Assembly: GCA_030427835.1 (NCBI GenBank)
Contig: JAUICN010000001.1
Span: 269,929 to 333,928 of the forward strand
Reading direction: 5' to 3'
DNA length: 64,000 nt
From: Polyangia bacterium
GTDB lineage: Bacteria > Myxococcota_A > Polyangia > Polyangiales > JAUICN01
This document shows positions 1-64,000 of this stretch, in pieces (positions within the stretch are counted from its first letter, which is position 1; the number at the start of each line of letters is the position of its first letter). The position numbers were made by a program, and so were the translations under genes. A model generated the notes under the pieces. That model saw nothing but the letters and a program-made list of their open reading frames with translations, was not told where the DNA came from and did no database searches.

Positions 1-325
1 GGTCGTCGTCGGACAGCCCCAGCAGGTACGCGGTGTCGTTGACCGAGTTGCCCTGGCACGAGAGGAACATGAAGGGCGAGAAGCCGGTCGGGCCGCCACC
101 GGGACCACGCTGAACGCAGCCGCGAATCGAGGCGCCCTTCGCCATCGGGGCGAAGTCGACGAGGTTGCAGAACAGGCCCACGGCTCCCTGGACTGCCGCG
201 AGCGAGTTGAAGGCGAACAGGAAGCTCCCGCCGCCCGGTGGCCGCGCGATGCCGGCTGTCACGCCCCGGTCCACCGTGGCGATGTCGAGTCCGTCGTTGA
301 GATAGGTCCAGTCTGCTTCGGCCAT
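1..325 (-). CDS. Phage structural protein, distal tail region (partial)
   Basis: The C-terminus lies beyond the left edge; about 108 residues are visible. The start is an ATG preceded by GAGGAGC. The visible part is rich in Gly, Phe and Asn and has no motif I recognise. It is the last visible gene of the baseplate operon, after baseplate J and a repeat-containing protein. That position suits a tail fibre, receptor-binding or other distal tail component. This is inferred from position only. Confidence 0.6.
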
Positions 326-334
326 GGTTGCTCC

Positions 335-883
335 TCAGATCGTCGTCGCCGGTGTCCAGGCGTTCTCGAAGTCCTCGTCCGCGTCGCCCCCACCGTCGAA
401 GAGGGCCGCTTGCGAGGTGACCGAGGCCCACAGCCAGGCGAAGGCTTGGTTGTTGCGCCAGGCATCCTCGAAGTCCTCGCGAGGCTCGCCGTCGAAGATG
501 CCGGTGGTGGCCGTGATCGCGCTCCAGTCGAGCGCATACGGGACGTTGCTCCAGCCGTCCTCCATGTCCTCGACGGCGCCGCCGCCAAAGGGCGCGGTGA
601 TGACCTGACCCGACGGCAGCTCGGTGAGGTAGAGGTCGTTGCTCCACGCCTCCTCGAAGTCTTCACGCCCCTCGGCGAGCGGGTCGAAGAGCGCGAGCGC
701 GAGGCTGCCGGGTGCAAACTCGGTGAGCAGCTCGAACCAGCGCTCGAAGCCCTCCCACGCCTCTTCCGGCACAGGCCCGAAGCCGGCGATGCGCTGGGCG
801 GCGACCGAGGTCGTGAGCGTCCAGTGCTCGGCGAGGCCCGGCTGGGCGCCGGCATCTTCGAAGCTCGGGTTGAGGATGCCCAT
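335..883 (-). CDS. Distal tail protein with internal EDFExxW repeats
   Basis: A 182-residue protein of unknown function, directly downstream of baseplate J (TGATG overlap). The sequence carries a short acidic-aromatic motif about five times: EGFERW near residue 44, EDFEEAW near 73, EDMEDGW near 105, EDFEDAW near 135 and EDFENAW near the C-terminus. The units are roughly 30 residues apart. Such repeats suggest a repetitive fold or a docking motif. The position suggests a role in the distal baseplate or fibre attachment. I do not recognise the family. Confidence 0.7.
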
Positions 884-2394
884 CAGAGCAGCCCTCCCGT
901 GTCGCCGTCGATCAGCGTCACCGTGCCGAGCACCGGGAACTCCTTGATGCCGAGGCGGATGTCGGCCGGCAGCGAGTTGAGCTTCAGGTCGCCTTGCCGG
1001 TCGCCGATCTTGCGAACGCCGTCGGTGTCACGGATGACGTTGAAGACGTCCGACCAGGCGATCTCGCCGACCGGGTTGCCGTCGGCGTCCTTGATGTTGA
1101 AGCCGAAGTCGACGAGTGGGTTCGGCGTGCCGTCGAGCTCGCTCACGCGGAACATCGCCGCGAGGTTCTGCTTCACCCGCTCGCGGACCGTCGCTTTGGC
1201 CGCGCCCTGGCGCAGGTAGATGCGGGCCTCGACATTGACGGTGCGGTACACCGGGTTCTGCACCGAGGCCTGGAAGGTCAGCGTGCTCGGGTAGACCACG
1301 GTCACTTGCTCGAGCACCGCTTGCTTCAGCGCTGCGGTCGGCAGCCCGCCACCCTGCGGGATGACGTAGAGCACGCCGCTGTTCTCGGCGACGGTCGAGT
1401 CCTCGTTGGAGGTGAGCATCAGGGCACGTGCAACACCGGGCACCCGCCGTGCATTCACCTCGAAGTCCTCGCGCGTGACGGTGCGGGTCAGCGTGCGGAG
1501 GCTCTCCGGGGCGAGAAGCTTGGCCGAGGCAACGCTCTGCCGGTCCGAACCTCCCGAGGCAGGCTCGGGATTGGTGACCGCGACCTGCACCGGGCGACCA
1601 TGGGCGTCGTTGAACACGCCTTCGATGACCACGAGGCTGCCGGCCTCGACGTTGCCGCCGGCACCACCGCCGGTCTTGTAGGTCGCGCTGATCGTTCCCG
1701 AAGGCGGCGCGCCGCTGGTGCCGTTGCCGAAGCGCACCGTCGCGCGGTCGTTCTGGTCGACGAGCACGAGGAAGTGGCGGTCGTTGGGCCCCGACCCGAG
1801 CAGGCTCTCCTCCTCGACGTAGGTGCCGTTCGCTGCTGAGACGGCCGCCGAACCATCGAGGTACGGCGTGCGGTCCAGAATGATGTCGAGTCCCGCGAGC
1901 CCCCGGGCGTCGAAGAGCTGGGAGTGGGTCTGGGAGTTCTCGACCACGCCCACGGCCGACGGCGGATCGGCGCCCGCCGGGATCAGGACGTCAGCGAGCA
2001 GCTGGAACCGAACCGGCTCGGTCACCTCTTGGGTGCGCACGACGGTGCCGGCAGGGATGGTCACGTTCGCGGTCGGCGTTCTCGCCAGGGTGAACAGCAC
2101 CTCGGCGGTGGCGGCGCGCGCTCCATGCAGTCGGTAGCCGAGCATTCGCGCCAGGGCGATGACGTTCTTGCGCTGGGTGGCGGTGACGAGCCGGGACTCT
2201 CGGGCCTGCGCGTCGAGGTAGAAGGTCACGACGTCGCCGACGAACGCGTACATCTCCAGGAGCACGTTGCCGAAGGTGGCGACGGAGAAGTCGCTCCAGT
2301 CCGGGAACACGCTCCTGACGAGCGCGATGAGCCGCGCCCGCAAGGCATCGAAGTCCTTGTCGGTGTAATCGACGCTGGGGGGCAAGATGGCCAA
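883..2394 (-). CDS. Baseplate J-like protein
   Basis: About 503 residues. The N-terminus ([15 protein letters not shown], then a segment near [14 protein letters not shown]) and the overall plan match the baseplate J / T4 gp6-like family, which forms the wedge ring of contractile tails. I prefer a TTG start at 2394 because GGAGG ends 8 bases upstream of it. An in-frame GTG at 2409 would place that GGAGG inside the coding region. The phage promoter-like motif at 2414-2443 lies directly upstream, so this gene starts a short unit with the two distal genes. Confidence 0.9.
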
Positions 2395-2413
2395 CGCGCA
2401 AACCTCCACCGAG

Positions 2414-2443
2414 GCAAAGCGCCGGCTGCGGGTGATGGGGACA
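2414..2443 (-). promoter_or_regulatory. Phage regulon motif copy 1
   Basis: On the minus strand this reads TGTCCCC, 16 bases, GCTTTGC. It begins one base beyond the stop codon of the gp25-like gene and ends 19 bases before the TTG start of baseplate J. It has the same 30-base length as six other minus-strand copies. It is probably a promoter with -35 and -10 like boxes; that role is inferred from position, orientation and fixed spacing. Confidence 0.7.
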
Positions 2444-2444
2444 G

Positions 2445-2843
2445 CTACGCAGACAGCGTCAGCGACACCTCCTCCACGCTGCCGGTGGCCGAAGAACGCC
2501 CCGATTCCCGTACCCTCACGCGCAGCTCAAGCGTGGCGTCCGAGCGCTGGACCTGGACGCTGACCAGCTCGGCTTCGGGTACCCAGCGCCGCAGCGCGTC
2601 CCGGATCTGCACGCGCGCGAGCTCGGCCAGGGCGGCGTCGCTTCGCTGGTGGCGCAGGAGCTCGAGGCCGGCACCGAAGGCCGTGCGCCAGGGCAGCTCG
2701 CCCGACGAGCGCGTCGTCGCCCCTTGGGTGAGCAGCGTCTCCAGCACCTTGCTGCGCAGGATGTCCGGACCGGAGCCGGAGGCGAAGTCGCGCTTCCTGT
2801 CGCGGCGGAACGGGATGAGGAGGTTGGTCAGCTCGTGCGACAT
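2445..2843 (-). CDS. Baseplate wedge protein, gp25/GPW-like
   Basis: About 132 residues from the ATG at 2843, which has a GGAGC ribosome site. The open frame continues 35 codons upstream, but that part looks non-coding. The segment [19 protein letters not shown] and the helical middle ([29 protein letters not shown]) followed by beta strands fit the GPW/gp25 lysozyme-like wedge family. These proteins bridge the baseplate ring to the sheath. It is the last gene of the tape-measure-to-baseplate unit and is followed at once by motif copy 1. Confidence 0.85.
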
Positions 2844-2856
2844 GGCTTGCTCCTGG

Positions 2857-3531
2857 TCATGGCACCGGCACCGCAGCGCGGGCGTTCTCGAGCAGCTCAA
2901 CGATGGCGTCGAGAGGCGGGATGACGTCATCAAGGGGACGGCCGGCAAGGTCGGAGAGGTCTGGGACCTCGGGCAGCCCGAGGATGCCGAGGAAGATGTT
3001 GATGAGGCCGATGAGCTTGCCGAGGCTCGCCAGCGCCTTGCCGACGTTGGCGGCTTCCTGGGCGACGTTGGCTTGGGCGCACTGGGCGATGGCCATCAGC
3101 CCGGCGTCCTCGAGGTTCGTGGCGCGATCGATGGTACCGAGGATCTGCTGCATCTGCTGCTGCAGGTGAAGCAACAGACTCCGCGCCTGCCGGAGCGTGT
3201 CGATGACCAGGTCGATGAGCCCGATGATGGTCAGCGGCAGCGAGAGCTGTGGGATGAGCTTGAGCAGCTTCGCAACCTTCTCGGCGAGGTCGGGCAGGCA
3301 CGCGGCGAGCACCGTCGGGTCCGGTGGCGGGCCCAGCGTGTCCGGGATGGCCTTGATGCAGTTGAAGACGGCGACGACGGTGTCGATGATGTCGAAGATC
3401 GGCACCAGCGGCGTGAGGGCGGGCTGGATCACCTCCATCAGGTTGATGCGCTCGATCTGAACGCCGCCGGGCAGCGTCAGGTTCAGCGGGTCGGGGATCT
3501 CCGGGATCTCGATGCAGATGGGTAGCGCCAA
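2857..3531 (-). CDS. Hydrophobic phage baseplate-region protein of unknown function
   Basis: 224 residues, rich in Leu, Ile and Pro, with long amphipathic or hydrophobic helices (around residues 55-75, 90-125 and 165-190) and a Pro-rich N-terminus. No signal peptide or enzymatic motif was seen. It lies between the spike and gp25 genes with short spacers, so it is probably expressed as a structural or assembly component. I do not recognise the family; a membrane role is possible but not supported by clean transmembrane segments. Confidence 0.65.
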
Positions 3532-3543
3532 GGTCGTTCTCCC

Positions 3544-4122
3544 TCAGATCGGATCCGGAATGGGACGCACCGCCCGCCCGGCGATGGTCACGGTGGTGGC
3601 TTCGAGGCTGATGGCACCGACTGCGCGAATGGTGATCGCGGTCGTGCCCGCCAGCGTGATGGTGTTCTCCTCCGCGTCGAAGAGGAGGTGGTCGCCCGTC
3701 TTGCGGTTGGTGAGCTTGAGCTTGCGACTTTCCTTCGACTCGTCGAGCTCGATGCGGAACGTGGGCGTGGCGATGACGCGGTTGTCGGGCGGGTCCTTCT
3801 GCGCTTCTTCGGGGACCTCGCTCTCGCCGTTTGGTTTCCCCCACTGGGCGCTGAGGTAGTACGGAGCGTCGACATCGCCCTGGTTGAAGAAGACCGCCAC
3901 CTCGGCGCCTTCCTCGGGTACCGCGAAGAAGCCGTGGTCCTTCATGCCGCCGCCCGAGGTGCCGAGCGGCCAGGCCCAGGCGCTGAACGGCTCGAGCACA
4001 CCGGGGACACAGACCCGCACGCGCCCGAGCCCCTCCGGGTCTTTTCGATCGGCGACGTAGCCGACGTACATGCCCAAGAGGCGCGAGTCGTGGGTGCCGA
4101 TGTCGTCGTCGAAGCTGCTCAT
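3544..4122 (-). CDS. Baseplate assembly protein V / gp5-like spike
   Basis: 192 residues. The N-terminal half carries the OB-fold signature of gpV/VgrG/gp5 proteins: [20 protein letters not shown], then WAWPL and a [16 protein letters not shown] segment. The C-terminal half is a run of short beta repeats ([21 protein letters not shown]) typical of a trimeric spike. It would form the puncturing tip on the hub. The gene overlaps the hub gene upstream by four bases. Confidence 0.88.
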
Positions 4123-5387
4123 CGCGCGGCCTCCGGATCTCCTGCGCCCAGGGGCCTGCCGTCGCGGCGGTACTCGATGCGGGTGCTACCGCTCTCGGGG
4201 TCGACCACCTCGACCTGGGTCATCTCGCTGTCGTTGCGAGGCTGGGACGTGTTGCGCGAGCCGCCTTGCTGACGATGCGACTGCGCGACCGCGCGAGCGC
4301 GCCGTCCGGTTCCGTCTCGGGTCAGCTTGAGCTCGCAGACGTAGCCCGACGCCGAGATGACGTGCTTGGCCTCCTGCACGTAGTACTTGCCGGACAAGAG
4401 CCCCGAGATGCCGCGCACCTCGACGATGCTCTTGGCGTGCAGCGTCGGGTCGCCGACCACCTGGATCGAGAGCTTCACCGTCGCCCGCTCGGCCCGCCGA
4501 AAGCGAGCCTGGGACTCACGCTGGGCACGGGCTTCGGTGGTCACCGACGTTGGGTGAACGGTGGCCGTCGCGTTGCGGCTCTCGAGCGAGGTCGATCCGG
4601 TCTCCGGATCCACCACCTCGACGACCTCGCTGATGGTGGTGCGGTCCGCAGTGCCAGCGGTCGCCGAAGCCTCGACGGTCGAGCGCTGCAGCGGATCACG
4701 GCCACGGACCGTGACGCGCCCGGCTCGGCGCACCAGGTCCGACTCGACGTTGACGCTGAGCAGATCACCCCGCCCCGGGTCGGCGTACCAGGTGAAGACG
4801 TGCGCGGGCGCAGCATCCTGTCGTCGCTCGTGGAAGTGGAAGCCGCCGTCGTCGACGTAGAACTCGAACTCCTCGCGGGCGGCGAGCCGCCGAAGAAAGC
4901 GGGCGTCGGTCTCGGCGGTCTGGCTGATGACGTCGAGGGCTTCTTCGGTGTCGTCGACGTCGACGAATTGGCCTTCGTAGCCGTGCTCCTCGGCGAGCTC
5001 ACGAGCGACCTCGGCGCGGGTGACGTTCTCCCAGTTCCGCGTCTTGCTCTCGCGGTTCATCAGGGCCGACAGCGCCTGGCCCTCCACGGTGAGCGTAGAG
5101 AAGCCCTTGAGCTTCTTGATAACGACCCGCCGCGGGACCGACATGTTGCCGGGATAGCCCCAGGAGACCTCGAGGACTGCGCCGCCCATGAGGTCCTCGC
5201 GGTCGAAGAGCCCGAGGTCGAAGTTGTCGAGCTGCAGGGAGACCTTGTCCGCCTTGCGCTCGGCGTCCTCGAAGGTGAAGCCGATGAGGCGGCTGCCGAG
5301 GTCGAGCGGTTCCCCGCTGCCGGCCTTCTCGTCCGGAAGCAGCGTGATGCGCACGCCCGGAGCGCTGCGGTCGATCACCGGGTTCAC
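4119..5387 (-). CDS. Baseplate hub protein, late control D-like
   Basis: About 422 residues from a GTG start at 5387, which has AGGAGG seven bases upstream and overlaps the previous stop in a GTGA arrangement. The open frame runs further upstream but has no ribosome site there. The protein resembles gpD/gp27 hub proteins, with a segment near [17 protein letters not shown], a hub core with [17 protein letters not shown], and a long C-terminal beta region. It anchors the spike and the tube. A segment near [12 protein letters not shown] recurs close to the C-terminus as [12 protein letters not shown], a short internal repeat. Confidence 0.85.
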
Positions 5388-5728
5388 GATGCGGCCTCCT
5401 TGCGCCCGGCCTCGCCGAGGATGACGTCGGTGAGCACGCGCAGGCTCGGGATGAACAGCCGCCGGCCGGACTCGACCACGAGGGTCGGGTCCACGATGGG
5501 ATCCGGCTGGAAGTCGGCGATGGCCCACCAGTAGCCGCACGCCCGTGGCAGCGGCGCGAAGTAGCGGCCCGCCAAGTCCCAGAGCGTGTCGCCCTGCACG
5601 ACCAGGTGGGTGCGGTTGTCGGCGTGGGCGCGATAGCGGTACGGCTCGCGGTCGGTGAGAGCCAAGAGGCCGTCCTCGTCGCGAACGCCGAGGGCGAAGC
5701 CGTAGCGAGAGCCTACGCGCGGCGGCAC
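5384..5728 (-). CDS. LysM-containing tail protein (gpX/gp53-like)
   Basis: 114 residues with a clear LysM-type core, [18 protein letters not shown], followed by [15 protein letters not shown] and GRRLFIPS. Small LysM tail proteins of this kind (P2 gpX, T4 gp53) join the tube tip to the baseplate. It is translationally coupled to the hub gene by a four-base overlap. Confidence 0.85.
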
Positions 5729-5729
5729 G

Positions 5730-6239
5730 CTACACCTCCTCCCGCAGCTCTTCGGAGGTCACGCGCACGTCGAGGATTTCCTCGAAGGTCACCGTCCCGG
5801 CGTACACCAGCACCCGTCCGTCGATGGCGACCTGCCGGTACTGAAACTCCACGTCGGTCACGACCGTCTCGACGGTGATCACCTCGGGCCAGATGAAGAG
5901 CGTGCGAGGCGGCGCCGTGTCCACCACCCCCTCGGTCCCCGAAGGTGGCACCGTCAGCGCCCGAATGAACGAGCGGAACTCCATGATGTCCGGCTCGCCC
6001 GGCTGCTCGGTGGCGAAGAAGCGATCGAGGTAGAACTCCACGCCGGCGAGCGAGCGGTTGGCCGTGGACTGGAACTGCAGCACCTGGTGGGAGAGCCCAG
6101 GCACCGCGAGCCGGCTCCAGTTGACCTGGACCTTCTCGGTGAGCTGCGTTGGGTTGAACAGGCACTCCATGGACTCGCCGCTCGTGACGTTCACGAGGAC
6201 GCAGCGTGGAGGGCGGACCATGGCGAGCTCGATCGGCAT
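5730..6239 (-). CDS. Contractile injection system tube-type tail protein
   Basis: 169 residues. The segment [16 protein letters not shown] and the following [20 protein letters not shown] match the CIS tube-protein N-terminal family found in contractile tails and extracellular injection systems, where it caps the inner tube at the baseplate. Its place between the tape measure and the LysM protein is standard. Function is from the family; a specific partner is inferred from order. Confidence 0.82.
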
Positions 6240-6247
6240 CCGTCACC

Positions 6248-9061
<2,814 letters not shown>

Positions 9062-9064
9062 GGC

Positions 9065-9259
9065 CTACGACCTCCGCTTTCCGGCCTTCTCGATCTCCTT
9101 GGCTTCGCGCGAGCGCTGATGACCGATGCGTTCGAGAAACCAGTCGCGGTCGGCGGTGGTCATGGCAAGCACCTCCGACAGACTCGCGCCGAGGCCCGAG
9201 CCTCCGTGCTGTCGCCAGCACATCTGGAAGATGCCCTCGCGCCAGCCATCGAGGTCTAC
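9065..9259 (-). CDS. Small tail assembly ORF, probably reached by -1 frameshift
   Basis: A frame encoding about 64 residues, [15 protein letters not shown] onward, ending with the basic helix [14 protein letters not shown]. It is open directly across the stop codon of the upstream T4-baseplate-type gene but has no good start there. The nearest in-frame ATG is at 9223, and the only upstream ATG (9373) would encode improbable sequence. At the junction the upstream frame reads CAG GGG TAG; slipping one base back on GGGG would read on into this ORF. Tailed phages often make a tail chaperone fusion this way just before the tape measure. Independent initiation at 9223 remains possible. Confidence 0.6.
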
Positions 9260-10029
9260 CCCTGGAAAGAGCTCGTGCGGCCCCGGCGACGCGCCGCCCT
9301 CTCCTTGCCGGGCATGAAGAAGGTCCGATCGAAAGGGAGGTCGACCTCCTGGGTGGCGAAGCACTCCGGGCACTCGATCTCGATGCCGGTGTCGACGCCG
9401 CAGTCGACCCGGTCGAACTCGTCGACGAGGAAGTCGGCGTCGCGCAGGCTCAGGTCCTCGATGAACTTCTTCTTGTCGCGCGCCTCGACGCCTTCGACCT
9501 CGAGTACCCGGAAGGCGAGCATCGCGGACAAGAGCTGGTCGCCCGCGTTGCGCCGGAGCTGCGGGAGCTTGCGTTCATCGGCGCCGGTCAGGAGCCGGAA
9601 CCAGACCCGCTTGCCCGCGTCGGGCAGCGTGGTCTCGAAGCGGTTCCCAGCGAGCAGCGCAGCCCGGCTGTCCTCCGACAGCACTCGGCACGGCAGCTCG
9701 GCGAGGTCCAGCTCCCACTCGATACGCGCACGGCAGGCCTCGCTCTGACAGTTGACCGCGAAGGCGTAGGTCGGGCCGTAGGTGAGCGCGCGGATCTGCA
9801 GCAGCGCGAAGAACCGATCGCCCTGGAGCACCACGCCCCAGTCGATGGGCTTCTCGCCGAAGTCATAGGGCCCGGCGTCGAGCGTCTCCTCCCAGCAGGC
9901 CGCGAGCAGCTCGTCCACCTGACCGCCAGACTTCGCGAGCCGACGATCGGCAAGGACCCGCTCCTCGCGAACCTTCATGCCGCGGATTCGGCCACTGAGC
10001 CCCGACGGGCAGGTGATGATCTCGGACAT
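9256..10029 (-). CDS. T4-type baseplate/tail assembly protein
   Basis: 257 residues from an ATG with AGGAGG upstream. The N-terminus [19 protein letters not shown] and the internal pairs Cys-x4-Cys (NCQSEAC) and Cys-x2-Cys (ECPEC) resemble the T4 baseplate protein family found before tape-measure genes in contractile-tail phages. The cysteines may bind a metal. The gene starts a transcription unit: motif copy 2 lies upstream, right after the inserted plus-strand gene. It is followed by the -1 frame ORF. Confidence 0.78.
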
Positions 10030-10065
10030 CGGCGCGCACCTCCTGGAGATGGGTCTCCCAGGGAG

Positions 10066-10095
10066 GCAAAGCGCCGGGCGTCAGGGGTGGGGACA
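10066..10095 (-). promoter_or_regulatory. Phage regulon motif copy 2
   Basis: Minus strand: TGTCCCC, 16 bases, GCTTTGC, ending 36 bases before the ATG at 10029. A short imperfect hairpin (CTGGGAGA / TCTCCAG) lies between the motif and the ribosome site. This copy would restart transcription of the tape-measure and baseplate genes downstream of the inserted plus-strand gene. Confidence 0.7.
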
Positions 10096-10129
10096 GCACT
10101 GCGACCCACGGTCTTGCTGGATGTGCGGG

Positions 10130-10135
10130 TACAAT
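10130..10135 (+). promoter_or_regulatory. Possible -10 box for the inserted gene
   Basis: TACAAT lies 18 bases before the ATG at 10154. No convincing -35 hexamer is present at the usual distance; TTGCTG is only 10 bases upstream. This is a weak promoter call based on the -10 match alone. Confidence 0.3.
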
Positions 10136-10153
10136 CGCCGCTAGAACGAGGTC

Positions 10154-10975
10154 ATGGGCACCGCGAACAAATCACCGGTCGAAGTGCACAGGGAAGGCCT
10201 CCTCCTTGAAGGGGCGCTCGCGTCGGACGCACTTGGCCACGGATTGACTGCGCTGAGATCCTACGACTTTGCCGACAAGGGCCGCTTCTTCAGCGGGATG
10301 TTCACGCTCACCATCGGCTTGGAACGCGTACTCAAGCTGATCTTTCTCATCAGCACGGCGGAGGACAACGGGCGCTTTCCCACCAACAAGGAGCTGAAGG
10401 ACGTCGGTCACGACATCGAATCCCTCGTTGCTCTCGCACGTTCGACGAACGAGGCCAAGTCACTCGGGGTAGACACGGCCAAGATCGATGATGCGCTGTG
10501 CACGGCTATCATCGAACTCCTCTCATGGTTCGCGAGGTACGCTCGCTACTACAACCTCGACTCGATGACTGGATCTCTTGGCTCGGGCGATGAGGAGCCA
10601 CTTGCTGCCTGGGATCGGGTGGTCGGCACGGAAGTAGTAAGACGCCACCATCGACGGACCAAACGACATAGAGATGCGGTTGCATTCGGCGATGCGCTCG
10701 CGGGGGTGCCTGGCATTGTGGTTTCGCACGTACTCGAAGACGGGACCCATGCCACAGACACCGGCGCTCTGACCGCGGCCGCCGTCACAATTGAGACCAA
10801 GCAGAAGTACTCGGTCTACTACGTCCTCTGCATTGTCGAGTTCTGTGTCGAGGTGCTTGAGGCGCTCGATCGCAGGCAGAATCCGCCAATCTACGTGAGC
10901 GAGTACTTTCGAATATTCAACACTCTGGATCGCGCGGCAGTGCTTCGCCGGAAGAGATGGAATCCATTGCCGTGA
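10154..10975 (+). CDS. Plus-strand cargo gene within the tail region, unknown function
   Basis: 273 residues, oriented against the tail genes and with visibly lower GC than them. The N-terminal half has a helical pattern ([24 protein letters not shown], then [18 protein letters not shown]). I associate this loosely with uncharacterised helical proteins of defence or stress loci, but I cannot name the family. A basic [12 protein letters not shown] cluster sits near residue 165. It lies exactly at the boundary of two phage transcription units, as expected for a moron. A role in superinfection exclusion or defence is inference. Confidence 0.7.
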
Positions 10976-10984
10976 GGTTGTCGA

Positions 10985-11446
10985 CTACTGCACCAGCTCG
11001 AAGAAGTCGTACGTGAGCGTGACCGACTCGATGACGTTCTCGTCGGCCTCGTTGTCCCAGTCGCCGGCGACGAACTTCACGGGCCAGGCGCGGGAGAGCG
11101 ACCAGCGTCGCAGGGTGGTGCCGTCGCGGTCCTGCTGCACGATGTCGAGGTTGCGCTTGTAGAAGACGTCGTTGAGGCCGAGGCCGCTCGAGGTGATCGC
11201 GACGTCCTGGAACCAGTCGAAGAGGTCGCGGTCCTGGGTGGCGCCGCGTTCGAGGGTGACGTCGGCGAAGGTCAGGCGGCCCGGGCTCTTGTTGGGGATG
11301 AGGGAGCCGCCCTCGAAGTACTGCACGTTGGCGACCTCGACCGAGAGCTCGCTGCACTTCTGAAAGCCGGCGTGGCCGATGTCGTCGATCTCGACGATGA
11401 ACTTGAACTTCTTGTGGAAGCTGCGGGGATTGCCGATGACCGCCAT
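10985..11446 (-). CDS. Tail tube protein (gp19-like)
   Basis: 153 residues with the typical start [30 protein letters not shown] and the later [14 protein letters not shown] and LTLERG-type tube motifs. It ends with [11 protein letters not shown]. This family polymerises into the inner tube of contractile tails and injection systems. It follows the sheath gene directly, as usual. Confidence 0.92.
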
Positions 11447-11460
11447 GGTGTCCTCCTACG

Positions 11461-13683
<2,223 letters not shown>

Positions 13684-13686
13684 GGT

Positions 13687-14016
13687 CTACCTCGATCCCT
13701 TTCGTGGTCTGGTCCGGCGGCTCTCGACGGAGGAACGCTCGGTCTTGCTGATGCGCGGCTTGGGCTTGGGCGCGATGCGCTCGACGCCCAGCTCGCCGGA
13801 GGCCACGGCACGGATGACGTCACCGAGCTTGAGCACGGCCTCGGGAAGCTCCGGGCTGCGGGCACCGGTGGCGAGGGTTAGCGACTGCGCCACGCGCCTT
13901 CCCGAACGCCTGTCGACGACGGTGCAGCCGCAGCTCCCCAGCGCTTCGCAGTAGGTGGCGTGCGCAAGGGTGAAGACCTTCATGCGCCGAGCGCGGTTGA
14001 TGAGAATCACGGTCAC
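13687..14016 (-). CDS. Small phage protein upstream of sheath, unknown
   Basis: 109 residues, overlapping the preceding gene by four bases. The N-terminal half includes [21 protein letters not shown], with three cysteines; the C-terminus is very basic ([10 protein letters not shown]). It lies between a completion protein and the sheath, so an assembly role is likely. I do not recognise a family. Confidence 0.65.
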
Positions 14017-14927
14017 GGTCCACCTCCCGCGAGGGCCGGCGCGATGGGTTCGGTCTCGAGCTCGGCCGTGTCCACGGCCTTGCCGAGATCGAGCGGGAGC
14101 CCCTCGTCGATGTCGAAGCCGCGCACGACGAAGCCGCAGGTGAAAGCACGCACGTCGTCGGGTCCGTCGAGGCGCGTGCGGTACTCGCCCTGCGGATCCA
14201 TCTCCCAGCGAACGCTGCCCTTGGCTGCGTCGTCCGGGTCGCGGAGCAGCTCGAGCCAGCGCGTACGATTGAGGAAGGTCGCGACGGCGGCCATCAGGTT
14301 GAGCAGCTCCACCGTGCGGTTCGACGCGCCGGTGATGGTGAACTCGAGGTCCACCGTGAACGGCGGGCGCCGGCGTAGAAGCTCGGGGCCCGCGCTTCCA
14401 GCCACCGCACCCTCGTGGGGCACGTTGCTGGAGAAGAAGCGGTTCTCGTCGATGCGGGGACCGGAGAGCACCACCGCAGGGAGATGCGCGAGCGCGATGA
14501 CGTTCACTCCGTCGATGACGGTATCGTCGTAGTCGACCGAGACGGAGATGCTGGTGGCGTCCAGCACCTCGCGCTTGAGTCGCCGGAGCAGCTCCCGCAC
14601 GATGCGGGTGAGGTTCGACTCCTCGGCGATGCGCGCCCGCAGGAACCGGTACGCTGCAGCGATTGTCGCCTCCTCGCCGGGCACGGGCACGCCACCCGCG
14701 TCGAGGTTGCGGACGGTGACGTCGACGCTCCCGTCTGCATGGGCTGGCGTGCGGACGTCGGCAATACCGACCCCGGCTTCATCCCGCAGCGACTCGACCG
14801 TGGCCAGCACGCCGTCGAAGAGCACCTCGACGGCTGCGGCGAAGTCAGTCCCCGTGACGCGCACGAGGTCGCCGCCGGCAGCCGGACCGGCGCTGGGAGT
14901 CACGGAGGTGATCGTCGGAACGGCCAT
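14013..14927 (-). CDS. IPT/TIG-domain tail completion-like protein
   Basis: About 304 residues. Residues 3-85 look like an IPT/TIG Ig-like domain ([24 protein letters not shown]). The remainder has [17 protein letters not shown], then an alpha/beta region that resembles tail-terminator or completion proteins in spacing and place. I prefer the ATG at 14927 because AGG-rich sequence lies six bases upstream; a GTG three bases earlier overlaps the previous stop. The surface Ig domain may aid attachment, which is inference. Confidence 0.7.
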
Positions 14928-15520
14928 CACCGACCTCCCAAGCCGCTCAGCGCAGCAACCCGCGCGAGGAATCGCGCCTGCGATCCCTGCGAGAACTTCT
15001 TGAACGCCGGGCGCAGGAACGGCCGCGCCGGCACGTTGATGATCACGACGCCCTTGCCGGAGCCGCCCTTGGGCTCTTCGCCGGCCTTGCGCAACAGCGC
15101 GAACAGGAACCGGCGCATGGCCGGCGTCATCGGCACGATGATCGGCCCCTTGCCGTACTCCTGGACTTGGGCCACGTCGACCAGCGTCTTGCCACCCTGG
15201 GCTCTCGTCTTCCGGGGCACGCCAATGAAGGCCTCGTCGCCCTTGACGATGGCGGTGACCGAGTTGCGCAGGTCGCCTTTGACGAGCAGCGCCTTGGTGC
15301 CGCCGCGGCCCTTCAGCTCGCGAGCGGCGAGCGTGAGCGGACTCGGTGGAGCGAGCGCTTCGCCGCCCGGGGCCTGCTTGGTGATGCCCTGGACGATCTC
15401 GGTGCGGAGGAGCTGTGCCTCCTGCCGGAGCGCAGTCCCGACTGCAGCCTTGAAGCGGATCGGACCCGCCCGCAGGATGCGACGCGCGACCGCCCAGTCA
15501 CCGGTCTTCTGGACGCTCAT
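14927..15520 (-). CDS. Virion morphogenesis protein, HK97 gp10/Mu gpG-like
   Basis: 197 residues. The core ([21 protein letters not shown], a beta region with [10 protein letters not shown], and the C-terminal [11 protein letters not shown] motif) is characteristic of HK97 gp10 / phage virion morphogenesis proteins, which act at the head-tail joint or in tail completion. It overlaps both neighbours by four bases. Confidence 0.8.
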
Positions 15521-16053
15521 GCGGCCCTCCCGGCGGCGAGCTGTCGGTCCTCGAAGGCGACCAGCAGCAAGTTTCGGCTGGGGCGCTGGCGATGAAGGCC
15601 GAAGCCGATCGGTCGCGCCTCGCTGACGTAGAGCCCCGGAGGGGTGCGAACTGCCTGCACCAGCGCACCGGCCTTGTCGTAGAGGACACCGAGGCGATCG
15701 CCGGGGCGCACCAGGGCTTCTCCCGTGGGCGCATCGACGAGACCGAGCTGCTCGAGGTCGCGGAAGTGAAAGACCAGCTCGACCCGCGAGCGTGGCGAGT
15801 TGCCGGCCCCGAACATGCGCAGCTCTTCGAGAGTCTTGGGCTCGACCTGACAGGGCACGCGCACGGCGGGATGCTCGACGCGCACGGGCTCGCCGATGCC
15901 GTCATCGTTCGAGTCGACCCCGACCGGCTCCTTGAAGTCGGGGTCGTAGCCCGAGGTGAGCGGTCCCGCGCCGTCCGGGTCGGTCGTGGCCGTGCCCGCC
16001 GTGTCGAGACGATGGAGCTCGGCCAGGAATGGAAAGATGAGGCGACCACGCAT
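15517..16053 (-). CDS. Putative head-tail joining protein
   Basis: 178 residues from the ATG at 16053 (TGATG overlap with the previous gene); an in-frame GTG sits one codon earlier. The N-terminus [18 protein letters not shown] and the beta-rich body ([31 protein letters not shown]) fit head-closure or stopper proteins in position and composition, but no diagnostic motif was seen. It lies between the connector and gp10-like genes. Confidence 0.65.
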
Positions 16054-16688
16054 CACGCAGCCCCCAATCCGGGCGGCCGCCGGTAGCGCCCGACGATGCC
16101 GTCGATGTCCGGGTCGCCGGTGAAGGTGCCGCCGCCTCCCGCGACGCGGTCGAGCTTGTAGCTCTGGTCGCGGGTGCGCTCCTCGATGATGCGCCAGCGG
16201 TTGCGGGCCTCGGCATCGTCGGCGCCCAGCGGCGAAAGCCAGCGCAGCACGAGCAGCATGCACGCGCGGCGGATCTCAGCGGGCGTGCGACCCTGTGGTG
16301 TCCCGTCGTCTTCGGTGTAGCCCCAGGTCCCCGCCACTTCGACGTTGCCCGCCGCCTTCGGAAACACGCGCTTGCGGGTGCGAGTCAGTCGCGGCCCGTC
16401 GAACCCCGGCTGAACCGGCGCACCGACGACCACGAGGTCGTCCGGAGCGAACGACACCTCACTGCCACCCACCTTGAGCTGGGTGAGCGCGATGGGCGGC
16501 ACCGACGGCTCGATGCTCGGGGCGCCTCGACCGTCGAGGCGCAGCGTCAGCGTGCGAGGCTCGAAGAACCAGCCGGTGAACGAGTCGATGGCGCGACCTG
16601 CCTCGTCGATGAGCGCGAGAAGGCGTGCATCCGAGGCCTGAGCCACGGACACGCCTTCGTCGCGGAGGTCGGCCACGCTCGCGTACAC
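16053..16688 (-). CDS. Head-tail connector/adaptor, gp6-like
   Basis: About 211 residues from a GTG at 16688, two bases after the preceding stop codon. The helical start ([43 protein letters not shown]) is typical of gp6/gp15-type adaptors that bind the portal. The open frame extends upstream through another gene, but that part is not plausible. The C-terminal part is less conserved. Confidence 0.78.
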
Positions 16689-16689
16689 G

Positions 16690-17070
<381 letters not shown>

Positions 17071-17087
17071 GGCTCAGGTCCTCCGCA

Positions 17088-18026
<939 letters not shown>

Positions 18027-18053
18027 GTTCTTCTCCTTGGTGATCGCGGGCGC

Positions 18054-18919
18054 TCACACGTCGTGGAACGAGATCGCCTTGTCGACGCTCTCGCGGTCGA
18101 GGCTTCGGTTGAGGTCCAGAGGCCAGCCGACGTCGGCCTTGTCTTCGGCCCGAGTCGGGCGCTCCCCGATAGGCGCGCTGTTGGGCAGACCGAAGCGCTT
18201 CTCCATGCGAGCGAGCCGTTGCTGCTGCGCCTTCACGGTCTCGCCGAGCGAGCGCAGAGCCGTGACGACCTCCTCGAGCTTGCCCGCAACGTCGGGGCTC
18301 GGGGCTTCCGGGTTGTCGGTCTTGATGGTCGGCTGGGGAGCGCCTGCCGACTTGGCGGCATCGAGCGTCTGACTCACGCGCTCGAGCAACGAGCGGACCG
18401 AGGTGACGACGGTATCGAATCCCGCGGCGCTCTCGTTCGCGGCGGGAACCGCGGGAGGCGCGGTGTCCTCGACACCAGCTTCGGCACCGAGTCGTTCCGC
18501 GGCGACCTGGAGATCCTTGGCGAGTTCGCTGACCCGCGCTCGCACTTCTACTGCGGGCGCGGAGCTCAATGCCTCGACCGCAGCGGTGATGTCCTCGAGG
18601 GCCTTCGCAGCGACCTCCAGAGCGGAGGCGGGCCGGCCAGACTCCTCGGCCGTGGATAGGCCGTCGGCGTCGGCGTCTGCGTCGTCGTCCGGCAGCTCGT
18701 TGAGGTCGACGACGGTCTCGTCGGTGTCCGGGGGTGCCGGCTCGGTGTCGCGCGGCGTCTCGGTGGCGTCGGCCGCAGCAGCGGTGTCTTGATCCATGGG
18801 TTCACTCCTCTTCACGATGAGAAAGCGGTGTTGATTGGCGGCGCGGTCGACGAGCGAGACCTCCTCGACGACCATGTCGAGGAGCCGATGGACGGCACGA
18901 TCGGCCTTGGTGCCAGCCA

Positions 18920-18920
<1 letters not shown>
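18054..18920 (-). CDS. Scaffold-like prohead protein
   Basis: About 288 residues. The short conserved start [22 protein letters not shown] is the XkdF-associated prohead segment. It is followed by an acidic, Ala-rich region and long coiled coils (about residues 95-150 and 175-240). The C-terminus ([23 protein letters not shown]) is short and conserved-looking. This layout fits an internal scaffold processed by the upstream protease. The start ATG overlaps the protease stop (TGATG) and has AAGGAGG seven bases upstream. Confidence 0.75.
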
Positions 18921-21335
<2,415 letters not shown>

Positions 21336-21343
<8 letters not shown>

Positions 21344-21617
21344 CGCGGAGGTCCTCCGGGTCGCTGCCCCAGCTCGCATCGGCGGGTTGGCTGTTGAGGT
21401 CTCGCGGCCAGGGCTCTGCGGAAGTCGTCGGGGGGCTCTCAGCGAGCTCGGTGAGCACGCGCGTCAGCGACTCGACCTCCTTCTGCAGCTCGGCGACCGC
21501 CTCGGGCGAGGGCTCATCGCGCAGACGCTTCTCGAGGGCGACGACCCGCTCCCGGATCGCCTTCAGCTCGTTCGCGGCGTCGGCCGCTCGCTCTGTCGAT
21601 GCACGTTCCCTGGCCAA
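21336..21617 (-). CDS. Small coiled-coil protein with TTG start
   Basis: About 93 residues. The start is TTG at 21617, with GGAGG seven bases upstream and no ATG or GTG in a suitable place. Residues 5-60 are a heptad-like Ala/Glu/Leu/Arg coiled coil (NELKAIRERVVALEKRL, VAELQKEVESLTRVL); the tail is acidic. It begins the capsid/tail operon directly downstream of motif copy 3 and overlaps the protease-methyltransferase gene. A minor scaffold or chaperone role is inferred. Confidence 0.72.
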
Positions 21618-21635
21618 GGCTGGACCTCCGAAGGG

Positions 21636-21665
21636 GCAAAGCCAGGGACCTGCGTTTTGGGGACA
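21636..21665 (-). promoter_or_regulatory. Phage regulon motif copy 3
   Basis: Minus strand: TGTCCCC, 16 bases, GCTTTGC. It begins one base after the TAG of the SPP1 gp7-like gene and ends 18 bases before the TTG start. With no known start between here and the tail tube, it would drive about 12 genes. Confidence 0.7.
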
Positions 21666-21666
21666 A

Positions 21667-22746
21667 CTACCGTACGTCGGCGACCGTCGTGGTGCGGCAG
21701 AGCCCGTGGTACGGCGGGAAGCTGATGCCGAGGTCGAGGAGCTGTTGCTCGGAAAGAGACCGCCCAAACTCGCCCCGGTCGTCGCGGCTGCCGAAGCCCG
21801 AGCGGGTCACCTCGGCGACCGCCGTGCGCTGGCCGCCGCTGTCCACGAACAGCACCTTCCTGCCTGTGCCCGGGTCGACGGCCTCGCGCACCCAGGGGGC
21901 GACGGCGGCCACCGAGTCGGGCTCAGCCTCCATGCGCTCGAAGGTTCGCAGTCCCGCACCCACGGTGAAGCTCTTGCCATGCAGGAACCTGCAGATCTCG
22001 GTGGTGCGCTCGTCCAGCACCGCCTCGATGAGGTAGCGATCGATGCCGGCCTCGGCGTAGGCCGAGAGCTGTGCGAGCGACCGTCCCTGCGAGATGAACG
22101 AGCCGGCGACCACCTCCCAGTAGAACTGGCCCCGACCGGTGAGGATGCCCTCAGCAGCAGCCTGAAGGTCGGCGGCGATGTCGTCGCGGCCGAGCCCGCT
22201 CTCGAGTCCGTCCGCCACGATGGTCCGGGCCCGCTCGCCGAAGGCCGCGTTGCGACGCCCGTACTCGTCGCGCACGTAGGTGGTCTGGCTCGTGCGCAGG
22301 TGCTCGGTGATGCGGCGGTCGAGGGCGTTGAAGTCGGCGGCGATGTTCAGCCGCTGGCCTCGGCGGGCTGCGGTGCGGGTGGCGTCCACGACCTCGTCGG
22401 CGGCAGGCCCGAAGACGGTCTCCACCGACCGGGGAACGGCCGAGGTGATTCGTCCGGCGGCCTGCATGGCCTGGGCGACAAGGTTTCGGCGCTGCTCGGC
22501 AGTGGTCCCGAGCCAGTCGACGTCGAGGATCCCGATCACGCTGCGGACGGCCTCTGCATCGGAGGCAGCGCTGCGCGAGCGGAGGGCGGCTGCCAGCTCG
22601 GCGACGGCCCGGTCGAAGCCGCGCGGGGTGCCAAGGTTCATGGCCTTGGCGACAGGCACACGGAGGTAGCGCCCGAGGATCAGGTCGGAGGCGTGCCGGG
22701 CCGCGACCACCAGCTCGTGGTCAACGATAGCGGACGTCTCGCACAT
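21667..22746 (-). CDS. Minor head protein, SPP1 gp7/Mu gpF-like
   Basis: About 359 residues from the ATG at 22746, overlapping the previous gene by 26 bases. The C-terminal third has the SPP1 gp7 pattern: AGIDRYLIEAVLDERTTEICRFLHGK and the terminal FPPYHGLCRTT with a closing Cys. These proteins sit inside or on the prohead near the portal and assist DNA ejection. The N-terminal half is helical. Confidence 0.85.
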   Translation of the reverse strand: MCETSAIVDHELVVAARHASDLILGRYLRVPVAKAMNLGTPRGFDRAVAELAAALRSRSAASDAEAVRSVIGILDVDWLGTTAEQRRNLVAQAMQAAGRITSAVPRSVETVFGPAADEVVDATRTAARRGQRLNIAADFNALDRRITEHLRTSQTTYVRDEYGRRNAAFGERARTIVADGLESGLGRDDIAADLQAAAEGILTGRGQFYWEVVAGSFISQGRSLAQLSAYAEAGIDRYLIEAVLDERTTEICRFLHGKSFTVGAGLRTFERMEAEPDSVAAVAPWVREAVDPGTGRKVLFVDSGGQRTAVAEVTRSGFGSRDDRGEFGRSLSEQQLLDLGISFPPYHGLCRTTTVADVR

Positions 22747-23020
22747 GCTCGTCCTCGATGAGCTGCATCTCGCCCGCCGTGATGGCGATGCGGACCTTGC
22801 AGAAGAGGCACCGCACCGGCGCGGAGAGCGTGATCTCCGTGCGGTCATCACTCTCGGTGATCGTGAGGCCGTCGCTGCCGTGCAGGGCCACGGTGACGTA
22901 GCCGCAGCGCGGGCAGCAGACGTGATAGCCGACGAGCACGCCGCGCGGGTTCTGGGACACGCGCCGCGCCTGACCGCGCTCGAGCTCGCAGGGACGGCGG
23001 CTCGTGAGCTGAAGCCTCAT
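22721..23020 (-). CDS. Small Cys4 zinc-ribbon-like phage protein
   Basis: About 99 residues. CCPRCG near residue 40 and CLFC near residue 73 give two Cys-x2-Cys pairs, a probable zinc ribbon. The start ATG at 23020 overlaps the previous stop (ATGA). It lies between the portal and minor head genes together with a second Cys4 protein. The role is unknown; a packaging or capsid-vertex accessory is possible. Confidence 0.72.
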   Translation of the reverse strand: MRLQLTSRRPCELERGQARRVSQNPRGVLVGYHVCCPRCGYVTVALHGSDGLTITESDDRTEITLSAPVRCLFCKVRIAITAGEMQLIEDEHVRDVRYR

Positions 23021-23270
23021 GCCGGACTCCCGATCACCAGCGGCCCACGTACCCTGGCCCGAACCTCGATGCCGGCCTCGACGGGCGACATCATGATGTC
23101 GTGCCGCTGGGCGCAAGTGTCACAGACCGCGAACAGGAGCACGCCGTTCCGCCAGAGCGTGACCGTCTCGTCGAGCCCTTGGATGGCCTTGCACATGCGG
23201 CAGGCGATGACGCCCCGGGCGGCGTCGAGCTGGGCCTGCTTGAGCCAGGCCCGCTGCATGGGGTCGTCCT

Positions 23271-23274
<4 letters not shown>
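23017..23274 (-). CDS. Second small Cys4 phage protein
   Basis: About 85 residues from the ATG at 23274, overlapping the portal stop (ATGA). Two Cys-x2-Cys pairs are present (CRMC and CDTC followed by AQRHD), suggesting a zinc finger. The N-terminus is helical (MQRAWLKQAQLDAARGVIA). It lies next to another Cys4 protein in the same operon. Function not recognised. Confidence 0.7.
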
Positions 23275-25078
<1,804 letters not shown>

Positions 25079-25082
<4 letters not shown>

Positions 25083-25288
25083 GCCGGCTCCTCCGCGTAG
25101 GCGACGAGGTTTTTCGGACCGAACGAGACCGAGCGAAGCCGCAGGCCGCGCTCGGCGACCTCGGCCTTCACGGCGTCACGGAGCCCGTCGGTCGTTGTCG
25201 CTTCGACTGAGAACGTCTCCCCGGCTCGAGGGGGCCCGGCGGGGCTTCGGTCCTTGGTGATGACGAAGAGCCTGACGGCGCGCTGCAT
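25079..25288 (-). CDS. Small protein before the portal gene
   Basis: 69 residues: a beta strand (RLFVITKD), a loop, then a helix (DGLRDAVKAEVAERG) and further strands. The ATG has GGAGG seven bases upstream. It follows a 102-base leader with a strong hairpin and motif copy 4. No family recognised. Confidence 0.65.
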
Positions 25289-25315
25289 GGTGTCCTCCGG
25301 CGGAAGCGGAGGTTC

Positions 25316-25376
25316 GGCGTGCGACTCGCCTTTTCGGAGACCTTCTGCACCGGAGGACCTTGGCGAGCCGCACGCC
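25316..25376 (-). promoter_or_regulatory. Long 5-prime leader hairpin before the portal operon
   Basis: The 15-base arms 25316-25330 and 25362-25376 are complementary at 14 of 15 positions, with a 31-base loop. The hairpin lies in the transcribed leader between motif copy 4 and the ribosome site of the 69-residue gene. There is no T tract, so an intrinsic terminator is unlikely. A translation-control or RNA-stability role is inferred. Confidence 0.6.
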
Positions 25377-25390
25377 TCGCCTCCGAACAG

Positions 25391-25420
25391 ACAAAGCGAA
25401 TCGGCTGTGCCGTGGGGACG
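25391..25420 (-). promoter_or_regulatory. Phage regulon motif copy 4 (variant)
   Basis: Minus strand: CGTCCCC, 16 bases, GCTTTGT. It differs from the consensus at the first and last bases. It begins 11 bases after the stop of the hidden 75-residue gene and is separated from the next start by a 102-base leader, the longest in the set. Confidence 0.6.
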
Positions 25421-25431
25421 AGGCGACGCGC

Positions 25432-25659
25432 TCACCAACGCCATCGGAGACCACCGAGCGCGCCGTAGTCCGGCTGCCAGCGGCCGAACGGATCGCGTGC
25501 GACACCGCCCCAGCCCTGGGCGAAAGCCGAGAGCCCACCGGTGATGCGGTGAGCGTAGTCGAGCCCACCACCGGCGGCGTCCGGCCTCACGTAACCGAAG
25601 AAGTCGAGATGTCCGTGGCCCGGAGAGTACGCGCCAGCCCGATCGAGTCCGCGGCTCAG
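25432..25659 (-). CDS. Hidden 75-residue phage protein, probable CTG start
   Basis: In the frame one base off the holin end, an open stretch encodes a coherent Gly/Tyr/Trp-rich sequence: LDFFGYVRPDAAGG, LDYAHRITGG, FAQGWGGVARDPFGRWQPDYG, ending GGLRWRW. There is no ATG, GTG or TTG. A CTG overlaps the holin stop codon in a CTGA arrangement, mirroring the four-base overlaps elsewhere in this phage. The frame stops upstream shortly after this point. It sits in the lysis region, so a spanin- or lysis-accessory role is possible but unsupported by motif. Confidence 0.5.
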   Translation of the reverse strand: MSRGLDRAGAYSPGHGHLDFFGYVRPDAAGGGLDYAHRITGGLSAFAQGWGGVARDPFGRWQPDYGALGGLRWRW

Positions 25660-26135
25660 GCTGGCGTCGATGCCAAAGGGCGCGGCGACTCCGCGGCGGG
25701 CCTGGGCGCCGGAGCGGCCGAGACCGCTCGCTCGGTCAGACGGAGGTCATGCACAGCAGCCTCGACCTTGGAGCCGAGAAAGCTGTCGAGGGCACCGCCC
25801 GAGAGCCCGAGCACCTCCGCGAGCACCCGGATGCCTTTGGCGCCGAGGTAGCTCTTCACGTTGGCGACGGCCGCGTCCTTGATGCGACGCTTCTCGGCCT
25901 CGCTGATCTTGCCGTCAGCGCTGGCCGCCTTGATCTCCGCGACCACGGTCTGCTGAAGGTCCTTGACCGCGGTGACCACCGCGTCGTCCAGGCGAACCAG
26001 AACGCCGCGCAGGTACTCGTTGTCGACCTTGCTCCGAATGAAGCTCGCCAGCTTGGCGGCCGCCCAGGTCAGCGCAGCGACCAGCACCGGCGAAACCACC
26101 TGCAGGGCCGTGAGCGCAACATCGGTGAAGTCCAT
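25656..26135 (-). CDS. Holin-like protein (LLH type)
   Basis: 159 residues. One hydrophobic helix at residues 5-30 (VALTALQVVSPVLVAALTWA) is followed by a charged helical body with GKISEAEKRRIKDAAVANVKSYLG, a pattern like LLH-family phage holins. The C-terminus is Pro/Ala-rich. GGGAGG lies upstream of the ATG at 26135. Holins permeabilise the inner membrane to release endolysin; no endolysin was recognised in the window. Confidence 0.68.
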   Translation of the reverse strand: MDFTDVALTALQVVSPVLVAALTWAAAKLASFIRSKVDNEYLRGVLVRLDDAVVTAVKDLQQTVVAEIKAASADGKISEAEKRRIKDAAVANVKSYLGAKGIRVLAEVLGLSGGALDSFLGSKVEAAVHDLRLTERAVSAAPAPRPAAESPRPLASTPA

Positions 26136-26176
26136 CGCATGCCTCCCGGGCGGCGCACGAGGCACACCCAGGTGGG

Positions 26177-26206
26177 CAAAGCGTGGGACGAGCTCGGCGG
26201 GGACAA
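26177..26206 (-). promoter_or_regulatory. Phage regulon motif copy 5
   Basis: Minus strand: TGTCCCC, 16 bases, GCTTTGC, ending 41 bases before the holin ATG at 26135. It would drive the holin and the hidden 75-residue gene. Confidence 0.7.
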
Positions 26207-26420
26207 TGGCCACCGGTCCAGGACCGACCACGGACCCCAGGTGTTGTCCGGAAAAGCGATGTTGTCCGAGTCGTGCAACAGGCCGACTCGGGCCAACAAC
26301 AGCGAGGCAGACCGAACCCGGACGGGGGCGCGCCGAAGCGCGCAGATGCAGAAAATAATGATTTCCGCGACTTTCTGCGCGCCATGGCTCCGCACTCGGT
26401 CCTTGGGTCGGCGGAAAGTG

Positions 26421-26449
26421 TTGCCACGTCCATGGCATGTGGCTACACT
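26421..26449 (+). promoter_or_regulatory. AbiE promoter with overlapping inverted repeat
   Basis: TTGCCA (26421-26426), a 17-base spacer and TACACT (26444-26449) form a good housekeeping-type promoter. The spacer holds an inverted repeat from GCCAC at 26423 to GTGGC ending at 26443, centred on CCATGG, a likely operator. The GTG start of AbiEi lies only 8 bases after the -10 box, so the mRNA is probably leaderless. AbiEi proteins are known to repress their own promoter. Confidence 0.65.
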
Positions 26450-26456
26450 TGTCTCC

Positions 26457-27032
26457 GTGAGCCTCGATGCCCTACCCAATGCGTTCTCCCACAGCCTCGC
26501 CCAGGAGCGAGGGCTGTCGGACCGTCGCCTCCGTGGGCTCTTGGCCGACGGGGCCTTGGAGCGTTTGGCACACGGCCTCTACCGCAAAGCCGACGCGCCG
26601 CCCGCCGACCTCGACCGAATCGAGATCGCGCTGCGGGCGTCGGACGCGACGTTGTGCCTGACCACCGCGTTGTCGCACCACGACCTCACCGATGTCATCC
26701 CGTCCGAGATCGACGTCGCTTTGCCGCGCTCACGGCGCCCGCCCAGGGTCCGCGCACCAGTTCGCTGGCACCGGTTCCGCGAGGACACCTTCGACGTCGG
26801 TCGCGAGACCATCGAAGTCGACGAGGGGCTGTCCATCGGCATCTACAGTGCCGAGCGCAGCCTCATCGATGCCTTCCGGCTGCGCCACCAAGAGGGCGAC
26901 GAGATGGCCGTCGAGGCGCTGAGGCGGTGGCTCAAGCGGCCAGGGGCGACGCCTGCCAACCTCCTCGCAATGGCCAAGCACTTCCCCAAGGCCGAGCCAT
27001 CGCTGCTACAGACGCTGAGGATCCTCTCGTGA
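26457..27032 (+). CDS. abiEi: AbiEi-like antitoxin/autorepressor
   Basis: About 191 residues from a GTG start. The N-terminal winged helix (FSHSLAQERGLSDRRLRGLLADGALERLAHGLYRK) and the following domain (ALSHHDLTDVIPSEIDVALPR, GLSIGIYSAERSLIDAFRLRH) match AbiEi-type antitoxins of type IV toxin-antitoxin systems. AbiE modules protect against phages by abortive infection. The gene overlaps the toxin gene by four bases (GTGA). It is in plus orientation within the minus-strand packaging region, so it is prophage cargo. Confidence 0.85.
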   Translation: MSLDALPNAFSHSLAQERGLSDRRLRGLLADGALERLAHGLYRKADAPPADLDRIEIALRASDATLCLTTALSHHDLTDVIPSEIDVALPRSRRPPRVRAPVRWHRFREDTFDVGRETIEVDEGLSIGIYSAERSLIDAFRLRHQEGDEMAVEALRRWLKRPGATPANLLAMAKHFPKAEPSLLQTLRILS

Positions 27033-27886
27033 AGCCGAAGCCCACCCACGCCGACCTCGCGGGCTCGCGCTACCTCGCGCTCCAGCGCCTCGCTCGTGCA
27101 CAAAAGAGGACCACCGCCGAGTTGCTCCAGCTCTATGTCCTGGAGAGCTTTCTCCGACGGCTCGTGCGCTCCCGACACGACCACACGCTCGTGCTGAAAG
27201 GCGGGATGCTGCTGGCCGCGTTCGACCTACGGCGAGCGACGCGCGACGTGGACGTGCTGGCCTTGAACACCGACAACGACCCGGCTGCCGTCCAGCGACT
27301 GATCGTCGATGTGACTTTGGTCGAGGCGGACGACGGCGTGGAGTTTCTGCAGGACACGATCACCGCTGCGGTGATCCGTGACGATGACGTGTACCCAGGG
27401 GTTCGCGCCTCGCTCGAGGCACGCCTCGCGACCGCACGTCTCAAGTTCAGTGTGGACTTCAACGTCGGTGATCCGGTGATCCCAGCACCGATCCGAACGG
27501 CCGTGCCCGTCCTCCTCGGAGACGAGCCCATCGAGGTGATGGCCTACCCGAAGGTGATGGTCGTCGCCGAGAAGCTGGTGACGGCACTCCAGCGGGGACG
27601 TGCGAGCACCCGCTGGCGCGACTTCGCCGATCTGTTCATGCTCGTGCCCGGCGACCTGGTCGACGATGAGATCATCGAGGCGCTGCGTGCGGTCGCCAAG
27701 TATCGAGGTGTCCCGCTACAGCCTCTCGGCAAGGTGCTCGACGGGATGCCCAACGAGGCTCAGGCACGCTGGGCGACGTGGCGCGAGCGACAGGGCGCGC
27801 AGGACCGCGTGCCCGAAGATTTCGCGACGGTACTGGACGCGCTCGACGAGCGCACGCAAGCGTGGCTCTTGAAGGCGACAGAGTAG
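27029..27886 (+). CDS. abiEii: AbiEii-like nucleotidyltransferase toxin
   Basis: 285 residues from a GTG overlapping the antitoxin stop. LVLKGGMLLAAF (GG near 58) and RDVDVL (Asp 73 and 75) are the nucleotidyltransferase motifs of AbiEii/DUF1814 toxins. VMAYPKVMVVAEKLVTAL and STRWRDFADLFML follow as in the family. The toxin transfers nucleotides to cellular RNA in characterised relatives. It converges on the terminase gene with nine bases between them. Confidence 0.88.
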   Translation: MKPKPTHADLAGSRYLALQRLARAQKRTTAELLQLYVLESFLRRLVRSRHDHTLVLKGGMLLAAFDLRRATRDVDVLALNTDNDPAAVQRLIVDVTLVEADDGVEFLQDTITAAVIRDDDVYPGVRASLEARLATARLKFSVDFNVGDPVIPAPIRTAVPVLLGDEPIEVMAYPKVMVVAEKLVTALQRGRASTRWRDFADLFMLVPGDLVDDEIIEALRAVAKYRGVPLQPLGKVLDGMPNEAQARWATWRERQGAQDRVPEDFATVLDALDERTQAWLLKATE

Positions 27887-27895
27887 CGCGCCAGC

Positions 27896-29332
<1,437 letters not shown>

Positions 29333-29439
29333 GACGCCCACCGGGACACCGCCCCAATCCCAGGGAAAGCGGCCCTTGCCTTTGCGGCGAAAGCACGCCT
29401 GCATGGGATGAGCACCGACGCTCGCAAGGAGCAGCACCC

Positions 29440-30054
29440 ATGGCGACCTACGCAGACAACATCCGAACCCCGCCGCGCACGCTGACCGAGGTGGAACAGC
29501 GGCGCCTCTTGAAGGCCACCGGCGAGCACAAGGCCGGGTTCCGGGACCACGTCCTCTTCAGCCTCGCCCTGGGCACCGGCCTGCGCGAGCACGAGCTGCT
29601 CGCCCTCGATGTCAACGACGTCTTCGACTCCGGCAAGACTCGGCGACGCCTGGTGCTCCGGGTGTTCAAGCGCAGCAGCGAAAGCCCCGCGACCCAGGAG
29701 GTGGTGCTGCCCGACGCCGTGCGGGCCAAGCTCGACCGGTTCTTCCGGTGGAAGCGCAGCGTCGGCGAGAGCCTCGACCGAGACGCGCCCGTGTTCGTCA
29801 GTCGCCGGGGCAACCGGCTGTCGGCGCGACAGCTCCGCGAGGTCTTCCATGTCTGGCAGGAGCGCGCCGGCTTCGAGCGCCGACTGAACTTCCACGCGCT
29901 TCGGCACACGGCCTGCTCGAACCTCTACCGGCGCACCAAGGACATCCGGGTGACCCAGCGCTTCGCCCGGCACAAGTCGATCCTGACGACCAGCATCTAC
30001 GCCCACCCGAGCGACGAAGACCTGGTGCGCGCGGTCCTCGAGCTGCCTTGCTGA
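29440..30054 (+). CDS. Core-only tyrosine recombinase
   Basis: 204 residues with a full catalytic set: Arg49 (GTGLREHEL), Lys77, His152-x2-Arg155 (FHALRHT), His178 (RFARHKS) and Tyr187 (TSIYAHP). It lacks most of the N-terminal core-binding domain of Xer/phage integrases (usual length about 300). It is divergent from the terminase and far from the probable right end, where a large serine recombinase is encoded. A role in resolving genome multimers or in another rearrangement is inferred. Confidence 0.87.
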
Positions 30055-30489
30055 GCCGGCCGCGACCCACTTGCACAACGAAAGTGACCGCGACCCGCGA
30101 GCTGACCGCGAGAAGTGAGCGGTCAGTTTCCAGGCGCCCCCCTGTCCACTTTCCCAAAACTGCCGCTGTCGGAAACGGCCCCGGGAACCCTTGGGCTGTG
30201 GGTCGTCGGCTCCGAAAGTCGGACCCGCCCCCCGGGGGTGGGCGCATGCCTCCATCGTGGTAACGGGCGGCGACGGCCCGGGCGACGGATCGAGGAAAGT
30301 GGCGGTTGAGCTCGGCGACGGGGCCGGCGATGGGCACGCGCAACTCCCCGAGAACGCGAACGCCGGTGAGCCGCGATCCGCCACTTTCTGCACCTCTCGG
30401 CGGTGTTCGGGCCGGTGATGTTCGGCGAGGAACTGCACGCGGTCAGTTCCCGGGGTCGGCCGCGGGGGTGATGGACGGCGCGGCATGGC
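30055..30489. repeat. Noncoding region with repeated GAAGTG(A/G)CCG motif
   Basis: 435 bases without a supported gene. A short motif, GAAAGTG(A/G)(C/G)CG or its complement, is seen near 30081, 30111, 30146 (reverse), 30293 and 30379 (reverse). Two more reverse copies, near 30670 and 30758, lie in the start of the adjoining gene region on its C-terminal side. The cluster adjoins the small-terminase candidate, so it may be a packaging or protein-binding site. Otherwise nothing is recognised. Confidence 0.45.
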
Positions 30490-31332
30490 TTACTCCTCGG
30501 GCTCGTCGTCGTCCTCGTCGTCCCAGCTCGCCGCGGAGTCGCCCCGCGTGGGGCCGACGTTGGCCGTGTGTCGGCCGCGTTCGCCGAGCTCGGGGTCGTC
30601 GTCGGGCTCGCCCTCCACCGCGGCACGTGGGCCGTCGTCGCCAGCCGTGGTTGCTTCCACCCACTGACCGGTCACTTCCCCGGAGGCTTCGTCGAAGACG
30701 GGCGGCGGGGAGTTTACGGGCGATTCTTGTTCACCAACATCGAGCACTCCACCGGCCGCGGTCACTTCATCGAGCTCGGCTGTTTGGTTCGCCTCGATGG
30801 ACTTCATCATTCGGCGATGCCGCACCTGCAGTTCCTCGAGCGAGAGCACGGCGTGGACCTCCTGCCGCGAGTCGGCGCCGCCCTGCACGAACTCCTTGAG
30901 CCGCACCATGGTGTTGAAGTCGGCCGGGTTGTCAAAGCGCACGCGCCCTTCGGAGAGCGCCTTCTCGAAGCCAGCCAGGTAGGTGTCGATGATGCGCAGC
31001 TCGTCGTCCTTGGACATCGCGAGCGACTGGGCGCGCATCTCGATGAGCTTCTGGTCGGTCTTCTCTGCGATACGGGCCTGGGCGACCTCGCGCCGGCGCA
31101 TGCAGTTGTGCTTCTTGGCGAAGTCGGCGATCAGGCTGTGCGAGACGCCGTAGCGACGACCGAGGTCGCGGTACGACGGGTAGACCACGGTGGTGCCCTT
31201 GCCGTCATCGCACTCGACGACCTCGCCGAACACCAGGATGCGGTCGAGCTCCGAGTACGGGATGCGCGGGCCTTCGCCCTTCTTCGGGCGGCCGATGGCG
31301 TTGCCGGTGCTCTCGGAGTCGTTCTTGCTCAT
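30490..31332 (-). CDS. Terminase small-subunit-like DNA-binding protein
   Basis: About 280 residues from the ATG at 31332, which overlaps the previous stop (ATGA). The region [24 protein letters not shown] is a helix-turn-helix typical of small terminases; coiled-coil helices follow to about residue 175. The C-terminal third is acidic, Gly/Pro-rich and probably disordered (ends in [10 protein letters not shown]). A repeat cluster next to its 3-prime end could be its DNA target. The identification rests on the HTH, position and length. Confidence 0.65.
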
Positions 31333-31667
31333 CGTCGTGACAGCTCCCACCACTCGCGCACGAACTCGAGGAAGTCCTCGAGGGAGAGCGCCACGAAGGC
31401 GGCAGCCCGATCGTCGCGGATCACGGCCACCGGGATGCGTCCCTTGGGCGCGCTCGCCTCGGCTTGCTTGAGGGCAGCGCGGACGTTGGGCTTCCGGCCG
31501 CGCTTGGCCTCGATCCAGAACGCCGGGCAGTCCACGTCGGCGACCTCCTCACCGGAGCGAGACTGCAGCCCGCGCTTCACCTCGGCGCCGGGCATCACCT
31601 CGCGGAAGCGCCAGACCAGCTCGCGCTCGAAGGTGGCTCCCTTGCGTCGCGACATGGCGCCGCCCAT
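31329..31667 (-). CDS. PD-(D/E)XK nuclease, Holliday-junction-resolvase-like
   Basis: About 112 residues. [12 protein letters not shown], the VADVD acidic site and FWIEAKRG (E-x-K) form the PD-(D/E)XK active site of archaeal-resolvase-like phage nucleases. The start is the ATG at 31667 (TGATG overlap with the exonuclease stop); another ATG is four codons later. It lies in an operon with an exonuclease and a RecB-like nuclease, suggesting phage recombination or DNA processing. Confidence 0.75.
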
Positions 31668-32722
31668 CACACCGTCTCCGCGTCCACGAAGCGCACGGGG
31701 ATGCCGCGGGCCTCGGCGCGTTCGATCTCGACGCGCATGCCGGCGGTGATCGACTGCCCGTAGACCCGCATCTCGTCGCTGGCGTCGAGCAGCTCCAGGC
31801 ACATCGCCAGGGCCTGCTCGCGCTCGGTCGCCTCGTCCATGAACTGCGGCAGGTAGAGCTGAGGCGCGACCGGCAGGTGGCCGCTAGCCGAGAGCGCCTT
31901 GCAGATCTCCGTCACCCGCTCGACGTTCTCGGCCGGCGCGTTGCGATACGGATGGCAGACGTAGACCCGCCGCGTGCGAAGGCCCGGCACCTGGCGGCGC
32001 TTGTCGAGGCGCACCAGCTCGGCAGCGCAGTAGTGGAGCGCGTCGAGGACCTCGGCGAGCGCCTCGCGCAGGTACTGCCGGCCGTCGTCGGCCTTCCACG
32101 GTCCGTACTGACCGCGGCCAGCGTCGATGCGGCGAAGCAGCGTGCGGAAGATGGCGCGCTCGTCTCCGGCGAAGGCCGAGAGCTGGGCATGGTCCTCCAT
32201 GGTCGGCAGCAGGCGTCGCGCGACCTCCAGGCTGGCCCGCGCATCGTCGAGGGCCCAGTGCTCCTCGCCACGCTCGATGCCGAGGTGTTTGCACACGGGC
32301 GTGAGCGACACCGAGTCGAGCGTTCCCGACGACAACAGCGGCCACGCCAGGGTCGCGGTGTCGAGCAGGTGGTGGTCGAGATCCTCCGGGCGGTGACCGA
32401 CGCGCTTCCAAGCGGCATCGAGGAAGCCGCGGTCGAAGGCGACGTTGTGACCGGCGAGCATCGCCCCTCCGAGCACGGGTGCCAGCTGGGCCATCGCCTC
32501 GTCGAGGGACACAGCATCGGTCCACGCCGCTTCGCTGTAGCCGTTGGTGCGCAGCGCCTCGGGATCCGCGTCTTCGATTCGCTCGGGCCGAACCTTGAGC
32601 GCGACCTCGGTCTCGACGACCAGCGTCTGTGGATGAACGCGGAGGACCGCCACCTCGAGCAGCTCATGGCGGGCCGGGTCGAGGCCCGTGGTCTCGCAGT
32701 CGACGAACACCAGCGGGCGCAT
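31667..32722 (-). CDS. DEDDh exonuclease fused to a DUF4406-like domain
   Basis: About 351 residues. Residues 1-180 are a DnaQ-like 3-prime exonuclease: [24 protein letters not shown] and [10 protein letters not shown] supply the DEDDh residues. Residues about 195-240 ([21 protein letters not shown]) form a helical linker. The C-terminal 100 residues ([11 protein letters not shown] through [20 protein letters not shown]) resemble DUF4406/deoxyribosyltransferase-like Rossmann domains. The combination suggests proofreading or nucleotide scavenging; the coupling is inferred. The open frame upstream of the ATG at 32722 runs through another gene and is ignored. Confidence 0.85.
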
Positions 32723-33882
32723 CACGCCACCTCCTTGGCCCAGAAGCGCGGCGAGTGGGTCTTCTTGGCGATGGCTTCGAGCTCGGCCTTGAGCAGGTTC
32801 ACTCGCGGGCGGTCCATCGACTTGCCCAGCTCCTTGAGCAGTCCCTCGAGGGCCTTGTTGTCGACCGAGACGATGCGTTCGACCAGCGCCTCCCGGTCGA
32901 GCCCGGTGGCCTCGCCGAGCACCGCGAGCGTGCGGTCGAGCGGGTAGTCGCTCTTGCTGGTCTTGAACATGGTGTAGCGGACGCCGCCCAGCACCAGATC
33001 GTCGTGCTCCTTGAGCGCGGTCTTGAGCACACCCTCCAGCTCGCCCTTGCGGGCGTAGAGCACCTTGGCGAGGCGCGCGACCTCCTCGCGTTCCTTGGCG
33101 ACGGCTTCGAGGTCGCTTGTGTCCTCGCAGATGAACTCGCGCTTGCCTTGCAGCGCGTCGGCGTAGGCCGGGCAGTGCTGGCGATGGTCGCAGTAGATGC
33201 AGTTCGAGTTCAGCCGGGCCGGGAACTCGCGGGCCTTGCTGATCGTGGTGCCGAGGGTGTCCACATAGCGGCGCGTGCCCTCGATGTCTTCGGCAGTGCG
33301 CTCGGTGGTCTGCCGCAGGCCATGGCGCAGCATCCAGAAGGTCAGCCGCACCTTCTTCGCCCACGGCCACAGCTCCTGCGCGGCCAGGTGGTACAGCGAC
33401 ATCTGCAGGCTGGCGTCGGTCTCCTCGCGGGTGAAAAGCTGGCGGTTGGTCTTGTAGTCGATGACCTCCACGGTCTCGTCGTCGACCCGATCGACGCGGT
33501 CGAGGTAGCCGATGACCTGGAAGCCGCCGATGGTGAGCCGGAACTCCTTTTCGACGGCGAGCACGTCGTGGTGATCGAGGATGCCCTGCTCGCGGACGAA
33601 GCGATGCACCAGCTCGAGCCCCTCGCGGAACACGTCAAGACCGGACATGCCCGACTTCGTCCACGCCTCCTGCCACAGCTCCGCAGCGCGGTCTTCGGAC
33701 AACGCGCCGACGCGTTCCTCTCGCATGTGCTCGAGCACGAGCCCTTCGAGCACCGCGTGCACGGCCGAGCCGAACAAGAGCGGAACGCCGGGCTCGGACT
33801 TGAGCCGGTCGAGGTAGTGGAGCTTATACGAGAGCGGGCACGTCTCGTACCTGGACAGCTTGGTGAAGCTCAGTCGGGTCAT
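32722..33882 (-). CDS. RecB/Cas4-like PD-(D/E)XK nuclease with Fe-S cysteines
   Basis: About 386 residues from the ATG at 33882, which has GGAGG nine bases upstream. [20 protein letters not shown] is the family start with its first Cys. [34 protein letters not shown] (D and E-x-K type site) and [13 protein letters not shown] follow, giving a four-Cys iron-sulphur cluster site as in AddB/Cas4. The C-terminal 120 residues are helical and charged. It heads a four-gene operon under motif copy 6 and probably takes part in phage recombination or host DNA degradation. Confidence 0.85.
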
Positions 33883-33913
33883 TCGCTTGCCTCCGGTAGT
33901 GGTCGCCACCAGG

Positions 33914-33943
33914 GCAAAGCGCCGACGAAGACCGCCGGGGACA
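33914..33943 (-). promoter_or_regulatory. Phage regulon motif copy 6
   Basis: Minus strand: TGTCCCC, 16 bases, GCTTTGC. It starts two bases after the stop codon of the Cys-rich 193-residue protein and ends 31 bases before the nuclease ATG at 33882. It would drive the nuclease-exonuclease-resolvase-small terminase operon. Confidence 0.7.
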
Positions 33944-33945
33944 AC

Positions 33946-34527
33946 TCAGGTCGGCTTCGGGGCGTCGGCCTTCGCGAGCTTCTCGAACGAGGTGACCTTC
34001 GCGCCCGGGAACGCAGCGCAGACGGCGGTGAGCGTCGCTGCGTGATCGATGCGCAGCTCTCGTCGCTGTTGCTCGGTGTACTCGGGCACGATCCACACCT
34101 CGCCGATCTCCTCGGACGCGAGACAGACCTCGACGCCGAGTGCCTTGAACGACGCGATGTCCTCGTCGGTCAGGTTGCGCACGAGGACGGCGCCACTGTC
34201 GGTCGCTGGTGGCTCCGCGATCGGAGTGGGCTTGGGCGTCGGCGGTGGCGCGGCCGTCTCGGGCTTCTTCGACGGCGGCTCCTCGGGGAGCGGGTTGCCG
34301 AAGAGGTCGCGTGCGGGCTGGGGCTTCGCCTCGATTGGAGCGGGCACGGCGTGTCCGTTCGCCTTCATCCACTCCTCGCACATGAAGTGGTCTTCGCGAG
34401 CGCAGCTACCGTTGCCGAGATAGCTGCGACAACGCTTCGACCCGGCCGGCGCGTCGTAGTCGGGGCAGGTGAACGAGGCGGGGGTGGCCGGCTGGTCCAC
34501 GACCGCGAGCCGAGCCTTCAGTGACAT
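33946..34527 (-). CDS. Cys-rich early phage protein of unknown function
   Basis: 193 residues. The N-terminal 55 residues have four or more Cys and a His (CPDYDAPAGSKRCRSYLGNGSCAREDHFMCEEW), suggesting a metal-binding module. A Pro-rich linker follows (about 65-110), then a compact C-terminal domain (AVLVRNLTDEDIASFKALG, EIGEVWIVPEYTEQQRREL). It overlaps the 56-residue gene by ten bases. No family recognised; possible recombination accessory. Confidence 0.68.
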   Translation of the reverse strand: MSLKARLAVVDQPATPASFTCPDYDAPAGSKRCRSYLGNGSCAREDHFMCEEWMKANGHAVPAPIEAKPQPARDLFGNPLPEEPPSKKPETAAPPPTPKPTPIAEPPATDSGAVLVRNLTDEDIASFKALGVEVCLASEEIGEVWIVPEYTEQQRRELRIDHAATLTAVCAAFPGAKVTSFEKLAKADAPKPT

Positions 34528-34688
34528 GGCTCGGCCTCGGCTTCGGCCGCGGGTTCCTCCTTGTCAGGTTGGTCGTCGCGGTCGGGTTCGAGACCGCGGG
34601 CGAGCATTTGGATCAGGGTGGCGGCCAGGATGTCGACCACCTCCTCGCGGGGCGGGCGACGGGCCTCAATCGGCAGAGAGCTTTTCAT
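34518..34688 (-). CDS. Small early protein of 56 residues
   Basis: 56 residues from the ATG at 34688 with GGAGG six bases upstream. A central helix (REEVVDILAATLIQMLARGLEP) is followed by an acidic, Ala/Glu-rich tail. It is the first gene after motif copy 7 and overlaps the Cys-rich gene. Function unknown. Confidence 0.6.
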   Translation of the reverse strand: MKSSLPIEARRPPREEVVDILAATLIQMLARGLEPDRDDQPDKEEPAAEAEAEPCH

Positions 34689-34718
34689 GGAGAACCTCCG
34701 GTGCATGTGTCCGGAGGG

Positions 34719-34748
34719 GCAAAGCGCCGGCGACGACGAGAGGGGACG
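34719..34748 (-). promoter_or_regulatory. Phage regulon motif copy 7 (variant)
   Basis: Minus strand: CGTCCCC, 16 bases, GCTTTGC, ending 30 bases before the ATG at 34688. It drives the 56-residue and Cys-rich genes leftwards. Confidence 0.65.
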
Positions 34749-34779
34749 ACGGCGTCGGCGCCGAGGGCGCCGCGGACAC

Positions 34780-35058
34780 GGTGGACGACTGTGGACGCGC
34801 ACCCTGTCCCAGAAAAACCGGAGCCGATTCAGCCGGTTGAGTCTGTGTGGACAGGATGGACAGGATTCTTCTCTCACCTCTACGAAGAGAACGGGTGCCC
34901 ACACAGGCGTGCTCCGGCGAGCAAATCAACGGCTCTCTGCAAGCTGCTCCCTGGTCGCGCAAAGCCGTCCACACCGTCCACGGGGCTCAACCACTCGGAA
35001 TCGCGACAGAAGCCCGCGGCCGGCAACCTGTCCACGGGCGGCCACGTTCGCGTCCACA
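34780..35058. repeat. Cluster of DnaA-box-like repeats
   Basis: Matches to the high-GC DnaA box form YYRTCCACA: complete at 34846-34854 (reverse) and 34965-34973. One-mismatch copies lie at 34780-34788 (reverse), 34790-34798 (reverse), 34974-34982, 35028-35036 and 35050-35058. Both orientations occur. This is consistent with a phage replication origin or an iteron array; that is inference. Confidence 0.5.
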
Positions 35059-35064
35059 TCCAAA

Positions 35065-35109
35065 TACCGAACATTTGATGCACGGACATTTGTTCGGTAG
35101 TTTCCAGGG
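35065..35109 (+). promoter_or_regulatory. Operator and probable leaderless promoter of the LexA-like operon
   Basis: An inverted repeat with perfect nine-base arms (TACCGAACA at 35065-35073 and TGTTCGGTA at 35091-35099) encloses a direct repeat, CGAACATTTG at 35068 and CGGACATTTG at 35083. TTGATG (35075-35080), 17 bases, then TAGTTT (35098-35103) can serve as promoter boxes, putting the start of transcription close to the ATG at 35110. No Shine-Dalgarno sequence is seen. The overlap of operator and promoter predicts autorepression by the wHTH protein. Confidence 0.65.
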
Positions 35110-35682
35110 ATGGCACGGGGGCTGACCGACAAGCAGAGAACCGTGCTCGAGGTGGTCGAGCGGTTCTGGCGCGAGCGCGGCATGGCGCCGAGCGTGGCCG
35201 ACGTGGCTGAGGCCATCGAGGTGGGCCGGTCCACGGCCTACCAGCATCTGGTGGCGCTGAAGAAGAAGGGCTTCGTCGACCACGAGGAGGGGACGGGCCG
35301 TAGCTGGAAGCCAACCGGCCGCCTGCCAGACGAGGAGACTCGGCCAGGGATCCGCAAGGTGCCCATCGTGGCCAAGCCGCCGCTGCGCAAGCGGGCGGCG
35401 CTCACCAAGGACGTCGACGGCTGGATCACGGTCGATGACGGCGACGAGGAGCTCTTCGCGGTGCGGGTCACGGAACAGCTCAAGGCATCGTCGCCGGACA
35501 TCGCTGTGGGTGACGTTGTGATCGTCGCTCGTGGCGTCGCGGTCGCCGCGGGGGACATCGTCTTGGCCGCAGCATCCAAGAGCGCCGCCAACCTCGTGCG
35601 CGCCACCGGACCCGGCGGGCCCGAGGTGATCGGCAAGGTGATCGAGGTTCGGCGGAATCTCCGCGGCAAGGAGGCTCGCTGA
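35110..35682 (+). CDS. LexA-like repressor lacking the protease residues
   Basis: 190 residues. Residues 4-68 are a LexA-type winged helix (LTDKQRTVLEVVERFWRERGMAPSVADVAEAI, then GRSTAYQHLVALKKKGFV). The C-terminal half aligns with the LexA/S24 fold (VPIVAKPP near 84, FAVRV near 116, GDVVIV near 134, GKVIEVRRNL near 175). Where LexA has the catalytic GMSMK, this protein has TEQLK, and where it has the Lys of TVKRL it has NLVRA. The Ala-Gly cleavage pair is also absent. It therefore looks unable to self-cleave. It overlaps the next gene by one base, so it heads the QueC-like operon. The alignment is by eye. Confidence 0.8.
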   Translation: MARGLTDKQRTVLEVVERFWRERGMAPSVADVAEAIEVGRSTAYQHLVALKKKGFVDHEEGTGRSWKPTGRLPDEETRPGIRKVPIVAKPPLRKRAALTKDVDGWITVDDGDEELFAVRVTEQLKASSPDIAVGDVVIVARGVAVAAGDIVLAAASKSAANLVRATGPGGPEVIGKVIEVRRNLRGKEAR

Positions 35683-36452
35683 TGGGACACATCCGCCTCG
35701 GCAGGCTCCCGCGCACAAAGCGGTGGAACGAGGTCGTTGAGCTCATCGGTGGCAGCGCGAGCTCCGCGGCGGTGGCCTCCGCGACCCTCGATGCAGCCGA
35801 AGGTGACCTCGCCCGCGCTGCATCCGACCCCGGTGTCCTGCGCTCGTTCTATCTGCTGACCCAGCTCCCTGATGCCGCACGTAGTGAAGACTTCGCGTCG
35901 GCTCTTCGGGGCCTGGGAATCGACGTATCGGCCTCGCCAACGACGGCCGAGCTGTCTGCGGCGCTGTCCGACGCCATCGACCGCCACATCAACAGCACGA
36001 GGCGACGCACCGACCTCGGCGACATGGCGCAGTCGGCCGCGGTCGAGACGCTCGCATCGCTCGTCAGCGGTCGCACCCAGAGCCTCTTCGGCTCGACCCC
36101 AGATGACGTTCGCCGTGAGGTCTCCAAGCTCGCCACTGAGAAGCAGTTCGGCACGGTCGCTCGCGACTTCTTCGCCCGCTTCGCGCAGCGCTTCTTGACC
36201 TACTACGTCAGTCGCGAGCTCCCGCAGCACGTCGGCCCCGACAGACGATTTGGCAGCGCCGCCGAGCAGCGCCGCTTCAACGAAGCGCTCGACCTTCACT
36301 GCAAGCAGGCCTCGAAGATCGTCGAGAAGTTCGCTGGCACCTGGTACTCGAAGGCGCGCTTCGAGAAGGACCTCACCGAGGACCGAACCGCGCGCTTCGT
36401 CGGCTACGCGCTCAAGAAAATGCGGCTTGAGCTGCGGAGGGGGGATGCATGA
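35682..36452 (+). CDS. Unknown protein (Met-Gly start) coupled to the QueC-like enzyme
   Basis: 256 residues. The N-terminus MGHIRLGRLPRTKRWNEVVEL would expose glycine after Met removal. The body is helical, with TRRRTDLGDMAQSAAVETLASLV near 105-130, RDFFARFAQRFLTYYVSRELPQHVG near 160-185, and a basic C-terminus. Start and stop overlap both neighbours (TGATG and ATGA). I recall this type of protein beside QueC-like genes in defence-associated pairs, but cannot verify a family. It may be the substrate or partner of the QueC-like enzyme; that is inference. Confidence 0.78.
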   Translation: MGHIRLGRLPRTKRWNEVVELIGGSASSAAVASATLDAAEGDLARAASDPGVLRSFYLLTQLPDAARSEDFASALRGLGIDVSASPTTAELSAALSDAIDRHINSTRRRTDLGDMAQSAAVETLASLVSGRTQSLFGSTPDDVRREVSKLATEKQFGTVARDFFARFAQRFLTYYVSRELPQHVGPDRRFGSAAEQRRFNEALDLHCKQASKIVEKFAGTWYSKARFEKDLTEDRTARFVGYALKKMRLELRRGDA

Positions 36453-38512
36453 GCTCCTCCGCGGGCGAGCGTTGGATCCTCTGTGGCGGGGCGAATCACG
36501 CCTCCGCGCCTGAGCATGCGTTGCGCCTTGCCGTGTCGGGGCCGGACGCCAACCTCACCGTCGACATCGAGGGGCTGGCCAGCAATCTGATCGTGAACAT
36601 CCCACCGGTGATGAAAGACCTGGTGCGTGTGGCCTCGTACGTCATCGCGGCCGACCAGGCGTTCCCACGAGGTGATGCCGACCGCATCGACCTCGGTGAC
36701 AACTGGCGCCGAGACCTGCACTTCGTGGTGGCCGTCGAGGAGCCCGACCTGTGGAACTCGCCCGAGATGGTCGAGGCACTCCAGTCGACGCTCGGATTCC
36801 TCTCCGACGACAGCTACACCTTCGAGTTCGAGGCGCTGGCGAACCGAGAACCCGAGCAGCTCAAGTTCACAGGGCCCAATGGGGAGCCGTTGGTCGGGGG
36901 TTGGAACGACATCGACGTCGTTCAGCTCTTCTCGGGCGGAATGGACTCGTTCGGCGGCGCGGTGCAGGCGCTCGCCATCGACAAGCAGCGCCCGGTGCTC
37001 GTCAGTCACCGAAGCGCGTCGAAGACCTGGAAGACCCAGCGCGAGCTGGTCAGCGACCTGCAGACGTGGTCGTCGCGCAACGGCATCCCGCACGTCGGCA
37101 TCCAGGTCCACAAGCACGACAAGGCCTTGCGGAAGGAGAGAACCCAGCGTTCGCGCTCGTTCCTCTACGCCGCGATGGCGGGCACCGTCGCCCACATCAT
37201 CGGCCACGACAGGATCCGCTTCTACGAGAACGGCACGACGAGCTTCAACCTGCCGATCTCTCCTCAGATCGTTGGTGCGCGTGCGACTCGGACCACCCAC
37301 CCGCGGGTGTTGCTCGGCTTCGCAAAGATTCTCGGTTTGGCTCGGGGCAAACCGATGGCGGTCGAGAACCCGTTCGAGCTCAAGACGCGAGCCGAGGTGC
37401 TTGACGTCATCAACAGCGCCGGCGCTGCGGGGATGCTGCGCCACACCGTGAGCTGCGCCCATGTTCACCGCAGCAGCACGATGCACCCTCACTGCGGCGT
37501 CTGCTCGCAGTGCATCGACCGCCGATTCTCCGTCTTGGCGCGAGGGCTCGAAAACGAGGATCCGGAAGAAGGTTACGCGGTCGATCTCATCAAGGGAGGG
37601 TGGAAGAAGGACGGCGAGCGGGCGCTGGTGCTCGACTACATCGATGCTGCCGATCAGTTCACCAGCTTCGCCAACGCCGACCAATTCCTCGGCAGCTTCG
37701 GCGAGGCGGCCCGGGCCATCCCAGCCATGATGGAGTTGTCCGGGAACGACGGCGACACCGTGTCGAAGAATATCTTCGAGATGCACAAGCGGCACGGCGA
37801 AGACGTGGGCCGCGTGATCTCCGAGACCATGGCCAAGATGGCGAAGTGCATCCGCACGCCGGGCTCGCTGTCGTCAGACTCCTTGCCAGCGATCCTGTTT
37901 GCACGAGGACAGCAGGCACCGGGCACCGACCCATCATTCGACGCCGACCCAGCGCTTAAGGCGGAGAGCGAGTACCTCTTCCGTCAGTTTGGACAGAACT
38001 GGACCGTGCGCTTCCGAGGCGGCACAGCGTTCTCGATCCGCCCGTCGAAGGGGATGACGTACTTGCACACGCTGCTGCAGCGACCCGGTGAGGACCTGAC
38101 AGCTTTTGCTCTCATCGATGTGGCCGAGGGGCGCGAGGTAGCGTCGCGTCCCCTCGCGACATCGCTTGGGGTCGACGATGACGCCATTCGTTCGGTCAAG
38201 CAGACCTACGACGAGCTCAAAGCCGAGCGAGACGAGGCCGCCGAGTTCTACGACGACGCGACGGTCGCCCGTTGCGAGGCAGAGATGGAGAAGATCGAGG
38301 CGTGGCTGAAGAGCGAAGTCGGTCTCGGCGGCAAGGCACGTCGTGAGAACCCCGAGCAGAAGAAGGCTCGCATGGCGGTGACCAACGCGATCAGCCGCGC
38401 CATCAAGACGATCACCAAGGCCAACAAGCGCTGCGGCGAGTACCTGAAGGACCAGATCCGCACTGGCTTCTTCCTCCGCTACCGCGATACCGGCATCCCC
38501 TGGGAAACGTAG
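36449..38512 (+). CDS. QueC-like enzyme with N- and C-terminal extensions
   Basis: 687 residues, about three times the length of housekeeping QueC (roughly 230). Residues about 155-365 carry the QueC signatures: the PP-loop SGGMDS (162-167) for ATP-dependent chemistry and four zinc cysteines (336, 349, 352, 355 in HCGVCSQC context). Residues 1-150 form an unknown N-terminal domain. The C-terminal 320 residues are helical with an HTH-like segment near 555-575 and a basic end. QueC makes 7-cyano-7-deazaguanine; QueC-like proteins also occur in the Qat defence system and type IV CBASS. No other queuosine gene is nearby, so a defence or modification role is more likely. It overlaps the preceding gene by four bases. 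Confidence 0.85.
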   Translation: MSSSAGERWILCGGANHASAPEHALRLAVSGPDANLTVDIEGLASNLIVNIPPVMKDLVRVASYVIAADQAFPRGDADRIDLGDNWRRDLHFVVAVEEPDLWNSPEMVEALQSTLGFLSDDSYTFEFEALANREPEQLKFTGPNGEPLVGGWNDIDVVQLFSGGMDSFGGAVQALAIDKQRPVLVSHRSASKTWKTQRELVSDLQTWSSRNGIPHVGIQVHKHDKALRKERTQRSRSFLYAAMAGTVAHIIGHDRIRFYENGTTSFNLPISPQIVGARATRTTHPRVLLGFAKILGLARGKPMAVENPFELKTRAEVLDVINSAGAAGMLRHTVSCAHVHRSSTMHPHCGVCSQCIDRRFSVLARGLENEDPEEGYAVDLIKGGWKKDGERALVLDYIDAADQFTSFANADQFLGSFGEAARAIPAMMELSGNDGDTVSKNIFEMHKRHGEDVGRVISETMAKMAKCIRTPGSLSSDSLPAILFARGQQAPGTDPSFDADPALKAESEYLFRQFGQNWTVRFRGGTAFSIRPSKGMTYLHTLLQRPGEDLTAFALIDVAEGREVASRPLATSLGVDDDAIRSVKQTYDELKAERDEAAEFYDDATVARCEAEMEKIEAWLKSEVGLGGKARRENPEQKKARMAVTNAISRAIKTITKANKRCGEYLKDQIRTGFFLRYRDTGIPWET

Positions 38513-38669
38513 GCCGCGCCTCTCCGTCCGTTTCTCCGCGCCCGTAATGCACTGAAAACACGCTGAGTTTCTGCCGCTACGCCGTTTGTAACGACTGCAA
38601 CGCCCTGAGTTGCGCCTCCGGTTCGAGGCGTCCGGGAAGTCCCCGGAGCCCGAACAACCGGAGGACAAG
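38513..38669. other. Intergenic region after the QueC-like operon
   Basis: 157 bases with no gene. A six-base-pair hairpin, CGCCTC-CGGTTC-GAGGCG, lies at 38614-38631 upstream of the small Cys4 gene. There is no T tract, and no promoter is obvious. Confidence 0.5.
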
Positions 38670-38885
38670 ATGCAGTCAGGAATTGGGCACCAGAACTCTC
38701 AGTGGCGCTGCCGCAAGTGTGGCACGCTCCTGGGCGTCGCTACCGGCGACGAAGTCGAGGTCCGCTACAAGACGGCCGTCTACCGCGTGCGCGGCGAACT
38801 CGCGACCGACTGTCGCAAGTGCGGCACCGCGAACCGCTTGGACACCCGCAACGCCCACCCCCGCAACGAACGGAGGTGTGCGTAG
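38670..38885 (+). CDS. Small Cys4 protein, Com-like
   Basis: 71 residues from the ATG at 38670 with GGAGG five bases upstream. Two Cys-x2-Cys pairs (WRCRKCGTLLG and TDCRKCGTANR) form a zinc-finger pattern like the phage Mu Com translational regulator; the C-terminus is basic. It lies just before the sigma-like gene. The Com similarity is in the cysteine spacing and length only. Confidence 0.65.
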   Translation: MQSGIGHQNSQWRCRKCGTLLGVATGDEVEVRYKTAVYRVRGELATDCRKCGTANRLDTRNAHPRNERRCA

Positions 38886-39041
38886 CCGCGATGACCTTCG
38901 CCGTCGTCGCGGTGGTCGTGGCGGCGGCCCCTTGATCAACAACCAGTAACTGACCGGCAACGCCAGAGGCTCCTCGAGGCCCATCGGCACCGCGCCCCAG
39001 TCGGGACGCGCCGATGGCCACCGCCGCGAGCGGAGGAGCCC
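38886..39041. other. Leader region of the sigma-like gene
   Basis: 156 bases with no supported gene; a 14-codon open frame is probably meaningless. GGAGGAG lies just before the ATG at 39042. No copy of the 30-base regulon motif is present here, so the sigma-like gene itself seems to be under different control. Confidence 0.5.
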
Positions 39042-39980
39042 ATGGGCCTTCATCAGATGAAGTGCGCTCTCAGAGCAGAGGTGCGCGCAGAGAGAAATCA
39101 GAAGCGTTTTGAAGAAGCCAAGAAACACCAACTGGAGCTGCGCGAGCACGAGACCGTGCTCAGCGTGCTCGCCGTCCTCGGTGACGAGTCGGCGCTGCGC
39201 TACGCGGAGAAGGAGGCGCTCACCCGGGCGCTGCTCCGCGAGCATAAGCGACGGCCGCATCCGTTCTGGAACGCGGTCCTCATCGTCGCCTTCTACCCGA
39301 TGCTGGCGCGCCTGCGCGGTCGCATCTTCGGCGACGCCGTCCCGGGCGACGACCTCGACCAGATCGTGCTGTCGTCTTTCTTCGAGGTCGTTCGCGACTT
39401 CCCCCTGAGTCAGAGGCGCGACCGCACCTGCATGTACCTGCGGCAGATGACCCAGCGGGAGGTCTTCAAGCGGGTGCGGGCCGAGCAGCGCGACCTCGAG
39501 CAAGTGCGCTTCGACGACCCCGAGGACATCTCGCGCCGGCAAGACGACCTCGAGTCCCTCGGTCACCTGGTGAGCTGGCCCGAGACCAAGCCCAACAAGC
39601 CGCGTCGCCGTGATCCGAAGGAGAGCGCCGCGTTGGTGTCGTTCCTGGTGGAGCGCGCCGGTCACATCTTGGACGGCGACAAGCTCGAGCTGGTGGTCGC
39701 CACCCTGGTCCGCGGCGAGCTGCTCACGTCCTACGTCGATCGCGTTCACCCGGACCTGTCCCCATCGGAACGGCGCCGAACCTACCAGCGCATCAAGCGG
39801 CGTCACTCGCGGGCCATCGCGCGACTGCGTGAGGTGCTCGCGGATCTTCGTGGCGATTTCGAGTGTCCCCAAACCGCGTGTCCCCGACCGGACCCCACCC
39901 AGGCTTTGACCTCCTGTGACTCGGCACGCCCGCCGCGCGGCGGATCCCACCGAGCCCGCAAAGGAGGTCAGAAGCCATGA
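39042..39980 (+). CDS. RNA polymerase sigma-factor-like protein
   Basis: 312 residues. Residues about 78-150 match sigma region 2 in pattern: YPMLARLRGRIFGD, DDLDQIVLSSFFEVVRDF, MYLRQMTQREVFKRVRAEQRD. Residues about 205-270 look like region 4, with a final DNA-binding helix-turn-helix (LSPSERRRTYQRIKRRHSRAIARLREVL). There is no region 1.1 or 3, as in ECF-type sigma factors; the first 70 residues are a charged helix. The last 40 residues are Pro/Arg-rich and contain the DNA of motif copy 8. It could direct RNA polymerase to the phage regulon motifs. Distant similarity; judged by eye. Confidence 0.62.
   Translation: MGLHQMKCALRAEVRAERNQKRFEEAKKHQLELREHETVLSVLAVLGDESALRYAEKEALTRALLREHKRRPHPFWNAVLIVAFYPMLARLRGRIFGDAVPGDDLDQIVLSSFFEVVRDFPLSQRRDRTCMYLRQMTQREVFKRVRAEQRDLEQVRFDDPEDISRRQDDLESLGHLVSWPETKPNKPRRRDPKESAALVSFLVERAGHILDGDKLELVVATLVRGELLTSYVDRVHPDLSPSERRRTYQRIKRRHSRAIARLREVLADLRGDFECPQTACPRPDPTQALTSCDSARPPRGGSHRARKGGQKP
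39879..39909 (+). promoter_or_regulatory. Phage regulon motif copy 8 (plus strand)
   Basis: TGTCCCC (39879-39885), 17 bases, GCTTTGA (39903-39909); it is 31 bases long, one more than the minus-strand copies. It lies inside the 3-prime end of the sigma-like gene and ends 67 bases before the ATG at 39977, so it would drive the replication operon rightwards. A second TGTCCCC at 39864-39870 has no matching downstream box. Confidence 0.6.
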
Positions 39981-40219
39981 GCACCAAAGACCAGCGACCG
40001 GCGCTCACCCGCGCCTTTCGAGAAGTGACGCTCAGCCTCATCGGGCTCTTCGAGCTCTACGACGCCGAGCCCGAGCTCGTGGAGGCGACGGCCGATGCCC
40101 TCGGTCGCGTCTTCCGGGCGCACCTGAACCGCTCGGGTCCGCTCCCGAGCGACGAGGCCAAGAGCGCCCTGCACGGGTTGCTCGACGAGATGGATTCCCT
40201 GGCTGCCGAGGCGGCCTGA
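39977..40219 (+). CDS. Small helical phage protein of unknown function
   Basis: 80 residues: a helical protein with FREVTLSLIGLFELYDAEPELVEATADALG and a C-terminal helix. AAAGGAGG lies ten bases upstream of the ATG; the stop of the sigma-like ORF overlaps its start (ATGA). It is the first gene after motif copy 8. Function not recognised. Confidence 0.65.
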   Translation: MSTKDQRPALTRAFREVTLSLIGLFELYDAEPELVEATADALGRVFRAHLNRSGPLPSDEAKSALHGLLDEMDSLAAEAA

Positions 40220-40250
40220 ACAACCAACCCAACACTGGAGGACCAAGACA

Positions 40251-40976
40251 ATGACGACTGCATGGGAAATGGCCACGACGATGGCCGACAAGCACGCGAA
40301 CTCGGGCGGCATCTTCGTTCGGCTCGCGGCCAACGGAGACAAGATCATCGGAGCGTTCTGCGGCGAGCCTTACGCCCGCGAGGTGATCTGGACGGGCGAG
40401 CGCTACGAGCAGTTCGACGAAAACAACAGCGCGCACCAGGGCAAGCGGCCCAGCCTGCGCGTGATGCTGAACTTCTACGTGCCCGCCGAGGGCGCGATGA
40501 AGATCATCGAGGGCGGCACGGTCTGGTTCAAGGACGTGCTCAAGGTCCGCGACAAGTACGGCCTCGATAAGTGGCTCTTCGAGATCGAGCGCCACGGCGA
40601 CGCCGGCGACCCGAAGACGACCTACAGCATCCTGCCCGAGGAGAAGCTCGACGACGAAATGCGGGCGCGCATCGCCGCCGCCGAAGCGCACGACCTCAAG
40701 TCCATCGGCACCGGCAACGACGAAGGCGACGGCAGGAGCTCGACCTCCACCAAGAAGTCGAGCAACGCCGCCGGGCCCATCGACCCGCGTGTCGCCGGTG
40801 ACCTCGTCGCCAAGCTCAAGGCCCTGCCGCGCTCGGATGTGGATGCCTTTCTCGCCGAGTTCGGGGTGCAGCGGGTGCGCGACCTCGAGGCCAAGCACGA
40901 GACGGCGGCGCGGGCGTTCATCGACCAGCTCCTCGCCAAGCAGAGCCAGCCGGAAGAAGTGGACCCCTTCGCATGA
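40251..40976 (+). CDS. Single-stranded DNA-binding-like protein
   Basis: 241 residues. Residues 15-125 form a beta-rich domain (GGIFVRLAANGDKIIGAFCGEP, SLRVMLNFYVP, WLFEIERHGDAGDPKTTYSIL) like phage gp32/gp2.5-type OB-fold proteins. A polar linker and a helical region (160-230) follow. The C-terminal tip EEVDPFA resembles the acidic SSB tail that recruits partners. It overlaps the helicase start. GGAGG lies nine bases before the ATG. Confidence 0.7.
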   Translation: MTTAWEMATTMADKHANSGGIFVRLAANGDKIIGAFCGEPYAREVIWTGERYEQFDENNSAHQGKRPSLRVMLNFYVPAEGAMKIIEGGTVWFKDVLKVRDKYGLDKWLFEIERHGDAGDPKTTYSILPEEKLDDEMRARIAAAEAHDLKSIGTGNDEGDGRSSTSTKKSSNAAGPIDPRVAGDLVAKLKALPRSDVDAFLAEFGVQRVRDLEAKHETAARAFIDQLLAKQSQPEEVDPFA

Positions 40977-42427
40977 TGGGCGAGGCAACGGTGCAGGCGG
41001 TCGTCGACGGCATGATCCGGTTCAACCCGCGGGAGGTGCATCCACGCGCTATCGCGCACCTCCTGCGGGACCTGAGCTTCCCCAACCCCGAGTACATCTC
41101 GCGCGTTCGGTACGGACGCTGGGTCGGAACCACGCCCGAGGAGATCTCGCTGCTCGAAGAGCAAGATGGGCTCGCCACGGTTCCCCGCGGTGCCGTGGCC
41201 CTCGTTCGCGAGGCCGTGCGCGCTGCGGGACAGGACATCACCTTCGTCGATCGCCGCACCGTCTGCCCAGAGGTGGTCTACAACTTCGGCTTCGAGCTGC
41301 GGAGCTACCAGGAGCGCGCGGTCATGGCTCTGGTCAACCGCGCGCAGGGCTGCGCCATCGTGCCCTGCGGGGGCGGCAAGACGGTCATCGGCACGGCCGC
41401 CATCGCGCGCACGGGGCAGCCCGCGCTCATCCTGGTGCACACCCACGATCTGGTCGAGCAGTGGGCCGCCACGGTGAAGGACGCCCTCGGCCTCGACGCG
41501 GGAATCGTCGCTGGCGGCAAGTTCGACCTGCGGGACCTCACCGTCGCGACGGTGCAGTCGCTGGTCACCCTCGATGACGGTGCACGAGCAGAGGTCGCCA
41601 GCCGCTTCGGCACGGTCATCCTGGACGAGGCCCATCACGCACCGGCGAGCGTCTTCCGCGAGGTGCTCTCGTGGTTACCGGGCAAGTTCCGCTTCGGGCT
41701 CACCGCGACGCCCGAGCGCAGCGATGGGCTCACGCCGATGCTGCACCTCTGCCTCGGTCCCGAGGTGTTCCGCATCGACCACCAGAAGCTCGTCGAGGCC
41801 GGGCACCTCGTCGTGCCGCGGGTGGTGCCGGTCTCCACCGGCGCGACCACGGACGCCGAGACCCACGCCGCCATCGTCGGTGACCTGGCGGCGGACCCGG
41901 ACCGCAACCGGCTCATCGTCGAGCTGGTTGCCCGGGAAGCGGCTGCCGGCTGCAGCGTCCTCGTGCTGTCGGGGCGCGTCGATCACTGCCAGCGGCTCGC
42001 CAAGCTGCTGACCGCCGCGGGCACCGAAGCTGTCGCGCTCACCAGCCGCGTCGCCAAGGGCAAGCGCAGCGGCATCATCGACCGCTTTCGCGACGGATCG
42101 CTGAAGGTCGTCTGCGCCACCTCGCTGGCCGACGAGGGCCTCGATGTCTCCCGCCTCGAGCGGCTCGTGCTCGCCACGCCTGCGCGCGCCGAGGGTCGAA
42201 CCATCCAACGGCTCGGTCGCCTGATGCGACCCCACCCAGGGAAGCGCACCCCAGTGCTCTACGACCTGGTCGACAACATCCCGCTCGCCCGCCGCCAGTT
42301 CGCCGCGCGCAAGCGAGCCTATCGCAAGGTACTCGGGACGGAGGCCCTCCAGAGGTCCGGCACCCAGCAGCGGACCTTCTCTGCACCGGAGGGCAACGAT
42401 GAACCGTGGCGCGCCATGGCGTGCTGA
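40973..42427 (+). CDS. UvsW/XPB-like SF2 helicase
   Basis: 484 residues. FELRSYQERAVMALVNRAQG, CGGGKTV (Walker A, about 131-138), DEAH (about 222-225), LTATPER (motif III) and the C-terminal domain with VCATSLADEGLDVSRLERLVLATPA and IQRLGRLMRP are standard SF2 motifs. The length and short N-terminal domain resemble phage UvsW repair/recombination helicases. It is in the replication operon. Confidence 0.88.
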   Translation: MMGEATVQAVVDGMIRFNPREVHPRAIAHLLRDLSFPNPEYISRVRYGRWVGTTPEEISLLEEQDGLATVPRGAVALVREAVRAAGQDITFVDRRTVCPEVVYNFGFELRSYQERAVMALVNRAQGCAIVPCGGGKTVIGTAAIARTGQPALILVHTHDLVEQWAATVKDALGLDAGIVAGGKFDLRDLTVATVQSLVTLDDGARAEVASRFGTVILDEAHHAPASVFREVLSWLPGKFRFGLTATPERSDGLTPMLHLCLGPEVFRIDHQKLVEAGHLVVPRVVPVSTGATTDAETHAAIVGDLAADPDRNRLIVELVAREAAAGCSVLVLSGRVDHCQRLAKLLTAAGTEAVALTSRVAKGKRSGIIDRFRDGSLKVVCATSLADEGLDVSRLERLVLATPARAEGRTIQRLGRLMRPHPGKRTPVLYDLVDNIPLARRQFAARKRAYRKVLGTEALQRSGTQQRTFSAPEGNDEPWRAMAC

Positions 42428-42461
42428 AGCACGCACCTCGATCAGGACGCGGAGGTAGCCG

Positions 42462-45556
<3,095 letters not shown>

Positions 45557-45557
<1 letters not shown>

Positions 45558-46218
45558 TGTCGGACGCTGCAACCACCAGGCAAGCGCTCGAATCTGCTGG
45601 GGATTTCGAGTTGCTTTACGGCCCAGAGAACGCCTCCATGGCTCTGAGAGCCGGGTCCGGTGAACCCGGCCATCGGAGGCAGGAGATGAAAGCAGTCGGA
45701 GAAAGGCGAGCAGAGCAACGGGCCATCGTCGATGTGGCGACCGAGCTCGACGCCGTCGCCAACATGACGGTGGGGGAGCTGACCGAGAAATACCGCGAGG
45801 TCTTCGGCGAGCCCACGCGGTCGCGCAACAAGGCGTACCTGCAGAAGAAGATCTCCTGGCGCATTCAAGAGCTGGCCGAGGGCGGCCTGTCGCCGCGAGC
45901 CGTCGAACGCATCGAGGAGCTGGCCGTGTTTGCGCCGGCCCGCTGGCGCCCGCTGATCGGCAAACCACGACCCGAGCCCAAGTCCGAGCGAGACCCGCGG
46001 CTGCCGGAGCCCGGCACGGTGGTCTCCCGCGAGTGGGGCGGCGAAACTCACGAGGTGATCGTTTGCGACGAAGACTTCGAGTACGCCGGCCGCCGCTACG
46101 CGACGCTGTCTCGGGTCGCCCGCGAGATCACCGGCACCAACTGGAACGGCTACCTGTTCTTCCGCCTGCAGAGGCGCAGCCGAAGCCGAGCCAGCCAGAG
46201 CACGGATGCGACCAACGA

Positions 46219-46222
<4 letters not shown>
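45557..46222 (+). CDS. DUF2924 protein next to the serine recombinase
   Basis: 221 residues. The C-terminal part has the DUF2924 pattern: [51 protein letters not shown]. The middle is helical ([33 protein letters not shown]). The start ATG overlaps the primase stop (TGATG). Genes of this family are commonly found beside large serine recombinases; a role in recombination is plausible but unproved. Confidence 0.85.
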
Positions 46223-47843
<1,621 letters not shown>

Positions 47844-47847
<4 letters not shown>

Positions 47848-48332
47848 GCACCGAAGCCGCGACCATCACCGAGCCCGCCGAGAAGAAGGACGGTGACACC
47901 CTCGTGTTCAAGGGCCACCTCTTCCGCAAGCGCCGCGGCCGAGGCTACGTCTTCACCGAGAAGCCGCCCGAGCCCAAGCCCGTCCACGACCCCGTCCATC
48001 GGCCAGCCCGGGTGGCCCAGATGCTGGCCTTCGCCCACGGACTCGGCGCCGCCATCGAGCGGGGCGACTTCCGCGACCAGGCCGACGCCGCCCGGCACTT
48101 CCAGCTCACCCGGGCGCGGATCACTCAGCTCATGAACCTGACGCTGCTGGCCCCGGACATCCAGGAGCAGGTGCTCTTCCTCGAGGCTGTCGACGGCCGG
48201 GAGCCCATGAGCGAGCGGGACCTCCGGACGGTGATCTACGCGGGGGACTGGGGCGCGCAGCGGAAGCAGTGGTCCGACAGAATCTCGCGGCCAATCCGAC
48301 TGGCTGAGCAACCTCAGCGTGTTTCGGAATGA
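47844..48332 (+). CDS. HTH protein downstream of the serine recombinase
   Basis: 162 residues. DQADAARHFQLTRARITQLMNLTLLAPDIQEQVL is a helix-turn-helix similar to KorB/ParB-type or phage regulators; VAQMLAFAHGLGAAIERGD precedes it. It overlaps the recombinase stop by four bases and its 3-prime end overlaps the convergent lipoprotein gene by 19 bases. It may be a recombination directionality factor or regulator; inferred from position. Confidence 0.75.
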
Positions 48333-48775
48333 CCTCCATGTTGCTCATGCCCACCGTGTTCCTCGTGCTGACGGTGACCCTGGTGGTCGCCGTCCATGCG
48401 ATGGTCGGGGTGACCCCTGTGCTCGTCAGCATTGTGGCCCTTGTGAACGAGGCCCATTCCGCACACGGGGCATTTGCCGTCGCCCTGTGTTTGCGACGCG
48501 TAGTGAACTTTGCCGTTCATGTTACACATCCATGCACCATCAGGTATCTGGGAAGCAGCGATCGGAGGATCAAAACGGGTTCCTCCCTCACCAATTTGCA
48601 CGGCCTGTGGCGCGGTCTGCTCTACGGTTCCCGCGGACGCAGCGTTCGTCTCGGCCTCTTTCTCTTTGCAGCCGCCCAAAAGGATGCTGACGATCATCGC
48701 TGTGCCGACGCAAACGCCTCCTCCGCGCGGCCTGTACCACGATTCCCTATGCTCTTGTTTGTCTCTGTTGTTCAT
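48314..48775 (-). CDS. Heavy-metal-binding lipoprotein with His-rich tail
   Basis: 153 residues. The LLGGC lipobox (Cys near 36) predicts a lipoprotein. WMCNMNGKVHYAS and KCPVCGMGLV resemble YHS/heavy-metal-binding domains, and the C-terminal 40 residues are His-rich (GHNADEHRGHPDHRMDGDH). It probably binds copper or another metal outside the inner membrane. AAGGAG precedes the ATG. Its 3-prime end overlaps the last prophage gene, so the prophage junction may lie here. Confidence 0.85.
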   Translation of the reverse strand: MNNRDKQEHRESWYRPRGGGVCVGTAMIVSILLGGCKEKEAETNAASAGTVEQTAPQAVQIGEGGTRFDPPIAASQIPDGAWMCNMNGKVHYASQTQGDGKCPVCGMGLVHKGHNADEHRGHPDHRMDGDHQGHRQHEEHGGHEQHGGHSETR

Positions 48776-49106
48776 CCTGGATCTCCTTGGTGAGAAAAAA
48801 GTTCAAGCCTGTTCGTATCACTGCAACCGCGCCAAGCTTCCCGATGTGCTCCCAGTCTGGTGACACCGCAGTCGCCAGGACGTCGGCACCGAGTTGAAAC
48901 TCGAGGGCCAGGGCCAGGTAGCGCGCGAGCGTCAGGCGGACAGTATTAAACTGAAGCGGACCGCTCCGCACGGCACCGCGTATCAGTTGGGTCACGGCGA
49001 TGAGTACTCCCACCAGCACCAGGACCACACCAACCAACTCCACTGCGAGCTTGAGCCACTGGACGAGTGCGACAATGTGGACTTCAACTGAGCTCGGAGA
49101 GTGCAT
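48747..49106 (-). CDS. DUF1622 membrane protein
   Basis: 119 residues with hydrophobic segments at 12-42 and 65-85. LTLARYLALALEFQLGADVLATAVSP and IRTGLNFFLTKEI match DUF1622 proteins. AAGGA lies before the ATG. It follows the multiheme cytochrome gene closely and overlaps the lipoprotein gene. Function unknown; the operon suggests a membrane role near metal or electron transfer. Confidence 0.82.
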   Translation of the reverse strand: MHSPSSVEVHIVALVQWLKLAVELVGVVLVLVGVLIAVTQLIRGAVRSGPLQFNTVRLTLARYLALALEFQLGADVLATAVSPDWEHIGKLGAVAVIRTGLNFFLTKEIQDEQQRQTRA

Positions 49107-49115
49107 CCGCAGTCC

Positions 49116-49919
49116 TTAGTGGTGCTTGTATGTCCCCACACGCTGGATGTCGGTCCAGCTGGTGGTCTGGTGGCAGGCGAAGCACTGATCCACTCGCGCG
49201 TGTTCCCTTCCTGCGACTCTTTGTGAGATCATGCGGAAATGTCCCATGTAGTGACTGGGTGGCGCTTGGTGGCACTGTGCGCAGTCACGGGAAGCGGAGG
49301 ATGGATGACGGAACTCGGGGAGAGACCAACTCGTTGCTCCATGACAGTCAGAGCATGAGTTGCCGAACAGGTCGAAGTGTGGGTCGTCGTTCTGATGACA
49401 AGTTGCGCAATTGAGCGTCGCCTCGGCCAATGTCAGCCGTGGATTCTCCCGTCCGAGACGATGTGCTTCGCCTATCCAGTATTGGACCCGTTCACCGTGT
49501 AGACGTCCTTCGTCGTCCGCGGCCGTGCTCAACGAGAGCCGTTTGAGACCGATTTCCGCGAGAGCAGAATGGTCCATAGGTGGCATCAATGCCGCTCGCC
49601 CCTCGTGTTCCGAGTGGCACGGGACGCAGGTGCTGATGTCGGCATGAAACGCGGTCGGTTGCCGCTCGAGGACGGACGCAGCATTGGCGTGACAGACAAC
49701 GCAGCGCGCGGTTTCAACACCCACGTACGGTGCGTGGCACGCTGTGCACCTATCCTCCAGAAACGCGTGCGAAGTAGTCAGCGCTCCAGGCGTGACAACC
49801 CGCTCCCACGCCACAGTCGCATCGTTGACCTCCCCGCGCCGCCCGCGAAGCAAGTATGCGGTCGCGAAAACAGCGATGAGCGACAACGTTGCGACAAGAC
49901 TTGCCCAACCCAACTTCAT
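49116..49919 (-). CDS. Seven-heme cytochrome c
   Basis: About 267 residues from the ATG at 49919, overlapping the previous stop (ATGA). A hydrophobic signal or anchor spans residues 5-25. Seven CxxCH heme sites are seen: CTACH, CVVCH, CVPCH, CATCH, CSDCH, CAQCH and CFACH. It should carry electrons in the periplasm, probably receiving them from the neighbouring cytochrome b-like membrane protein. Confidence 0.9.
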   Translation of the reverse strand: MKLGWASLVATLSLIAVFATAYLLRGRRGEVNDATVAWERVVTPGALTTSHAFLEDRCTACHAPYVGVETARCVVCHANAASVLERQPTAFHADISTCVPCHSEHEGRAALMPPMDHSALAEIGLKRLSLSTAADDEGRLHGERVQYWIGEAHRLGRENPRLTLAEATLNCATCHQNDDPHFDLFGNSCSDCHGATSWSLPEFRHPSSASRDCAQCHQAPPSHYMGHFRMISQRVAGREHARVDQCFACHQTTSWTDIQRVGTYKHH

Positions 49920-50653
49920 GGCACCCACCGCAGCCCGAAATAGAGGCCAACCCAAACGTGGAATGCGAGCAGGGCGTAAAGAACCAATGACAGCACGATG
50001 TGAACTTTGAGCCAAAGTGAGAACGCTCGCTTGAATCTCTCATTGGAGGCGATGGCGAATTCGGTATCCGCGATGGCGGACGCGAGTTCCGCCGCGCGCA
50101 CGTCTGGTGGAACTTGTGCGCTCGATGAAAACGCGAGGCTCGATATCCGCACCCGCAATAGCCCCAGGATGCTCGGGGGACTTTCGGTCGCGCGCATGCT
50201 TCGGGCAAACTCTTCGTACTCAGTGCGAAGCCCGGCTAGGGTTTCTCGCAGGCTCTTGATCTCCCGACCGAGAAAACTCATCAGGTAACGGCCGACGAAT
50301 CCGCTGACCACCACAATCAGGGTCATCGCCGTGAGCGCGACTCCAAGTGCACTGTCAAACTTGTGGCCCGTGTGAATCAGAACGAGTATGGGTCCCAACA
50401 CCCCGGCGTAAATATGCCAGGATAGGAGTGTTCTCATGGAAACTCGCTCAGTGAACCAACGCTTGAGAGGTGGGATCCGTTTGATCACGAGGTAGAGCAG
50501 TGGCACCAACATCAGGGCGCTGCCGCCTACCGCAAAGACAAACCCAGCAAGGCTTCCGGCGAACCGGGGGGATCGATGAAAGAAGAACCCGAGCCACGTC
50601 ACGAACATCAAAGTCAGCAGGCCGCTGACAACGATCCGCTCCCGTTCCTTCAT
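49916..50653 (-). CDS. Cytochrome b-like membrane protein
   Basis: 245 residues with about five transmembrane segments (10-28, 33-58, 75-95, 105-128, 215-240). His pairs lie in the membrane: SWHIYAGVLGPILVLIHTGH and VHIVLSLVLYALLAFHVW, suitable for two b hemes. A soluble loop of about 80 residues separates them. It overlaps the reductase stop and the cytochrome c start, so the three form a translation-coupled unit. Confidence 0.85.
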   Translation of the reverse strand: MKERERIVVSGLLTLMFVTWLGFFFHRSPRFAGSLAGFVFAVGGSALMLVPLLYLVIKRIPPLKRWFTERVSMRTLLSWHIYAGVLGPILVLIHTGHKFDSALGVALTAMTLIVVVSGFVGRYLMSFLGREIKSLRETLAGLRTEYEEFARSMRATESPPSILGLLRVRISSLAFSSSAQVPPDVRAAELASAIADTEFAIASNERFKRAFSLWLKVHIVLSLVLYALLAFHVWVGLYFGLRWVP

Positions 50654-52617
50654 TATGCCTCTACCTCGGCATCAGTGCTTGGAATGGCTTGGCAGGCAAG
50701 AATGACCCCCTCTCTCTTTTCCTCATCGGACAAGGCGTCTTCCGCCTCCATCGTGACCTGACCCGAGCGCAGTTTGACTTTGCACATCCCGCACTGACCT
50801 GTGCGGCAGGAGTTGTCGATATCCACGCCGATACTGTCTGCCAGGTCGAGGATGGTCGACCTGCCACGTACGACGCCCTCTTTGTGTGCTTGGATGAATC
50901 GAACGTGGTGCTCTTGCGCGTCGGTGGATTCATCAACTGCTACCAGTCCGTCCTCGTGGGCGGACATGCTCTGATGTGGTGGGCGAGCAGGTCCGAACGC
51001 TTCGGTATGGATCTGCTCTTCCGGGACACCAAGCTCTCCAAGCATGCTACGCGTCGCCTCCATCATCGGCGGCGGGCCGCAGACGTGGACCCGGTGCTTT
51101 GCGATTTCGGGAACGAGGTGGGCGACGATTTCCTTCGTGAAACGCCCTTTGAGCCCCATCCAGATCGCTCCATCTGCCCGAGTCATGGATGCAAACACGT
51201 GGAGATTGGGATGGCGCTCCTGGAGCTGTTCGAGTTCCTCTCGAAACATGAAGTCGCTTGTCGTTCTGCAGCAGAACAATAGGTAGATGTCTTTGTGCCA
51301 TCCAATGTCTGTCAGATACCGTATGATGCTCATCATCGGTGTGAGGCCCACGCCGCCTGCGATGAGGACGATCCCGTCCGCTTCCGTCCCCGTAAAGGTG
51401 AACTTGCCGTTGGGTGCGACGACATCGACTGTGTCGCCCTCTTCGATCTCGTCGTGGAGGTAGCGAGAAAAGGCGCCGTGCTCCTCACGCTTTACGGTGA
51501 TTGAAGCGTAGTGCAGCTGGGTCGGCGATGAGGCGATCGTGTAGCTTCGCCGAACCGTCTTGCCGGCGATCGGAGCGGACACCGTCATGAACTGTCCGGG
51601 GAAATAGGTAAACGGCAAGGCAATATGGTCGAGCGCAGCGAGCCGAAATGTTTTCACTCCGCGCGCCTCCTGGAAAACGCGGCACACGCGCAAAGCCCCC
51701 CGCCATTTGTCCACCGGCTCGGAGGCGGACTTCATGACCGGAAACTTCGGTGGAGGGTGAGGTGCTGGTTGGGGCTCGGGGACGGCGATCTTTGAAGATC
51801 CCGCGGAAGTCGTGGTGGAAGTCGTGGTGACGCGGGTCTGCTCTGCCGATCGGCCCGATGCTGATTCTCTCGCTTTCGAAGGCGTCTCGGGAACACTCGT
51901 GGTAGCGGAGGCCACTGAACCTGGGTCCCGCAGTGCTTTGAGTAGCGAGGCAGCGCGACGCATCTTGAGGAAGTACATGCCAATCATGGCCACGGCGAAC
52001 GCGGCCAAAATGGCCATCACGAGATAGTGCATGGCCTGGTCTGCGGTCTCTTGCCCAGCCTGCGCTGAAGGTGAGCTGAGATTCATTTCGCGCTTGAACC
52101 ATGAGAGTGCGACATTCCGCGGCGCACGCCCTTCTGCCAACGCGCGGTGTGCCGCGAGGCCGCTGTCGAACTGCGCCACGCCTTCACGGAGGAGCGGTAC
52201 GGCCTCCTGCATCGCGCGAAAGTCTTCTCGTCGGGCCGCAGCCGACAGGCCTGAAAGAGCTTTCTCCATCAGTTCCGCACCGTCGACCATTCGGCGGTGC
52301 GCCTGAAATTCGATAGCGTGCCGCTGCTCATGAGGGAGGTTCGGGAGGCTCATCAGAGACGGATAAAGATCGCGCGGCTTAGGTGCCCCCATCTTCTCCA
52401 TCATTCCGTCCATCATCTGCCCCATGCCGCCCGACATCATGCCTTGACCCCTCTCCGGGGCTGGCTGAGAGCTGGGGGCAGCGGCTTCCGGCGGGTGGTG
52501 GGCCGCATGCTCATCGGGCGTCTGAGCGCTCACCGAAGATGCGAACAGGGACAGGACAAGAAAGCATGCACTCGCAAACGAGTTGTGTAGAGCGGCCCTC
52601 ATTCGCAGGTACCTCAT
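50653..52617 (-). CDS. Membrane-anchored FNR-type reductase with 2Fe-2S ferredoxin domain
   Basis: 654 residues. A signal segment (residues about 10-32) precedes a His/Met-rich region (GMMSGGMGQMMDGMMEKMG) and a helical exported domain. A transmembrane helix lies near 198-217. The cytosolic part has FAD and NAD motifs of ferredoxin-NADP reductases (RRSYTIASSP near 350, GGVGLTPMMSI, CGPPPMM). A plant-type ferredoxin end has Cys at CRTGQCGMC and a later Cys (ILAC). It would pass electrons from NAD(P)H to the cytochromes. Confidence 0.9.
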   Translation of the reverse strand: MRYLRMRAALHNSFASACFLVLSLFASSVSAQTPDEHAAHHPPEAAAPSSQPAPERGQGMMSGGMGQMMDGMMEKMGAPKPRDLYPSLMSLPNLPHEQRHAIEFQAHRRMVDGAELMEKALSGLSAAARREDFRAMQEAVPLLREGVAQFDSGLAAHRALAEGRAPRNVALSWFKREMNLSSPSAQAGQETADQAMHYLVMAILAAFAVAMIGMYFLKMRRAASLLKALRDPGSVASATTSVPETPSKARESASGRSAEQTRVTTTSTTTSAGSSKIAVPEPQPAPHPPPKFPVMKSASEPVDKWRGALRVCRVFQEARGVKTFRLAALDHIALPFTYFPGQFMTVSAPIAGKTVRRSYTIASSPTQLHYASITVKREEHGAFSRYLHDEIEEGDTVDVVAPNGKFTFTGTEADGIVLIAGGVGLTPMMSIIRYLTDIGWHKDIYLLFCCRTTSDFMFREELEQLQERHPNLHVFASMTRADGAIWMGLKGRFTKEIVAHLVPEIAKHRVHVCGPPPMMEATRSMLGELGVPEEQIHTEAFGPARPPHQSMSAHEDGLVAVDESTDAQEHHVRFIQAHKEGVVRGRSTILDLADSIGVDIDNSCRTGQCGMCKVKLRSGQVTMEAEDALSDEEKREGVILACQAIPSTDAEVEA

Positions 52618-54002
52618 GTCTCGCGCCGACTTCGCGTGGGTGAGAAGTAGCTCTGGGTGCCCGACGCGGATATCGCCTCACTTATCGCAGTCAGCCCGCA
52701 GGCGTAGGCTGCTGCCCGCAGAGGAACGCGCTTGCGCTTGGACATATCCATGACACTTCCGAACGCACGCGTCATCGTCTCCCTTAGACGGGCATGGACC
52801 TCGGGTTCGCTCCATTGGAGACCGGCGCGGTTCTGAGCCCACTCGAAGTAGCTCACGGTCACCCCCCCGGCATTCGCAAGGATATCTGGCACCACCTGAA
52901 CCCCGCGCTTCTCGAGAATGAGGTCGGCCATGGGAGTGGTAGGCCCGTTTGCGACTTCGACAACGGTTCTTGCCCGAATTCTGTCGGCGTTCTCCTCGGT
53001 GAGCTGTTCCTCGAGCGCCGCAGGAATCAGGAGATCCACGTCCAACTCCAAGAGTTCCGCGTTACTGATCAGTCGCTCGTCCCGGGCACCTCCGCACGAA
53101 CAGGACGAACTCCCGCAATGTGGACAGTCACAGACCGACTTGCTGGAGTAACCAGTCGCGAGCGAGCGTCCTCCCAGCTTCTTTTCTATGAGGGCCGGCA
53201 CGTCGAGTCCCTCTAGCCGGGCAACGCCGCCTCGCGAGTCGCTTACCGCGACGATTCGATATCCATCGGCCTGGAGCAGGCGAGCCACGTGCTGTCCTGC
53301 GTTGCCAAAACCTTGGATTGCCACTCGAATGGTGGAAGGCGTCCAGCCACGCTGATTTTCCAACTCCTTGATGCAGTAGTACGCACCTCGTCCTGTTGCA
53401 TCCTCGCGCCCTAGACTTCCCCCCAGCGCGATAGGTTTGCCAGTGATGACTGCCGGCTCTCTACCTCGGTGACACTCGGAGTACTCGTCCATCATCCAAC
53501 CCATGATCATTGCGTTGGTGTAAACGTCGGGGGCTGGCACATCCCGAGTTGGGCCGATCACATCGGCCATCGCGCGGGCGTAGCCGCGGGAAAGTCGCTC
53601 GAGCTCTGCGCCTGACAGACGCTTCGGATCAACGACAACACCACCCTTCCCGCCGCCGAAGGGGATCCCCACGACCGCGCACTTAAAGGTCATCCAAAAG
53701 GCCAGTGCCTGAACCTCCGCCAGGTCCACTGCGGGATGAAATCGAATGCCGCCCTTGCAGGGACCACGGCTATCGTCGTGTTGAACGCGGTAGGCAGGCA
53801 GGCAGCAGAGCGTTCCGTCGTCGAGTCGCAGCGGGATCGTGGCCTGCACGACGCGCTTGGGTCGTCGGAGGCGAGTCAAGATCTCGTCGTCGACCCCCAC
53901 GAGCTTCGCCGCCTCGTCCAGCCGAGTAAGCGCGGCCGTAAAGATGTCGCCTGGTGTACCGGTTCGTGTTGGGTCTGAAATGGTTGCGGGTGTCTGTTCC
54001 AT
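52614..54002 (-). CDS. Glu/Leu-type dehydrogenase with Cys-rich loop
   Basis: 462 residues. KGGIRFHP, FGGGKGGVVVDP (catalytic Lys region), DVPAPDVYTN, GFGNAGQHVARLL (nucleotide-binding) and the C-terminal domain match Glu/Leu/Phe/Val dehydrogenases, which oxidise amino acids to 2-oxo acids. An unusual insertion near residues 296-315 contains five Cys (CDCPHCGSSSCSC) where relatives have a short GFPGAE-type loop. It overlaps the reductase start (ATGA). Confidence 0.9.
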   Translation of the reverse strand: MEQTPATISDPTRTGTPGDIFTAALTRLDEAAKLVGVDDEILTRLRRPKRVVQATIPLRLDDGTLCCLPAYRVQHDDSRGPCKGGIRFHPAVDLAEVQALAFWMTFKCAVVGIPFGGGKGGVVVDPKRLSGAELERLSRGYARAMADVIGPTRDVPAPDVYTNAMIMGWMMDEYSECHRGREPAVITGKPIALGGSLGREDATGRGAYYCIKELENQRGWTPSTIRVAIQGFGNAGQHVARLLQADGYRIVAVSDSRGGVARLEGLDVPALIEKKLGGRSLATGYSSKSVCDCPHCGSSSCSCGGARDERLISNAELLELDVDLLIPAALEEQLTEENADRIRARTVVEVANGPTTPMADLILEKRGVQVVPDILANAGGVTVSYFEWAQNRAGLQWSEPEVHARLRETMTRAFGSVMDMSKRKRVPLRAAAYACGLTAISEAISASGTQSYFSPTRSRRET

Positions 54003-54017
54003 CGTGTGCTTCCCTTG

Positions 54018-55601
54018 TCACTCGTGTGGTTTCTGTTGTGCCGGCGCGGTGGCGTCCCGACTGCCGATGTCCTCAGTCACGAGCAGTTCTGCGGCCATGC
54101 CGTGTTCCCCGTGTTCCAGGATGTGGCAGTGATACAGCCAGCGACCTGGTCGTCCCTCCGGGCGAAAGGCTATTTGCACCTGCCCTCCGGCAGGGACGTG
54201 CACGTTGTCCTCCCACGCACGCACCGGTTGCTCCGCATTCCCGCCCAAGACTTGGAAGAAGTAGCCATGGAGGTGAAAAGGATGCGGCCCATGCGTGTCG
54301 TTGATGATGTGCCATACCTGGGTCTCTCCGACGCGGGCGTGGAGCGCCGGCACGTTGGGATGAGATGCGCCGTTGATCGTAAAGCGCGCTCGACCGCAGC
54401 AGCCCCGATCACCGAGGCGGACTATGGTCGGCGTGATGCCCTCGATGTTGAGGGAGGGAAGCGACTGAAACGGGACCACCACGTCTCGTTGGCGGAGTGG
54501 CGAGGCTTCCGAGTATCGGACTGTTAGCAGACGGGTACTCGTTTCCTCTGCTGAGGCCATGCCGTGACGCCTGCGCGCGTGATGGCCGCCCATGCCGGTC
54601 CGACGACCGCCCGGGCCGTGGCCTCCAAGCGAGCGTTGCACTGGAAGACTCAACAGTCTCGTCGTCGTTCCAGGGGCACCCATCCCTGTGACGAGAACCT
54701 CGTAGCGATCCCCGGGGGCGAGGAGAAGGTCGTCCACTATCCGTGGAGCTTCGGCAAAGCCACCATCGGAGGCGATCACCTGCAACTGGCCAGACTCCAA
54801 GCCGACTCGAAAGTATCGGGCGTTTGCGACGTTGATGAGTCTCCAGCGCTGGACCTCACCGGCGCGAGCCGCGATCTCTAAGTCGGTCTTACCGTTGACG
54901 ACCAACCGGTTACCATACCGACCTGGTCGAATATCTCTGACGCTGCTTCCTGCGATTTGGTCGGCGTCATCGAGTCGGACATCGTCCAGTTCGAGCACGT
55001 GGTCGGCATCCACCTTGGGTTCGGTCGGGCCTGCAACCACAATGGCGCCGTACAGGCCATGTTCCATTTGATGAGATTCGTTGACGTGTGGGTGGTACCA
55101 GAAGGTGCCAGCGTCGCGCACCGTGAAGCGGTACTCAAAGGTCTCTCCGGGGGCGACTGGGCGCTGGCTGGCGGGGGCCCCATCCATCTCGGGCGAGATA
55201 CGAAGCCCATGCCAGTGGATGGTCGTGGGCTCAGTGAGGCTGTTCTTGAAGTGGATAACCAGGTTGTCGCCAACGTTTGCGCGAATCGTTGGCCCAGGGA
55301 CCGTCCCGTTGTAGGTAAGCGCTTGCAATCGGTGCCCGGGACTCAGTTCCCAGTCGCCTGGTCTCGCCTCGAGCGAGAACTCAACAACACCACGGGCACC
55401 CGAATTGACGAGTTCTACTGTCTGCGAAGGGCCCCTTGCCCCAGTGGTTTCGCCGCGAACCCCAGCGCTCCGGTGCTCACTGGATGGTCCGTTCGTCTCT
55501 TTGCAGGAACACACAGAAAGGCCCGTCGCTACTATTAGTAGCAGCGAGGGAACGCGCCACCGTCCGGCACGCAGCGTCTGGGTGAGGCGCAAACGATTCA
55601 C
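54018..55601 (-). CDS. Multicopper oxidase
   Basis: 527 residues from a GTG that overlaps the previous stop. A hydrophobic signal with Cys ends near 33. Copper motifs are complete: HWHG near 127, WYHPH near 168, HPFHLHG near 443 and HCHILEHGEHGM near 498, giving the type 1 and trinuclear sites. A His/Met-rich loop (HGPGGRRTGMGGHHARRRHGM) lies near 340. It probably oxidises Cu(I) in the periplasm, like CueO/CopA-type enzymes. Confidence 0.92.
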   Translation of the reverse strand: MNRLRLTQTLRAGRWRVPSLLLIVATGLSVCSCKETNGPSSEHRSAGVRGETTGARGPSQTVELVNSGARGVVEFSLEARPGDWELSPGHRLQALTYNGTVPGPTIRANVGDNLVIHFKNSLTEPTTIHWHGLRISPEMDGAPASQRPVAPGETFEYRFTVRDAGTFWYHPHVNESHQMEHGLYGAIVVAGPTEPKVDADHVLELDDVRLDDADQIAGSSVRDIRPGRYGNRLVVNGKTDLEIAARAGEVQRWRLINVANARYFRVGLESGQLQVIASDGGFAEAPRIVDDLLLAPGDRYEVLVTGMGAPGTTTRLLSLPVQRSLGGHGPGGRRTGMGGHHARRRHGMASAEETSTRLLTVRYSEASPLRQRDVVVPFQSLPSLNIEGITPTIVRLGDRGCCGRARFTINGASHPNVPALHARVGETQVWHIINDTHGPHPFHLHGYFFQVLGGNAEQPVRAWEDNVHVPAGGQVQIAFRPEGRPGRWLYHCHILEHGEHGMAAELLVTEDIGSRDATAPAQQKPHE

Positions 55602-57259
55602 TGCGTCTGGTTTCCCGTGCCGTGAGCTTGCTGCAGTGCGGAAGCCGTGCCGACCAGCGCGCGCCTCTGGGCATTCGTAAGAACAGATGCTGCTTGCCCC
55701 ACTGCCTGGATGAAGGCAAGCCGCCTCTCCACGTACAAGGCCGCGATGCGTCTGACGCCAGCGTCGACGGCCTCCCGCGAGAATCCATCGGCGGACGTGA
55801 CCACGTAGAGATCGTGCTCCGCTGCGGCAATGCGGCTCAACACTTCTGCATGGCCATTCTGCGCGACCGACTTGATGCGAGCGAGATCAGCACGCTGAGC
55901 GTCGGTCAACTGAACATGGTCGTCGTGATCGAGAAAGAAGCCCGTCGCCCCGACGTGATAGAGGTGGGATCTTCCCGGAAAGCCGGGAAGGCTCGCCGAA
56001 ACATCGGCGATACCGCGGGCCGCGGAAGACGGGTCCCGGCCCATCATTCCCAAACCCATCTCCTGCTCCATGTTCATGCCGCCACCGGGGTTGCTCCCCA
56101 TGTTCATGCCGCCGCCCGAACTCCCCTGCTGGTTGCCCATCTTCATTTGATCCATGCCGTGGCCCATGCCCATTTTCATGCCACCGCCCGAACTCCCCTG
56201 TTGGTTGCCCATCTTCATCTGCTTCATGCCGTGGCCCATGCCCATTTTCATGCCACCGCCAGAGTCGCTCCCCATGTTCATGCCGCCGCCCGAACTCCCC
56301 TGTTGGTTGCCCATCTTCATCTGCTTCATGCCATGGCCCATGTTCATGCCGTCGCCTGAGTTGTTCCCCATGTTCATGCCACCGCCGGAACCGCTCGGAG
56401 AACTCCCCATCTTCATCGCCCCCGTACCCGTGCCCGACTGCGCCGAAGACTGGTCCGAGCTTGCGGAGAGAACCGCCAGTTGGCTTGGAGTCAAGACCTT
56501 CGCTGCCTCGGCCACAGCCATGATGAAGTCCGCGCGCCGCCGCGCGGTCACCTGTGCACTTCGCTCGACCTCAGCACGGATCTTCGTGATATCGGGCCGG
56601 TCGGCGGCCGTAAGGCTCCACAGCGCTTCTTCTGCTGCAGCGACCTGGCGGTCCGCGTCCGCTACGGCTTCGAAGGCCCGTTGCCTGATTGCTCCCAAGG
56701 TTTGTTGCTGCTCGATGCTGAGCTCGAGCGCGGTCGCCTGGTCGAGGAAGAACTCACTGGCCCCAACTTGATGCACCATCGCTCCGCTGCTCGTCGGCGC
56801 AGCGACTGCAGTCCCCATGTTCATCGCCCCGGGCGCGTTGCCCGCGGAGGGCGCCATCTGCATGCCGTGCGCCTGGTTGCCGGAAGGCATCGGCTCGTCC
56901 TGTCCCGCCGAGTGGCTCGGGGCGGCACCCGCACGTTGGATTCCCATCATCGAGGAGCCGGGCATGGGCATCATCATCGGAGAGCTTGTCGAACGGCAGC
57001 CACCGGGCGAGCCGCATCCGCCGTCGTCTGGAGCAGGGGATGCCGGGGTCCCCAAGGCCGCTCGAAGCTCCTGCGCTTTTTCGGGTAGAGGCGCCACGGC
57101 GGATGCGACCTCGGCCGGGGTCCCCTGCTCCTGATCGGCAGCACTCGACGACGGGTCGTCGCCGCTTTTGCAGGCAATGAGTGCAGTCGCCACGAGCGGC
57201 AAGGCAGCGAGTCGTAGCCCGGACGATGATTTCAGTTTTGTGAGGTTGCTGGGCTTCAT
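55598..57259 (-). CDS. Lipoprotein with Met-rich repeats and two LTXXQ-like domains
   Basis: About 553 residues from the ATG at 57259; the lipobox LIAC lies near residue 30. A Met-rich segment follows (PMMMPMPGSSMMG). Two homologous helical domains of about 110 residues, each like the CpxP/Spy-type domain, begin near 165 and near 425 (HQVGASEFFLDQA and YHVGATGFFLDHD). Between them lie tandem repeats of the type MGHGMxQMKMGNQQGSSGGGMxMG. Methionine arrays bind Cu(I). It is coupled to the multicopper oxidase. Confidence 0.85.
   Translation of the reverse strand: MKPSNLTKLKSSSGLRLAALPLVATALIACKSGDDPSSSAADQEQGTPAEVASAVAPLPEKAQELRAALGTPASPAPDDGGCGSPGGCRSTSSPMMMPMPGSSMMGIQRAGAAPSHSAGQDEPMPSGNQAHGMQMAPSAGNAPGAMNMGTAVAAPTSSGAMVHQVGASEFFLDQATALELSIEQQQTLGAIRQRAFEAVADADRQVAAAEEALWSLTAADRPDITKIRAEVERSAQVTARRRADFIMAVAEAAKVLTPSQLAVLSASSDQSSAQSGTGTGAMKMGSSPSGSGGGMNMGNNSGDGMNMGHGMKQMKMGNQQGSSGGGMNMGSDSGGGMKMGMGHGMKQMKMGNQQGSSGGGMKMGMGHGMDQMKMGNQQGSSGGGMNMGSNPGGGMNMEQEMGLGMMGRDPSSAARGIADVSASLPGFPGRSHLYHVGATGFFLDHDDHVQLTDAQRADLARIKSVAQNGHAEVLSRIAAAEHDLYVVTSADGFSREAVDAGVRRIAALYVERRLAFIQAVGQAASVLTNAQRRALVGTASALQQAHGTGNQTQ
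56085..56405 (-). repeat. Tandem repeats encoding Met-Gly copper-type motifs
   Basis: The coding DNA of the lipoprotein has near-identical direct repeats of roughly 70-120 bases with units of the form MGHGMKQMKMGNQQGSSGGGM; three clear copies are present with further partial ones. Copy number could vary by slippage or recombination. Confidence 0.8.
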
Positions 57260-58161
57260 GTTGAGCGTCCTTTTCGTGGTGACTTTCCGTCCCGAGCCAA
57301 CGAAGTAGCGCTCAGGCTGGCGTTGCCGCATCGGGGGCAGGACTCCATTTCCGGCTCCGGGTCCTCCTCTGTATGCGCTGAAGTAGAAGAAGCGTTGGTC
57401 GTAGTTTCGCTCCGAGCGAAGTGAACCGAGCATGGCTCTCCCGAAGGGTCCAAGACGGCTTTCAACCTCGTGAGCGCATCGTCCACGCTATCGACAACCA
57501 TCAGGAGCTTGCGATCTCTATCGGAGATCATGCCGTGGCGGACGAGCGCGTCGATGTTGATGACCTCACTCCAGTATTCGCTCCCGTAGAGAAGCACCGG
57601 AACGCTCCGTGCGAGCTTTCGCGTTTGTGCAAGGGTAAGTAGCTCAAAGAGTTCGTCGATGGTGCCGAAGCCTCCAGGAAACACGACGGCAGCTCGTGCA
57701 AGGTGCACCAACCACAGCTTGCGCATAAAGAAGTAGTGAAACTCGAGACTCAACCCGTCGGAGATGTACGGATTGGGACGCTGCTCAAAGGGAAGCCCAA
57801 TGTTGAGCCCAATGCTGCGCGCCCCGGCGTCGGATGCACCTCTGTTTGCCGCTTCCATGATACCGGGGCCACCTCCAGAGCAGACCGCAAACCGATGCCA
57901 CTTGCAGCAAAGCGAAAGCGACCATTCCGAGAGCCGCTGTGCGAGTTCGCGCGCTTCGGCGTAGTACCGACCAAGGGGGCCATCTTCGCGGATGCGTGCA
58001 GATCCGAAGAAGACCACCGTATCGTGAATTTGCTGGTCTCCGAGCACTTTCAGGGGATTCAAGTACTCCGCCAGGATGCGCAGCGGGCGGCCGGCGTCAC
58101 TGTCGAGGAAGCCTTGGCTGTGGTACGCAAGGACGGGATCGGTTCCCACCGGAGTCGTCAT
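57256..58161 (-). CDS. LOG-family Rossmann protein
   Basis: 301 residues. VVFFGSARI, CSGGGPGIMEAANRGA (near 95-110) and VFPGGFGTIDELFELL (near 160-175) are the signatures of LOG/TIGR00730 proteins, some of which release free cytokinin-type bases from nucleoside monophosphates. The C-terminus carries an extra tail with CPRCG. It overlaps both neighbouring genes by four bases. Confidence 0.9.
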   Translation of the reverse strand: MTTPVGTDPVLAYHSQGFLDSDAGRPLRILAEYLNPLKVLGDQQIHDTVVFFGSARIREDGPLGRYYAEARELAQRLSEWSLSLCCKWHRFAVCSGGGPGIMEAANRGASDAGARSIGLNIGLPFEQRPNPYISDGLSLEFHYFFMRKLWLVHLARAAVVFPGGFGTIDELFELLTLAQTRKLARSVPVLLYGSEYWSEVINIDALVRHGMISDRDRKLLMVVDSVDDALTRLKAVLDPSGEPCSVHFARSETTTNASSTSAHTEEDPEPEMESCPRCGNASLSATSLARDGKSPRKGRST

Positions 58162-59531
58162 CGGTTTGCCTCCAGATTCCAGACGGTCTTGTCGTCGGGC
58201 GTCACGACGTCCCAGCCGAACGTGTCGCGAAGGCGCAGCCGGAACGCGTCCGCGGCCGAGGGCTCACCGTGCGTCACGAAGACGCGTTTCGGATTGAGCT
58301 TGGAGGGCCGCAGCCACTCGGTCATCTCCTCGTAGTCGGCGTGCGCCGAGAGCCCCTGCACCTGCACGACCTTGGCGCACACGGTCACGTACTGACCGTG
58401 CAGCTTGAGCTCATCGGTGCCGTCGACGAGCGAGCGGCCGCGCGTACCGGCGGCTTGATAGCCGACGAAGAGCACGACGTTCTTCTCGTCCGGCAAGAAG
58501 CGCCTCAGGTGGTGCAGGATCCGCCCTCCGGTGACCATGCCGCTCGCGGAGACGATGATCATGGGTCCATCGCGACGGTCGATGGCCTTGGAGTCCTCGG
58601 GTGTCTTCGAGTACTGGGCCGAGTGACACATAGCGTGGCACTGGTCCTCGGAGAGCCGGTGATCTTCTTTGTGGTCGCAGAACAACTTGGTGGCGTTGAT
58701 CGCCATGGGGCTGTCGAGGAATGCCGGGATCTCGGGGATGCGGCCCTGGCCCCGGAGCATCGCGATCAGGTGCAGGAGGTGCTGTGACCGACCGACGGCG
58801 AACGAGGGAACGAGGATGACGCCGCCCTTCTTGGCGGTCTCGTTGACGACGCGCGCAAGCGTCTCCATCACCTCCTCGGACGGGTGGCGACGATCGCCGT
58901 AGGTCGACTCGATCACGAGGTAGTCCGTGGGTCCGAGCGGCGCCGGCGGCTTCATGATGGGATCGTTCGGGCGGCCAACGTCGCCGGAGAACGTGACGGT
59001 GACCCCGCCCACCCGGAGCGCCAGACACGCCGAGCCGACGATGTGCCCCGCGCGCGTGAAGGTCGCGCTTACACCCTTGGCGACGTCGAAGCGCTCGTTG
59101 AAGGCGATCGGCCGAAGCTGCCCCAGGCTCCGCTCGGCGTCGTCGCGCGTGTAGAGCGGCTCGGCGGGGCGATGGCGCGTGTAACCGTACTTGTTCGCTC
59201 GGCGCGCGTCCTCTTCCTGGAGGTATCCAGAGTCGGGAAGGAGGATTTGCAGGAGGTCCCGCGTCCCGCGCGTGCAGTAGACCGGGCCGCGAAACCCGAC
59301 CTTGCACAGCTTCGGCACGTAGCCCGTGTGATCGATGTGGGCGTGGGTCAGGACGACCGCATCGAGCGACGCCGCGTCGAACGGGAGCGGCGCCCAGTTG
59401 CGCTCGCGCAGCTTCTTGTAGCCCTGGAAGAGGCCGCAATCGACGAGCACGCGCGCGCCGTCCGACTCGACGAGGTAGCGGGACCCGGTCACCGTGTCGG
59501 TTGCACCAAAGAATTGGATTCTTGTGGTCAT
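58158..59531 (-). CDS. MBL-fold beta-CASP RNase-like protein
   Basis: 457 residues. LTHAHIDHTG (metal site), GHIVGSACLAL, SGDVGRPNDP and the beta-CASP motifs (VSASGMVTGGRILHHL, GLSAHADYEEM, VTHGEPSAADAF) match CPSF/YSH1-like MBL RNases. It probably acts on RNA, but its role in this metal cluster is unclear. It overlaps the LOG gene stop. Confidence 0.9.
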   Translation of the reverse strand: MTTRIQFFGATDTVTGSRYLVESDGARVLVDCGLFQGYKKLRERNWAPLPFDAASLDAVVLTHAHIDHTGYVPKLCKVGFRGPVYCTRGTRDLLQILLPDSGYLQEEDARRANKYGYTRHRPAEPLYTRDDAERSLGQLRPIAFNERFDVAKGVSATFTRAGHIVGSACLALRVGGVTVTFSGDVGRPNDPIMKPPAPLGPTDYLVIESTYGDRRHPSEEVMETLARVVNETAKKGGVILVPSFAVGRSQHLLHLIAMLRGQGRIPEIPAFLDSPMAINATKLFCDHKEDHRLSEDQCHAMCHSAQYSKTPEDSKAIDRRDGPMIIVSASGMVTGGRILHHLRRFLPDEKNVVLFVGYQAAGTRGRSLVDGTDELKLHGQYVTVCAKVVQVQGLSAHADYEEMTEWLRPSKLNPKRVFVTHGEPSAADAFRLRLRDTFGWDVVTPDDKTVWNLEANR

Positions 59532-59541
59532 GGTCGATTCC

Positions 59542-60957
59542 TCACAGGTAGGGGCAGTGCAGCCCGAAGGTGGATGAGAGCGCGTGCGGCAACGGCACGA
59601 GGATCAAGGCGAGCAGGCCGTAGGCGAACCAACCGACCGCGCGGCGCGGTCCGCTGAGGCCGGTCACGTCATCGACCGGCGGCAGGCCCGGCCGCCCGGC
59701 GATGAAGTACACGATGAGCGCCCACGTGATGAGGCCCGGCCAGACAAAGAGACCGAGCACGACCATCGCGCCCAAGGCCATCTTCCCGATCCACGCCGCG
59801 CGCGCTCTGCCGAACAGCGCGTGGGCGATGTGCCCGCCGTCGAGCTGTCCCACCGGCAAGAGGTTGAGCGCGGTGATCATCAGGCCCAGCCACCCCGCGA
59901 ACGCCAGCGGGTGCAGGACGAGGTAGTGGCCCTGTGCGATCGCGTCGTCGATCGCCAGCTTGGAGACGAGCGCGAGCAGCATGGACGAGTTGATGCTGAC
60001 GCCTTGGCTCATGTGGCCGGCGCCCGCCGGATCGAGCGGGAGCACGCGCGACCACTGGAGCCCGATCGCGAGCGCGGGGATCGCCACCGCGAGCCCGGCG
60101 AGCGGCCCGGCGACGCCAATGTCGAAGAGCTGGCGCCGGTTCTTGAGCAGCGGTGGCATGCTGATGAACGCGCCGAAGGTGCCAAGCGCGAACGGTATGG
60201 GGATGAAGTACGGCAAGGACACCCGAACGCCGTGACGGCGCGCGGTGAGGTAGTGCCCCATCTCGTGCACGCCGAGGATGAGCATCACGCCGAGCGCGTA
60301 AGGGAGGCCGACGATCCATGCTCCTGGGTTTTGGAGGAGGTTCACGCCCTGGTGGGCCGCTCCCGCGTAGGTCGTGGTCACCAGCGTCGCGGCGACGAGC
60401 GCCATGTTGACGAGCGGGCGGCGCCGCGGCACGGCGCCCTCGAGCGTCCGCTCGAGCTCGTGCGTGGGGATGAGGACGTACGGTACGCCCTCCTCGTCGA
60501 CGTGGACCATCACCTGTGGGCGACGTCCGAGGACCCCGCTGGCGATCTCTGCGATGTGCTTCCGCACGGCATCGGGAGGTGCCCCAAGGCGTCCGCGAAG
60601 GACCAGGCCCGCCTGCGCGACCTCCCAACCCCGGATGTCCATGACCGCGGGGTCCACGGCGTCGCCGATCGCGCGCAGGGCCTTCACGTCGTCGGCCGAC
60701 GCCGCACCGTCGTGTCGGACGTGCCCGCCCATGCCGCAGGAATGTCCCCCGTGAGCCGCGGAATCCTCGTCCCGGGCGCCCCGCGACCACATCGGCATGA
60801 AGAGACAAAGGAACAGCACCACCAGGTAGAGCCAAAACGGAATGACCACCCCCGCGGCAAACGCAATGAGCAGCAGCACGAGCGGCAGCAGGCACATCAC
60901 CGCCATCATGAAGGAGCGAAGGTTCCATCGCGTCTTTGGGGCAACGGCTTCATCCAT
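59542..60957 (-). CDS. Site-2-type M50 metalloprotease
   Basis: 471 residues with several transmembrane segments. VHEMGHYLTA (HExxH zinc site) near 240 and LPVGQLDGGH near 375 are the M50 motifs. The cytosolic N-terminal part holds a His/Gly-rich stretch (HGGHSCGMGGHVRHDG). Intramembrane proteolysis of an unknown substrate is predicted. It overlaps the ICMT-like gene by eight bases. Confidence 0.9.
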   Translation of the reverse strand: MDEAVAPKTRWNLRSFMMAVMCLLPLVLLLIAFAAGVVIPFWLYLVVLFLCLFMPMWSRGARDEDSAAHGGHSCGMGGHVRHDGAASADDVKALRAIGDAVDPAVMDIRGWEVAQAGLVLRGRLGAPPDAVRKHIAEIASGVLGRRPQVMVHVDEEGVPYVLIPTHELERTLEGAVPRRRPLVNMALVAATLVTTTYAGAAHQGVNLLQNPGAWIVGLPYALGVMLILGVHEMGHYLTARRHGVRVSLPYFIPIPFALGTFGAFISMPPLLKNRRQLFDIGVAGPLAGLAVAIPALAIGLQWSRVLPLDPAGAGHMSQGVSINSSMLLALVSKLAIDDAIAQGHYLVLHPLAFAGWLGLMITALNLLPVGQLDGGHIAHALFGRARAAWIGKMALGAMVVLGLFVWPGLITWALIVYFIAGRPGLPPVDDVTGLSGPRRAVGWFAYGLLALILVPLPHALSSTFGLHCPYL

Positions 60958-61630
60958 GGCTTTGCTGCTCCCTGTCGGTAGGTGCCAGGCTGCCGAGTCG
61001 CGGGAACCAGCGCGGTGTGACCTTGGCGTAGCTTGTCCAGACCTCGCCAAGCTCAGCCGCGACCTCGCGCTCCTCGCGGTGCGCGAGCCTGATATAGATG
61101 GTAACGAGGATCGGAAACATCACGAGCGTGACCAACGTCGGCCACTGGAAGAGAAAGCCGACCATGATCACGATGAATGCTGCGTACTGCGGGTGCCGGA
61201 TTCTTGAGTAAGGTCCCGACGTGGCGAGCGCGCCTTGCTGCTGAGCCTTGAAGAGCACGCGCCAGGATCCGGCGAGCAGGAAGAAGCCCGCCACGATGAG
61301 CACGTTGCTCAGGATGTGAATGGGGTTCCAGTGCGGGTCACCCTCGAAGCCGAAGATCCGGTACCAGATGTGCCCAGCATCGTGGGTCAAGAAGTCGACG
61401 CCCGGGAACCGCTTCGCGAGCCAACCCGACAGGAGATAGATCGTCAGTGGGAAACCGTACATCTCGACGAAGAGCGCCACGATGAATCCCGAGAAGGTGC
61501 TGAACGTGCGCCAGTCACGCTTCGTCTTCGGCTTGAAGAAGCTGAAGGCGAAGAGGATGAAGATGGCCGAATTGATGAAAACGAGCGTCCAAAGCCCGTA
61601 GGAAGCCAGGTCATGTCCAGCGTGGTTCAT
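60950..61630 (-). CDS. ICMT/PEMT-like membrane methyltransferase A
   Basis: 226 residues, four to five hydrophobic segments, with RIRHPQYAAFIVIMVG near 155 as the cofactor/active-site signature of isoprenylcysteine methyltransferase-like enzymes. EMYGFPLTIYLLSGW is shared with the paralogue at 62.0-62.6 kb. Substrate unknown. An operon-mate of small membrane proteins and the M50 protease. Confidence 0.87.
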   Translation of the reverse strand: MNHAGHDLASYGLWTLVFINSAIFILFAFSFFKPKTKRDWRTFSTFSGFIVALFVEMYGFPLTIYLLSGWLAKRFPGVDFLTHDAGHIWYRIFGFEGDPHWNPIHILSNVLIVAGFFLLAGSWRVLFKAQQQGALATSGPYSRIRHPQYAAFIVIMVGFLFQWPTLVTLVMFPILVTIYIRLAHREEREVAAELGEVWTSYAKVTPRWFPRLGSLAPTDREQQSHG

Positions 61631-61896
61631 GGTGCACCTCGCTCACCGTCACTGGGGCGAGCCGCACGACGATCGGTGTCGTCGTGCCGGTGCCCGTGGG
61701 CATGGCCGTGGTCGCGGTGCATGAAAATGTGGATGAACGGACACGCGAGGAGGATGAGCCACGGGAGCGCACCCAGGATGTGTGCCTGGTGCTCCTCCCA
61801 CAGAAAGAAGACTGCGATCGCCGCGAATAGGCAGACACCCAGCCAGAAGGGAATGCGGAAAGGGCGCCGATGCTCCGAATGTTCATTGCGATTCAT
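61627..61896 (-). CDS. DUF2933-type small His-rich membrane protein
   Basis: 89 residues from the ATG at 61896. Two hydrophobic helices, around 15-32 and 40-58, are followed by a His-rich tail (FMHRDHGHAHGHRHDD). The pattern fits DUF2933 proteins found in copper-resistance clusters. It overlaps the hidden 45-residue gene and the next gene. Confidence 0.8.
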   Translation of the reverse strand: MNRNEHSEHRRPFRIPFWLGVCLFAAIAVFFLWEEHQAHILGALPWLILLACPFIHIFMHRDHGHAHGHRHDDTDRRAARPSDGERGAP

Positions 61897-62020
61897 GACG
61901 CGACTCCCTTTCACCGGCCTTCTCGCCACGCCTGCGGTCGCGCCGGAGGTTCCAACCGACGAGACCAAAAACAACCAAGAGAGCGATGCCGCTGATGATG
62001 GTGACTGTCTGTGCACTCAT
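61883..62020 (-). CDS. Hidden 45-residue membrane protein
   Basis: A short frame of 45 codons, ATG at 62020 with GGAGG six bases upstream. It has one hydrophobic helix (VTIISGIALLVVFGLVGW, residues 6-23) and a charged Arg/Glu-rich tail. It starts two bases after the stop of the ICMT-like gene and overlaps the DUF2933 gene by 14 bases, matching the packing of this operon. Function unknown. Confidence 0.65.
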   Translation of the reverse strand: MSAQTVTIISGIALLVVFGLVGWNLRRDRRRGEKAGERESRHESQ

Positions 62021-62021
62021 T

Positions 62022-62642
62022 TCATGCCTCCGTTAGGTGCCCACGCTGGAAGCGGGGAATGAACATCGGCACGCGGCGCTGATACGCGCGGTATTCGTCG
62101 CCGAACTTCTCGAGCATTTGGCGTTCCTCTTTCCGCGCCAGCATCGTGTACGCGAAGACGATGATTGGAAACGCGACCACCGAGACAATCGTCGGCCAGT
62201 GCACGACACCTTCGCCGAAGACGATGAGAAACAGCCCCGTGTATTGCGGGTGACGCACGCGAGCATAGACGCCGTCGGCCATCAGCGTTTCCGCTCGCCT
62301 TGCCTTGTGAATCCTGCGCCATCCGTCCGCGACCAGCGTTGCGCCGCTGAACACGATGGCGTAACCGATCACCATGGCGACGACATGCGCGGTCGGTGTT
62401 CCAAAGAGCTGGGCCCAGAGGTTGCCGCCATCTCCCCACGCGAGGTCGAGCCCGAAGTAGCGAGCGAGAAAGTAGATGGTCAGTGGGAATCCGTACATCT
62501 CCGCATAGAACGCGATGATGAAGGCTTGGAGCACACCCGCGCGGGTCCATTCCTTCCAGTTGTCAGGCGCGAGGTAGCGGTACATCAGCCACGAAGCGAT
62601 GACGGTCACGATGGCCGCAAGGCCCCACATTCCTACGTGCAT
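62022..62642 (-). CDS. ICMT/PEMT-like membrane methyltransferase B
   Basis: 206 residues with four to five hydrophobic segments and RVRHPQYTGLFLIVFG near 128. It shares EMYGFPLTIYFLARY and the overall length with the gene at 60.9-61.6 kb, so the two are paralogues within one operon. Substrate unknown. Confidence 0.87.
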   Translation of the reverse strand: MHVGMWGLAAIVTVIASWLMYRYLAPDNWKEWTRAGVLQAFIIAFYAEMYGFPLTIYFLARYFGLDLAWGDGGNLWAQLFGTPTAHVVAMVIGYAIVFSGATLVADGWRRIHKARRAETLMADGVYARVRHPQYTGLFLIVFGEGVVHWPTIVSVVAFPIIVFAYTMLARKEERQMLEKFGDEYRAYQRRVPMFIPRFQRGHLTEA

Positions 62643-62645
62643 CGC

Positions 62646-62978
62646 CTACCTCCCCGTCTCCACAGAAGACTGCGGCCGGTGCGGACCTATCGAGCCCATT
62701 CCGGGGCCCCTCATTCCAGGACCCATGCCGGTCCCCGCGCCATCCATCACGCCGGGGTACCCCATGTGCACGCTGTCGAGCTCCCCGTGCGACTGGTACT
62801 TGAACCAGTAGAACGTAGTGCAGGCGCCGACAACGACACCGCCCACGACGAGCACCCAGCCAGCGGCCTTGAGTAGGTTTGCTGGGGCTTCCTTGCTGGC
62901 CCGATGGAGCAGCACGAGCCCCGCCGCGATGGCGAAGATCTCCAGCATGCCGGCGATGTCTGCGGTGAACTGAGCCAT
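62646..62978 (-). CDS. Small membrane protein of the metal cluster
   Basis: 110 residues, with hydrophobic helices at about 8-25 and 40-58 and a Gly/Met/Pro-rich C-terminus (GVMDGAGTGMGPGMRGPGMG). Methionine-rich tails can bind copper. No family recognised. It precedes the ICMT-like gene with three bases between them. Confidence 0.75.
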   Translation of the reverse strand: MAQFTADIAGMLEIFAIAAGLVLLHRASKEAPANLLKAAGWVLVVGGVVVGACTTFYWFKYQSHGELDSVHMGYPGVMDGAGTGMGPGMRGPGMGSIGPHRPQSSVETGR

Positions 62979-62988
62979 GGTGTGCTTC

Positions 62989-63627
62989 TCACTTCTCAGG
63001 GTGGTGACTGTCGTGGTCTGGGTCGGCCGGGTTGGAAGGAGCGGGAGCTTCGCTGCCGGAGCCGAGCGACATCATCGGGCACTCGCCGCCAGCCATTTGC
63101 TGGGCCTTCGTACGGACGTGCTCCTGCAGCGCCGCGAGCTGAGCCGGGTCCTGGGGACGCAAGACGACCCGGGCTCCGCCCTCGACGTCTTCCACCGAAG
63201 CGGTGGCGGGGGGCATCATCATACCGCCGCGACCGTCGCCCTCGTGGGTAGCTCCGGACTGTGCACCATGCTGGTGTTCTGCTCCGCGGGGGGACTCGCC
63301 GTGGCCTCCCATCATCATGTGGCCGCCGCGCTCGTTGTGCATGTCGGCCATGCGGCGCACGCGCTGTCGTAGCTCGGCAACATCGTCGGTCGAGGTCGTG
63401 AACGAAAGGCTGACGCCGCCGTCGACATCCGCCGCCGCCACCTCTGTTCCTGGGATTCGCATTGGGCACATGCCAGCCATCGATGCATTGCCATGCTCGT
63501 GGCTCTCGTGTTCGTGAGACGGGGCCTCAGCCGTGGTGCGGGGTTCGCTCTGAGCAGTGCTCGTCGAGGCGCAGCCCGTGAGCGACGATATGAGCGCGAC
63601 TAAAAAGATTCCGCTGAACGTGTTCAT
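62989..63627 (-). CDS. His/Met-rich periplasmic lipoprotein
   Basis: 212 residues. Lipobox SLTGC (Cys near 19). Two similar halves of about 60 residues (each with CPM, an alternating Val-acidic segment and a helix: VAELRQRVRRMADMH and LAALQEHVRTKAQQM) enclose a His/Met-rich centre (GGHMMMGGHGESPRG). It probably buffers copper or silver next to the P-type ATPase. Confidence 0.85.
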   Translation of the reverse strand: MNTFSGIFLVALISSLTGCASTSTAQSEPRTTAEAPSHEHESHEHGNASMAGMCPMRIPGTEVAAADVDGGVSLSFTTSTDDVAELRQRVRRMADMHNERGGHMMMGGHGESPRGAEHQHGAQSGATHEGDGRGGMMMPPATASVEDVEGGARVVLRPQDPAQLAALQEHVRTKAQQMAGGECPMMSLGSGSEAPAPSNPADPDHDSHHPEK

Positions 63628-63643
63628 CTCACTTTATCTCCTG

Positions 63644-64000
63644 TCAAAGCTCTGCCCGCCGAAGGCGAAGCGCGTTGGTGATGACCGACACCGAGCTGAA
63701 GCTCATCGCGGCTGCCGCAAGCATCGGGCTGAGCAAGACCCCAAATGCCGGATACAGGATCCCCGCGGCCACCGGGACGCCCAGCGCGTTGTAGATGAAG
63801 GCGAAGAACAGGTTCTGTTTGATGTTCGCCATCGCATTGCGAGACAGCTTTCGCGCACGCACGATGCCGCGAAGATCGCCTTTGACCAAAGTCACACTCG
63901 CGCTTTCCATTGCGACATCGGTGCCGGTTCCCATCGCGATTCCCACCTGGGCTTGAGCTAGGGCGGGCGCGTCGTTGATGCCATCACCGGCCATTGCGAC
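63644..64000 (-). CDS. Copper-type P-type ATPase, C-terminal part (partial)
   Basis: Only the last 118 residues or so are in the window. [23 protein letters not shown] is the hinge motif of P1B ATPases, followed by two membrane helices ([20 protein letters not shown] and [18 protein letters not shown]). The terminal segment [15 protein letters not shown] is typical of CopA-type exporters. The rest lies beyond 64000. Confidence 0.9.

Follow-up and report, generated by a model that had tools for sequence, protein, structure and literature searches.

A predicted phage sigma factor as the candidate reader of a two-part late promoter motif in a myxobacterial prophage

The 64,000-nucleotide stretch of Polyangia bacterium DNA analysed here (the window) carries a prophage in which one two-part motif recurs upstream of late genes, and the locus raises the question of which protein reads it. 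The original prediction named the product of the gene at 39042, a 312-aa protein, as a sigma-factor-like candidate. We put at about 0.88 the probability that this protein is a phage sigma factor that recruits the host core RNA polymerase to these two-part promoters; core binding, promoter use and timing are the steps that we infer.

The prophage looks like a complete temperate myophage. Its plus strand carries the genes of a LexA-type repressor (35110), the candidate sigma factor, an SSB-like protein, a helicase, a primase and a large serine integrase. The terminase, portal, head protease, sheath, tape measure and baseplate genes lie on the minus strand. Two other genes were recorded in this layout. 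The 807-aa protein of 18920-21343 matches families of DNA methyltransferases as well as of head maturation proteases, and its gene is apparently a fusion within the late head module. The 687-aa protein of 36449-38512, encoded between the repressor and the sigma gene, has a weak QueC match and is possibly a DNA-modification protein.

The motif is GTCCCC-N16-GCTTTG, or in its fuller form TGTCCCC, 16 bases and GCTTTG (Table 1). Eight exact copies with a 16-base spacer lie on the minus (late) strand, seven in the window and one just to the left of it. One further exact copy, with a spacer of 17, lies on the plus strand in the 3′ end of the sigma gene; other exact copies at spacers of 13-19 were not found in the 144 kb examined. 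The eight copies in the window compare with 0.21 expected, and none of 100 shuffles reached eight. All eight minus-strand copies are located in intergenic gaps, each upstream of a late gene and in the same orientation, in a prophage of which only 5.6% is non-coding; three of these gaps measure just 49-63 bases. For most copies, the end of the motif is 19-41 bases from the start codon. The wide form of the motif matched six times in the 3.3-Mb host genome, each time within the prophage. No copy was found upstream of 39042, so the sigma gene has a leader free of the motif, as predicted. The motif was also considered as an RNA element, which was rejected, as 14 copies gave no consensus structure. 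An Rfam search over window positions 34000-41000 found nothing.

Table 1. Positions in the window of the predicted sigma factor gene, its domains and neighbours, and the copies of the motif
Feature	Position	Strand	Remarks
Phage sigma factor gene (predicted)	39042-39980	+	312 aa; PHROG 36246 family; based on ORF, RBS, homologues and match of the model to the sigma-70 family
N-terminal helical part	39042-39191	+	Residues 1-50; placed over sigma region 1.2 by structural alignments
Sigma region 2	39192-39509	+	About residues 51-156; structure alignments
Sigma region 4-like DNA-binding domain	39615-39857	+	About residues 192-272; structure comparison
Motif copy in the sigma gene 3′ end, spacer 17	39880-39908	+	Points into 39977 and the replication genes; recurs in relatives
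80-aa protein	39977-40219	+	Found behind sigma in eight relatives; overlaps the stop codon of the sigma gene
Structured sigma leader	38963-39044	+	GGCTCCTC (38968-38975) can pair with the Shine-Dalgarno GGAGGAGCC (39032-39040)
LexA-type repressor	35110-35682	+	S24 peptidase match is weak; lies upstream of sigma and is probably the lysogeny switch
Late promoter motif, spacer 16	34720-34747	-	Upstream of 34518-34688 and 33946-34527
Late promoter motif, spacer 16	33915-33942	-	63-base gap upstream of exonuclease gene 32722-33882
Late promoter motif, spacer 16	26177-26204	-	Upstream of holin-like gene 25656-26135
Late promoter motif, spacer 16	25392-25419	-	Upstream of 25079-25288 and portal gene 23271-25082; orthologous site in many relatives
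Late promoter motif, spacer 16	21637-21664	-	49-base gap upstream of 21336-21617 and methyltransferase/protease gene 18920-21343
Late promoter motif, spacer 16	10067-10094	-	Upstream of baseplate hub gene 9256-10029
Late promoter motif, spacer 16	2415-2442	-	50-base gap upstream of baseplate wedge gene 883-2394

The ORF at 39042 is genuine, with an ATG start, a strong Shine-Dalgarno sequence (GGAGGAG) and a coding score of 60. A Pfam profile search had been proposed together with the original prediction; direct Pfam and NCBIfam searches with the 312-aa protein gave no match above the cut-off, and PDB sequence searches found nothing. A DUF3175 match (E 0.011) lay below the cut-off and was set aside as chance. 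The protein matched PHROG 36246 over its full length (1.4e-40), a family annotated as "unknown function". Homologues were gathered from IMG/VR and from myxobacterial genomes, and 25 were aligned. The homologues showed 35-49% identity to the 312-aa protein, the 25 aligned ones 35-48%, and all 25 matched PHROG 36246. Four of them had a sub-threshold Sigma70_r2 match in the direct Pfam search (best 0.079), and three matched PHROG 1740, a sigma family (best 0.0052). Searching with three members of the family by tblastn gave no match among 50,697 phage records, and the plasmid search gave weak matches at chance level only. An alignment of eight diverse homologues was too divergent for the locus search. 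By Pfam Sigma70_r2, the host genome has 16 sigma genes and none of them lies in the window, in line with the claim that the 39042 gene is the only sigma-like gene there. An in-frame TAG was observed in region 4 of two homologues from different phages, L013 (L013:10769) and G017 (L015/L087), at nearly the same position (after KKAY and after MYQR). The motif downstream of the L013 allele is intact. These alleles count against the sigma reading; they may belong to decayed prophages, or something else may happen at that spot.

A total of 35 non-redundant loci bearing a homologue (578 kb) were scanned for GTCCCC and CTTTG at spacers of 13-20. The pair occurred 77 times, and the mean of the other 599 box permutations was 3.7. 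The four highest permutations read this very motif in a shifted register, and among unrelated pairs the maximum was 20. The 77 copies are not independent events, since related loci share orthologous sites. Separate viral contigs carried 12, 8, 6 and 5 copies against 0, 1, 0 and 0 for the reversed pattern. The L116 contig (G125, 59 kb) holds 12 copies, mostly with a spacer of 19 and mostly on one strand, and none of the reversed pattern. Matches were confined to spacers of 15, 16, 17 and 19; the spacer differs by clade and sometimes within one phage, and the spacer-17 loci group together in the sigma protein tree. A range of 15-19 is wider than is usual for one sigma factor and counts against a sigma factor as the reader. 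A blind scan of IMG/VR with the motif only returned 33 stretches, about half of which carry clear homologues of the window phage genes, and in these kin the motif often stands before the same late gene as in the window. The remaining stretches show no clear kinship and look like chance. One contig (G108) has three motif copies and no sigma gene in its 41 kb, which also counts against this reading, though the contig may be a fragment. In a terminase-bearing relative (G022), neither sigma nor motif was found in the 20 kb read, and two further terminase-bearing contigs (G024 and G054) end before the sigma position. The motif tracks the phage family across many host genera.

The best evidence for the predicted sigma factor as the reader comes from sequence comparison with one relative, G059, in which sigma and motif appear to have changed together. 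The gene order of G059 is that of the window, with the repressor, zinc-ribbon protein, sigma, 80-aa protein, SSB, helicase, primase and recombinases on one strand and the late genes on the opposite strand. The terminase, exonuclease, RusA-like protein, SSB, helicase and primase of the two phages are 58-75% identical. The sigma factor is only 27% identical, the lowest of all genes compared; divergence is also seen in the repressor (38% identity), the 80-aa protein (42% identity) and the integrase (43% identity). The window-type motif was not found in G059. Its motif at four matching sites is GTCCC(A/G)-N16/17-GCTCT. The exonuclease gene and the portal operon are both preceded by GTCCCA-N17-GCTCTA, GTCCCG-N16-GCTCTA heads the late strand, and the copy in the 3′ end of the sigma gene reads GTCCCA-N16-GCTCTC. 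The strict G059 form (three sites) had a permutation mean of 0.34, and 21 of 1,800 permutations reached three, which is a modest control. The comparison covers four sites of one genome that vary among themselves by a letter or two, and it owes its weight to the fact that the changed sites are orthologous ones. The co-change, the co-occurrence of gene and motif and the restriction of the motif to the phage family support the proposal that the sigma factor is the candidate reader.

The protein could also be a sigma factor while the motif is the binding site of another phage regulator that activates the late genes with a host sigma factor. Candidates are the TerS-like protein of 30490-31332 (weak HTH match), the conserved protein of 33946-34527 and the 80-aa protein. 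The first two are also conserved beside sigma in 23-27 of 34 loci, and the third is among the diverged genes of G059. We regard such a regulator as improbable. The motif of G059 changed at every site, the 30490 and 33946 proteins kept 58% and 48% identity, and sigma fell furthest; because these neighbours stayed closer, sigma is favoured over them. The 80-aa protein was found in eight loci only, whereas the motif is family-wide, and two boxes about 16 bases apart just before genes have the geometry of a promoter, not that of an operator beside a normal promoter. A host sigma factor might read the motif instead, in a host with at least 16 sigma genes, and the phage protein would then have another role, such as that of a decoy or an inhibitor of host transcription. 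This is highly improbable, since no copy of the wide form occurs in the host genome outside the prophage and the motif goes with the phages from one host genus to another.

The reading of the 312-aa protein as a sigma factor was examined on an AlphaFold model built from the 25 homologues (mean pLDDT 84). All 50 listed PDB structure matches were sigma-70-family chains or sigma-containing models, and the named BFVD (viral) matches were mostly phage sigma factors. The full-chain rmsd to sigma factors was large, for which a different angle between the two domains is the simplest explanation. Taken by itself, region 2 fitted sigma structures at 2.5-3.2 Å over 94-106 residues, as in 5h6x (94/94 residues, 2.5 Å), 8vjl_B (101 residues, 2.9 Å) and 8i24_F (96 residues, 3.2 Å). 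Alignments could also start from residue 1, for example with 9e84_F (model 1-150, 106 aligned, 2.9 Å). The residues W76, P86-L88, D106, L133-Q135 and T137 of region 2 are invariant in the 25-homologue alignment. The C-terminal domain, predicted alone, matched the −35-binding region 4 of SigD, SigL, SigF and SigB at Z of about 7 and 1.6-3.5 Å; Foldseek alone was weak for this domain (E 0.7). An hhalign comparison with ten host ECF sigma factors scored 50; none of 59 column shuffles exceeded 20, and the reversed alignment scored 12.7. This comparison agrees with the model, and the structure check suggested at the outset points to the sigma-70 family. On fold resemblance, the 39042 gene product is a predicted phage sigma factor of this family. 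That it is instead a Q-type antiterminator or an HTH activator is very unlikely. Phage 21 Q does align to the C-terminal model as well (Z 7.9, 3.4 Å, tied with sigma region 4), but Q proteins are without sigma region 2, the core-binding and −10-reading domain, which is present here at 2.5-3 Å over about 100 residues.

The original prediction had further likened the protein to ECF sigma factors, with regions 2 and 4 and without regions 1.1 and 3. Part of this may stand. Region 2 and a region 4-like domain were found, and the position of region 3 is taken by a disordered linker of low confidence with no region 3 domain. The predicted sigma factor may share this composition with the group 4 (ECF) factors, and its profile matches those of the host. 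It is not a plain ECF factor, as residues 1-50 lie over region 1.2 and the boxes are not ECF-type; its length of 312 aa and its phage origin also differ. Typical ECF promoters have "AAC" at −35 and "GTC" at −10, unlike TGTCCCC and CTTTG.

The copy of the motif inside the sigma gene had been counted as copy 8. Both of its boxes are exact, and its spacer is 17, not 16. In L013, L076, L077, L083 and L100 the 3′ end of the gene has this site as well, and L078 and L079 (GTCCCT) and G059 carry variants of it. Because the codon frame takes two forms among these genes and the encoded peptides differ, the site is kept as DNA. The recurrence shows that the embedded copy is not there by chance. The 80-aa protein that follows had no Pfam or PHROG match. 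Its predicted promoter would be the motif inside the sigma gene, and it is possibly a partner of sigma, a candidate anti-sigma factor or co-activator. The two pairing segments of the sigma leader are about 60 bases apart. The CCAGAGGCYCC segment and the GGAGG box are conserved in L013, L081, L083 and L108; the folding z of the leader RNA was −2.9 in the window, −5.2 in L013 and weaker in others, with little or weak covariation. The leader hairpin is a possible translational switch.

The location of the sigma gene differs between lineages. In the Myxococcus-type relatives and L116, it belongs to the late cluster, flanked by homologues of window genes 31329 and 30490, and a motif copy stands upstream of it on its own strand. 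A sigma gene within a motif-headed late operon makes self-amplification likely, and sigma probably amplifies its own synthesis in these phages. With one mismatch allowed, the motif was not found upstream of the late operon in L077, L078, L088-L090, L097, L098, L101 and L114, so autoregulation is proposed only for the Myxococcus-type loci and L116. The original prediction of an early switch, with a regulator outside its own regulon, therefore applies to the window lineage, where the sigma gene is on the early strand, and does not extend to the Myxococcus-type relatives.

We propose that sigma very probably switches on the late genes through the motif. Upon prophage induction, probably through loss of the LexA-type repressor, sigma would be made from the plus-strand early genes and would bind the host core RNA polymerase. 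It would direct the core to TGTCCCC (−35, read by region 4), 16 bases and GCTTTG (−10, read by region 2) at the eight sites that head the late units of the minus strand, among them those for exonuclease, holin, portal, head protease and baseplate. If the start sites lie 6-9 bases past the −10 box, as in phage 7-11, the 5′ ends of the messages would fall at the Shine-Dalgarno sequence or a short way before it. The embedded promoter would drive the small protein at 39977 and reinforce the replication genes behind it. In the Myxococcus-type relatives, the late-operon promoter upstream of sigma would add positive feedback.

The analysis gives a predicted function to PHROG 36246, which standard searches had missed, and predicts which genes form the late regulon in a group of myxobacterial prophages that is widespread but unstudied. 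Pairs such as the window type and the G059 type form a natural series of sigma/promoter pairs for studying the joint change of specificity, and may supply a sigma-promoter pair for GC-rich hosts without cross-reaction to host promoters. More tentatively, and as a reading that we judge somewhat less likely than not, this may be a family of myxobacterial temperate phages with a drifting sigma-promoter code of their own in genomes otherwise much alike, in which sigma is kept in or beside its regulon by an operon or an embedded 3′ promoter and its translation in the window lineage is gated by a conserved RBS hairpin.

The principle is already known from 7-11 gp47, phiEco32 gp36 and Xpf; the family, its promoter code and the embedded promoter are new within the open literature as far as searched. 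Xpf/Pcf of Bacillus PBSX is listed as sigma2-sigma4, group IV (PMC10141391). Like the window protein, Xpf is a sigma-like positive control factor of a prophage, a likeness of description, and it differs in its size of about 20 kDa and its Bacillus prophage. The window sigma factor is likened to gp47 and gp36 by its working, homology beyond the sigma fold not having been found in the tblastn search of phage records. The phiEco32 gp36 is also a phage sigma factor and drives middle and late genes, from a single-box promoter that is explained by its lack of homology to region 4 (PMC8948821) and that differs from the two boxes of the window. A close parallel in working is gp47 of Salmonella phage 7-11, with the two-part late promoters GTAAtg-16-aCTA and starts 6-9 bases away (PMC8948821). 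Phage 7-11 is a lytic podovirus with AT-rich boxes, whereas the boxes of the window prophage are GC-rich. Both phages combine a sigma factor with two-part promoters of 16-base spacing upstream of late genes, and the gp47-type feature is present in the window phage as a two-box motif that stands before late genes and is absent from host genes.
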